A stretch of 64,000 bases of DNA from Paramacrobiotus metropolitanus. Lineage: Eukaryota > Tardigrada > Eutardigrada > Parachela > Macrobiotidae. The notes below the pieces were generated by a model, which saw only the letters and a list, made by a program, of their open reading frames with translations, did no database searches and was not told where the DNA came from. Made by a program: the position numbers and the translations under genes. This document shows, piece by piece, positions 1 through 64,000 of this stretch (position 1 is the first letter of the stretch; each line of letters opens with the position of its first letter). The stretch covers positions 62,001 through 126,000 of the forward strand of contig NW_026570242.1 in NCBI RefSeq assembly GCF_019649055.1, given 5' to 3'.

Positions 1-1082
1 ATGTCATCACGAATATTGTAATAGACGCGTTCGACACAACTGCGATCCGTAGCACACGTAAAGTGTGAATACAAGCTCGAATCCTCATCCCTTCCCGCTA
101 ATCGGGCGCCGGCGAAAACGTCGGTATAGAGACTTTTAATAAACTTCCTAGCGCGTTCGTAGTCGCTTTCGCCAGAGCCCGGTAAATTAGGCTTGTACTC
201 CGGAAAGTGCTCCTCCAAACGACTGTGGGGAATTTTCTCTTCCAAAAGATCCATTTTGTTCAGGAACAGGATGATAGTCGACGAACGAAAGTACGGTGTG
301 CGAAGCACCGTATCGAATAAATTCACGCTTTCCTCCATACGATTCTTGCCCGCTGCTTCCACCACCATCTGGTCGTAGTCCGATAACGAGGCCACAAAGA
401 ACAGAGAGCTGACGTTGTCAAACGCATGAATCCATTTGCGTCGCTCCGTCCGTTGTCCGCCCACGTCGACAAAGAGCAAATCCATGCCTCTGTAATGCGC
501 CGGATATTCCACGATCCCCGTTGTGGCCACGCGCATCCGCATGATGCAGTGATCATCGGGAAGGAAATCATCCGTCCCGATGGCGGCCGCTTGGTCAAGG
601 AAGAATTTCGCCGAGTCACTCAGAACGAACTCCCGACGGCGGTCGTACGCTTGCTGGATGCCCTCGTCGCGCCACAGTTGTTCTGTTTTGTTGGCTGTGT
701 CCTGATCGAACACGCTGTCAGTGGGAGACAGCGACCGGATTTTTTGGGCAAGGGAAGCATTGGCGTCGTCTTGATACTGGATGTTCAGCTGGTCCATGGC
801 ATGTATCAGCGTTTGGATGGCATCCAGCAGGTTGCGACGGATGAGTACGACAAACTGTCTCCGCTCGCCGTCCGAGTACTGTCTGCCGTGAATCATCTGG
901 ATTTGCTTGAGAATGGTGGATTTCCCTGCTTCGCCGGCGCCCAGCAAAAGAATTTTCATTTTATTGCGGTAGATTTCTCTGTCCCGGGTTAGCTGTTTTT
1001 TAACGGCATCGTGGATCCTTTGTGCTTCCGGGTCGAGCTTTGATCCCCAACATTTGCGACAGGGACAGAATGTAAATCCCAT
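1..1082 (-). CDS. G protein alpha subunit, Gq-like (3' end cut by window)
   Basis: GTP-binding alpha subunit of a heterotrimeric G protein, which couples receptors at the plasma membrane to effectors. One uninterrupted frame runs from ATG at 1082 to the window edge (about 360 codons); by comparison with the family only the last 15-20 residues are missing. Visible motifs: an N-terminal cysteine cluster (MGFTFCPC) suited to palmitoylation, P-loop GAGEAGKST, switch I RVATTGI with its arginine, switch II DVGGQRTERRKW with the catalytic glutamine, NKMD for guanine specificity, and FTCAT near the C-terminus. The helical domain (YDRRREFVLSDS) and the segment NRMEES resemble the Gq class most. The usual second serine of GESGKST is alanine. 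No introns, unlike its neighbours. Class assignment is inference; the diagnostic C-terminal tail lies outside the window. Confidence 0.93.
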   Translation of the reverse strand, partial: MGFTFCPCRKCWGSKLDPEAQRIHDAVKKQLTRDREIYRNKMKILLLGAGEAGKSTILKQIQMIHGRQYSDGERRQFVVLIRRNLLDAIQTLIHAMDQLNIQYQDDANASLAQKIRSLSPTDSVFDQDTANKTEQLWRDEGIQQAYDRRREFVLSDSAKFFLDQAAAIGTDDFLPDDHCIMRMRVATTGIVEYPAHYRGMDLLFVDVGGQRTERRKWIHAFDNVSSLFFVASLSDYDQMVVEAAGKNRMEESVNLFDTVLRTPYFRSSTIILFLNKMDLLEEKIPHSRLEEHFPEYKPNLPGSGESDYERARKFIKSLYTDVFAGARLAGRDEDSSLYSHFTCATDRSCVERVYYNIRDD

Positions 1083-2029
1083 GGTCGATAAGCTCTTGCG
1101 CAACTTCAACGATAATTGTCCCAAAAAGATTCAGTGAGTCGTTTCACGGATATTTCGGGATCGATTTGCACCACCAGATGTGAAATTTAAGATCTTCAAC
1201 TTTTATCGCATCCACAAAAACAAATACAGGAGAATGCAATTTGCTTAATTTTTCCGAAAAAGCAGACGAGAAGCAGCCACACACTATGCATACAGCAAAT
1301 TAAAGTTACAGGGAAAAACAGCGGCAAATTGCAGTATCCGTCAAAGGCACTCACTACGTACGCTACCTGTATTTTCTACACGCAACAAGTGCTATCTGCT
1401 GTCAGTATTAATCTCAAGTTCCCGTATGGGCCGTATCTGAAAGAAAATTTGTTATCTTATCTTGTCTTGTCTTATCGGCGAACTTCGGTTTCGCCGTTTA
1501 CATAACCGTCTTGATTCCATACGAACTTGTACTCGTACAAACACGAGTACGTAGTGTAATTATTAAATACAGAGAAGGCAACCTTTTGTTGCAACTTACC
1601 CGAACGAATACGTACCAAAGTAAATCTTTAATTATTGTATAGAATCGAATTATTTGTATTATCATTTCTATAGAATAGTTATTGTTCTATATGAGGTTGT
1701 AGGCACTGGTGATGCACTGCACTATCTCCCTGTTATCGGTTTTGTATAATAATGATGCGAGATTCAAAGTACTCGTCCAGTATTTAGCTTGGGAATATAA
1801 TTTAAACAGAATTAAGGCAGATAATACGCCAAACACGGCAATGCAAAAGGAGAGGCAATTTAACGCAGCCGATAACTCAATCATAATCTTACAAATCTGA
1901 TAGACTATGCCACAGAAATACTTTATATTAAAGAAATAAAACAGTCCAGCACCAAATATAAATAAAACCAGACAATCGAAAGCGGTAAAAACTGAAAGCC
2001 CAAACAGCAATGCTGAAAAAACCTGTGCA
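1083..2029. other. Intergenic: upstream of G-alpha, downstream of HD-PTP
   Basis: Holds the presumed promoter of the G-alpha gene and the 3' flank of HD-PTP. A pyrimidine-rich run with TTATC/TTGTC steps lies near 1450-1480. A stop-free hydrophobic minus-strand frame at 1687-2010 is discussed under findings. No other gene is seen. Confidence 0.5.
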
Positions 2030-5000
2030 TTATTTTTTCATTGACCATAGTGGATCGAAGTCAGCGAAGGGATCGCTAGCATCCTCATTCTTTTTCCCGG
2101 TTAGTCCACCGCTGGGATTAACGAAATTCTCCTTCGTAATGCGCTTCTTGCGGTCTGACACCATCGTATCCAGCTGCAGATTCAGATCCGTTAATCTCGG
2201 CGGCAACTGATCCAAAATGCCGGTTTTATCAATTTTCTCAACCACCTTCTCGTCCGCCTCCAGTTCAACTGCTACAACAACTTTTTCAGATAGCAGAGGT
2301 GGTGTAGTGCTGGTTCGTTGCAGCTCCTGGCGGATATCGTTCAGTACGTCGGGAAGTGGTGTCACGGATTGTGGTGGCCGGGATTTAGCCGGTGATGCAG
2401 TTCGCGGCGGTACCGCTGTAGTTTCGATATAATCCGGTAACAAACCATCTGAACAACAAATTTCTACAGCTTATAGGTAATGTGTGATACCTGAATACTG
2501 GAAACACTGACTTACAACGATGTAAAACTTGTCGGCTGAGTGTTATGCAAACGCTATACAAGAACTTCAGCTGTTCCTTGTGGTCCACCAGAAATTTTCG
2601 GCGATTTCGTAATTTGCAAATTGTCTCAGTGATATCCACTGCAGCTGACCCGCATACCAGGGATGAGTAAAACACCATCGCAGCACAAAATATTCCAGTC
2701 GGACCGACGCCCAAGCTACGAACGAATAAACCATATTTATGCACACGAATAAGTGTTCCACGGGCAATGTGTTCTTCGCAACGTACTTGCAGTGCACTAT
2801 CAGCGGTTTGCCGGGAATTCTCTGACTCTTGTGATAACCACGGACCTCTTTAAGAAAGCTCACCAATTCAAGACTTGCCTGCGGAACGCCGCTGCAAAAC
2901 GAAAAGACTGTAAGTCTGATACGTCAAGTGTTCACCCTGAAATGTCATACTCAGCCGGCCAAGATTTAAACAGCAGATGCACAATGTTGCGTGTAACCTT
3001 TGTCTAAAATCATACCAATTTATGTATTTAAAAAGGTATATGTGATATTTGAGGAATCGAAATTCATACCACTTGATTAGTGACAGCTAACATTCGCAAG
3101 GTAAAATTCGCAGTCTCAGTTGGCTCCTTCTGAAGAACGACAGTTATTGGTCCAACATTCGATGCCGTCTGCCTTTGTGATGGCCAGTAGGAGTATTCTT
3201 TAACCTAAAGCATCCAATTAATATTAGCTCACGTAGCCGCAGCAACAGAAAAAGAATCAGACCAACCTCAAACTCTGTCATGATCGCTGCAATTACTTCC
3301 ACCCCTTGTTCCAGTACCATCATCCAGAAATCCTGTACTGTGTTGGACATGGGCGTTTGCGTGGCAATCACCTTCGGGCAATGGTCGCTAACCCCCTAAA
3401 ATGTACAAACTAAATGTCATCATTCATAAGAAAAAATTAGAAAGAAACGACGGAAAGCTATCTGTAGACATTCCGTCACATTCGTACATCAATCAAGGAT
3501 GCGTTGATGTAATCATCACCCGTTCCTTGGAGAACAACCCTAGTCGAATCGTCTACAAAGAAGTTAGTGTGACGCTTAGCGAATGTGCCTTCAGCAAGTT
3601 TAAAGAATTTCGTACATGGCATAACTCGAACATCGCGGTTTTTGGTGGGATAACACCTGGCAACACCAATCGGATGCTTTCTCGAATCACGATCTTGAAT
3701 ATCTCGCAGTTGCTACAAAATAAAAAAAGTAAATTTTAAAATGTTTCGAAATGCTTGTTTTACATCGATAAAGCTGTCTTGCAACATTTCTCTCCCGCCG
3801 TTTTCACATTCTCACCTTCCATATCCGTTCCAGAGTATCAGGACTACTAACGGCTTCTTCCGCATTCTTTTGGAATTCCCGCAGCTCGCTAGCAACTCTT
3901 TCCAAGACCACGGGATCAGTTAATGGGTCTTTCGGGGCAACATGGTCTTGCTGCTCCTTAAGCCGCTTTATATCATCCACCGTCAAAACTTCCGGCTGTA
4001 AAATCCTGACGTCTTCCTTAATGGCTGGCGAAGCAAAAACTGTCAACAAGTCATCAGCTGAAACCTGGGATTTGAACGGTGCTCGACGCGGCGTTAGAAC
4101 AGAAGCTTCCGGCAAGGGTGTATCGATATCATCCAACGGAGAAACGGTTTTCTTTGGAATGGCGACCGGAGGATGTGGAGATGACGGTTGCGGGGGAATG
4201 CTTTTGTTTCCATTTTGTTGTATCACCTGCAGCGTTGTGCTCGGTTTGTTCTGTTCTGGTTGCTGCGTAGGGTGACCATGATTCTGCGCATATTCTGTTT
4301 GGGACGGTGTGTTGCCCCAATTGCCAAGATTTTGCGTATTAGGGTGACCAACAGCAGGTCCTTTCGTATTCACCGTAACATCAGGAAAGGTATTCGCAAC
4401 GGTTGGTGCAAGGACGCCGTTTTGCGATGAGTATTCAGAAACCGGCGGCTGTGGCTGGATATTCCCGGAGAACCCATGAGATGACGTTGGCATCGACTGG
4501 AATTGTGGATATGTTGTAGGCGAACCGGCACTGTAAGTCGCAGGGGCTGAATGGTATGCAGGCTGCTGCTGTGCTGCTAATTGAGATTGTGGCTGGGAAT
4601 GCTGGTGGCCTGCAGTTTGAGCGAACTGGCCGTTCGAATGAGCGATCGCAGAAGAGACACTCGAAGTGTGCGGCGAATTCCACTGTTGTGTCTGCTGAGG
4701 AAAGGAGCTCATGTCGAAATTAGCAGGAGCTTGAGAAATGCCGTACGATGCACCAGCAGCAGAAAACTGCTGCGAAGCTGCCGGTTGGGAGACTGGCTGA
4801 TACGGGGTGGGCGAGTAAGGCTGGTTGGAAAACTGGTTGTTGTCATGATGAAAGCTCGGTCTCACAGGTCCATGACCGGACATGCTTGTAGCGCCGCCCT
4901 GATAGGCCGAATTCGGGTTTACGGAATGTTGCGGATGAAACTGATTCAAGTTAGACTGCGAGGGCATAGTCATCGCTCCGGGAGATCCTGTCTGCGCTGG

Positions 5001-8000
5001 CGGATTCGGGGTCGTTGACATGGTCGGGTAAGGCATGCTGAAGGCGGGAAAAAGTCGTATAATAAATGCAGTACATTCAGCATTGTTCTAATTATTCATA
5101 GGGCACAAACCAGTAATTACGAGCAATATTTATAAACCATAAGTTAAGTGTTTGAGGTTTGTCTCACATGACCGACAGCTTGTAAACCAGTGTATTTTCA
5201 AATCACCATAAAGACATACTCAGAAGGGCGAAGCGAACTTACTGTCCATCTCGAGTTGCTGAATACAGCGCCGGTTGATTCGTGGCAGGAGGAGGAGGCA
5301 TGCGGACACTGGGCGGACGAAGTGGCTGAGCAGCGGGAGCAGCAGAAGGTTGACGCTCGAGATAGTTCATCGGCTGAGGGGGATATGGCTGGTGCATTTG
5401 CGGCTGGTAATGCGGCATTTGTGGTGGTTCCGTCATCGCAGCGCCGTAATACGAAGGAACTGGCGCATACATCCCCATATTCTGTTATGAAAAAACATTA
5501 TATGATCACATACAAAAAATTTTAACAAGTGCTGTACATTCTGATTATGGTAATTAGCAACTAGAGGGCTCATTTTCTTCGCTTCCAAATAATCTCGCAG
5601 TGTGGGCTTAGGCATAGATAACGCAGAATTAGCAGATGGTGGTGGTGGCATAAATGGAGCAGAGAGAGGAGAGAACGGCATAGAAACATCGTGGTGGGTG
5701 GGAACAGCCGAGTGGATTGGTTCATTCGACTGGGAATTTTTTCTGTTCAGGTAATCACGCAATGTCGGGCCTTGCACGCTGGACGCAGATGGTGTAGCTG
5801 TTGGTGGTAATACAGGGGCTGGAGGACGCGTTATTTTCGGCACAATCGGAGCGGCTTGCTTCAGTAGCAGTTCGACTTTGGTTTTCAGTTTGCTAAGCAT
5901 ATCTTTGAAAGATCGATAAAATTCCAGTCCTTCTGCCACTTTTTCCGAAAATACTTGGTACGAACGATAAGCAGATTCGTATTTCTTCAATTCTTCTTCA
6001 CGCCTGAAAAAAATTTGCACAAATCAATATTTCCGCCAAAGTAGTTCTGGACAAGACAGCACTGCATTTACCGCATACTGGTTGTAACCAATTTGGCTCG
6101 CAGATCCGCCAGGCGCTCCACAACCGCGGTCGTTGCGGCAATAATATTCTCCTGAGCGCTTATGTTCTGTTCGAGTAAGGTGGTGATGGATGAATGTTTT
6201 CCCAGCTCCTTTTCGAAAAAGCTATCCAGATTCTCATCGGCCACAGCTAACACTTTCCCCGTAATATCGTCGTTCTGTAGGCTAGCCCGCAGTTCTTGCA
6301 AAAACTCTTGTCGCTGACGCTTCATTTCGTCTACTTTGCCCCTCAAACGCTCCAGTTCTTTCAAATCATCCTTTTCATTGGTCACTGCAGCATTAGAAAA
6401 TAATCAGATAAAGAGAATAATGAGTAAAGAACGCTAAATTCATTTGAAAACTGTACTTTTTTCCATATCGATGGCTGGCAAACTATTTTTCATGGTTTCT
6501 ACCGGTCCGCTCAGTAAATGCAGTACAGCACTAGAAGAGTCCATATAATGTTGCAGATCGTCGCTAGACGACACTGCAGCCGCCAGAGCGCCAGAATATC
6601 GAGAAAATTCGCTATCCAACTGCGCCATTTGAGATCGTTGAGCATCATCCAGAGCGCTCTAAGAAAAATTTCATTAGCACAGCTATTTCAGCTTCGAACG
6701 GCACCAAAGGAAGAAGACAGCAGCTTCAATAAGAGGTCACAGCGCACCTTTTTTAACTCCTCCAGAAGTCTTCCGATGTCTTCGTTCAACCTCCGAACAT
6801 CTTCGGTAGCATCGTTCAGTGTCTCAGCTTGACGAGAGATGTTACGCGAAACATCTCCCTCGCCGCGCAGCGACGCCATCGTGTCTAAAAGGCTCTGCGG
6901 GATCGCCGTGAAGGAAGCCGGAATTAGTAACTGCTCCAAGCGTAAGGCAGACACGATCGACCTAATGTAAAGTTCTTAAGCCATAGAATACATTCCAGCA
7001 TGAATACGTTTAACATACATTAACTCCACATCCTTATTCTCGACTTTTTCGGTGATTTCCCTCAATAAGCTAGCCTTTTTTTCACTAAAACAATCAAAGC
7101 ACAGATAAACACTAATACCGGCAACATACGAAAGAACACTTCCTTGGAACCAAGCTTTCACCAACCTGTATAACGATGCCTTCTCGTGCGCAGATATTGG
7201 GACCAATCTCGAAAAGATATCTTGCGACGCGAAGTCCGTCTCATTCAATGGAATGCCTTTTACCAAGGAAGCCCCTGCAAAAAGCCGATAAATTATTGAA
7301 CCACTTTCACTACGTAGGCAAACAGGTGAGTCAGTAAATGTTTTTTACCTTTTGTAGGTGGTAAAGTTAGAACATCTGGAATTCGCTCGTGATAAATGAA
7401 ATCGTTGTCTTTCTTTGCCGCAGCGGATCTGTAATTCAATAAAAAATACACAAAAATCACACAAAAGGCTACAAAAATTAAACAAACATGCTTGCTGCAT
7501 ACTTCTGTTGAACAATATCGCCCACGAACTTGACCGCTTCTCGGCAGTTATCGTCATCGCCACAGTTCTGCAAAAGAATAAGCAAAGCATTAACCCATTT
7601 CCGTAAACACAGAAGAATGTGATAATACTGCAAACGACTTTAATCAATTTCGACTACACCTACTTTAATTAATTTCGAACAACCGGTTAACTCTTTCGCG
7701 GCTGCATCCAAATATGCGATCCTTTCGCCCCATTTTTGTGATTCTTCGGCCTGACATCCCAGTTGGAAATTCATAATGCACTGGTAGTACTGCACTTTCA
7801 ACTCCAACAGTTGACGAGGAATAAAATCCTTCGACCCATAAACTCTTAAAACCTTTGTCACAAAACTTTCTAGCAACCCAGTAACCTTGAAGTTATCCAT
7901 GCCAGGCATTCGTGTTGTAGTCTCGCTGTCCAACGTTTTCAAGCATTCCTTATAATATTCCACAACTTGAGCTGCTACTCTGGCAATAATGGAACTTTTG

Positions 8001-9366
8001 CGATTGTCCAGTAACGATTTCTCCAATATACATTCTTGAGCTTGTGCCTGCATTGAGTACAAAAAGTTACCATTGAAAATTCTCACAGTCAGTTAAAATA
8101 TTATACAAATACGTTGACAGAATAATGCTTAACTGATAAAAGTAACTTACCAGCATCAGTGTGATATAAAAGGAAAGGACATCGAAGGATAAATCAAACG
8201 TCGGCATACGGGGATATTTGTCTCGGAGATGCTCAAACGCCCATGCAGCGCACTGGAAATGTGTGCACGAGACTTTCATCGCCTAGACCCAAAAAGGTAA
8301 ACGTCATAAAAACCAAAAATGCAATTCACATTGCTTCCAAAATCACAACCATTAAAAAAACCCCAAAGTAACTCAAACCACGCAAAAAAGCGTTCTCCTG
8401 CTGACGTTGAAGTACGGACAATGAATGTCAATTAAATACTGAACTATCACATGAAAAAAAAAGTTGCCGAGAAATTATTTCGCATTCGCGATTCTTACGT
8501 CGGAATCACCACGGCGATCGATAGCGCCCAAAATGGAGTGCAGTGCTCCAATGTTGTACAATATATTGGCCTCTTCGAACTTTGGATCCTTGGAATCCAC
8601 AGTTTTGGCAGTAAAATTATCTTGCCTATAATTGAAAGATGCATTTCGTTCGCTTCGCAAGCCATGCTAGACACCGTATATCGTGCACTCGAAATTACCA
8701 AGAATATTCCACCGCGGCGTCCTCCGTTTCCTTCATCGGAAATCGAGGATAGAGCATTTTTAATTGGCAGAAATACCGCTTCAAAACATTACATCCACTG
8801 ATATCCCGGGTAGCTTTAACCGCACTCTATAAGAAATGTAAAATAAAAAATTACTATAACAAATGCGGTACGCATACAGCGTCATAAATCGAGTTTATAC
8901 GAACATTGCGCAGGCCTTCCAGTTCCACCAATTCCCTGTCGTATGCAGCTCCTGATTCACCATAATTAGCAGATATAAACTAAAAGCACAGAAATCACAG
9001 CAATTTCGTAATGAGATGGAAGGTAAATACAACACAGCAATATTACATTTATAAATGAATGCAAAACTAAGCTCTTCATCGAAAACTGTAGCAATCTAAC
9101 GAATCTCATCACTCATGATTTAAAAAACAAATGCAGCGAATCATTCAGAGGAATGCAAGCATATGAATTACCTGGCGAAACACAGTTCGAAAGTTTGGAT
9201 TATTCCGACTTTCTTTCAGATCCAACGATAGCATCGCCAGCCTGCAATCAAATTTCATGCATTCAGCCTTCACACGTTACGTATTTAATGAACTGATTTA
9301 AGAGCACCAAAAACTGACGGTACGGGCACACAACAGGTTCGCAACATACTTGGGTGCTGCCTCCAT
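2030..9366 (-). CDS. PTPN23: HD-PTP (tyrosine phosphatase non-receptor type 23), multi-exon
   Basis: ESCRT-associated adaptor that sorts ubiquitinated receptors at endosomes. Exon 1 (9366-9350, MEAAPK) splices to 9241-9172 (LAMLSLDLKES), then 8979-8878, and on through many short exons. In order: BRO1 domain (about 9366-7000; NILYNIGALHSILGA, QAQECILEKSLLDNRKS), coiled-coil V domain (about 7000-5900), long Pro/Gln-rich region with YPPQP repeats (about 5900-3900), PTP domain (about 3715-2520; VARCYPTKNR, DDYINASLID, VIATQTPMSNTVQDFW), and a C-terminal tail ending DPFADFDPLWSMKK, like the human tail. This full order is specific to HD-PTP. The PTP signature is spliced across a 71-nt intron (2716-2786) and reads HCNLGVGPTG, so the catalytic arginine is proline; the WPD-loop position reads WPAE. 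The domain is therefore predicted catalytically dead. A few internal joins are approximate. Confidence 0.93.
2691..2800 (-). other. Degenerate PTP signature loop of HD-PTP
   Basis: The exon ending at 2787 gives IVHC plus AA; the exon starting at 2715 supplies C-TTG-GGC-GTC-GGT-CCG-ACT-GGA. Joined, the loop is H-C-N-L-G-V-G-P-T-G. Active PTPs carry HC(x5)R. The cysteine is present and the arginine codon is CCG (Pro), one base from CGG (Arg). Confidence 0.85.
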
Positions 9367-10192
9367 GGCGCTGACGGATAATTATGGGGTAGTCGCTCCT
9401 TGAAAAGTGTCCCCGACAGACAAGCTTTAACCGAGCGGAACAGAACAAGTTGGAATACAACCCCGCGACAATCCTCCCGAAAATCCAAAATCCAATCAGG
9501 GAACGCTCGCCCGATCTCTAGTGCGGGCGAAATGAGCAACTGCAACACAGGACTAAGAGACCTTGTTCGTAGAGTGGAATAACTTGTAAGGTAGGCTATA
9601 GGGCTTCGAAGTACTTTCAACAAAGGATCACAAATCCTCCATAAACACAATTACCTAAACAGATGTTTATTGTTTCTCAAACAGCACGACGCAAACCAAC
9701 TTTCTTCTACGATCTACACATAAAGTACACTCGCTAATCCAGAAATAAGAAAAACAGGAAATAGAAAACAGTCAGTGTATGTACCGTGCACGTGTACTGC
9801 AGAATGTGTTGACATCACATCGCACACGCGTATGAATCATCAATTTTCATATACAGAGTCCAGACGCTTCAAGTCAGCGTTTCAACGAGTCCAGAACGCT
9901 AGTCTATTATCAGCTTTTTTTCAATTAATAAGCGAATTTATAAACCGAATGAAAATTTTATGCATGTCAAGAAATTTTCGAAACTTATGAAAAAAATTTA
10001 TTAATGTACGAGTACAGTATGCTAAATATAATGTGGCGTTATACGAGTACAGTACTCTAGTATTGCATTTGTGGCTGCCCTTTTCCATTAGTACGAGCAC
10101 TTCTAAGTTTCTAACCATAAAATTAAGATGAGCATATCTATTTATCTTCAAAACTATTGATCATGATAATAACGAAGCCATAAAGTTAACGA
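9367..10192. other. Intergenic, promoter side of HD-PTP
   Basis: About 0.8 kb upstream of HD-PTP exon 1. Rich in A/T, with repeated 'acgagtaca' words near 10005-10060. No conserved coding frame seen. Confidence 0.4.
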
Positions 10193-10416
10193 TACAGTGA
10201 AACCTGTTTACTAAATACACCTTCGGTTAAAGCAAAACCGTATGTACTATCCAGGTGTATGTATGTATTACACAGAGCAGGACCTTAGTACTGTATATAG
10301 TAGGTCCTGCACAGCGTTATATTACAGTCTACGGGACGCGCCGGTTGAAATTTCCGCGTATGTGATTTCCAGGTGTATGTATTTACCGGTGTATGTAAAA
10401 GACAGGTTTCACTGTA
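10193..10416. mobile_element. Small non-autonomous inverted-repeat element (mariner-type MITE)
   Basis: A 224-bp element with terminal inverted repeats. The left end starts TACAGTGAAACCTG (10193) and the right end finishes CAGGTTTCACTGTA (10416); similarity between the arms extends about 29 bp with a few mismatches. The outermost TA on both sides fits a TA target-site duplication, typical of Tc1/mariner. The interior has no open frame and contains a second imperfect hairpin (GCAGGACC near 10277, GGTCCTGC near 10303). No transposase is present, so it would depend on one elsewhere. Confidence 0.75.
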
Positions 10417-10558
10417 GTAGTAGTAGTCAAGATTGCTAATGCTTTTACTTACATATAGATGTCAGTCATATTGTATTTTATCACTTATCTGTAGCAGAAC
10501 TATATGTACAATACTGCACATTCTATTGAAGTACAAAATTGTTACACGTTTGAATCAG

Positions 10559-10599
10559 AAAAGCAGAACAAATTATACGGTATAATTTGTTCTGCTTTT
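10559..10599. repeat. Perfect 41-bp palindrome
   Basis: Two 20-bp arms (AAAAGCAGAACAAATTATAC and its exact reverse complement) separated by a single G. It lies about 140 bp right of the MITE and about 80 bp beyond the likely G-beta poly(A) signal. Confidence 0.9.
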
Positions 10600-10680
10600 G
10601 AATTTACACACTAATTCCGGGCCTCCGGCTCATTAAGTCTATTCTATACTCTACATGAGGTTACGTATTACATATTAAAT

Positions 10681-10686
10681 TTTATT
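10681..10686 (-). promoter_or_regulatory. Putative poly(A) signal of the G-beta gene
   Basis: TTTATT on the plus strand is AATAAA on the minus strand, about 360 bases past the G-beta stop. This places 10681-11043 in the 3' UTR. Confidence 0.5.
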
Positions 10687-11043
10687 GTAGTCTAGAGGTA
10701 AATCGTCGTTGTACGATATATATTCTGCGTCGACTGCATCTGCAACTGTCACCGGAAGAACACTGCATCCCAGCTTTACGCTGCCGGTAGTCCCGCCTGC
10801 AGTTTTGAGGCGAATTTTCATGGACATCCAAACTTCATTTTTATCTCTTCGTTCAGCAGGCGTCACAATTGCAAATGCCAATAAGAAAAAAGTTATCGAC
10901 AAAAATTTTATACTCAGTTTACGAGTAGCAATTATGGAACTTCACGGTGCGAATTTGCAACTCACAAAGAATCGAAGTGTAACGGACACGTTTCGAGCAG
11001 TGACCAAAAAAAGGGAAAACTCGATTTTTTGAGGGTATAGCTT

Positions 11044-12445
11044 TCAGGCCCAAACGTGCACATAACATTCCCATGTGCCGGTGGCAACTGCCCTTCCGTC
11101 CGGCGCCACACCCACAGTACTGACGCGATTCTCATCGCCTAACAAAACTCCAACCCGCGTACCGGTCACAGTGTCCCAAATATTGCAAATGGCATCGTCA
11201 TAACCGGCAAAGATCAGTCTTCCGGATTTGGAAGTGGCTACGCAGGTAGCCGCTGCCCGGTCCATGTTCTCGTGCTTATACACGGCCGCCTGGCGGTCAG
11301 CCCGAATATCGAAGAGACGACAGGTACCGTCCTCGGACGCCGTGACGAAGGCGTATCCGCTGGGATGATAATCTACGCCGTTCACGTCATTTTCGTGACC
11401 GAAAAACGTCTGATGACACAATCCATCCCGAATATCCCATAGTTTACTGGTTGAATCACAGGATCCTGGAAAATAATAAATTTATTTTCCGGCGTTCAGC
11501 TGGATAATATATGTTGAGAGCGAGGGTGTGTTCGTTTATTTTAAGCCTATTAATCGAGATTCGTGAACGATGATATTTTACAATGGGTTTGCGTTAAAAT
11601 TTTTGTACTCAGAATATAGTTAACTGAATTAAAATAGAGTACTTCAAAAAATCTGGCAATATTCTTACCAGAAAATTGCGCAGCATTAAGATATTCTATG
11701 GAGTATATATAGGAATCGTGCATAGGCATATCACTACTGGCGTTGCATATCACTACATATAGATATTAGAACTGTACGCTATGCAGATCATACTAAGAAA
11801 TATAATCAGCCGCTTCGTACCGGAAACAAAAGTTCGATTATCTCGGGAAACGGACACGTGCATAACATCGCCGACATGGTTAGCAAACGCCGTCGTCGTC
11901 TGACCGGTTTCCACATCCCACAGCGCGCACGTCTTATCACCGGAACTGGTTAAAATCTGCTCATCGGTCAGAAACCGGCAGCAGCTGATGAATCCCGTGT
12001 GCCCGGACAGTTCCCGCCACACTTTCTCTTGTACCGCCGTGGACGTCTGCTTCTCGTCCTTTAGTTTGTACACTGAGCATATATTATCCAGGCCGCCACT
12101 GGCCACCAAACGCTGCGAAGGGGAATACGCACAGGCCATCACCCAGCTGCATTTCAGGGAGACCGCGCCGGCTTTCTTATTCGTGTAGGCATTCCACACC
12201 AGCAGCTTCCCGTCCTGCGAAGCCGACACTAACTGGTAGGAATCCGAGCCCCACTGCAGCGCGTACACTTTGGCTAAATGTCCCTTGAGGGTTCGTCGTT
12301 TGTGCAGCTGTACACGGCTGACGGTGGTGGCCGGATTGCGCCATGTCTCCTGATAGCTCTGGTCATTGGGAATGTACTGGCGGGAATGGATGGTCGCGGA
12401 GAGGTTGGCTAGTTCGGCCTGTAGTTCGTTCTCCTCAACAGACAT
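11044..12445 (-). CDS. G protein beta subunit (WD40), divergent
   Basis: Beta subunit of a heterotrimeric G protein: a seven-bladed propeller that pairs with a gamma subunit and binds G-alpha-GDP. Two exons: 12445-11821 and 11465-11044, joined in phase across a 355-bp intron ([14 protein letters not shown]), giving 348 residues, about eight longer than vertebrate G-beta1. Family landmarks: an N-terminal helix (residues 1-45), [51 protein letters not shown], and a last blade ending VHVWA. Later blades (residues 210-348) are less conserved than usual. A G-alpha gene lies on the same strand 10 kb away; whether the two proteins pair is unknown. An RNA or proteome check would confirm the single splice. 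Confidence 0.93.
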
Positions 12446-13919
12446 GTTGAAAAGGCATCTGACTTTTTATACTGTATTCGTTTGTTAAGGTATGGCAGCA
12501 AACAGGTGCTTACACCAGTACAATATCTTGCCTTTATCGGAATATGTGCTGCATCAGCGAATTGTTGCGCGGTGTGCCAAGAGGCCCAAGACGAGACGCG
12601 CATGGCATTGCAAATTAGACTGGCGTGATAAGGCTGCTGGTCGTTTGTGTTGTGATAAGCGGAAAGGTGTTTGAGCAGTAAGTTGTTTGTTGATAATCCT
12701 GCTACGTTGATATTTTAAACTATTAAAATTGCATTTCCTGTACGGCTGCAGTGGGTTTATCAGGTTTGCGGCAATCTGTAAACAAAAAATGCGGAATTGT
12801 TATCTTGTTGCATGACGTTACAGGAAGTGCCAATTACGACCGTAAATTACGTGACCAGAGATATTCCAACGCAGCGTTATTATCAAGGAAAAGTGAGAAT
12901 TTCTCCGCTACACTTTGTATTTAGACAAGAAAAATTTGTTAAGAACGTGTGGTGAGCTTGTTGCACTGTAAATCGAAGAATAATGCGGTCAAGTATGTAT
13001 AATGTATACGTACGTTGTACAATACATTCACCCGGCTCTTTTGTAGCGCAATATTGCCAATTTATGTTTATGGACAATTTTGTTTCAGAAAAATTTTAAA
13101 TGCATTTTCGTCGCTAATTTACTTTGTAGAACCATGGCTCTATCCGCAACAAGTCAAAATAAACTAGCTTTTCGGGTAGATTAATCGTGATAACAAAGCT
13201 GAATAGCAAATTAGTCCACAACAAAGTGTGGCGCGTCCGATTTTTTAAAAGCTTACAGTTGGTAGTCCTTAAATATACTACTGTAGTTAATCCTAATCCT
13301 AGTCGTATTATTTGCTTCTAAATCGTATTGCTAGTATGTTGTAAATTAGACACAAAATACTTAAAATAAGAACACACTTATTATGTATCATATCATAATT
13401 ATGATGTACTATTATGTACACATAAAATTAAGCACATATGCATATATTTTTCGTTACAGACTTCAAGCTGATACTCCTAAACTGCCCCAAAGTACAAAAT
13501 TTCTGGTTTATACTCGTTTTTTTAAATTCACAAATTGCGGATCCAAAGTTTCATGAACGAGTTTTTACATTTATACGAAGTACAAGAATTACCTATAGTT
13601 CTGCTTCTAGATAAGTACTTTAACCGTATACACGCCGAAAAACGGCAACATACAACTTACTGTAGTAAATCAGTTTCTAAAAATACACTCCATGCTTGCC
13701 GCACGCATGCTTCGAAACTACATCCACACGATGCAGTTCGCCAAGGCAATCGGATGATGCGGATAAAACTGTTATATTTCTGAAGTTATCGCGTTGATTC
13801 AGAAATTTCTTTAAGCATAAATGTATAGAACTATTCTTAATTACAGCTAGTAACGCATATTGTTAGAAAAACTTGGTAGAACAAGTTTGGGTTAGTTGGA
13901 TCAATTCGTAGTGGACATA
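12446..13919. other. Intergenic between divergent G-beta and SMYD genes
   Basis: About 1.5 kb between two genes transcribed away from each other, so it should hold both promoters. Strongly A/T-rich with short AT palindromes near 13390-13440. No coding exon recognised. Confidence 0.4.
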
Positions 13920-15933
13920 ATGCCGTATAAACAGGGAGATGTTATCATGCGCAACAAACCTTGGGTTTACGTCTTGGACGAAAAACATGCCTCATCGTAC
14001 TGTCACTACTGTTTCAGGAGGTAAATTCAATCGATTTTTAATTGACTTATTTTACTCGTAATTGTCCTCTAACATTACCGGCAATTTCGCCCGGTATGCG
14101 CCAGCTGTTTTGCAGCAAAATACGCATGTAAACCCAGCACCCTTTCATTGCGGCAACGCATACTTTTGAGTATGCAGTAGTAAGTGTTTCCAAACGATTC
14201 ATACATAAAACGTACGTATATGCATTTTTTAAAGAAGCATCTCAAAAAGCTCTTTCAAAGTTCAAATTCATGATTGATGCATCTGCAGTACTACAAAATT
14301 AACAGCCTTAGATCGCATTCAACACCATATCAAAGCATCTAGCGACTATATTTGTGTGTGATTTAATTGCCCTGAATTCAGCATGCAGACTTTCATATCA
14401 AAGCTAAAATGTTATACACAGTTATTAATTTTGTTCGGCTATGTGCAGACCGATCGAAGGTGAAAGCACGCCACTAAAACGTTGCACTCAATGCCAATTT
14501 GCACAGTTTTGCGACCAAAAATGCGCAAAAGCTGCGTGGAAGGATCACAAGACGGAATGTAAGAGGTTGTTATTAGGCCGGAAGCAAGGCGCCGAAGTTC
14601 CTGAAGCCAATATCCGATTATTAGCCCGGATTATTAGCAAGGTGTCTCGTGGAGAGCGCTCTGATCCTCCGGATGCTTGTTGGCCATCGTGTGATCGAAC
14701 TTACGATTCCCTGTGCACACATGCGGATAAGGTGAGACAGTAGAAATTATAATTGCTGCAGTTATAATAGCCTTGAGTTATGTTTTTATGTAAAAAAATC
14801 TTCGCAATTGCAGATTCAGTCATCGATTCTGCAAATAACTGCCTTTACAATGACGATAGAAAAACTTGTGGCATTCCTTGGTCAAGAAAACATGCCAGAT
14901 GACAAGGAGACAATAAAAGACGCGTATAGTAAACTGATTGTCAACGCCATGACCTTATACGACGGAGCGCGACCCTACGGCATTGGTGCAGCGCTCCCAC
15001 TGGGTGCCACACGCTTTGACCATGCATGCAAACCAAACGCTGATTACATGATTTGTACGACGAATGGATGTGAAATTGTTATACGGGCCCTGGAAGATAT
15101 AGCGTCCATCGAGGATGTCCGAATCTGCTATTGTAACTGTATGGACATGACCCGGCAACGGCAAACATTACTACAAGTGAATCACGTTAAATTTGTGCAT
15201 TTAAATTTAACGTACGAGTACTTTCTTTATACACTAATCAATTTAATGTTTTTGGTTTCAGGAACACTATTATTTTCTCTGCCAATGTGAATACTGTTTA
15301 GACGAACACCGCGACAATATGATGCGAAGTGTGCGCTGCCCACAAGCTTTCTGTGACGGAGCAATTCCTATGACGGAAATCTTCACACCGAAACCTTGCA
15401 CAAAGTGTGGACATCTGATACCGAAAAACGACCCTTTTGTTAAAAAGTCTATAGATCTGATGTCAAAGGTCAAAGATTCCGTTGATGCATACACTGCTCT
15501 TTTTGAAGATACAGGAAACAGCACGGCAGACCAACGCCAGCTAAGCAGTGCTCGCAATGACCTTTCATTATTGTACACCACAGCCAAGAAGACTCTTTTC
15601 CCGTTAAATATTTTCTACGTTAAGCTCATTGTGCATCTGACGGATCAAGAAACTGAACAGGGATGGAAACTTTATCTCGAAGAAACCAATGCCTATCGGT
15701 ACTACCATGGTTTTTCGTCCTTTCTGGGTATCCGCCTTGTTCTTCAGGGCGGCTATCAAGTGGGAGCAAGGAAATTTGAAGAAGCAAAGAAATCTCTGGA
15801 GGAAGCCGAGCGGATATTGACCGTTACGCACGGAATCGATCACCCGGTTTTTAAGGATATGTTGACTGTTAGAAGGGTAACCATTCCGAAATTACAAAAA
15901 TTGCAAGCTCTAGCTTTGAAGAATGGTTTTTAA
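13920..15933 (+). CDS. SMYD-type SET and MYND domain protein
   Basis: Protein of the SET/MYND lysine methyltransferase family. Four exons: 13920-14020, 14449-14731, 14814-15176, 15262-15933; all phases agree, giving 472 residues. The N-terminal SET half starts at GDVIMRNKPWVYVL, followed by a complete MYND zinc finger (CHYC...CTQCQFAQFC...CAKAAWKDHKTEC; residues about 29-75). The SET core has FDHACKPNADY and RICYCN, then a post-SET YYFLCQCEYC zinc motif and a helical C-terminal repeat region (about 260-472). Oddities: the start lacks the GxG SAM-binding segment that usually precedes this point, an in-frame TAG lies just upstream, and the NHSC motif is DHAC. It may have low or no methyltransferase activity. 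Nearest vertebrate relatives are SMYD1-3; exact orthology is not resolved. Confidence 0.88.
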
Positions 15934-16153
15934 TTGACTGGGGTTGTGTCTGTTTTGCAGTGCGCAGACTTGCAAGATATCGTATGGAATGTTGCCCGCT
16001 TTATTTCCCCTCGGAAAACCAAAAGCCCTTCTTTCCCATCCTTCCTCCCCAAATTTCTTGTTTAATTCGCACCCTTAAATACCTTCGATATTTTAATTTC
16101 CCACCTTACCCTTTAAAAAGTTTTCATGCACAGACTGCATGTAAGCAGTCCCC

Positions 16154-16159
16154 AATAAA
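16154..16159 (+). promoter_or_regulatory. Putative poly(A) signal of the SMYD gene
   Basis: AATAAA about 220 bases after the stop codon. Confidence 0.5.
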
Positions 16160-17744
16160 TTGTAAAATTTCGATGTATCATAGTTGCTACACCATAGCTC
16201 ATAAATATGACATATGCATACGGCATACATTACACTTCTCTGTGAATGACCTTTAATTTTGTTCTCGGTCTAAAAAATGGCATGAGGAAATGGTTGTTTA
16301 AAGAGTTTACAGCATGCCAACCCTCGACAGTTCTGCAAGTTAAGATGATCAGATTTACCTAATGCGACCGAAATATGAAGTTGCAGCTGTTGAATTGCGT
16401 CGAGCTGGTACGCATTCCCACTTGAGTTCCCAGGCACCTGCATGCTCAATGCAACCGTGGTATTTTTCTTAGTAGAAAAAGTAACCTTGTCCAAGGTAGG
16501 ATACTGAAATTAAGTCCCGAGTACATTGTTAAAATCGGCTTTAATTTATATACAATCATGGGAGCAATCAGCCCTTTTGACACTGGGTACATTTTGCACT
16601 ACAGCCAAATGTAGTTGCAGCTGTTCTGCACATTAGTATTTGGAATTAAATAATTATGGAATGCGCAAAATTATGTCTGTTTGATTTCTGAACGTTTGTG
16701 GATAAAGATGCAGACAATTTATGCTAATCATAATAACTTCCCAAACTCTCAGTCTATTTATGGGAAAAGTTATGCATAATTATAAGTCATATACGCATTA
16801 ATATTTAATATATTGAACATACATTTTACATACGTTTGAATAATTCTGAAAACAAAACATTTGACGTGTTACAGTAACGCTCAAGCATGATGATAAAGTA
16901 TGTTTAATATCAATCCAGGTACAGACGTTGGCAAATATGAAACGCCGATTACAAAGAACGTACACGCCGATTACTATTATGCTTTTGCATGCAAATGTTG
17001 GAGTAGCGTGCAGCGTCCAGTTTTGCAGCAGGATTCCGGGAAGTGTTTTGCATGCCCAACAAGCGGCATATCCGTCCAATCACGAAATTGTTTGCAGATC
17101 TCTTAATGATAGCGTAAAAGTCATTAGTGTAAGTAGCTAAATATAAGGACCATAATGCAGAAAACGGAAAAGCGAATTCCAAAATCTGCATGCATGCAAA
17201 ATGCACAGCGCGTCAAGGGGATTGGCAAGGGGCTATTAGTGCGGGCAGTGCACTATCATTATACAAGGGATCGTCCAGTTAATTAGATAACCGGCATTTC
17301 ACTAAAAAGTAAAAATAAAGTGAACAGCAAAATTACGTTACCCTTTGGAAAGATTAACCTATCTAGATCTGCAGGAATTCGGAGTGTCAGTGGCAGTTAC
17401 TGGCCGGCATAATAGTAATGATTAAGCTGGTTACCGTTGGTACCGGCCGGGCTAGTAATTACGTTTCCAAGTGTTGCAAGGATGATATGCGCAGTATACG
17501 TAGACTTCCAAGTGCGACAGATTTTTATATAAGTACTGTATGTAAATATTTTTATATAACTACGTTACGTATATAACTGTAGAAAGGTGTTAATTGGACA
17601 AAGCATATGAAAATAAAGCATACAAAGCATATGAACAAAGCATTGTACAAAGCATAGAAAGCAGAATTGTACGAAGCATATAGATCATCTTCCACTACGA
17701 ATAATTCTCATTCCAGTACGTACGTACTCTAGAGCATGCCATGA
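16160..17744. other. Intergenic between convergent SMYD and GPCR genes
   Basis: Contains the 3' flanks of both genes. Several frames of 60-90 codons occur on either strand (for example 16270-16494 minus), but none has a recognisable domain or convincing splice context. Repeated 'acaaagcatatga' words lie at 17600-17680. Nothing else is seen. Confidence 0.35.
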
Positions 17745-20128
17745 TCATTTCCAAAAACGAAGTGGCTGGCGCAGTTCTTTGTTCGTAAAAATAAATGCGA
17801 ATGTGTCTAGAACAGGATGGCTGAAAAGCAGCAAATGGCCAACGGTGAAAAAATACCGATTTGGTGCCTGCAATCAAAACCAATGCATTCGGTTAAGCAC
17901 CTTTAGCTAACCGGAAAGTGCTGTCTTAACCAGAAAATCGCGATCGTCATCCGCTCTCACTAAGCGTTCGCAAAAGAATTTTTAATCATATGACATACAT
18001 GGTTATAATTAAAATAACTAATCAATATAGCGAAGTAGTTTTATGTTGCAAAGAATATAATAAAGAGGAGTGCTGTAACTTACCATTAAGTTGTAGAACC
18101 ACAGGACACAGTAGGTAGCATAGGGCAGTAAGCACACAATAAAATTGACCATCACCACCAACATTACGAACAGAACTCGCTGCTCGCGTTCTGTGTTTTG
18201 CCGAACCAATGTGCCGCCGGCAGTTTTTTCTGTAGAGTAATCTCCGGGTTTGCGCGAAGTGGCCCCTGACACGATGCCAGGATGCGGTGGTGTCCTTGAC
18301 CCTTTCCTCTTATTACGTGAATCCGCAGCTTCTTTGAGCTCTGGTTCATTGTTATCTGCATAGTATTAAGGCATACATAATCTACATTTTCATAGGCATA
18401 CATAATCTAAGATATGGTTTTGCAGTACTTATTTAACTATGAGAAAACACTACGCGGATGAAGAACTAATTTAGCTTAGCTACCGTAATGAGACGTGACT
18501 TGGCTAGTTGGATTCGTTGTTGTTGCCACTGTAAACACTTTGGATCGCTTTCTGAAGATACGGACAAGAGCGATGTAGAAAATAGTGCCATAGATGCACA
18601 ACGCCAGCACGGATGGTATGAGAAATCCCATTGTGATCGTAGCTGTCCAGTACTGGAAATTGGGAGTAATTGCAATGTCGCACACGGTCGCTGCGTACGA
18701 TTGTGTGATTCGATCGTGAATTACGGTGGGGAAAACTGAAGCATATCAGGTTTGCATGTAAATTAGAAATCAGAAACTGTATCAATATATAATAGTCTGT
18801 GTTATTCATAAGCAAAGCGTGGGTAGCTGCCCAATATTTACGTTACATATGACATATAAATATTTACTTAGGCTTTAGTTCTGTTTTTGATTCAACATAC
18901 TTCGGACGTTTGTTCGAAAGCAACAAAACAATTATATACAGTTAGCAGAACCACAGTACACTTAATTATTGCTTGTACTGCATAGATTATGCGTGATTCG
19001 TGGGGCGTTCTAGAAAATGTTATCAGAAAAAATGCTACCGCTTTTTAGAGGCTTAGCATATATTATGGTAACATCACTAATACTGTGTACCGTCAAAACA
19101 ATATTACCGGTGTACCGTCAATAGTGTTAATTGGTAATGATAAAAACAGTTAATAGTACTATTGTTAAGACATTCAGATGCAAACGAGACGCAGATTTAC
19201 CTGTAAAGCAACAATATATCCAAGACAAGCCCAGTGTAACAACCATGTTTCCAAAAGTGCGTTTTGCCCGATAATGGTGCGGCCATTGCATCGCCCACAG
19301 CCTGCATGTGAATCCACGAAACAACATTATGCAGAGTCTTATACAGACGTTTTTAATTTTTAATACTACAAATATTTCTACATATACTATGTAGAGAGTA
19401 TTTTGTCTAATTTTGTGCACGAGTGATCGTACAGGTGATTAATTGTGAATCAAGTGGTTTATCTATGTTTGTTTCCGTTTCTTTAGCAAACGCGTAAAGC
19501 ATTTTAGAAAAATGTGATGTATAATTCGATATCGCTGCGTATTAGTAAATTTTACTTTTAGGGTAACTCACCGGTCTGCAGCTATTAGAACGACTGTTGC
19601 TAACATTTCATACACGCATACATTGTGCACAATGTTAAACGTGATGCAAAGACCCACGCCGAAAGGCCAGTATCCCTCTAGCGTGAACCTACAGCAAGCG
19701 ACAAAACCCGGCACAATTATTATGTCCTTCGGTTAACGCACTGATTCTATAACAGTTACTGATGGTGAGTTAGGTCTATCCCAAATAGTATCTGCACTAT
19801 GCCGGTAATATGAAACAAGGCACTTGTGCGAATATGTAAAGGTCACTTACATTGCAATGTAGAAAGGTATAATAAAGATTCCAAAAATGAAATAGATAAT
19901 AGAGAGATGCCCAACAAATAAGTAGAAATGTATTTTAAAGAAACCCTTCCTCAACAAAGCAAGGAAAAGATAAACGCTTCCGCAGGTGGCTAAAACACTG
20001 AGAAGAATGAAATAAATAAAACGAAATCGCCGAAATGGTGGCGCCCCAAACTCATCTTCCTCGACGGCGGTTGTGTTGTTGCCGGCACCTGCCGTGTATG
20101 GAACGTCGGTTGAACCCTTTTCGTACAT
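17745..20128 (-). CDS. Class A seven-transmembrane receptor, orphan, distant aminergic/muscarinic type
   Basis: Plasma-membrane G protein-coupled receptor. Six exons (20128-19851, 19688-19572, 19301-19201, 18735-18484, 18355-18084, 17867-17745) join in phase to 380 residues. The N-terminus has one N-glycosylation site (NNTT). TM1 and TM2 are in exon 1, and TM3 carries the conserved cysteine (GVGLC). TM3 ends ADRLW instead of DRY, followed by the loop HHYRAKRT, which matches muscarinic receptors. TM4 follows, then an extracellular loop with cysteine (ATVCD), TM5, and a basic third loop of about 70 residues. TM6 has CLLPYATY in place of CWxP. TM7 reads SHPVLDTFAFIF in place of NPxxY, then a short helix 8. 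Counting from the TM3 cysteine, position 3.32 is histidine, so the amine-binding aspartate is absent. The ligand is unknown. Confidence 0.88.
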
Positions 20129-20945
20129 GTTAGCTAAATTTCCTTACGGTCCAAAACTTCTATACAAATTATTGCTTCATGATGCATCAAATATTGGTCT
20201 TATATATATACCGCTCGAGATTCGGGATCACATGTCGATGTAATTTGATTAACAAAGATTTAGAATCCAGTACGTGTAGGCATGATGCTATCCGATGACT
20301 ACTCTATGTTAAATAAATGGGCAAACGCGGCAGGAGACTGCTGATCACTGTCTCCTCCCCAAATGCGCGTTCCCCACTGACGTCACAGGAAACCACACGC
20401 TTTAATGCAATTGTCCGCACGTGCAGGTGCTCGATGCGGTAAATACCCGATAACACCAGCGCCAATATTTGTCAGTTTCATGCTTAGCAATAATCTCCGG
20501 CTTCCGGCAGACCAATTCGGCAGATGGTCATTACCGTTCAGTGATCATGACTTTCAAATAATGGTTTTGAAATATTTTATTTTAATTTTTTTTGAAAAAT
20601 GCTTCCAGTGATCTGAAGCTGTTGAAATTTTAAATGTAGCATTAGTTTGTGTAATATGACTGAGGATCATAACATTTTTGATTTTTCGTATACGTAACTG
20701 AATGTCGTTTCACATGACAATCTCAGAACGACACAACGACACCCGGATTACACATTCGTAAAAGATTTATCTGGTTCCTTATATAGTTATCGGACCGTTA
20801 TCCTATTTTACTAGTTTTCGCAGCCTAGAAGCAACCAGGCAACGCAACAACTGATTTTTAAAACATCAGACCAAGTAAGAAAAGACGATCACAATCAGCA
20901 TCACAGAAACTCATCATTCAAAAGCTATTAAACCAATTTATCACG
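20129..20945. other. Intergenic between PEX1 (3' side) and the GPCR (5' side)
   Basis: Both neighbours are on the minus strand. A TATATATA run at 20202-20209, about 75 bases upstream of the GPCR start, could be a core promoter element. A possible minus-strand AATAAA at 20576-20581 may end PEX1. A plus-strand frame at 20405-20611 has no support. Confidence 0.35.
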
Positions 20946-23900
20946 TTAAGCTAGGGTGGCATAAACTCCACGTTTAGCGAACCGGTGCAAAGCGGATGCT
21001 CCATTGCTCCGTAAACTGGCCACTCTAAAAAAACCATGCCTTTGTTGAAACTGCGTTTCTCAGCGCAAAGGCAAGAAAACAAGCAAGAGATAACACAAAA
21101 AAGCAATCAAAAATCTCCGTATTTGGTGGGGAAATTTCACTTACAGAGATTCGTAACGAATCCGTTCTTCAACCGAAACCGATGGTTGCCGTTCTTTCAT
21201 TGCCTGCAGGATGTCTGCTTTTGCAACCTTTACTATTATTTTCGATGGAGATGCATTTGCGCTGATCATGTTGTTATCTGAAGTGTTATCACGGGATACT
21301 TCGGACATCCGATCAGGATTACTCCCAGGGCCCATTACCGATTCCGGAGACAAGTCGTGGTAAACACGCTTCTCAATGGCATACAGCTGAGCATCGGTGA
21401 TCACAGATTTCAAGTCTGCACCGGTAAAACCATCGGTCTGATCGGCCAGTTCGCTCAGATCCACGTCATCATTCAAAAGCACTTTTCGAGCCAGAATCCC
21501 CAAGATCTCCAACCGTTCGCCGCGGGTGGGGCACGGACAGTACAAGCATTTATCAATTCTTCCGGGTCGCAGAATCTGCCAGTGGAAAGACCATTTTGAC
21601 TGTTTACAATGGTAATGAGAAATTAACCCTCCCTGACACGAAATCAAATTTTCAAATAAAAATTGATCAATTGGCTACCTTTGAGCACAGTATAGTGCTC
21701 AGAGGAGCAATTGCTGCTTAAGCATGCTGTGAAGTTTCTAGACGGCATCGCGCGGCAGCCATAACAAATACAATACAAAATTAATCGTATTACCGCAGGA
21801 TCAATCAGTTCCGGTCGGCTAGTTGCTGCTATAATAAACACTCCATCCAGACTCTCTATCCCATCCATTTCTGTTAATAACTGATTTACCACGCGATCCG
21901 TGACGCCCGTCGAATCATGACCACGCCGCGGAGCGATCGCATCGAATTCGTCAAATAGTATTAAACAGGGTTTGGCAGACCGTGCACGCTCAAAAACATC
22001 CCGTACCTGGAAAATTTAATTAACCTGAAAGACCTTCAACATCTACGTCCAAATCTCAGAAGCAACGAACGACCGTCACTCTTTTCCGTACCTTCGATTC
22101 ACTCGCGCCTATGTACTTGGACAGCAGCTCCGGCCCTCGGACATATATCATGCCTATCCCCATTTCTTTTGCAGTGACACCCGCAACAAACGTCTTTCCT
22201 GTTCCCGGAAGACCGTGAAGTAAGATACCACGCGGTAAGCGCAGCGGACATTTGGCATACAATGTGGGGTATTTTACAGGGTGAATGAAAATTTCTTTTA
22301 ATGTCTCCTTCACAGACTGTAGGCCCCCTACATCCTCCCATCCGGCCGATAAGTCCAATTGACGCGATGTTGTTACCTTCTGCATGGATGCAGGAATCGT
22401 GGATTCTAGTGCAGAGTCAATGATTTCAAGCGGAACGCTAAGACGCCCATCTGAAAAGTAAAATTTCCAGATATTTCCACAGAAACTGCTGTATAACTAC
22501 CTCACCTTTCGATTTAATATCGGACAAAATACTGCCGTTTCGGATTTTCTTCATGAATACCCGAAAATCCCTCATTATAAACCCTTCAGTTTTATCAGAA
22601 ATTTTGGCGAAATCCACACCCCCGTCGCAAAGATCATCTTCATCTTCGAACAACATCTCAAGCATGACCTTGCGTTGTTCCCCATGTAATGTCGGCACAT
22701 CGACAAATCGGTGAAACACAGAACTAGATCCCCGCTTAACCAGCAACTCATTCACTCCTTCACGAGATGTCGAGGTACCGAAAAACAGTACCCGATCGCG
22801 CCGCTGCCGCAGCAAATTCAGCATATCCACCAAAATATGCGCAACGCGGTACGCGTACTCGACTTCAGTGTCATTGTCGTTGGTAATGTTGGCCGCCAAA
22901 TATTCAATGTCATCGAAAAGCAGTACCGATGGCTGTTTATGGACTGCTTCTTCAAAAAGTGTTTCCAATACTTTCCGTAGCGTATCTGGGCGTTTCCCTA
23001 TAGGCATAAAAAGCTTGAACACAGGTTAGGTAAATGTAAAACTAGCCGCTCAAAGTATTAAAATAAAAGCAGTACCGCGAATTAGTTTGCATTGTATGGT
23101 TTCCACATGGACAAAATACGGAGCAGCTGTCAGTTTTTCCGCGATATCCATTATGATCGTGGTTTTCCCCGTTCCGATACCACCAAGAAGTAGTAAACCG
23201 GAAAACACGAAATAATGCGGAGGATGGAAGTGTGTAGAAAAATTCGTTAAGGACAATGCCAAGTCGGCATAACCGATAATATGCTGACAAAGTTTTGGAA
23301 ATACAGCCGCTGCCAAAGAAATACTATATTTGCGGAATGAATTGGTGAAAACATCTTCCACAGAATACGCTGCCTCTTCGGCTGCTTTGAGAGAGTTTTC
23401 AGAAAACGTCACCAGGATGACGGAGAACCGCAACAAGCTGAGACGCTGTATCAACGGTCTAGATAATCCGATATGTTTCCGTTTGATGACCGCTTCGTTA
23501 TTGTCGTCACAAATTAACCTTATCGAGATTTCAAAGGACGGCGCCGGTTTTTCTTTTTGTGCATCAGACTGGCTTGAGGGGTGTGGAACCGCAATAACGC
23601 GCAGTGAGCCGTTGACAATACGATCACAATGCAATCCAATATCATGATCAAAGGCACAAGAATAGGCCAGCGCTACGTTTTCCATTTCTTCATTAGGTTC
23701 CGCAATGCGATCCAGCGGAAAAATTTCCTGTACCCGGAGAAGAGCGGAATATTCCTTGTTAGCCTCAATTTTCTCCTCTTTCCTACTGGCAAAAACATGT
23801 ATAGGCCCAGCCAAATGGCTTGCGGTCTCGTTTCCAGGAAAATGAGTTTGGAAAGAAACTCGTATTCAAAAAAATGCTCTTAACGATTACACAATGTCAG

Positions 23901-25342
23901 CTGTTACACATGCATTAGGTACACTAAATTTTCTGGTCCTTCGAAAATTTACATGTTTCTGCACAAACAGTTGCCATAAATTGAACACAACAAGTTTTGG
24001 CAAGCCTCGTAAATACCGTTCAGAAAATAATGGAATCTCCAAATTTTTCCGAAATATTTCTGATGACTGATCCGTCGTCTCTGTTTGGTCGCGTTGAATC
24101 ACCGCTGCCGGAGACACGGGACTGGCCCGTTTGATAAACAAATCCCAAATCATGGATGTCAAAGGAAAAGACGCCTGTTCCGGGCGGAGTGCCGAAAAAG
24201 GACGAGGCGGAGTGGAATTGTTGATGAAAGGGCTAACGGTACCGTTCGCACTGTTATGCGGAAGGATCTCAACAACGGTTTCCGGCATTAAAATTGTAAA
24301 AGGCATTTCGGGTTCCATTTTCACCACGCAAAAAACGTGAGATTTGGTAGATGAATTGGGCAGCCAGATGGGAAATTTGATGCCCAATGACACCACTCTG
24401 ATAACATCCAACAGATGCTGTTCAATGAATTCTCCATGCTTTGACTGCAAAACACCGGAAATGGCTTTCAATAAATACATACATGAACATACATGAACAT
24501 GTACATACATGACATGTAAGTACATACATACAGATAGATACATAAACTATGTTAACAGTAAAACAATTAGCGCAAAAATTTACATCGTTTTATTCATCGA
24601 AAATTTAATTTTTCGAGCCAGTGCAAAGACGCGCACTAAAATGCTCACAATGCTGTCAATTTTTTACATTAAAAAAATCAGCACCAAAATTATCATATTT
24701 TTTATACTGCGAAATTTAAATTTTCGAGAGAGGGGTGCAGTAAAATGTTTACAATTTCCGTCCATGAAGACGCGTCATCCAGCGTCAAAACAATTCGCAC
24801 ACATGCCGCATTCGCACCCGCAACAAACTCCGCGTAAACCTGGAATAAAAACACAACTGCTCAGAATCGTCTATTCTGCAACAGATCGAACGCAGCGGCT
24901 CTAACTCTTCGCGCAACGTTGATTACACACGGGCTCGTTGGCCAACCTCGTCACCGTTCCGCAGTCCATGCAGTCCAGCAAAACTCCCATCTATTTCCAC
25001 CAAATGTTCTCCACTGCCAAAGGAGAACGACGAGTTGCCAGACCATCCTAGGAATACTTCGTTGGCACTGTTCACGAGGGAACTGACTCGCAGTACAACA
25101 ATATCTCCGGACTGCAAGAAAAAAATACTGCAGCGTTTCTCGTTTACGAAGATTTGCGGAGGTTCGGAAGGGTTGTTCCATCTCAACAGTTCACGCATGT
25201 TGTGTGACAAACGAATACAAACTGTCTCACCAGAGTTCGCTGTGTATTGGCCATCCATCCAGCTGGGAGATTGACAAAGCAGTTCCTCTGGGTGATGTGG
25301 TGAATTTTTCCAGAAATAATCGCCATACTGCACGATCTTCAT
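20946..25342 (-). CDS. PEX1: PEX1, peroxisomal AAA-ATPase
   Basis: Type II AAA-ATPase that, with PEX6, pulls the ubiquitinated receptor PEX5 out of the peroxisome membrane. Start ATG at 25342. An N-terminal double-psi barrel domain is in exon 1 and in small exons near 24842-24756 (VYAEFVAG) and from 24444 ([11 protein letters not shown]). D1 has Walker A GGIGTGKT and Walker [12 protein letters not shown]2 has [14 protein letters not shown], Walker [22 protein letters not shown], Walker [31 protein letters not shown], and [13 protein letters not shown]. The frame reaching 21141 continues through donor GTAAGTG (exon end 21145) to a 79-nt last exon (21024-20946) ending TLA, as in human PEX1. The exon 1 donor (near 24940) and the join near 23850 are the least certain. 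Divergent from NAA80 with 532 bp between start codons. Confidence 0.94.
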
Positions 25343-25874
25343 GAATATGAGTACGATTGCATCATAGCCGAAATAGCGGTAATAAAAGATGAGTCAGGCC
25401 AGTGTTTGGCATTTTGTACAGTGCCTTATCTAGTTATTGTGCCTTTAAAATACGAGATGGAAAAAATTATTCTCCTGCTTATTCCTTTGAATCGTATCAA
25501 AAAAAGATTTAGTGGAGTGCAGCTCCGGATCATAAACAAAAAAGAAATTTATCAGAAAAATCAAAACGAAAAGCACAAAAGTTTTAGTGAGTTTTGACGT
25601 TCAAAGGTACAACTAGGCGGCCCCCAAGGCGGTTGTGCCACTTTACAAGACTCGTAAGTCGGAAAATCGTAAACTTATTAAAAGGCTGACTTTACCTTGT
25701 TTTTGTTTTTATTTCTTAAAATTTTGTGCTTGTTGCTTGCAGCTTTGCAGTTTGAAGTAGTTTTAGGTGAACCTTTGCTTTTTACTGTTGAGTCTCTGTA
25801 AGTAAGAACTTGCAGCCGCTTTCCAGATTTGCATATGCAACAGGGATTTGAAATGAAATATCTTTTTTCCAGCA
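25343..25874. promoter_or_regulatory. Shared divergent promoter region, PEX1 / NAA80
   Basis: 532 bp between the two start codons of oppositely oriented genes. It must hold both 5' UTRs and promoters unless an upstream non-coding exon exists. No named element is clear. Confidence 0.45.
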
Positions 25875-27263
25875 ATGGAGAGTGGCGAAGTGGAGCACCT
25901 TTTGGTTGTTCCCTTGCACAATCATCCCGAATTCGTTGAACCTTGCGCACTCCTTCTGAATGACGAATGGAAGAAAAGTCTTCAAACTAGGTGCGTTTAA
26001 TTTCCGATCGCGCGCTGCCTTGTATTACCCCGAACTCTACATTGCTGTCCAGAATCAGACTGTTTCATTGCAGAATTGAGATGCTTGAAAAAAGTTCGGA
26101 CAATTTACCGCTATCGATAATACTGGTGGAGAAAGCGAGTGACGGGACGCTTGTTCGTGTGGTGGGCCATGCCAGATTGTTGTCCGTACCCGGCAGACCG
26201 GAAGGATGCTTCCTCGAAGCAGGCAAGTGCGATCACCACTGACCACACGGTTTTCCTCCGGTCATCAATATTTCATTTTCGAGCTGTGCAGCTTTCTCCG
26301 TTTTTTTTAAAGTAATAAATTCGGCTAATAGCTAATTTAGCTTTACTAGTGAACAGCACGCGCTATACGCGTACCTGTTATTTTTTGCCGAACGAGGATT
26401 TTAAAATGTTATCCTTTTTCAGTTGTTATCGATAAAGCTTGTCGTGGCAAAGGATATGGGCGTCTGCTAATGGAAGGAGCGGAAAATCACGCGAGAAGGT
26501 ATGGAGGCTGACAATGAGGATTTGATACTTATTTCGACTAAGATAATGAGATTTTATACGTTGGACATGAGACTGCAACAATTTGTTTCCACACTTACTT
26601 TACGGATGAGTGTGGTGTGGTGGCTTGTACTGTGTACTCGTTGCAAGCTGTTGCTTTAGTGTGAAATTGTGGATTTTGTGGTTCAGTAGTCAAGTAACCA
26701 TATTGTGTTGTTTAATGCTTGGACGAAAATATTTTTTTGATATTTGTTAAATTGCAGGAAAGGCTTTTCCGAGATGTATTTGTCTGCCCAGGACGCACGA
26801 ACTTTTTATGAGGTAGCTGTTTCGGGATTTCTTTTTGTTTTAAACCTCTTACGCATTGTTGTAAACTGTAATAAATTTCAACGTAACGCTTTCAGAAATT
26901 AGGATATGAATACTGCTCTCCCGTTGCTACTGTGGCCACTGCGGGATTATTTGCGAGCTGGTATAACAGTTCACTGGTAAGACCGATATTACAACTGCGT
27001 ATGGTTTATCGTTGATTCGTTGACTTTGGATTGTTTGGTTGTTGCAGATGGAAAAGCTCCTGTCCGGAATTGCCACGGCCAATCAGAACATTGTTTCCCT
27101 TTTGGGGGATAACGGAGATAATGTAAATCATGCACTCGTGGAGTCTGTACCGGAGCCGCCGCTGAATGGACCACCACCGCCCCCTCCGCCACCCGGTCCG
27201 CCACCTCGGACAGCCGCGCAAAATACGAAAGGAACCGTACATTACATGCGAAAGCATCTGTAA
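25875..27263 (+). CDS. NAA80: NAA80, actin N-terminal acetyltransferase
   Basis: GNAT-fold enzyme that acetylates the processed acidic N-terminus of actin, with acetyl-CoA, in the cytosol. Six exons (25875-25990, 26074-26222, 26423-26498, 26758-26812, 26896-26976, 27048-27263) join in phase to 230 residues. Matches to the family: VPLHNHPEF, LLNDEW, VVGHARL, the acetyl-CoA motif CRGKGYGRLLMEGAE, and TFYEKLGYEY. The C-terminal exon carries a polyproline tract (eight consecutive prolines, then GPPP), the feature by which NAA80 binds profilin-actin. Intron 2 begins GC (AG|GCAAGT), and only this donor keeps the frame. Human NAA80 is longer, with its polyproline in a loop followed by a further conserved tail (REVERSE side of the fold); here the polyproline lies 35-40 residues from the end. 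Confidence 0.92.
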
Positions 27264-28461
27264 CGACCCTTTACCTGTAACGACCCTTTAAGACCATCTG
27301 TGGACTGTGATTGTGGCGAAATGCTCGTGCATGTTGAGTCACCGCTCTCAAATAACGTAAGTCAAAATGTACGACCCTACATTCAAAGCATGCCTGTACA
27401 TGCCTGCCTAATGCGCCTCTAATGCATGCCCGGTAGTTTTAAAATTTTTATGTATAGTGGTGAATTAAAAATTTTATTATGGCAACCCTTAAATCACGTT
27501 TGTTTAACGACATTTCGAGTACGTAGTAACGGAGCGGCAGATACAACAATTGCATGACTGCATTTTAATTAGCATACGATACCTCCGCCTACCATTTACC
27601 AGATCATTGACCATCAGCGGTGGAAATGAGCAGTACTGTATTATTATCTTGACAATATTAACATGCCGTAAATTATTATTTACTGTGACATATCGCTTTC
27701 CATTTCGTTTGAGCTTTCAAGCAGTACTGTACCGATAAATATGAGTTGCTCGATGAAAAATGCTTGAGCTTGTGAACGAATGAACCACGCAGCGGACTGC
27801 CATTAACGGAAATGGATAGAAATCATAGAATTGTGTGTATTGTTCCCGGGTTATAGTTTTAAGTACGAAAATTTGATATGGAGGATGGCAAGGATAGGGG
27901 CTTGTTAGAGCATTTCTCGTGGCGGTACTGTACAATGGTAGGATCACGAAGACAGCCGAGATCGTACATTGACGCATACCAACGAGTGAATGGGCCGTTT
28001 CCGGTAAATGATGGGGTTCCCTCTCACTCATCTGCCATTTTAATAATACGCGTTATGAGCGGATGTGGCAGCAGTTGGTGAGCAGCCGGGTCGGTCGAGT
28101 CTGTTTCATTCAACAGGTATTCAGTATTACCGCGGCTGTTTGTATGCTGAGTTCAGTGGATGGGTACATGGTTATTGTTGGGTGAAAGTGTTTTTGCTTT
28201 GAAAAACTGCTCATGTCCAGCTGACAAGCCGTTGATAGTCATTATAAAGGTGTCGAATACAAATATGTTTTAAGAGCAGTGTAAATATTGATATTTATCG
28301 TTGATGATACTTGGATAATCAAAGTTTGCTTGTGGCGTAATGCGTTGTATGCTGCGGCTGGATTACGTTATTTCTGTAGCCCAATGCGGCTTAATTGGTT
28401 GGGAGGATCCGGTGCCGCATCATCTATGTTCGCCAATTAACCGGTGACACTCTTCGCCATA
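27264..28461. other. Intergenic between NAA80 and the VWC-domain gene
   Basis: A direct repeat TGTAACGACCCTTTA (about 27260 and 27277) lies at the NAA80 stop. A 67-codon plus frame at 27878-28081 has no features. Otherwise nothing recognised. Confidence 0.35.
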
Positions 28462-31400
28462 ATGCGAGAATCAATCTTTTTGTTTTCATGTTGTTGTGTC
28501 TTATTATCCTTTTGCTCAAATTCAGGTAATATTAAACGTATTAACGTGATGGAAACGAGAAACGAGATGGTTATGGAAACGAGATTTGCAATACTTTTCA
28601 TTAATTTCTGTCGCAGTGTATTTGATTGTTCGACGTTATTTATAAAGCTGGTTGTTTTTTATGTTCTCTGCGGCTTAGTGTTGTTTGGCCTTCAACATTT
28701 CCGACTTATGTATTAGCTGCATCACTTAAACTATTATTGTTTTAAAATATAGATAGATATGCGCAAGCTCATACATTATACTTCTCTGGTGTGCATCTAG
28801 TGCACGTAAAAGGTCATCAGCTAGGTTGGCGTCATCTGTGGCAGTTAATGGAGATGTGTACCGAAAAATACTGGATGTGCCTGTTATTATAGTCTTAAAT
28901 TTCGTGTTGTATATTAAAGGCATGATAACATTAATGGAAAGTTTGTAAAACTAACATGCTGCCCATTGAAAAATGATTTTCTAGTATCTGCTCAAAATTT
29001 ACCGGACACTGGTAATCAGCCAACGCCATGCGTGGACTCTGCCGGCAACGTTTATTCCCCGGGCGCCGTTGTGCCGCTGCATCATCCCTGCCGCCAGTGC
29101 GTGTGCGGTGCCAAAGGGAACATCTTATGCGAATCCTTGAACAAAATCACAGAATGCCGACCCCCACCGGATGCTCCGTGCCGCAATATTAGCGGACATG
29201 TCTGCTGCGAACGGAGTTTCGCTTGCGACCGTGAGTGCAGCGTTGCTGTCTGTTCTGATAAAATTGATCTGTAATGTGACCGATGGTCGATTACATAATG
29301 TAGTAATGGAGAAGAACGCAAGCGCGACACTGGAAATTTATACGATGTCACAATGACGTAAAATTGGATGACATTGATGATTTGTCTCATCTGTGGAAAA
29401 TTAAATGTGTAGCGAAAATTCTTGCAAAACTGTCGTTCAGTAACATTTTTGTACAAATTTGGTATCGATTTGCTGTTTTGCGAGTAGTTGTGATTTTTGA
29501 GATCTTTTTGCTTTTGGTAACAGTACAACAAAAAATCAAAGTCGGTAACATATACGCAACGTCCTGCACATGCGAGTCAGCCTACTGGGTGTTCTCAGCC
29601 TTTGGAATCATGTAAAGAAATGCCTTTTAATGCAGGTTTAGCGATTTGCCTAGTCGGAGGAGCGGTATACAGGGCAGGCGATTCAATGAAAAACGGGAAC
29701 GAGAAATGCCAGGATTGCCGTTGTGGATCCAATGGAAAGGTCATTTGTGAGGCTGCAGCCCACTGTGGGAGGCCTGCGTGGATTGCTGAACTGGGTGGGA
29801 ATGATTGCACGCCGGTATATTCGGGCAAGGAATGCTGCCCCTCGGACTATCTGTGCAGTAAGTAAACTTTTTCTAATGGTTCTTTTTAGAGAGTAAAAAA
29901 AGGCTCGGCAGGTAGTTCCTTCCTATTCCTATCTTCTGTATAGCTTTGTTAACTTGCTTAAGATTGTTGGTCCTCAACATGCATGTACAACTTGTGTGAC
30001 CTTTTCTTATTTGCAGAGTGCACAATATTCAATGAGACACTCCTCAGCACAGGTCCCCGGAGCGTTGCACGCTGCTCAGCCTGCTCGTGTTCAAAGTCGA
30101 CCGGTGTCAGCAGCTGTCAGCCGGTCGCCTGCAAATTACCGTATAAATTTTCGGATAAATGCCGTGCCATTTATCGTGGTGATGACTGTTGTCCTGTTGA
30201 CTACGATTGTCCGGGGAGTGCCGTTAAAAGTGGTGCTGGAATGAAGTACCATCAGAATCTGGAGGCTCCCATCAAGCAGTACGCTTCCACGTCCATCAAT
30301 GCCGCACAGCGGTATATCGACGGCGGTCGTGATCAGTACGATATTCTGCCGTACGGGCTACCACTGGTCAGTAATACAACGGGACCGCTGGGACGATCGG
30401 ACGATATGCCACCGCCGACAACGGAAAAGGTGGAAATTGTACCAACTGCCACAGTGACTACAACGCGGGACACCACAACGGTGGAAATGACGACGGAAAC
30501 TTCGAAGCGCCCGGTGGAGAAGAATATGCGCTTGATATCCATTCCTATCGGGGGAATTGAAGTGGTTCCGAAAAGTGGGCGTAATTCATCGGGGGTGTTT
30601 GTTACTGTCAAAGGTGAAGTTGCGGAGGTGAATGGCACGGTGAAGAATCCTTCACCGCCGCAGCCGGAGACAAAAACCACGCAGGATCCGTTGCTGCGTG
30701 TCTTCCAAAAAGTCGCCGAGAAAATTACCCGAACGACGCCCCCGGTGAGCGATAGTCCGGACATACTGCGCTACGATGTGTCGGCGCTGATAACCGATAC
30801 GACTCGCAGTTCACCGGAAGTCATGAATAAAATATGGACAACGGTGGCATCGACACCGACTCCCGAAGTATCGCTAAGCACCTCGACGGTCACAACGACG
30901 CCCCCGCCTAGCCATCGAACGGATGCAGCCACCACGGAGATAGCGGAGAAGAATGACAAGGGAAGCGGTCACTCGACGGTGGAGGATGTCGAATCGTCCA
31001 CGACTGGGATGACCACTTTGCCGGCGGTGTCAAGTTCAAGTGAAAGCACAACTAGGTAAGTCGGTTGTATGTTGCTCTGCGATGTATATCAGGTGTCTGT
31101 TTAGATGGATTATCAATTGTTTATGGTCTTCGAGTGTATGATAGGACGAACCGGTAGCATAATAAGACAGACTAAGGAGAATAAGTATCTCTAATATCGT
31201 ATACCATACACGAGTGACTCCAGATATGCAAAGGATTTGCTACACGATTTGTTTGACGAATTCGAACAATGATTCGCAAAATTTTCTTTCACTTTAGCAT
31301 TTGTATTTGAAGCATGATTTTAGTTAAATTTAGCTAAACTGGTAATATGTCTAACCGTGAATCTTGTTGTTTTTGCAGTACTGTGAACACGAGCACCAAG

Positions 31401-33245
31401 AATCTTGAGAGCGATACCATCGCAGCAATTTCGATAACAACCGGCCACGCGGATGGTAAAACTGTGTCCAATTTGTCTGCTGAAAATACCACAGCAGACG
31501 TTCTTTCTGGCTCGTCCTTTTGGAAATCCCCAACGAATTTCAATCGCGGCGCCTTGGGTCTCACGGGAAATTTAACGCGTCATCACACCGACGCCGCATA
31601 CTCTATGAGTTCAGCGGATGCGGGCTTTTTAGCCGATGACTTGTCGTACAAACTGTTCAGTGTCAATTTCTTCCGAGTCCCGCTCGGCGAGACATCCGCA
31701 GCAGCGCGCAGTGCCAAATCCCTGTTGCTTTCCGATGCGGAGATGGCTGCGAACGCTACCTTGAACTCGACCGAGACGACCAGTTCGGATTTCATCGCAC
31801 CACAAGGTCAGCCGGCGGCCGGATTACCGCTGATCAATGCAACCGCCGCCAATGTGACCAGCAGCAGCAACGATACAGCGAGCAGCACTGAACTTGATCT
31901 ACTGGCGGCGGCAGACTCCAGTCAACTGGCTAACGTTACACTGCCACCTGATTTCCAGGTGGTGACGTTCGGATCAATGCCTCGTCCCAACCGGCCGAAA
32001 TCCGCCGGTCAACTGCTGCCGCCCATGATGCCGGGGCTGGGTGGGCCCGGTGGTCCCCTCCTGCCGTTCATGACCGAAGTGGAGTTCAAAGGCTTTGGCA
32101 TGATGCCGGAGATAGAATTGAAGCCGTTGGGCGGCGGGGATTTAGCGGGATTAGCAGGGATGGCCGCCATGTTAGGCGGTGGCGGTGGCCCTCCGGGGCC
32201 GTCCATTGGCGGGCAGTTGGCGGGGGCGCCGCCGCAACCTCAACCACAACTTGGCAATCCGGTCAATCGTCTGGCTGCGGCCGTTGCTGCGCAGGATGCC
32301 ATGGAGGAACTGGCGGAAGGCGGAACCGGTGACGGTGCCCTGGCGCTGGCAGCTGCTATGATGCAGAGTCCAAATCGTCCCATGGCGGCCAAGTTAGTGG
32401 AGAACACGAAAATGGGGTTCATTACAACGCCAGTTCCAACCGTGGCGATAGTGTTCCCCAACGGCTCGATGGATACCGCCACAGCGAAGTCCCCCATAGG
32501 TCGCATGGTAGCGGCAGAAAGCGGTTCTCCATCACAAACCGGCCAACCCTTGGCCCATTATAACTCCATGTTCGGCTCACAAAATCATCACTTTCAGTAT
32601 CCGACTATGTCCAATCCGTGGTCCAATCCGATCTTTACCGGCGCAGCCAGCAATCCACAGCCGACAACCACCACCGATAAACCGGCCCCGACGAAGGATC
32701 CGTTTCCCTTTGAAGCGGTAGTTGATGTTCTGGAAGAGGGACGCGGACCGGCGTTGACCCAATTGTTGGGGGCGTTGCACTATATGGGTCGGCCGTCACC
32801 GATGATGCCGCCAGCATACGGGATGATGCCGCAAGCGCGATCTTTTGGCGGGATGCATATGGGTGGTATGCAGCGCAGCAGTTACTTCCCCAATTACCAG
32901 TCTAACGGGTTTGGGCTGGAAGGGTTAGGGGCACTAGGTATGCTGCCCTTTAGCTTGTTTGGAGGCGCGCTATCGGAACCGACGCCGAAGACAGGGCGGG
33001 TCCCTGTGGCGAAATCCAGTCAGGCAGCGCAACCGGAAGGTACTCCAGCGCAGCCCCAGCGACGTCTGAATCCGGGAATGAACGCTGGATCAGAAAATAC
33101 CAGTCCACTACGACCGATGTACAAGGTGGGCTCGACGATGACGGAATCGCCGTTGGAGGGCGCAGTACAACCAATGTCGTCGGGCGTCATGGGACAGCCG
33201 GCTCCGCTGATTGCGGCCATGCAGCTGGGATTATTTGAGCGCTGA
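28462..33245 (+). CDS. Large secreted protein with three VWC domains and a Gly/Met/Pro-rich tail
   Basis: Five exons (28462-28525, 28985-29230, 29636-29857, 30017-31055, 31379-33245) join in phase to 1,145 residues. Exon 1 encodes a signal peptide (MRESIFLFSCCCVLLSFC). Each of the next exons holds one von Willebrand C domain: CRQCVCGAKGNILC...GHVCCERSFAC, CQDCRCGSNGKVIC...KECCPSDYLC, and CSACSCSKSTG...DDCCPVDYDC. A Thr/Ser/Pro-rich stretch (about 300-520), likely O-glycosylated, follows, with N-glycosylation sites. The last exon starts with an Asn/Ser-rich part and then becomes rich in Gly, Met, Pro and Ala (GGGGPPGP, GGMHMGGMQRSSY). There is no transmembrane segment. VWC domains often bind BMP-type ligands or matrix, but the C-terminal 600 residues match nothing I recognise. 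An extracellular matrix or cuticle role is inference. Confidence 0.88.
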
Positions 33246-33370
33246 TAATTATTTAATTTTCCTATTTCTTTTGAATGCGATGTCTGTGTTGAGAGTTCCT
33301 AAAAAATTTCGTACTACGGACAATTTTTAGAAAAACAAGAATTTAAAATGCATGCTTAATGCAGTCTTGT

Positions 33371-33376
33371 AATAAA
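33371..33376 (+). promoter_or_regulatory. Putative poly(A) signal of the VWC gene
   Basis: AATAAA 126 bases after the stop, in the 424-bp gap between two convergent genes. Confidence 0.55.
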
Positions 33377-33669
33377 CGTGTAGAAAATGTGTGTGTGAAA
33401 ATCAACATTAATATCCTCCTGTTGATCTGTTTGTGCTAGGGTGACTTTTGTGCATGCTATTACCGTAATCTTCATTCACTTCTCGCTTCCATAAAAACTT
33501 AGGCTGGATCTAATGATACCTTCTGCAATGAACTACACAATTTTCAGAAAATATACAAGTTTGCATTAAGCAGCGTAGGGCAAAGCTGAACAACCCGAGA
33601 ACTGAAACACAGCCTTTAAAGATGGAATGTTAACAGAAAAAAGCAGACCATAAAAAAGGCAACAAAAAA

Positions 33670-33822
33670 CTAGGCGCTATATGTTTTAACTTTAAGCTCA
33701 ATAACGCTGCGGCAGATTGGGCATGCTTTCAGATTTTTCGCGCACCCTTCACAAGCAACCATGTGACCACACGGAACGAATGTGATATTCTTAGGAAGAT
33801 CTTCACAGATTCGGCAGGCATT
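33670..33822 (-). other. C3HC4 RING finger of the clathrin-like protein
   Basis: Zinc ligands in order: CRIC, FVPC, GH, VAC, EGC, KAC, PIC. The position at the very C-terminus, the FVPCGH spacing and the ending resemble IAP and Mind-bomb RINGs rather than the RING-H2 of Vps11/Vps18. The stop TAG is at 33672-33670. Confidence 0.88.
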
Positions 33823-36800
33823 AGCATCACGAGGGACGCTCATCTCCAGATCACCCGACACTAAACACGCACAAAGCAAATCACTCAAACAGTCGAAAAA
33901 CAAACATTGTGCATGAATCTTACTAAGTCTGTCCAGATCCTGGATACGGCTTGTCTTCCCGTACGCAAGAGCCAAGGTCACAGTAATACATGAATCCTTC
34001 GCAATGGAGCGTGCACCCTCAAGGAACTGGATTAGTAATTCCCACTCAGCTAAATACGTAACCTTAAATTTTCGCAAATTTTTTCACACTGCACTTGATT
34101 ACCGAAAGCATCGTCGGAATGCACCATGGAACAAACCCAGTTGTAGTCCGTAAAACAACCGGCATCCACAAAATAGCGCAAGGCATACACTAGTTCGCCG
34201 TTTTTCATATATGTTAGGCCAACTGCAGCTAACATTTTCGGATCTCGACTCAAATCCGCCAACTCTTTCATCGTGCCTAAATCCATGTCTTTTTGAGACG
34301 ACAACAACTGCAATGAAACATTTTACGAACACACAGCTTTCTAACACCCACAGTCGTCTTTAGCAGTCCAACCTGTGCTGCCTGATTCCAACACTTTCCT
34401 CTGATAAAAACCTTCTTTGCAATTCGCAGCATCCCTGCTTCTTGAAGGACCGAACCCACTACACCGGGATCGTATGAATATAATTGTTCACCGTACATTA
34501 TCTCCATCTGTTCTTCCGATAATTCTCCATTCAAAAGCGATCTGAGCGACCACAATTGCAAAAACCTAGAAACCATCAAGCGACAATTTAGAAATGCGAC
34601 GCTCTTATGCAAGGATGTTACTCACTGAACTTGCTCCGGGGCATAGTGTTTTCTGAACAGTTTCCGGATTAATGCTTGTGTTTCCGATATCAGCTCAGTT
34701 TTGCCAATAACTGGGACAAGTACGGAAACATCTTCGAAAACATCGTAGATTGCGTTTTCGTCTCCCTCGGTCATTTCTAACATTGTGGTCAGAAGGTCCA
34801 ACCGGAATCGATTATCGGCGCTTAAAACCTTGTCCCACAAATTTTCACTGCGTGACTTTAAAAGGTGACTCAATTGACGGCGGTACGAACCCAACTGGCC
34901 ACTAACCTAAACCAACGGAAAGTTACAACTGGATCGCAGACGCAGCTGGACAAGTAACTCATACTCGGATGAAGTGTTCACTGAGATTCCGCTCTTCATA
35001 AATTGTCAGGGCTATGGAGAAATCATTCTGTTCCTCACACCACTGACCGATGGCAACCGCATCATATAATTTATTATTTCTAAAATGGAGAAATCTTTCA
35101 ACAATGACAGCACATGTTCTGTGTATACATCACTCTTCCACACAGTAACTTTTGCTTAAAATTATCCTAAAACAGGACTTCAATATTATGGTTTCAGACC
35201 TGAGGAACGGATATAACTTTTCAAGGTGTTTCCGTTCGATGTAAAGCTTGGCCAAACGAGAATGTACAGCTGGGTCTGTGACACCCTTTGCAACTAGGAA
35301 TTCTAAAAACTTTCGCAAAGCAGCAATTCTGCAAAAAATCCAAGCGTCAAAACACGTACGCTAAAAATCTAAACTATTTTTTACGATATTTACTGGCTTT
35401 GGTCCTGCTCCAGTTCCTTCAAAATGCTATCCTGAACGGTTTGGAGCATGCCGGCGGTCAATCCAATATCGAAATTCACGTCCAATATCGTTAAATCATC
35501 GTTTAAGCCCAGTAAATATTTCAAAACTGACTCAAGCTGCGCGATGATTTCCTTGAAAACCAAGGAACACAGTTATTAGAACTTATAAAACAAATTCAAC
35601 TGTCCCATAAATATTACAGCCAAAGAAAAATTTGGCCAAAAAACAGAAAACCCACCTCTCCAGGGAGCTCTCTTAACAGTGGCCGAAGTCGCACTGGAAG
35701 CCGATTCTTCAGCCGGTAGATGACCAATTGAATGAGCGAAGAGTTCTTAATGCAAAACGTCTCCAAAAGCGGATCAATAACAGCCGGCGGAGCGTTTTCC
35801 ATGAGCAAGCAATCCAGTACAATTTTCGGATAAGGAGTTTTTATGTTGGAAACAAAATGTGTCAAAGCCTTCAGCTGATCAGTTTTCAATCCAGCCTAGA
35901 TAATAAATGTTTTCGTATGCATTGTATGGTTTATGGCTGCAATACAGTCCAAATAAATCAAGAAAAAACGAAGATGTGGTTCAATACCTTGACATATCTG
36001 CTCACAGCACTTTCAGACATCTTGCCCGGCGAAAGTGTGTTTAAAAATAGAAACACTCCTGTAAAGGTTCAATAAAAAATAAAATATTTTTATCAGGTGG
36101 CAATACATTCTAACAACACGGCAGTATTATCACTTTAAGTACTGCACTCAAACCACTTCACAATCAAAACAATTAAGTACTCACTTTTCTCGTCCGAATG
36201 TTGCTCAAAAATTGTAACAACCTTATCAACGCCGACCTTTTCGCCAACTTTTGCAGCAAAATGGCTCAAAGGAAGGTGTGGTAAGCCATGTAGCCGTACT
36301 ATGCATTCCCTAAGAACTTCAAGTGCCTGTGCGGCGGACAGATGGTCCATATTTAACTGGCAAAATGGAAGAAGCCTATCCAAACTGGAGCCGGAACGCA
36401 GAATAGCCAAAAATACAGACATAAACACATCGTTCGGTAATGAGCTACTATGCGCCAAAGCGTATCGCACTGCTGCATCTGGCATATTCTTCTCCAACAA
36501 GAGGGGAATGATACTAGAATAGGTTGCAGTTATCTGGATAACCTAAGATATAATTCAAATTCATCACCTGTAAACCCTCTTTTCAGGTAGAAAGTGAATA
36601 ATATTATAAACCATTTAATTTCTCACCTGTCCCTCGTTATTCACAACAGTAACTCCTCTTTTCGATCGTACCACATCCAAAATGCAGTCAGTAGCAGAAT
36701 CATTAAGTTTCACAGACTTCAGATGGCACATGCCCCGGAAATCAAATATATGGACGTATCCCCTTTTAGTGACTACAAACGCTAAAGTTTCGCTAGCGTG

Positions 36801-38265
36801 ACTACTTATCTGTAACGAAAATCAAGCAGTGTAAGAGTAAGAAACCAAAAACATCGACATCTTCAAGTTCTAACCTTCACAGCAACTGGGAAATCTTTTT
36901 CAATCCCATTTTCGTCAACAGGATATTTCAATTCGGCGAAATTCCTAATATTACATTTCACAGCAGCAGCGGGTTGTTCTACGCAGTCCACTTCAACGCA
37001 TTTTAAAAGGATACATGTCATATCCACACTCGTATCGGCAACAAGTATCTGCTGCAAACGGCTGGCTTCATTTACAAAAGCACCAGCAAATCCGCTGACT
37101 TTGCCGGAAACTGATTGTTTCACGTTGAACACTTCCAATGAGCCTTTGGCGTGATCGACCTAAAAATCCAAAAGTACTCGTATGTACCATCGCACATGTT
37201 TTCTCCTCATTCCTTACATCCAGCTGGACGGCGGCCACAAAAGACCAGTTCCTTGCCTGGCTCTGCTGGTAATCAGTTATCGTATGATTTTTCACAAAAG
37301 TCTCCGACAACTGTAATTTGGCGCTGGCCTTTCCTGTCATATCCACGTGGAAGATTTCCCGCCCGGGGATGACTACAATACGATTATCGTCCAGCCATCC
37401 CGTGAACTGTATCGGCCACCGCCCATTGCTGACCGTCAGATCGTTTCCCGCATCAAAACCAGCGGCACCCGTTATCCATACCACATTGCCGGCATCTGCA
37501 GAAATACCTCATAAAACTAACGATAAGCTTAAGTACAACATTACCGTATAAACTTATCATATCGGACGAGCTATCAATGACCTATCAACATACTTATCAA
37601 CAACACGCGATTGCGTCGTTTAACACAGCACATTTTCAAGTTTCAAGGTTAATTAATGCGTCTGCAGAGTGCAGACTGGTATCGTGGTATGTCATACACA
37701 AGTCACCGAAACTGATCAATGTGGATCACGTGCAAATTAATCCACCGTTAGACAACATCCGAACTCCGAATACCGTAATTATCGAATTATAAGCCCTGGG
37801 TCATAAATATTTAGTATTTTTAGGTGTTTTTAACAATTATCTCACTCTGCATTATGCATAATTTCCCGTTGGGACTGCGAGTGGCGCTGACGATGCGTCC
37901 GTCCATTCCGTGCCGCTTGTACACGACCGTGAAGACTTGCGATCCCTTGCCGCCAGCCAGATCGATATAGGTCACCGAGGGGCTTGACCACAGACCGCCC
38001 TGATCGCACACCGTGATGTATCGGTCGGATGTCATTGTTACGCACTTGCCGCTCATCCATTTCGATTGCGTTAATGCGGGAATCTGCAAAAAAAACGAAC
38101 ATACCACCACTGTTATATAACAATCACAACTGCAACCAAATGAATTAAATTATGGTAACAGTTCAAAGTGCGCCAGTAAACACGCTGTTTGACTCTGTGA
38201 TGTACAGTACATACTTCGGCAATGGTCTTGAAAGTCAACAGCGAATTTGTAGAATCTGTGGCCAT
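33670..38265 (-). CDS. Clathrin heavy chain-like protein with C-terminal IAP-type RING finger
   Basis: About 15 short exons, roughly 1,000-1,100 residues. Exons 38265-38215 (MATDSTNSLLTFKTIAE), 38083-37846, 37495-37218 and 37159-36875 join in phase and match the clathrin terminal-domain propeller (for example CVTMTSDRYI, KDFPVAVKISSH, TKRGYVHIFDF). Later exons match the leg repeats (DPAVHSRLAKLYIERKHLEKLYPFLR region; SENLWDKVLSADNRFR; EWELLIQFLEGARS). About 250 residues of the distal leg seem to be missing after PDAAVRYALA. In the last exon the clathrin match stops near human residue 1,300 and is followed without a break by CRIC...FVPCGH...CEGC...CPIC, ending KVKTYSA. The knee-to-hub part, including the trimerisation region, is absent. 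Predicted role: a monomeric clathrin-derived scaffold with ubiquitin ligase activity (inference). Alternative considered: HOPS/CORVET RING subunits, but the match to clathrin is better throughout. Confidence 0.85.
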
Positions 38266-38907
38266 TGCGAATTTGATCTAGGTGTCCCAACAGCTTGCTG
38301 CAATCTGAATCCAAATCATGCAAACGTTCGGCGCGCTGCAACGACATAACCGACATTTGACGATTATCATAGCATTCATAATAATTACGCCTCACAATGA
38401 AAAATGTAAAAGGCGTCCTAACGCAATAAATGACACTTATTTTTAGAGTTACCAGAATGCTGACAACTTTTTCCATTCGAAAGGAAAGCTATGGAATGCA
38501 CGCCATGCAGTAATGCGTGCAACATCACTATAAACTGAATACAGCAACAGGTTTCCGGATCTACTCTGCGCACCAATGGCACCAAATCCACAAATTCCTC
38601 ACATGTCACAACTCACAAGACGCTAACCAGCTGGTTGATAATACATTTTGTTCAGTCATCGCAACATTGGCTACAGAACTCGATAAATCGGAGATCTTAA
38701 TTAATCAAAGTTATCATTCCTCGAAAAACAAAGCGCAGATGGTATAACGTTCCACGCTGTTTCCGAAACTAGCACACATGACAAAGTGACAATCGAGGCA
38801 AGTCAGTTTGTGCCGCATGTTTGGAAAACAAACGCCATGGTCTGTCTGTGCAAACGCGCTGTGATCAGCAGCTAAACAGCTTGTTCAAATTTTACAGCAA
38901 TTAACCT
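38266..38907. promoter_or_regulatory. Shared divergent promoter region, clathrin-RING / MUTYH-like
   Basis: 642 bp between oppositely oriented start codons. It holds both 5' regions. Short frames here (for example 38418-38609 minus) look like chance. Confidence 0.4.
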
Positions 38908-41226
38908 ATGGCCTCTACAGATAGCAGTACCGCCCCATGGCGGCTGCTCCGTATAACTGTCTGCTCGGCTACGGCCGCTACGCAGCCGACGCTGACTGGT
39001 GAGTGTCTCTTATTAAAAAGTAAGTACAGTACTTATTAGATGTTTTGATTTCAAATATCTGTTAGTATTTTAATTTTTCTGTTTGTTCAGCTTAAAAGTT
39101 AAAAGAGCTTACTAATCGGAAAGCTCGATGCGTTTTGACGGATCATGCAATTTATCGTAAGATCCTATTGAGATTAATAACCATTTATCCATAAACCTGT
39201 GTGCTTGGATCGCAGTTATGGAGAGCAGTTCAAATTCGGATACGAGTCCGAGCAAACCAAAATCTCCGTATGTCTATCGTCCTTGTCGGACCAAGTTGCG
39301 CGCATGCATAACGCCGGCGGACATCCATTCCATCGACAATGCGATGCGCCTTCTCGTCCGCCATCCCAAAAACCGCCACGCGATCGTGTTTGATGATGCT
39401 CAGCTGAGTGGCGACGCGGTGGTGAAGAAGGCTGTCAAGCACCTTGTAGACTGGATCGTCTCCAGTGAAAAGCGCCAGCTGAATTCCAGAATTCCCTTTT
39501 ACCTTAATCCGCTGTATGGAAAACTTAGTGCGCAAGGAAACACTCCGGAATGTGACCGCAAATTCATTTATTGTGCGGCTGTGTATCGACTGCTCCGAGC
39601 TGCTCTCCCGGAGATCGCTGACGATATCGGTTTCCATTTTACGGAATGGATCTGTCATTTTCCCGATGTGGACAGTATCCGCCGGTTCGATTCCACCGCA
39701 GCAGACGGGGACCAAGCAATAAAAGAACAACTTTTACGGATTCCCCTGCTTTCGAGGTCGGAAGATGAATTTGCGAGGTATTTGGGGGTGATGAAAGATC
39801 TCAACCGGTTGTCGTGGGAAATTCTGCCCATCGACGAAATGCGCTCTGATACTTCGCGAAACCCTACGAATTCTGCTCAGAAGTTTGCGATGGATCTCGT
39901 AGCGCCGCAGATCTTACTAGAAGATTGGAATGTTATTCGTATGTTGTCTAGAATTGGTCGAATCACCGCGGATGTTAAGTCACTGCCAGTGAGGGAATAT
40001 TTCGAAACGACTCTGGAATCCTTGAAATCTCAAGGTTCGTTTATGGGTTTAAGCACTCTTTAAAATTTTTTCTTGAGCTGAGAAAATTTAAAAAAATTGT
40101 TTAAAATAAATTAAAATTGTTTAGATCAAGAAAATTATGAAGGCAGTCCTTGTCTTACAGACCGTTACACTTTACAAGGCCGTGGAATGATTTAGCTAAT
40201 TTCTTCTTTTTGTTACCGGACTTGGACGGACTTAGGCCCATCAACTTGACTTCCAGTTATCATACTGTTTCATTAGCAGTCGCGTCTTATTTTTAGATCC
40301 TACGCGTATTGCTGATATCGAAGACGGAGTCCGGACCGTGGCCACCAAAATCTGCACAGAAACGGAGCCGTCGTGCGCCGACTGCCCACTCAAGTCGATA
40401 TGCAATGCGTACAAGCAGTACGTTTCGCAAGCATCCTTTCTGTCTCTGTTCGTTCGGGCACCGCAGTACCTGATGTTCTCCCTGGAGAAGACCTGTCAAG
40501 ACGGTAAAGAGTGTCTTTTGTGCTCAGTGGTTCCGGATAGCCGGATTACAAAGGGATCCGCTAGTATTTCCGGAGTAACCGCTTATCCCTGTCAGAATCC
40601 GAAGAAGCGACTGCATCGTGGGATTTGTATTGTGGAAGACCCGGAAACGCCGTCATACTTTTTTCCTTGGGATAACTCTACGAATTTTGGGAACGGCTTC
40701 GACCGAGTGCGCTTATTGCACGTGCCCATTCCTTCTGATGTAAGTTTTGTGGCATACAAATCACGCAGATCATTCCAAAAAAATTAGCCTTATTTTGTAG
40801 ATGGCTGCATCTTCGGAAAAATCCCTTAGCGTTGTCCGCGAATCTGTGCAGGCTTTACTGCAGTCTGCCACGGAGATTGCGATCAAGCGGATCCCACAGT
40901 ATGATTACGTTGATGAAACTGGCGAGGATGATGTTCTGATTTCTTATTTCTACCATGTCCGGGTTGCGAAATCCACATGTCCAGCCAGTATTTGTAGAGT
41001 GGGACGCTGGAAAGAGGCTAATGATGTGGAAATTCTAAAACGCGATTTTCACCCTGACTTTTGGAAAGACTTCAGCCGCTACGTTTATTATCAGCAAATT
41101 TCGACGTCCGAGAGAAAAAATAAGATTAAGGGCAAAAAAATGGCTGATATTCCTGAAAATGCCAAGCTGAGAGCGTTGTACGAGGCTGCCATGAAAAAAC
41201 TTGGCACAGTTCGATATCCTGATTAG
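38908..41226 (+). CDS. Degenerate MutY/MUTYH-like protein with iron-sulfur and zinc-linchpin cysteines
   Basis: Four exons (38908-38998, 39216-40034, 40297-40739, 40801-41226) join in phase to 592 residues; MUTYH is about 550. MUTYH excises adenine paired with 8-oxoguanine. Matches: EDWNVIRMLSRIG to the catalytic-Asp helix (VDGNVARVL in human), then C-x6-C-x2-C-x5-C (40353-40403), the exact MutY/EndoIII [4Fe-4S] spacing, then CQDGKECLLC (40494-40523), matching the zinc linchpin of animal MUTYH, then a Nudix-like C-terminal region (DDVLISYFYHV). The helix-hairpin-helix consensus LPGVGxYTA is not visible: the segment before the Asp reads SAQKFAMDLVAPQILLEDWN. The N-terminal 200 residues are not recognisable as a glycosylase. 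The basic start could be a mitochondrial presequence; translation might instead start at 39218. Activity is doubtful. Confidence 0.72.
40353..40403 (+). other. [4Fe-4S] cluster motif (C-x6-C-x2-C-x5-C)
   Basis: Reads CTETEPSCADCPLKSIC. The spacing is that of the MutY/endonuclease III iron-sulfur loop. Confidence 0.85.
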
Positions 41227-41694
41227 GACAGTAGGAAGACGGAAACTGATTGCATCGCACCTTCATGAAATTCTTCATCTGTGATAACTGTTTTTACATG
41301 TTGTACTGTATTAGTTAAATTTAAATTTTGGAAATCAACAGTTTGGATTGTAAACGCGGCTGCGCGCTTCTCTTTGGAAACAGTTAGCTGCTTGTACCGT
41401 TTTACTGTTTTTCGGAATGCCGGTTCGAAGCCAAAAGAAGTACTTAACAACAATTAATGAGAAGTTCAGAATGGCCGGGTTACCATAACGATAATAACGG
41501 GCTTTCCAAAGTATAGCTTAAAGAAAGTTTTGCTGCACGCAAAGCCTCACTTGGAACGAATTTGTTTTCATTTTCCTGTTAGTACTAAATGGCACTAGTA
41601 TTTGGGAGAAGCATAAGATATCGCAGTGAGTTTTAATACGTACCGGAAGTGCGCGGCGTACTCATTTGAGCATCCTCGGTTCACAAATCGATCG

Positions 41695-43204
41695 ATGTGG
41701 TCAAAACCTGCAATGGCTACGAAAATCACTGATACAGTGGCAAGAAATGTCGCAGTTGCGGATCAGTCTTCTTTTCTTATAGTCAAGGCTTTGGGACCAT
41801 TGTCTTTTGTGGTGCATGATGTGACCCTTAATGAGGAGGAAAAGGTACATAGGAGTAGATGTCACTTGCTGTTAGACCATTATTTTATTTTCCGTATTTC
41901 TGAGTCGCGCGGACTGTACAATACTTGAAATACACACATACCATTTTGGTGTGATATAATCACTAATCAGTCACATTTTTATTATTGAACAACGTTGAAC
42001 GCACTCAACGCAGCAACATTAAGAGCGCAGTAACGGAATACGTGTTCTTGTGAGGTCACAATCGGCGAAAGGAATCACTGCACTTGCAAAACCTACAAAA
42101 CCATGCCGCATGAATCTTGTGAGCATATTTGTTGGATTCTCATCAAGAAGTTCAAGGTCCACCCTAAAGACGAAAGCAAGTAGCCTATGCCGGTAATCAA
42201 ACTCCATTAACAAAAAACGTTTATTGTAGTGCTATTTCAGAGTGGTCTAAGCGAGACAAGCCTACGCTCCTTGTTCAATAAGGACTATGTATCCCAAGGG
42301 AAATCGAACACTCTTGTGGAGAAAGCACCTCGAAAATCAACCCATGGGAATACAGGTTTAAGGGTTCTAACACGTGACGATGAGTGTCCGATCTGTTTCG
42401 ACAAGTTCTTCCAGTCTTCGAAGGGAGTCACGCAGTGCCAGTAAGTCAATCTGGGCCTAATAACTCCAAAATAAGGAAATGTTGATCATTACTAATATAT
42501 TCGTTGGATGCAGAACCTGCAAGAATTACGTTCACATTCCCTGTCGTGACCTTTGGAAACGCAACGGCGATGCCGATACCAAAGACCGGTGTCCGTATTG
42601 TCGCGGGCATTTCGGTGCCAGCGCGCCGATTCCCAATCGTTGCGTTCCGTGGCGAAAAAACAAAACCATCCCAACTTCGAAATCGGATTCACTCGATCCC
42701 CGAATAACTATTCCCGAGCCATCGAAGACAGATTTTGTCGACTGTCTGCAAGGGCTATCGCTCCAGCACGTCAGTGACCAACAGTATCTGTCGCCGATGC
42801 AGTCAAGCGATTTCGTACTGACGAGCAGTGCTTTCAAGCCTCAAATTCGCCTCCACAACAGCATTCCCCTATCAAGATCGCAAAATGCTGCCGTGCGCCC
42901 GAGAACACTGGGCGTCGCTGGAAAAGGATTGGCCCAATTTAATTCCACGCAGAAAGTGGTCGGTCCAATTCTGGAGGCAAGGAAACTCTCAAAAACGATT
43001 CCCAAGCGAAGTCAGAGCCAGAAACTGCTGCTGGACAAGACTGTCGCAGCCATCCGTTTTGTGCAACAGGTGGGGAACAAAGGACAGGCAGTTGTGGAAA
43101 AAACCTTTACGCAACTGGCCCATGCTCTGCAAATGCAGAATGCCGCAGAAGACACGCGCGCAAGGATCACACGAAGTGCTTCCGGTAGTGTAATGAGGAA
43201 TTAG
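41695..43204 (+). CDS. ZSWIM2: ZSWIM2-like E3 ubiquitin ligase (SWIM + RING)
   Basis: Exons 41695-41844, 42055-42175, 42230-42440 and 42514-43204 join in phase to 390 residues. A SWIM zinc domain (HCTCKTYKTMPHESCEHICW; ligands CxC...CxH at 42079-42126) is followed by KKFKVHPKDE and LFQSGLSE, which align with ZSWIM2 (KKFKL...FQLGL), then a RING-like domain split across an intron (CPICFD...C, then CKNYVHIPC...CPYC). Vertebrate ZSWIM2 has a ZZ finger and a second RING; neither is seen here, and the C-terminal 200 residues are basic and unstructured. Intron 2 uses a GC donor (AA|GCAAGT); other donors break the frame. The start is uncertain: the frame is open upstream to 41626, and an upstream exon is possible. 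It would ubiquitinate unknown substrates. Confidence 0.78.
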
Positions 43205-43410
43205 AACGGAAAACTACTGATGGAAAAGAGTTTCTAAATATTTCTACGCAATGAATACACTCAATGCAGGAGTTTACTATCACAATTATTTCTACAAAAC
43301 ACGAGCGTTCTTCGTTCATATTCAAAACGGTGCATATATAGTATGCTTTATGGACCATCTGCTTTTGTCAGCAAACTTGGAGCTAACAAGTAAAAACTAT
43401 AAAACCAATC

Positions 43411-43416
43411 AATAAA
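43411..43416 (+). promoter_or_regulatory. Putative poly(A) signal of the ZSWIM2-like gene
   Basis: AATAAA 207 bases after the stop and only 11 bases from the end of the convergent IDI1 coding region, so the two 3' UTRs probably overlap. Confidence 0.45.
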
Positions 43417-43426
43417 CAATGAAAAG

Positions 43427-45054
<1,628 letters not shown>

Positions 45055-45215
45055 ACATTTACTAGTATAAAGGTCGTAACCGCCCTTAGTTGCAAGCGAG
45101 CAAGCGTGTAAATTTTTCTTGTTGTAAAAAACTCGGTTGGGTAAGACTGCGTCACTGGAACAGGAGTAGTTGAGTTTACTCTTTTTTGTAGCTGTTGCAT
45201 ATGCTGTGGAAGGCT
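45055..45215 (-). repeat. Dispersed repeat, copy 1
   Basis: About 160 bp similar to 63055-63205. The best-matching core is TACTAGTATA...AGGTCGTAACCGCCCTTAG followed by gcaagcgagc...gcgtgtaa. A second matching patch is the CATATGCTG near 45201. Both copies are in the same orientation. Confidence 0.65.
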
Positions 45216-45221
45216 TCTCAT

Positions 45222-47735
45222 TAGAGCTGCTCAGATATCAGTTTTTACCACCGCTACGATGCCGATATGATATCATTATTTTTATGCCGTTTGCGGAATT
45301 ATGCCAATACAATATGTTATTTTTGAATGTTTTTCATTTTTGATTCCGTTAAAAAAAGTATAATATTCTTTGATCTTCGTACTGATGCATGCGTTCCAAG
45401 AAACTAAATTATGAATTTCGTAAGATGAAATGGTTTCTGGTTGGCAGAAAATTGCGTGTAAAAAGATAAAAGATGTATTTTTACAACGCGTAAATTTCTT
45501 CTAATTAACTTTTCACGTAAATCTTAATTCTAAAAATTAAAAATTAAAATTTTTGGGCACTACGCAGGAGGGGGGGGGAGGTTGAGACGCTTGAGCTAAC
45601 CAAGCAAAAGGCAATTCAGATTTGTGTGTTGGCCGAAATATTTTTTGCGGTTACGCTCGCCATTGTAGAGCCGATTGTGAGTCAACAGTCGGCGTGATTG
45701 ACTGGCATGAGTTTACCGCTATCCACCAGTCTGTCTAAGTTTCTCCGTGCTCCCGCACGCGACATCTTATTCCGTAATATGGATGATAATGCTGATCTAA
45801 ATGATAATAACGACCCAGCGGGTCACACAGAAGCACTGCAACACGATCAGATGTGCCCACGCAAGCCAATGCGACTCGGGCACTACTAATATAAATACCC
45901 TATCGCCCATAGCCGTCCATTTCGCACCCGATTCTTTATTTTAGGATACTGGTCGTTGCTCTAGATTTGTAAAAAACTTTATGAAAATCGCCAACAGAGC
46001 CGATTCAATAGGTACGTTCAACTTGTACGCTTATATTGGACCGAAGGACTTACAGCCTGTTCAACAAGCGCAACACAGGCCGTTACCCGTCAAGTACAAT
46101 CGCTTGCACAGGCTGAATTTTCAAAACTACCGCTTGCAGAGAAAAAAACCAAACGTAACCTGCTAATTGAAGAGATTTCCCAACGCAACCGCAGTTAAGA
46201 GCGAACTATGCAAAATGCTTTGGCAGCTCAGTTCACTAAACAGACGGCTGTACTAAACATGGTCCACGTCACTACACTTCTGGCGGCCTTGATTCGCCAT
46301 TCACGCTGCACCGCAGTCGATGACTAACCGTGAATCAGTGATTCTCTGCAAAATACTCTAACAGTTCGTGACGGTCTATCAAACCAATTGTTGGTGGTAA
46401 ATTAAAAACTTAGAAATATTACTTTTCGTGCTGGTGGTCCATGGAAAAGCAGAAAATATGTTCCGCTTCAGATTTTTAAATTTTCGCTAGATTGGCAGTT
46501 GGCCAGAACTCGATGCCATTGCTTACATGGAAAGCTGCCGCATCGTTTCGTTTATTGGCAGAAAAGCCCGTTTTGGCGCAAATATCTGACTATGCAGTCA
46601 CTATTCCGCAACTGCTCGCCTCCTAGTTTTCAACCGAATTAATGATTCTCCGCCGGTAGTCAACAACCCAAAAAAACTCTTTGTTTTAATTTATTCAGTT
46701 GGTTGCTAGAAGCATAGAAGTTTTAGCCATTTAAATCCTAGTATTTTCAAATTCACGGAAAGATTGTTTTGCTGTAGATGAATTAACACACTGACTTATA
46801 CAAATCGCATATGCCGATTTAACCACACAGGATCCGAGAAGCGCCGGCACACATTTCTATTTTAGAGGTCGAAGTTTTCGCAAAGCGTGGTTTGCCTTAA
46901 TTTATTGCGCAAACGATTTATCGGTTCAACACCTCATCCGATGTCTGTTGGCAGCGGCAACGTAACAATAACGCAGTAGCGGTTACTAAATGGATAACTT
47001 TCTTGGGTAAAGGATACCATGCTTTTCTATGGTTTTTAGTTTTATTCGGTTGATTTAATTCTGAAGCAAAACAGCGGTCGAGTAACTCATACTTACCATG
47101 GTTTTGAACACCAAGTGCCCGTTTCCCGCATATGAGTATGGCTGGTAATCCACGGTCGTTTTTGGTCTCATCGTACTAACTCAACGTGACCTGGCGCGAT
47201 AAAGTTTTAGTGTTTTGGTATTGATTTGAATAAGCTTACCAGAATCTTCGGTTTATAATAGAGTTCATGGATCGCGTGATTATCTTCAAAAAATTTCTAC
47301 AACAATTTCCTCGAAAGTCTTTAAAAATTTAAGAATTTTGTTAAAAGTCGTTTCAAAATCAGGAAATTTCACCGCTTTACTTACTACGTTGAACCTTGTC
47401 CAACATACGCAATGCTCGTGAGGGCAAGGCTACGTGATTAAATTTCTGTGAACAGTGGTGTATGTAATTGTAAAGACCTTTGAGGTAGATCTCCTTTCTT
47501 TTTCTCCGCAAAAAAACATGAACGTTAAACGCTGACGTTTATTGTTTTTGTTCTTTTGTTTTCAGATTTATATAAACCTTCAGAAATGAGCCTGTTTTAA
47601 AGTTTGAAATAGGGAGTTGCAGCCCAGGCCGAGAAACTTTCTTCCAGCAGTCAAATAATTTCTTTTTCATTTGGAGAACTGATATCTGAAATTTCATGCA
47701 GAATTTATTAAGGTTTTGTAATATTTATTGAAAAA
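45222..47735. other. Gene-poor stretch, probably decayed sequence
   Basis: No frame with a recognisable domain. Two short plus frames (45698-45889 and 45981-46166) and scattered codon-like stretches around 46160-46950 could be remnants of a mobile element, but I cannot name one. A run of nine G's sits near 45575. Confidence 0.35.
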
Positions 47736-47739
47736 AGTT

Positions 47740-48640
47740 TGAAGTGAAAAAAGTAAATGTTTCGTTCTACTTGATGCTTCAATTGCGCACCCGCTTTGCT
47801 TAGCCCTCGGTTTTCCTCGCAACGATAGTTCGCTACCGAATATGATAATGTTAACGAAAAGTTTGTCCGTTAAAGTTACCTTTTTAATAAAAAGAACAAC
47901 GGAATGCTCTTGTTTTACTTGCTGGTCCGCTCGCTTCAGAGCGTTTGTCTCGGCGCAGATTTGCGTCGCCTTCGACTTCGTATTCGGTTTTCGTAGAGAC
48001 GATAGCACGCTGCCGTATCATCACAATAACAAAAAGTTCAAGCGGAACTGTAAGAAGAATCTTTTGAGAATAATAGGACAATAGAATCCTCTCGTTTTGC
48101 CTGCTGCTCCGCTCGCTGCGCTGCGCTTGCTCGCGCCGCAGCTCGGCGTCGCCTTTGGCTCCGCCTTCGGTTTCCGCTGCCGTATCAACACGGTAACGAA
48201 AAGTTCAAGCGGAATTGTAAGAATTTCTTTAGAATAAAAGAGCAATAGAATCCTCTTGTTTTACTTAGTGCTCCGCTCGCTGCGCTGCGCTTGCTCGCGC
48301 TGCAGCTCGGCGTCGCCTTTGGCTCCGCCTTCGGTCTCCGCTACCGCATCAACACGGTAACGGAAAGTTCAAGTGGAACTGTAAGAATTTGTCTAGAATA
48401 AAAGAGCAATAGAATACCCTTGTTTTACTTCCTGCGCTGCGCTCGCTTGGTCCGCAGCTTGGCGTCGACTTTGGCTCCGCCTTCAGTTTCCGCTACCGTA
48501 TCAACACCGGTAACGAAAAGTTCAAGCGGAACTGTAAGAATTGCTTCAGAAAAAAAAGGCAATAGAATCCCCTCGTTTTACTTGCTTCTCTCATGCTGCA
48601 CTGCGCTTGCTTAATGCTGACGTTATTAAAGAGGTGTTTT
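47740..48640. repeat. GC-rich tandem repeat, unit about 150-175 bp, about five copies
   Basis: Recurring order in each unit: 'tagaatcctctcgttttact', a GC-rich block 'ctccgctcgctgcgctgcgc', 'ggctccgccttcggtttccg', then 'gtatcaacacggtaacgaaa' and 'agttcaagcggaactgtaag'. The anchor AGTTCA occurs at 48035, 48202, 48366 and 48519 (spacing 167, 164, 153), with a more decayed unit about 175 bp further left. Spacing varies and is not a multiple of three, so it is not coding. Confidence 0.85.
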
Positions 48641-49204
48641 GCTATGGCAACGTTTTAAAACATATTTTAAACAACTGCTCAAAAGCCTCAGAATCCTTTG
48701 GATTTTGTTTAAAAATTTACAAATTCTTGAATGTGCGCTTTTTAAGCGTACCCCTTCAAATAATGTTATAACTCACAACCTTCGTGATCGCGAATTTCCG
48801 TTGTTAATTCTTGATTAATACCAGTGTTAGTAATTCTAAATTTAATTCAGGTAAGCTTTTTTTAAGATTTTTACATCCTTTTTTTGAAGCAATAATCATT
48901 TGGTTGTTCGCGGTGCAGCCTGGCGTCGCCATCATCTTTCTTATTGAAGCGGTCAATTATTAAAGTAACAGCAACCCATTGGGACAACTGCCGATGCTAA
49001 AAGTGAGCAATAACGGTTACGGTGACCCGAAACGATGAAAAAAATATGCACGGTAATCTATTACGGTAACGGTAGCACTAACAGTATTCCGCCATAGTAA
49101 TACGTTAAAGAAAATAATTATCCGTTGCATAAAACGTAATCTGTTATGGTAACAGTAATCCCCTGCTAAAGTAACGTATTGCGGGTACGGTAATTTTATT
49201 GATA
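48641..49204. other. Spacer between the two tandem arrays
   Basis: A/T-rich, then 48960-49200 shows many imperfect 'acggtaac' words (for example 'attacggtaacggtag'). No gene seen. Confidence 0.4.
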
Positions 49205-49319
49205 AAATTTAGAAATGGTTGCAGGAACTTTCACGATAAAAGGTTCCCAAAACGTTCCCAAAACGCCAACCAAACAATGCCGCAAAAAAATCATTCCCGG
49301 GTACAAATTTTACCACGCG

Positions 49320-50490
49320 TATATCACTGGGTTCGTCAACACTGACCCAGTTATATTTAACGTTGCGGTTCCCGAAAACTGTTCCTAGCCTAAAAGAATT
49401 TGGACTGGGTCCCCGTATATTACATTCCGGTTCGTCAAAAATGACCCGGTTATGATTTACGTTACGGTTCCCCAAAACTGCACCACCCGGGGCCGCTGAA
49501 AAAATTCGGACCGGGTCCGAATTTCCGGACCCCCCGTATATTACTACGGCGGGTTCGTCAATAATGACTGGGTTATAATTTACGTCACGGTTCCCCAAAA
49601 CCGCTCCACCTGGGGGTCGCTAAAAAAATCCGGCCCGGGTCCAAATTTCCGGACCCCCCGTACATTACTACGGCGGGTTCGTCAATAATGACCGGGTTAT
49701 AATTTACGTCACGGTTCCCCAAAACCGCTCCACCCGGGGGCCGCAAAAATAATCCGGCCCGGGTCCAAATTTCCGGACCCATCGTATATTAGTACGGCGG
49801 GTTCGTCAATAATGACCGGGTTATAATTTACGTCACGGTTCCCCAAAACCGCTCCACCCCGGGGCCGCTAAAGAAATCCGGCCCGGGTCCAAATTCCTGG
49901 ACCCCCCGTACATTACTACGGCGGGTTCGTCAATAAATGACCGGGTTATAATTTACGTCACGGTTCCCCAAAACCGCTCCACCCGGGGGCCGCTAAAAAA
50001 ATCCGGCCCGGGTCCGAATTTCCGGACCCCCCGTATATTAGTACGGCGGGTTCGTCAATAATGACCGGGTTATAATTTACGTCACGGTTCCCCAAAACCG
50101 CTCCACCCGGGGGCCGCTAAAAAAATCCGGCCCGGGTCCAAATTTCCGGACCCCCCGTATATTAGTACGGCGGGTTCGTCAATAATGACCGGGTTTTAAT
50201 TTACGTCACGGTTCCCCAAAACCGCTCCACCCGGGGGCCGCTAAAAAAATCCGGCCCGGGTCCAAATTTCCGGACCCATCGTATATTAGTACGGCGGGTT
50301 CGTCAATAATGACCGGGTTATAATTTACGTCACGGTTCCCCAAAACCGCTCCACCCGGGGGCCGCTAAAAAAATCCGGCCCGGGTCCAAATTTCCGGACC
50401 TCCCGTACATTACTACGGCGGGTTCGTCAATAATGACCGGGTTATAATTTGCGTCACGGGTCCCCAAAACCGCTCCACCCGACCCGGTCT
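49320..50490. repeat. 124-bp satellite array, about nine units
   Basis: The anchor GGGTTCGTCA recurs at 49551, 49675, 49799, 49923, 50048, 50172, 50296 and 50420: spacing 124, with one 125 due to an extra A. Two divergent units lie at the left (about 49329, 49428). Neighbouring units are nearly identical. Each has 'ccgtatattactacgg', 'aatgaccgggttataattta', 'cgtcacggttccccaaaacc' and 'cccgggggccgctaaaaaaa'. Because 124 is not divisible by three, the long minus-strand frames across it are not genes. Confidence 0.95.
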
Positions 50491-50599
50491 ACGCGTTTGC
50501 GCTGGGTCCAAATTTACGGTCGAACACACATTTCCCCATTGGGTCCGTCAATTATAACCCGGTTAGGTTTACGATTTTAAACTACCTTCTCAATTGCTT

Positions 50600-50760
50600 C
50601 AGCGGGGGGCTGGGCCCCCCGCACCCCCTGCTTATTGGGGCTCCGCCCCAAACCCCGGCCAGGGGCTTCGCCCCTGGACCCCGGGAACCCGGCTCTTCGG
50701 TTCGTCACGTCACACATTTTAAATTAAAAACGCTTCGCTCGCTTCGCTCGCTCGCTTGAT
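50600..50760. repeat. Cluster of GC-rich hairpins closing the satellite array
   Basis: Successive perfect or near-perfect stem-loops: GGGGGGCTGGGCCCCCC, GGGGCTCCGCCCC and AGGGGCTTCGCCCCT. Then comes CGCTTCGCTCGCTTCGCTCG (direct repeats of 'cgcttcgct') just before A/T-rich DNA. The composition is sharply unlike the flanks. Confidence 0.85.
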
Positions 50761-51108
50761 TAACAGACTAAAAAAATACAAACACCCGGCCCTTATATGC
50801 CTTATCAAACTGTTTTCCGCTTTCTTTCCACTGTTTACGCTTATTTATTACGAATTTAAACCGACCAATCCGGATGAGGCAAGACCACACCCCGGAAATC
50901 GGAAAGTGCTACTTGGACCAAAGGGAAAAAACTTTCCACATGCCGCAAAAATCAAGCAGAAGTAAAATTCACATCAAAAATTTTAAGTCGAATTTCTTGA
51001 TCCAGTACCCAAAGTAGATTTATTGCTTTACAAAATTTTGTACGCCGTCCACAGTTACATGGTAATCAGTTTTTATTCTTCGCTTTATTCACTTACGATG
51101 GATTAAAG

Positions 51109-51294
51109 TTAGTTTGCAGTTGGAACAGTAAAATTGTAAAAATCGGTGACGTCTCTTAAAATTGGAAGATCTGGAAGATTCTTCTGGATTTTTTCAGTTG
51201 TTGCGCTTGTGCCTCGTGCACAACTGATTCCACCTTTACCGTGATTGTGATTTACCAGTGCCACCCTCGTTTTTTGGACTACTTTAGTAGGCAT
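51109..51294 (-). CDS. Small hypothetical ORF beside EMC6
   Basis: 61 codons with a true ATG at 51294, 87 bp upstream of and divergent from EMC6. The product is basic and ends FYNFTVPTAN. No domain, signal peptide or membrane segment. It could be a first exon, a 5' UTR coincidence or a small protein; support is weak. Confidence 0.2.
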   Translation of the reverse strand: MPTKVVQKTRVALVNHNHGKGGISCARGTSATTEKIQKNLPDLPILRDVTDFYNFTVPTAN

Positions 51295-51381
51295 TCTTCC
51301 CTCGAATCCTCAAGGCCGGAGGACGCAGTGATCTACGCCTATTTCCACTAAATATTTCATTCCCCTCGGAGCCCCGTCAGA

Positions 51382-51717
51382 ATGCCTGCAGATCGCGGAG
51401 AGCCTGATCTGTCGCTGCCTGTCTACAATGAAATGGCCGTAATGCACAACATGGCTGCAGTGGACTACTGTCGGATATTCACGGCTCTGCTCGGCGGTTC
51501 CACAGCGGGAATTCTCGGCCTGACGGGACTGTATGGGTTCTTGTTTTTCTTCCTGGCCAACGGACTGGCTGGAGCCTTCGTACTGCAGAAGTACAGTGCA
51601 CAGTATCGACCCTACTTCAAGCAGCTTTATTTAATATTTTCCCATGGACTCTTCGGGAGTTTGCTGACATACATTCTGTTTTGGACGTTTTTGTATGGCC
51701 TTGTTCATGTCTACTGA
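51382..51717 (+). CDS. EMC6: ER membrane protein complex subunit 6
   Basis: Subunit of the EMC insertase, which places tail-anchored and multipass proteins in the ER membrane; EMC6 lies in the membrane core of the complex. Single exon, 111 residues, the usual family length. Segments nearly identical to human: DYCR, STAGILGLTGLYGF and YILFWTFLYG followed by VHVY at the C-terminus. Three hydrophobic stretches (about residues 30-55, 57-72 and 88-108). The N-terminal 20 residues are unconserved, as is normal. A long 3' UTR may reach AATAAA at 52145. Confidence 0.97.
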   Translation: MPADRGEPDLSLPVYNEMAVMHNMAAVDYCRIFTALLGGSTAGILGLTGLYGFLFFFLANGLAGAFVLQKYSAQYRPYFKQLYLIFSHGLFGSLLTYILFWTFLYGLVHVY

Positions 51718-53682
51718 TGCAGTAGCAAAGATGTGGTTAGCAATTGACAGTATCACGGTATTGAGTTTTAGTTTTCACCGCTTTGTTTTTTACATTAGCG
51801 TTGTTATTCTTATTTATTAAACTTTTGTCTGTGCAAATCAAATTGTTGGTTCTGCTCTGTAGATGTGATTTTATCGGAAATAGTACAGTACATCATTTTA
51901 TAGACTCACGCATAGTTTATTCTTTACAAGGGCGCTGCTTACATCAAGTTAAGCACGTACCCACAGGAGACCCTGAATTTAAATGGAATCGATTGTACGT
52001 ATTCGTATCCTAAAAATTCTCCACTCCAAAAAAGAGCGCAGAGTTTCTGCTTGCATTGTATTCAAAATTAGAAGTTCGCGCGTGTCTGAAGAATTTAAAT
52101 TTTGTTAGTTCGCATTTTGGGACACTAACCCTAGGAACAGTCAAAATAAACGTAGTCGCGTCATCAGTAAAACAACATACAGTGACCTACTGATAAATAG
52201 TGTATGTGCGGTCAGGAAAAAATTACATAATTTTTAAAAATTATTTATTTCACATAATGAATTATTAATCATGCCTTTCAGATAAGAGACAAAAGGACGC
52301 TCGTATCACTTACTTATTTGAGCGCACAGCAGTATAATATAATGATTTTGATAATATCATGATTGTACGTAAGCAACAACTTTTTTGTATACTCTGCAGT
52401 CGGCACTGAAAATGTAAATTACGGTTACCTACAGGCTACATGCTGACCCGTACTTAATTTATTTTAAACGCGTTTACCGTGTGACTTACGGTTTGTTAGG
52501 TTAAGTTTGGGAATTTTAAAAAGGCTGAAGGAAGAAAACGATTAATTAACATGCCGTGTTTAATGCAGATAATTAACTCATGTAGTGTGCTGTACAGATA
52601 ATTTGTTTTCGATTTTTGTTAAACGCTGTTCCAGGCCGAGCAAGTCATGCCGAAGTTGCAACACATTTGGAAAGTGTGCGCGGTTAATGTAAAAAACTTG
52701 AATAGAGTGATAGTTTTCAAAGCATGTACAGTAAGTATCACGTGAATGCAAAACTTCTGAGTGTCATCATAATAGCGCGTACGTATTAAAAAACAAGTCA
52801 TGAATTGTTAATGAATTTCTGTCATTCATTATCCCTGTCATACCATCGGTTTTAATTTTGGCCGATTGGCATCGTATACTATGCAAATATTCGACGGCTA
52901 CTCCACCCATTTTCACCATTAGCGTTGATTATATTACTGCACACAAATTATTGATCCGCAGGACTATCGATTTTGAATTGGCCCGGTTACTCAGCACAAA
53001 TCTTGCACGTCCAAATTATAATATCGCGTCATGACTTTTGTAAGCGGCATATGTGTACGGATGTGAAAGTCTTACCGCATTAATGCATTAGAACGATCAC
53101 TGCGCAGGTACTCACATGTACATCCACCGTTTTTGTGCTTACCGGCTCGCTGCGGCTGATCACCCTGCGACGATGTGGATAGCAGATTGCTTTTAAAGTC
53201 GGGTTACGCTTTGCCTTTACCTTTACCTTACAATTTAGTAGCCTGCAACTGATTCATCATAAAATCGCTTGAGACACCACTAACCGCACTTGATCAACGG
53301 TAGTTTTTTCTCAACGTATGCCGAATTTTTGACAAGAACGCTTCATCCGCATAACTCACACCTACTCGGCTAAACGGCAACTTGGCCCAATCCGTCACCT
53401 ATTTCCTAGTGTAAAGTTATGTTTTTATAACACTGCTTAATCCGTGTTGTCGTTTTCTTGCCAAACAGATGGTTTGCCAGAGTTTACCTAAGCACGAGCA
53501 CGTTCCTTATTAACGAAGGCTCACCGGGGTTATATTTTCCCAGCATTACGGTTGTGTGAGAGCGCTGAATTGACCACCATTAAATTGTTCCCTGTGGATT
53601 ATTATTATCGTTGATTAGCTCGACAAATACCGGTACAACGTGAACATATGGTCGGGTCAAATCTTCGCCTTCAGTTTTTCGA
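51718..53682. other. Intergenic between EMC6 and the four-helix PPxY gene
   Basis: About 2 kb, A/T-rich, no recognisable exon. Short tandem CTTTACCTTTACC lies near 53210. Otherwise nothing seen. Confidence 0.4.
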
Positions 53683-55996
53683 ATGGCTTTTCCCAAATTT
53701 ACATCGGATCGATTAGTAAGGTATCATCCATCCTTCAATGCCGCACTGCAGTCTACGCCAGACGTTCCAGGATCCCAGACTGCAGCATCATTCGCGGCAA
53801 GCTCTCGATCTCTGCCTGCACAAGCCCGGTCTAACACATTTTCATTTCCGGCGTTATTCTCTATCCGTGAAGGAAACACAGCGGATGATGTTTATGTGAA
53901 ACGGTTATTTCTCCATTCAGCGCTAGTTCATACTGGAATGGGAATTATTACGGTGTTACTATCCGTAATGTTAGGTATGATTTATTTTCTGCTACGCCGG
54001 CACGGTCAGCACTTAAGTACCTGATATTATATTCAGAATGATATTGAACCAAATACAGTATCGTATATTCGGAATTACATTGCACTATGATGTAACGAAA
54101 TATACGTAATATAGATACGATACTCGTATATATAACACTGGAATACTGCAGTGACATAATATAGTAGAAGACAAGCGTATACTACAAGGGTAAAAACGTG
54201 TGCTGCGCTGCTTTCAGTTTGTGCGTGCACTTTGGCACTTAAAATTGATGATTTTTAGTAAGCAAAAAACTGCAAAAGAAATAACTTTAGCTTTTAGTAG
54301 ACATTTGAAAGTTCATTGCTTGAATATAGTTCTAAAACCATAAAATTTACTGGATTTATTGAACGTGAAAAGAGTGTAATCACTTCTAGTTGAATGCAAA
54401 AATTTACAATTAATGTTAATACGTGGAACAACTGCACCGCTGATCTAGCGATGGGTTGCCCGTTAACTAATTAGTTAACGTAACCAAGCAATCGATTCTA
54501 TAATACAAAGTTGCACTTCGCTCATAAAAATATATTCATTTGGTACTACAACGTTAGTAATAAATGTCATAATAGAATCTAAAGATCACATCATTTTATG
54601 CGCCAGTGCGCACAGCAGATATCAATTTTCGCCGTAATTATGTGCACAGAAGCATCCAAGACTGAATTTTCAGTGTCAACAAGTGCTTAACGTTTTTTAT
54701 TCTGACGGACGGTGACAAAGAGAATGAGAAAAGTTTATCTGGTGCAGCAGCTTGACCCTGCAATGTAATACAGTTGTTACCGGTTAATCAGGAAGTTAAG
54801 ACCCTCCTAAGTTGTGAACCAGTAACTTGTTGGGCGAAGATTTTCAGTTACGGCAGCTGCGAGTGTTGCACGCTTCAGTGCGCTGCCGGAAGGCGATGAC
54901 CATTGTTCAGTGTGTTGGCAATTTCAACACAATATGTCCATTGCAGTTGTTAAGCACGCTCTACATACAATTGCGACGCCGAATCTCATAATACTGTCTA
55001 CACTTGATACACACCTTTTTTTATAAATTATTTAAGAAACTGAAGGTAGTACTAATTTTTTTGCGAAAATGGAGTTTACCTTGCCGATAGTCCATAGATG
55101 AATGAACTGCGGAAATAAACATTTTATACGCTGCGCAGTGCATAAGCAGACTAAAGCAGTTATGTGATCATATTATGTCGTAAAATTACATTAATTACAC
55201 CCGTATTAATGTAATTTTACAATTACTCCTGACCGGCAAAAGGCTCGCACATATAGTGAACTGAACGTCATGTTAACTGGCCAATAAAAATGACAAATTC
55301 TAATGCTGTTGCTTATAATTAGGCACAACCGTGACGGAAGCCCTTTTGGCGGTATGGCAGTTGTTTTGCGGTATTATCGGCTTTAGCGCTCTGTGCCTAG
55401 AGCGTCCGCCCACCACCACCTCCGACTCGCGCCCAGTCTTTCCCACAACAACATGGCTGCGACTGTATTCGTGTATGACGGCCATCGCTGTTCTGATCTC
55501 CATTGGCACCTGTGTCCACGGCATTGTTATCCTGTCGGCCGCCTCGCAGTTAGCCGTTCCCCGCATGGCTGACTACGTGGACGCCGACCATATGGCCATA
55601 TGGTACATCATCCTGGGCGTGTCCAACCTGGTGGCCGGATTGGGCGGGGCCGCCGGAAATGGGGTACTGCTGCGTAAAATGCACCTTACCTGGCAGAAAG
55701 CGCAGACCACAGCAGCACGCAACAACGCCGCGGGGACCACCGTCCAGGTTGTGGGAGGACCGCCCCGATATACGGTGTCGGCCGGGGATGCGGAATTAAC
55801 CGGAGCACACGCTACCGGCAGCGGACATGATCTCCATTCAGTGGCCAGTAATTCGCCGCCGCCGGCTTATGCTATCAGTCCGGATCAGGTGGTGGTGTTG
55901 ACCAGTGAACCACCGCCGAGCTACGAAGCATCGCTGCATACGCCTGCCGTTTTTATAATTAGCGCAAGCAGCTCTGCACAGACCGGTGGCAAATAA
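53683..55996 (+). CDS. Four-transmembrane protein with PPxY motifs
   Basis: Two exons, 53683-54016 and 55323-55996, join in phase (HL-S-TTVTEALL) across a 1.3-kb intron to 335 residues. The N-terminal 80 residues are Ser/Ala-rich and cytosolic. Four hydrophobic helices follow: HTGMGIITVLLSVMLGMIYFLL-type (about 88-110), LLAVWQLFCGIIGFSALCL, the LYSCMTAIAVLIS to VILSAAS segment, and IWYIILGVSNLVAGLG. The C-terminal tail carries SPPPAY and EPPPSYE, which are PPxY-type sites for WW domains of NEDD4-like ligases. The layout resembles MARVEL, MS4A or LITAF/NDFIP-style tetraspan proteins, but I cannot assign a family. If the donor AA|GTACCT is wrong, exon 1 would be a separate 113-residue single-pass protein. 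Confidence 0.72.
54017..55322. other. Long intron of the four-helix gene
   Basis: About 1.3 kb between GTACCT and AATTAG. A/T-rich, no frame of interest. Confidence 0.5.
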
Positions 55997-56330
55997 TACT
56001 TACATACCTCTACGTGTTTTGTCTTTCCCTTTCAAAATTCATAAATTTGTAATTCTTGATTTTTTGGATTGATAAGTCGGCGTCGCGATGAGTTTAACTG
56101 ATCCATACTGACGAAGATATTTGATACACTTAAATTCGGGTTGTATTTGTTGGTGATTGTATTTGTTTGCGCAGTTTTGTCTAGCAGAGACATTCATAAT
56201 TAAATCTTTCGTGAAGTTTTGATATGGCTGACCATCACAGACATCACGACAATCTCCTTAATTATAAAAATCTCCTTCGGTCGGCGAATGCTAATAATTT
56301 TCAAAGAATACATATGCAATTTTGTACTAA

Positions 56331-56336
56331 AATAAA
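56331..56336 (+). promoter_or_regulatory. Putative poly(A) signal of the four-helix PPxY gene
   Basis: AATAAA 335 bases after the stop, just before the convergent gene on the minus strand. Confidence 0.45.
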
Positions 56337-56419
56337 TTACTTACTTTTACTTTACTTTTGATATTTTTATATATTTTTACCGGAATGTGCATTATTCATA
56401 TCTCCCGTTACGGACATGT

Positions 56420-59400
56420 TTATCGTTTATTAACTTGATCTGCCGGCAGTGTTGCACCAATCTCCCTAAATCCATCATTACTATAGGAAAAATACTGAAA
56501 TTCCGTCTCTTCGGTAATAGGTTTTTGTTTACATTGACTACGCCGTCTCAGCATGATCATAAACGCCGTGGCGATCAATATCATGGTCAACGCCGCCGCT
56601 CCAATTGTTACACCGGTGATAAGCGATACATTGCGCACTGGCTGCTCATCCGTGCTGTCCGTTTTGCTTGGCTGAGCATCAATGACCACTCGTGCCGAAC
56701 GATTGGCCTGCAGATAGCCAAGATAGCCCCGATTATCCATGTCCGATGGATTAATCGTGGCACTGTGCAGCTGTACAACTTGCAGGGTGAATTTCGATGG
56801 CTCATCCACGAAGGACCGATTGCCAACTTCGTAGATGTCGATGTTGACCTCACCGGACGATGGCGGAATTGTTGATAGATTGTTGAAGGTCGTCGAAAGG
56901 TCACCGAGCTGGCGGGGAGTGGGGATTGCCGCAGGGACTGTGGGAGATGATTTCGTTGTCTTGGTTGTGTTTCCAGCATCAGGAGGTGCTACGTCTATAA
57001 GGTCAGCATTGATCGGAGGACAATTGGTGGACTGTATAATTCGAAGGTTGTCGATGGCTGCAACCAAAAATCAGTTCAGCTTCCGGGAGACTGCAGTAAA
57101 ATTTCGAGCCATGCGAGGACAGACTTATTTCAATTGACAAATAAAATAAGTGGCTGATTTATATTTTTTTGAATATTTTGTTCGTAAATCTATCACAACT
57201 AATGATACCAGTAATACCGCATACCAATGGCGCCCTAAGATCTAATTAATTTTGATCGACGGATATGCTCATTCACAAAATTGTTTAATAACGGGACCTA
57301 CCGACATCTGCAGAATATGGAATTCCTTTCTGCACCTCAATGGCTACCTGCATAAAACCAAAAATGCATTATATATCTAGAGTAGTGCATCTTCAATAAA
57401 GAACTACGAAGATTAGTTTTGACGAAGCAGGCAATCGTAGAGCCACCGTAGAGGTACTTACAACATGTTGACTGCACAAGAACAAGACGTAGAATAAATG
57501 TAAGTGCCTGAATAATCTAGCGAGAGATGGTAAGATGTTTCGGCTGGACACTAGTACCCGTATAATTTTGGAAGGCAACGGGACTTGAGCCATCATCCAT
57601 TCATCACTGTTGGTACTGTTGACACGAAATAGGAAATCACTTTCCCATATAGGTGCGACACCGGATTGTTCCTGTCCTCTAACGGTTAAATTTCCTAAAT
57701 ATACCAAATCAGAGTTTGATTTCTGTGGCACAGAAATTCCATATAAGTAAAGTAAAAATTTAAATTGCTATCCGGTATAGTTTAGGTTACGTTTTGGCAC
57801 ATCGAAATATGTAAATATTTGATAATTCATTTTTAGATAATTTGTTTCTTACTTATTCGGATGCCATGCATGTAATATCGAAATAACAGGCATGAGTTTC
57901 CTTTATCACTTGGTAGGGCTGGAGAAATCAAACTGGCAGTATCGCTTGGCTCTCCATAAGACGACGGTCTTGCATACAGATAATCTGCCAGGTAGAACAG
58001 CATTATTGTAACTCGTACCGTACGATATAAATATGCAAATTAGCTACATTAAACATAAATCGATGGATGAGATTTATATAGTCTACTGTTTAGTTCGAAA
58101 GTTTGGAATGGCTTTTAATTATCGAGGTTCGAAGTTATATTAAGTACTTAATTAACACTTACAACAAGCTGATTTCAAGTATAATTGATAATACAACCGC
58201 TACCGGTAGAAAGGAACAAATTGATAAGGATGATGATACTGATGATTGAGCAGTAGTTAGTAGTATGTAGCTGTACTTCTACGCTTCTATGTTCTACACG
58301 CAGTGACTTACAGCTTCCGCTAACAGCTTTGGGTGGTCCACTGTGGTCTAGTCCGTTGTGTACAGTCCACCTGTAGATTGCATCGGAATTCTGAACCCAA
58401 ATGCAGGGTTTTCCAATATCAAATTTCTCAAAATCACAGTCAAATCCGTTTTGATTAGATTCTACGGGCAAGGGAGGTGAATTATTGCGCATACTGTCCA
58501 CGTTTAAGGCTTTTATCTTGGTTGCCGGTTTCGCTGAAAATGCAAACTATAGATGATGCAAAAATATTAATACAAGTTTTGAGATTATCTCTTTTTCAGT
58601 GAAAACATTTTTTGTGTAAAATTCATACTGACTATATCTTCGGATACCAAATTAAACACACTACGACTGTGAGCTATAATACGAGTAAAATTAAAATTTG
58701 TGCATTAGCGGTAAGAGGAAATGTTCGCTTACATCTGCACACAGGAAGTGATCCATTCCAGTGCGTTCCATTGCAATACAAAACATTTGGTCCCAAGCGT
58801 TCAAATCCTGTGTGACAATTCGCAAATGCGACACCCTTTCCCGAACCCTGAAAGACGAGATAGCCATTCGGCATACTCCGTAGTGGTGGACATCCTGGCT
58901 CTACAATTAGAGTAAGAAATTCTTTGTCGTTACTTATATGCATAGTGGACCCACGTTAAGATAACTAATTCACCGAAAAGAAAATTTTCCTTTACGGTTT
59001 CGTATTGGTTTTGCTGCTAGCACCAGTTTAACGCGACTTGTGTACATAGTGTTTCTGGATAACAACATGTTCAATCTGCATGTTGCCCTTTAATACATTG
59101 CCTTCGTATGTGAATCACTTAACGATAAGTACCTTCGTCTGGTTAGTACAGACACGTATGCTTTATTCCTTTATTGGTAAAATTTATAATATACAATTAT
59201 GGTAATTAAGTATATCTCTTTTATTTAAAGTATCTAGAACTGTCAATATTGATTAAATACAGTATAATAATTGAACATAACGGACACAGATTGTTTTTGT
59301 CGTTTCTAATAATTATTAGTAATTCAGTATAACAACATTATGGTTCCATATTGTTGATGACATTGCTGCATGTACGTACTTAGTGTGAGTGTGCTAACAA

Positions 59401-60598
59401 TAAAAACAGAAGCACTGCTGGAAACTAAAGTTTCGATTCTTTGAATGCATACGGAGACACGATTTTGCACATTATTCAACTAAGTACTGTCAGTAATTTT
59501 AATTTGAACTGTCAGGGAAGAAACGATTTTAAACGCTTTACCAAAGAAATGAGCTCAGTTTTATATATCCGTTCCATTTAGCTAGTGTATTAGTGTAACG
59601 CAGTATAAACATTCTAAAACAGTATACAAACATTAAATAAAGCTGCGCCTAGTAGATTGATCAGATTTTCTCAGACTGACTCATACCTATTATTTCTGTA
59701 TCGCATGAACCAATTCCGAAGTGCATCAATTAAGCATAAATTACGGTATAGCACAGATGGCAGAGATTAGTCCACATTCAACTGATACTATCGCGTATTA
59801 TCCTGGGACCCGCATTATCATAATAAACAAAACCTCATCTGCAACCTCATTGATCAAGCTATTTCCAGTGCACTCTAACTCCTTAACTCGGTAAACACAA
59901 ACATCCAGCTCACCCACTGATAAAGCTGGCCGCAGAACAGCGAAACCAACTATACTTCGAAATAATTCTTATTTAAATGGTTTTTAATCGCTGTCCATAA
60001 AAATAACTTTGTTGGAATTACCAACTTGCGGCACTTTGTCCATGTATCTGTAACTGTGTTTGGCACTGTACTTGACCACGAAAGACGGTTATACTGTATA
60101 CCGGCACAATTAAATGCATTTATGTTGTAAGTTTAGCAAAACCCTTTTCAGATTTCCGTACTACGAAGATACGAATACTATATACAGTACCACATCGTAT
60201 CTTATTTGCAACCTAACTGTACAGTGCACACCTATAAAATTATTGTACAGCGGATAAAAATTGAAAATTCGCGGAACGGTGATATGCGGCAGAGTTAAGT
60301 TTCTGCACACTATGCAGCACAGGTCTGATGTCGCACTAGGCGTACCTGTATTATAACAGAGCGGTGCAGGTTGATCCCATGTTCCACCGCGACAGCGAAT
60401 GGTTGGTTGACCAAACAATCGAAAACCGGGATCGCACGTAAACAATGCCCTCTTCTCTTCGGTTTTGTAAGACACTCTCCCATTAATGATAGGTACGGCC
60501 GGGCATGGTGGGTCAGCGACAGCATACGGAGACACGTAGCTCCCAACCGGTAAAACAAATGCGGTGAAGAAAGCGTAAAGAAAATTCCGACGATCCAT
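56420..60598 (-). CDS. Type I membrane protein with two Sushi (CCP) domains and a MAM domain
   Basis: Cell-surface protein. Exon 1 from ATG at 60598 encodes a signal peptide (MDRRNFLYAFFTAFVLPVGS) and a first Sushi domain (PPCPAV...FTCDPGFRLFGQPTIRCRGGTW...PLC). After a 1.4-kb intron comes a second Sushi domain (about 58900-58730; GCPPLRSMPNGY...YCNGTHWNGSLPVC). Next is a MAM domain over at least three exons (58530-57390; FDCDFEKFDIGKPCIW, then a GNSCLLFRYYMHG-type core, then SDFLFRVNSTNSDEWMMAQ). The last exon (57067 region to 56420) has a Thr/Pro linker, one transmembrane helix (GVTIGAAALTMILIATAFMI) and a 45-residue basic/acidic tail. No catalytic domain. Adhesion or receptor role is inferred from the domains. 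Internal exon ends in the MAM part are approximate. Confidence 0.82.
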
Positions 60599-63054
60599 GG
60601 CAGTGATGGCACAGTTATATATACAGCGCTAATGGTGCAAAGAAAAACGAATTCGGATTGCTAAATTGGGAACGGTTAAAATCGCCGACGCGGCGACACA
60701 TACTAGCCAAACTGTTTCGATAAACGACACTTTTCACGAAAATATTCGAAAAACACGAAGCGATGCATGATGGCGCAATGTTCCTGTCTGATGTGTTATG
60801 GAAGACAACAATAACAGCTGAGATCCATTAGTTTGGCTTTAAATTCCATTTATGCAGAGACGTGCTGTTGCATGTGACGGTGGGAAAAAAGAAGACATGT
60901 TTACGATGATGAGCATCAAAATGACCAGTACATACGGGAAAATGTATCCAGCAGATTAATGGAATACAAGTATGTATTTATGCCGGTATTTATACGGCAA
61001 TGATGCGGATTATATGGAGCACGATCGGCATGCGATCGCGCTGGTCAGCTGAAATGTTGAAATGGCCAGTTACATCCCTGTGTGCGCGCCAGACTGGATC
61101 AGATGGTTTTAAACGCGGGTTGAGACTTGAGACTTGTAGCCCAGTGATTAACAAGGATAACCGTCGCGATGGGCTGTTTGGTAGTTTAAGCTCTAATCGT
61201 GTAATGGAATCTTTCGGCCCGCACAACTGGCGAATTATCAACTTTTGCAATAGCCTACAATTCTGTGGGTGTACTGGTTGAGTATATCGTTGTGGAGCTT
61301 CACCATGAACTGTGGCAACCACGAACGGAAGCTCGAACGGCAATAAAACCATAAATGTTTAAAGTTCAAAACTTTTTCCCTATCTGCTATACAAATAAGC
61401 GGCGTAATGTGTAAGCATAGCACTTTTTGATTACCGTCCATAACTGAGATTACCAAAATGAAAATGGGAAACTGGACACGTACGTTTATGCGATAGACAA
61501 AAATAATCGAATGCCTGCAGTGCCGATTTTTATAGTCGTATTAATGTTTGTATGACATTTCCTCAAATACGTTATGTGAAAATTAATTAAACGTGCGCGC
61601 CAGTGTTACTAAAATCAAACACCTCTTTATCATGAAAATACTACCATAGGTTATCCAGTACATCTATGAAAGTTGCATCCATATGCACAATAATTACTGC
61701 TTACGTAGAGTATAAATTAGCCCAAAATTTGTGAAACGTCTTAAACGTCGTAAAAGTCATGATAAACATTTTCACTTTTTATGGTAAATATTATTGTGTC
61801 TCTACCTACATCGGTAAAGAACTGCAAACCTTACTTGATCATTGCTTTACTGCACTTTAATTATTCTACTTCATTGCAATAATTGGCATTACTATATTGT
61901 GAACAATTACAAAATCATCAAAATGTTGCATTGGAATCTTAGTGTTAGAGTAATTGAGTACAAACCGGATAACCATTCTGAACCTATCGTGTTTTCTCTT
62001 GGCTGTGTTTATAAGGAGAAAATATATGCATATCTGGTTTGAGTGGCATTGTGGAATTACAGCCGGTTTTAGTTGCAAAATCCTTTAACGGTTTTACCGA
62101 CAGCATTTCGAATTTGTCTGCATGGTTTTGAATTGTAATAACACGCCTGACAAGAAGCAAGGGAGATTCGATCACATTTCCGGTCTGTTGCGAATGATAC
62201 ATCGGTGCAAATATCACTACGGCACATGCTATGCATACAAATTGCCCTCTGCGCACAACATTCCACTAAGTTTTCATGGTTTACAGCCGGAAAATATGTA
62301 TTTTTCTTTGGCGACGATACTGGCCGAAGAAAACACAGCGGATGAGTCAGAAGGTTTCTTAATGAAGTGATAAGTGAAGATGCCAGCGGTGTAACCTACT
62401 TTTCGCATGTGCGTATTCATCGATTAACTGGATACTATTATCAAAAGTTGCAGACACTTTTAAACTGGAATTAACTGCATTTTCGCTTTCCGATGACTTC
62501 GTATTGTTGACAGAGCCGTGTAGAGTCAGTTGAAGAATTGTGATGGATGGGGCTGAGAAATTGCTGGAGACGCAGCGACCGCTCCGATCATCCGCTTTAC
62601 AGTTCGCGTTAAGCTCATTCCAGCAGTGGTCAGTACGCAGTAATTAGATTTCAGGATGGAAAAAGACATGGCCTGAATTTCGTGCTTCATTACACAGTGG
62701 TTAAGGATAGTTAAGAACGGGAAGGAAATGTAATTAGCCGTTGTCAGCTAATCAACTGCGAAGAATTTATTGGCAGTTTGTTGTGCTTGAGTGGCAAATC
62801 TGGGCTTGCAAAGCTTCGATCGATGTAAAAAAATGGTTTAAAGTGCGAATTATGCAATGTACGCCAACACTTCTTTAAAAAACTGCAAAACAAGGGACCG
62901 AAAAAAATCGTTAATGCAGTTCAGCAGTTGCACAAGTGCATACTGTACATGCTTGCAATGCCGGCATTAGGCTTGTACGTTGCTACAATAAATCACGGTT
63001 TGCTGTGGATTCCTTGGCGCACTTGTTTTGTATTGCATGGACGCTTCCTGTTTT
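60599..63054. other. Gene-poor right end, part 1
   Basis: Promoter side of the Sushi/MAM gene, then about 2 kb without a recognisable exon. Minus frames at 60990-61352 and 61984-62256 lack domains and splice support. Confidence 0.35.
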
Positions 63055-63205
63055 CTTACTAGTATAGAAGGTCGTAACCGCCCTTAGCGCAAGCGAGCGA
63101 GCGTGTAAGACTTTTTTGTGCAAAAACTTCTTTGGATAAAACACCAACAACAGTAAACATGCGGGGGTCTGTCTTACCGTTCCCAGCTGCATCATATGCT
63201 GGGAC
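63055..63205 (-). repeat. Dispersed repeat, copy 2
   Basis: Same orientation as 45055-45215. Shares TACTAGTATA, AGGTCGTAACCGCCCTTAG and GCGAGCGTGTAA, then a weaker patch with CATATGCTG near 63194. Confidence 0.65.
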
Positions 63206-64000
63206 ATATCGGTAAGCTTTTACGTCAGACGTCCTATACTATGTCGGTCCTGGCACCGACTTTCAGAATAAGACGACCGTATTTGTTTGTACATCCTTTT
63301 ATTGGGTATAAATAGGGTATAGAAGGGTACATCCTTTTATTGGGTAATGAAGTCTGCTGTAAATTTTTAATAAGAACCCACAGCAAAACCCGATAAATGA
63401 TCTCATACAATTCTGGCAACCCGCAAACTTGTCTGTTTGTTATAGACAAAAAGCGATTATTAAACAGATGTCTGTCTGTGCAGAAGTAGCGTTAATTATT
63501 TTTCAAATTAAACATGTTCAGGCTACCGGGTCACACCGGGTTATAGCCGGCTTAGTGAGGTCAGCCCACTGACACGACATTGACGTCCACGGACACGACC
63601 ACCAGTACTGACAGGTAACTTAGCGGCGACGGGACTTATAACATTGAGATTTTGTTTCTGATTGCGGTCAGCCGAATGGAATGTTTTGGAGAATAGCAAA
63701 GCCGGTTTTTGCACGCAGAAAAGAGTAGGCAGTCGAGAGCGGGTTGGCAGTCTGACATAACGCGCTTAGCTCCAAAGGGGTAGTGGACAGTCGGAGCACA
63801 GAGAAAAATCGTTAAGCACAGCTGGCTTAGCGCAAGCCGGCCTTAGGATAGCAGCCAAAAGCATCCTGGTCACAGGGAGTGCTGACCGGCATGTTTTAAG
63901 ATTTTGAGGCAGCTCTTCAACTTGACGGCCGCAACCAGCCAATAAACAATGCTACACCTGGCGGCGTAAGGGATGGTCCCGAAAGAGCAAAAAGAGTCGC
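63206..64000. other. Right end of the window
   Basis: A direct repeat TACATCCTTTTATTGGGTA occurs at 63290 and 63329. The last 450 bp are less A/T-rich with several GCCGGCTTAG-type words ('agccggcttagtg', 'caagccggccttagg'). No gene recognised. Confidence 0.4.

What the first reader, a model, noticed from the sequence alone, without database searches (positions are those of the whole stretch)
33670..38265. Clathrin heavy chain rebuilt as a RING-finger protein
Seen: the clathrin-like leg and an IAP-type C3HC4 RING are read from the same last exon (from about 34035 to 33670) with no stop and no obligatory intron between them; a possible 45-nt intron in the junction would also keep frame. Known: clathrin heavy chain (about 1,675 residues) trimerises through its C-terminal hub, which is missing here. 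Inference: this protein cannot form triskelia and may instead bring an E3 ligase to clathrin adaptors through its retained propeller. I know of no described clathrin-RING fusion; HOPS/CORVET RING subunits are an analogous design but a different lineage.
Basis: partly seen in the sequence, partly recalled or inferred. Interest (0 to 1): 0.9.

Follow-up and report, generated by a model that had tools for sequence, protein, structure and literature searches.

The report
Clathrin leg fused to IAP-type RING
An animal genome, probably a tardigrade's, carries a small family of genes in which the front two thirds of the vesicle-coat protein clathrin has been joined to a ubiquitin-ligase RING finger, which suggests that a vesicle-coat protein was turned into a new kind of protein-tagging enzyme.

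Summary
Minus strand 38265-33670 carries a 16-exon gene (1033 aa): clathrin-type propeller and leg, then a cIAP/XIAP-type RING that ends the protein. It is one of nine RING-bearing loci on four contigs of this genome, two of them tandem clusters. Descent from clathrin heavy chain (CHC) is shown by profile (E=4.5e-63) and by eight introns at identical column and phase in the genome's own near-complete CHC gene. Most of CHC ~373-657 and all after ~1197, the hub, is missing. Zinc ligands and linchpin Arg are kept in 8 of 8 aligned RINGs. The propeller is the least constrained part; the RING is the most constrained in the C7 cluster but not in C50. Best reading: a clathrin-derived RING E3 ligase family with a re-tooled recognition arm. 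Expression, activity and distribution in other species are untested. The genome is probably Paramacrobiotus metropolitanus.

The parts
33670..38265 (-). clathrin-RING gene, coding part, 16 exons, 1033 aa
   Evidence: splice model; paralogue-guided models; Pfam Clathrin and zf-C3HC4_3
36627..38265 (-). exons 1-5 (residues 1-345): clathrin-type N-terminal propeller
   Evidence: profile positions 80-386 match CHC 75-372; introns shared with CHC
36875..37159 (-). exon 4 (residues 190-284): highest omega of the propeller exons computed
   Evidence: omega 0.60, 0.60, 0.72 in three independent paralogue pairs; not the highest in one further pair, C7A-C7D
33924..36542 (-). exons 6-15 (residues 346-970): clathrin heavy-chain-repeat leg
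   Evidence: profile positions 406-974 match CHC 658-1197
33861..33923 (-). 63-nt junction intron, GT-AG, phase 1, open if retained
   Evidence: same column and phase in 6 of 7 paralogue models
33670..33860 (-). exon 16: IAP-type C3HC4 RING (ligands C986 C989 C1001 H1003 C1007 C1010 C1017 C1020), linchpin R1021, tail Y1031, stop
   Evidence: Pfam E=1.3e-14; phmmer cIAP2 E=1.1e-12; paralogue alignment; Foldseek best hit cIAP2 RING

Best explanation
A copy of the clathrin heavy chain gene lost most of the region between propeller and leg and everything beyond the leg, and gained an IAP-type RING as a new last exon; the fused gene then multiplied, partly in tandem. The product works as a RING-dimer E3 ubiquitin ligase: the C-terminal RING dimerises as in cIAP1 and activates E2~ubiquitin, taking over from clathrin's trimerisation hub as the self-association point, while the diverged propeller and leg act as a long substrate- or partner-binding arm. 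Shown: gene, fusion, descent from CHC, purifying selection, loss of adaptor-box residues. Inferred: expression, dimerisation, ligase activity, substrate binding by the propeller.
For: Open 16-exon model. Nine RING-bearing loci. CHC match E=4.5e-63, no Vps among the 60 rows shown of 102. Eight of 15 introns at identical column and phase in own CHC; 200,000 random placements gave a mean of 0.08 and at most 3. Family rows on one side of the tree against CHC, 100/100. Zn ligands and linchpin Arg invariant in 8 of 8 aligned RINGs; F or Y at the cIAP1 F616 place in 9 of 9 loci (cIAP1 facts from passages of PMC6349121). A stop directly or one codon after the tail in 9 of 9. Pooled omega over three independent pairs: RING 0.15, leg 0.25, propeller 0.40. 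Foldseek best hit: cIAP2 RING bound to UbcH5b, E=8.9e-5.
Against: No transcript, protein or activity data. RING versus leg constraint is not significant (p=0.058) and fails inside C50: RING omega 0.29, 0.49, 0.31 against leg 0.25, 0.19, 0.30 in its three pairs (two of them involve C50c's damaged RING). At the cIAP1 M575 place (E2 contact) the window gene has Glu, and the eight aligned RINGs Glu, Asp or Met, so E2 choice may differ. C50c's RING reads in two frames, C50a lacks the middle of the leg, C278 shows no RING. RING donor unresolved. The spliced protein was not folded; the RING model has moderate confidence (mean pLDDT 69.8).
Confidence: 0.62

Rival explanations
1. One reading: an adaptor-directed E3. 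The propeller still binds clathrin adaptors by clathrin-box peptides and brings the RING to coated pits.
For: Propeller homology to CHC 75-372; W164 of the arrestin box kept in 7 of 8.
Against: Q89, F91, K98, Q152, I154, Q192 kept in 0 of 8, K96 and L183 in 1 of 8; own CHC keeps all of them. These residues carry box binding (PMC5182127 and PMC11543927, passages). The propeller is the least constrained part.
Confidence: 0.1
2. Structural RING: as proposed for HOPS/CORVET, alpha-COP or SEA, the RING joins subunits of a coat or tether and is not a ligase.
For: Same layout of propeller, solenoid, C-terminal RING in those complexes (PMC4678705, passages); RING not specially constrained inside C50.
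Against: Linchpin Arg invariant in 8 of 8 and aromatic tail in 9 of 9 with cIAP1 spacing point to E2~Ub activation; the RING matches IAPs first.
Confidence: 0.18
3. Regulator of clathrin itself: the leg pairs with canonical clathrin legs and the RING ubiquitylates or disturbs the coat.
For: Leg region 658-1197 of CHC is retained; a CHC gene is present as partner.
Against: Only 212 of 948 aligned sites identical to own CHC; no leg contact was tested.
Confidence: 0.07
4. A HOPS/CORVET subunit (Vps11/18/41/8) misread as clathrin.
For: Same domain order.
Against: CHC E=4.5e-63, no Vps row among the 60 shown of 102, the last of which has E=0.02; Pfam VPS11 model at 0.034 in 1 of 5 members; a VPS11 gene lies elsewhere, C2:1315119-1316687; eight introns shared with CHC.
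Confidence: 0.005
5. Two neighbouring genes or a decayed copy joined by the model.
For: No RNA evidence; some paralogues are damaged.
Against: Same junction column and phase in 6 of 7 paralogue models; junction introns of 63-308 nt in nine loci; omega below 1 on both sides of the junction.
Confidence: 0.03

Closest known systems
Clathrin heavy chain (CLTC; own gene at G000:C5:2897150-2889887)
   Same: Propeller 75-372 and leg 658-1197 homologous; eight intron positions and phases identical
   Different: Most of the about 285 residues between them missing, hub missing, adaptor-box residues lost, RING added, 212 of 948 aligned sites identical
IAP RING E3 ligases (cIAP1, cIAP2, XIAP, BIRC7)
   Same: C-terminal C3HC4 RING with linchpin Arg and aromatic tail at the same spacing
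   Different: No BIR, UBA or CARD in the Pfam scan of the 1033-aa product; the N-terminal part is clathrin
HOPS/CORVET RING subunits (Vps8, Vps11, Vps18, Vps39 in PMC4678705; Vps41 recalled)
   Same: Propeller, alpha-solenoid, C-terminal RING (passages)
   Different: Different lineage by profile and by introns; RING of IAP type
alpha-COP and SEA RING subunits
   Same: Protocoatomer-type proteins with RING or RING-like domains (PMC4678705, passages)
   Different: Not among the matches shown; clathrin is not named as RING-bearing in the passages read

Membership tests
Clathrin heavy chain | CHC-type N-terminal propeller by homology | tested here: met
   profile E=5e-22 to CHC 75-372
Clathrin heavy chain | clathrin heavy chain repeats of the leg | tested here: met
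   Pfam PF00637 in 5 of 5 members scanned; CHC 658-1197
Clathrin heavy chain | descent from the CHC gene | tested here: met
   8 of 15 introns identical in column and phase
Clathrin heavy chain | proximal leg, light-chain-binding region and trimerisation domain (location recalled) | tested here: not met
   homology ends at CHC 1197; the frame ends with the RING
Clathrin heavy chain | adaptor-binding box residues of the propeller | tested here: not met
   Q89, Q152, Q192 kept in 0 of 8
Clathrin heavy chain | triskelion and coat formation | not testable with these tools
   needs protein
IAP-type RING E3 ligase | eight C3HC4 zinc ligands | tested here: met
   invariant in 8 of 8 aligned RINGs; C50c left out, its RING reads in two frames
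IAP-type RING E3 ligase | linchpin Arg and aromatic C-terminal tail (cIAP1 R606, F616) | tested here: met
   R1021 and Y1031 here; Arg in 8 of 8, F or Y in 9 of 9; cIAP1 residues from passages of PMC6349121
IAP-type RING E3 ligase | BIR domains (needed to be called an IAP) | tested here: not met
   no BIR in the Pfam scan up to E=10
IAP-type RING E3 ligase | ubiquitin ligase activity | not testable with these tools
   needs protein
HOPS/CORVET Vps RING subunits | propeller, solenoid, RING order | tested here: met
HOPS/CORVET Vps RING subunits | best profile match to a Vps family | tested here: not met
   CHC E=4.5e-63; no Vps among the 60 rows shown of 102

The most novel reading that the evidence does not exclude
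A TRIM-like recognition system built on a clathrin scaffold: a tandemly expanding family with gene birth and decay, in which a dimeric RING tags whatever the fast-evolving propeller (exon 4 above all) binds, for example foreign or damaged assemblies at endosomes, possibly in immunity or in clean-up after desiccation.
Probability: 0.15. Interest if true: 0.88.

Novelty: new variant of a known kind. Interest (0 to 1): 0.74.

Why it matters
Clathrin heavy chain is among the most conserved trafficking proteins. A selected, duplicated family in which its propeller and leg carry a ligase-type RING instead of the trimerisation hub would show that a coat subunit can be turned into an E3 ligase, a parallel to the RING-bearing tethers (HOPS/CORVET), coatomer and SEA. 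It also makes testable what the clathrin arm binds once adaptor boxes and hub are gone.

Tried and rejected
Vps/HOPS identity: rejected. Chance open frame or pseudogene: rejected for the window gene. Adaptor targeting by the boxes: tested, not supported; at 22% identity single columns can be misaligned, but conserved neighbours (AG before Q89, W164) support the register. The W-box residue F27 was taken by recall (F26 in yeast); it is Gly in 8 of 8. Royle-box Q14, Q16, N17 are kept in 0 of 8; F9 and E11 could not be compared in most models.

Donor of the RING: a tree of 27 RINGs (8 family, 19 others of this genome; a 20th fetched stretch, C44, gave no RING by my pattern) was unresolved. By hand, 17 of the top 20 non-family RING hits lie within 1 kb of a BIR match. 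Both lists stop at 150 rows, and the genome is rich in IAPs, so this fits an IAP-type RING but names no donor.

Relatives elsewhere: the viral-contig scan found none; genome contigs was not scanned (bacteria and archaea only), and no eukaryotic genome other than G000 is held, so distribution in other species could not be tested.

Literature, titles and starts of abstracts only: no paper on a clathrin heavy chain-RING protein among those listed (0 papers; 10 of 10; 12 of 39; 2 of 2; 6 of 6; 10 of 46). Nothing wider is claimed.

Limits of the counts: one search scored 44 of 216 candidates, so nine loci is a lower bound. Zero stops and GT donors in paralogue models are built into my aligner in part and are not counted as evidence. 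C206 and C278 (partial) were left out; C50c out. Profile A1 holds 5 of the 9 RING-bearing members. Models C7A (3.5-kb intron, doubtful exon), C7B exon 15 and the 5' end of C206 are uncertain. Between clusters dS is saturated in most pairs, so omega is used only within clusters.

After re-checking my calls I lowered the best explanation from 0.66 to 0.62 and raised the structural-RING rival from 0.17 to 0.18, because the RING is not the most constrained part inside C50 and the junction column is shared by 6 of 7, not 7 of 7, models.
Full report
What is there. On the minus strand of the window a gene runs from an ATG at 38265 to a TAG ending at 33670, with 16 exons, 15 introns chosen by hand as GT-AG, and one open frame of 1033 codons. 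Splice alignment guided by paralogue proteins gives the same introns: 15 of 15 with C50b and 14 of 15 with each of C7B, C7C and C7D, the leg-RING junction with all four. The guides had been modelled from the window protein, so this check is not fully independent. Pfam finds Clathrin (E=7.3e-29) and zf-C3HC4_3 (E=1.3e-14) in the product. In C50b the junction intron is 80 nt and in C206 308 nt, so there splicing is needed to keep the frame.

It is a family. A search of the whole genome G000 (169.8 Mb, 533 contigs; the window is C22:62001-126000) with the protein gave 68 matches at E up to 1, with 44 of 216 candidates scored. They resolve into nine loci with leg and RING: the window gene, C7A to C7D (cluster at C7:2780313-2826708), C50a to C50c (cluster at C50:586376-609043) and C206; plus C278 with the N-terminal part only and a RING relic near C7:2792600. 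Six of the nine give models of 1023 to 1053 aa with an uninterrupted RING (window, C7A, C7B, C7C, C7D, C50b). C50a lacks the middle of the leg, C50c's RING reads in two frames, and C206 was modelled only from the middle of the leg on. In nine of nine a stop follows the RING tail at once or after one codon. A leg-only search matched only these loci and the canonical CHC gene (49 matches, 44 of 44 candidates scored). The ten family rows lie on one side of the tree against own and human CHC (100/100).

Where it comes from. As a profile (5 members), the family matches CHC in the PDB at E=4.5e-63: profile 80-386 to CHC 75-372 and 406-974 to CHC 658-1197; no Vps protein is among the 60 rows shown of 102, the last of which has E=0.02. 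Eight of the window gene's 15 introns fall at the same alignment column and phase as introns of the own CHC gene, and a ninth is one column off; 200,000 random placements gave a mean of 0.08 and never more than 3. That is DNA-level descent from a CHC gene. A VPS11 gene lies elsewhere, at C2:1315119-1316687. The junction intron of the RING is at no CHC intron; it is shared by 6 of the 7 paralogue models aligned, C50c being the exception.

The RING. PDB phmmer puts cIAP2, cIAP1 and XIAP first among RINGs, and the profile likewise puts IAPs first. A model of the RING exon from eight family RINGs (mean pLDDT 69.8) has the cIAP2 RING bound to UbcH5b as best Foldseek hit (E=8.9e-5). In the eight aligned RINGs the eight ligands, the Pro of CPxC and the Arg behind it are invariant. 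In cIAP1 that Arg (R606) is the linchpin, and R614 and F616 of the tail act in trans on ubiquitin in the RING dimer (PMC6349121, passages); here R1021, K1029 and Y1031 stand at the same spacing, and the aromatic is F or Y in all nine loci. At the place of cIAP1 M575 the window gene has Glu. The donor gene is not identified.

Selection. Over three independent paralogue pairs (C7A-C7B, C7C-C7D, C50a-C50b) pooled omega (NG86) is 0.40 for the propeller, 0.25 for the leg and 0.15 for the RING; propeller versus RING p=3e-4, propeller versus leg p=1.2e-4, leg versus RING p=0.058. By pair, the propeller is less constrained than the leg in 9 of 9 within-cluster pairs. The RING is lowest in 6 of 6 C7 pairs (0.07-0.14), but in the three C50 pairs (0.29, 0.49, 0.31) it is not below the leg (0.25, 0.19, 0.30); two of these involve C50c's damaged RING. 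Exon 4 has the highest omega of the propeller exons computed in each of the three independent pairs (0.60, 0.60, 0.72) and in C50b-C50c, but not in C7A-C7D. No exon computed exceeds 1.

What it probably does. The hub, which carries light-chain binding and trimerisation (recalled), is absent, so triskelia are not expected. The adaptor boxes are also changed: Q89, F91, K98, Q152, I154, Q192 and F27 are kept in 0 of 8 members, K96 and L183 in 1 of 8, W164 in 7 of 8, while own CHC keeps all ten (box residues from passages of PMC5182127 and PMC11543927; F27 recalled). A protein with a ligase-type RING and a loosely constrained, re-tooled recognition arm reads best as a substrate-binding RING E3 that dimerises through its RING. 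The steps after the gene itself are inference.

Which animal. Paramacrobiotus sp. TYO has an assembly of 170,483,395 bp in 684 scaffolds, the longest 4,484,941, GC 43.46% (PMC8277472, passages). G000 has 169,799,020 bases and its C1 is 4,484,719 long; it also holds trehalose-phosphate synthase matches, which I recall as a mark of this species among tardigrades. That it is this tardigrade (P. metropolitanus by recall) is likely, not proven.

What is known. Propeller, solenoid and RING in one protein is the layout given for Vps8, Vps11, Vps18, Vps39 and Sea4, and alpha-COP has a RING-like end (PMC4678705, passages). A clathrin heavy chain with a RING was not met in the listings. I file it as a new variant of known kinds: a CHC paralogue family turned RING protein; not CHC in the functional sense, not an IAP, not a HOPS subunit.

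Noticed in passing
whole genome G000: 150 BIR matches listed (cap; 491 first-look candidates), many with identical scores on different contigs: a very large IAP expansion that looks partly spread by repeats.
   Followed up: no
G000:C7:2792547-2792727 (L018): A degenerate RING relic of the clathrin-RING family between C7A and C7B, a sign of gene birth and decay in the cluster.
   Followed up: partly
G000:C278:8422-5126 (L026): A family member with only the propeller part recognisable; no C278 row in the genome-wide RING search (150 of 159 candidates scored).
   Followed up: partly
window 31338-33245 (+): A 635-aa open frame (stop to stop) rich in Pro, Gly, Ala and Met, convergent with the 3' end of the clathrin-RING gene and ending 425 bases from its stop.
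   Followed up: no
window 42464-43204 (+): An open frame with a RING-like Cys/His string (CRTCKNYVHIPC...CPYC), unrelated to the finding.
   Followed up: no
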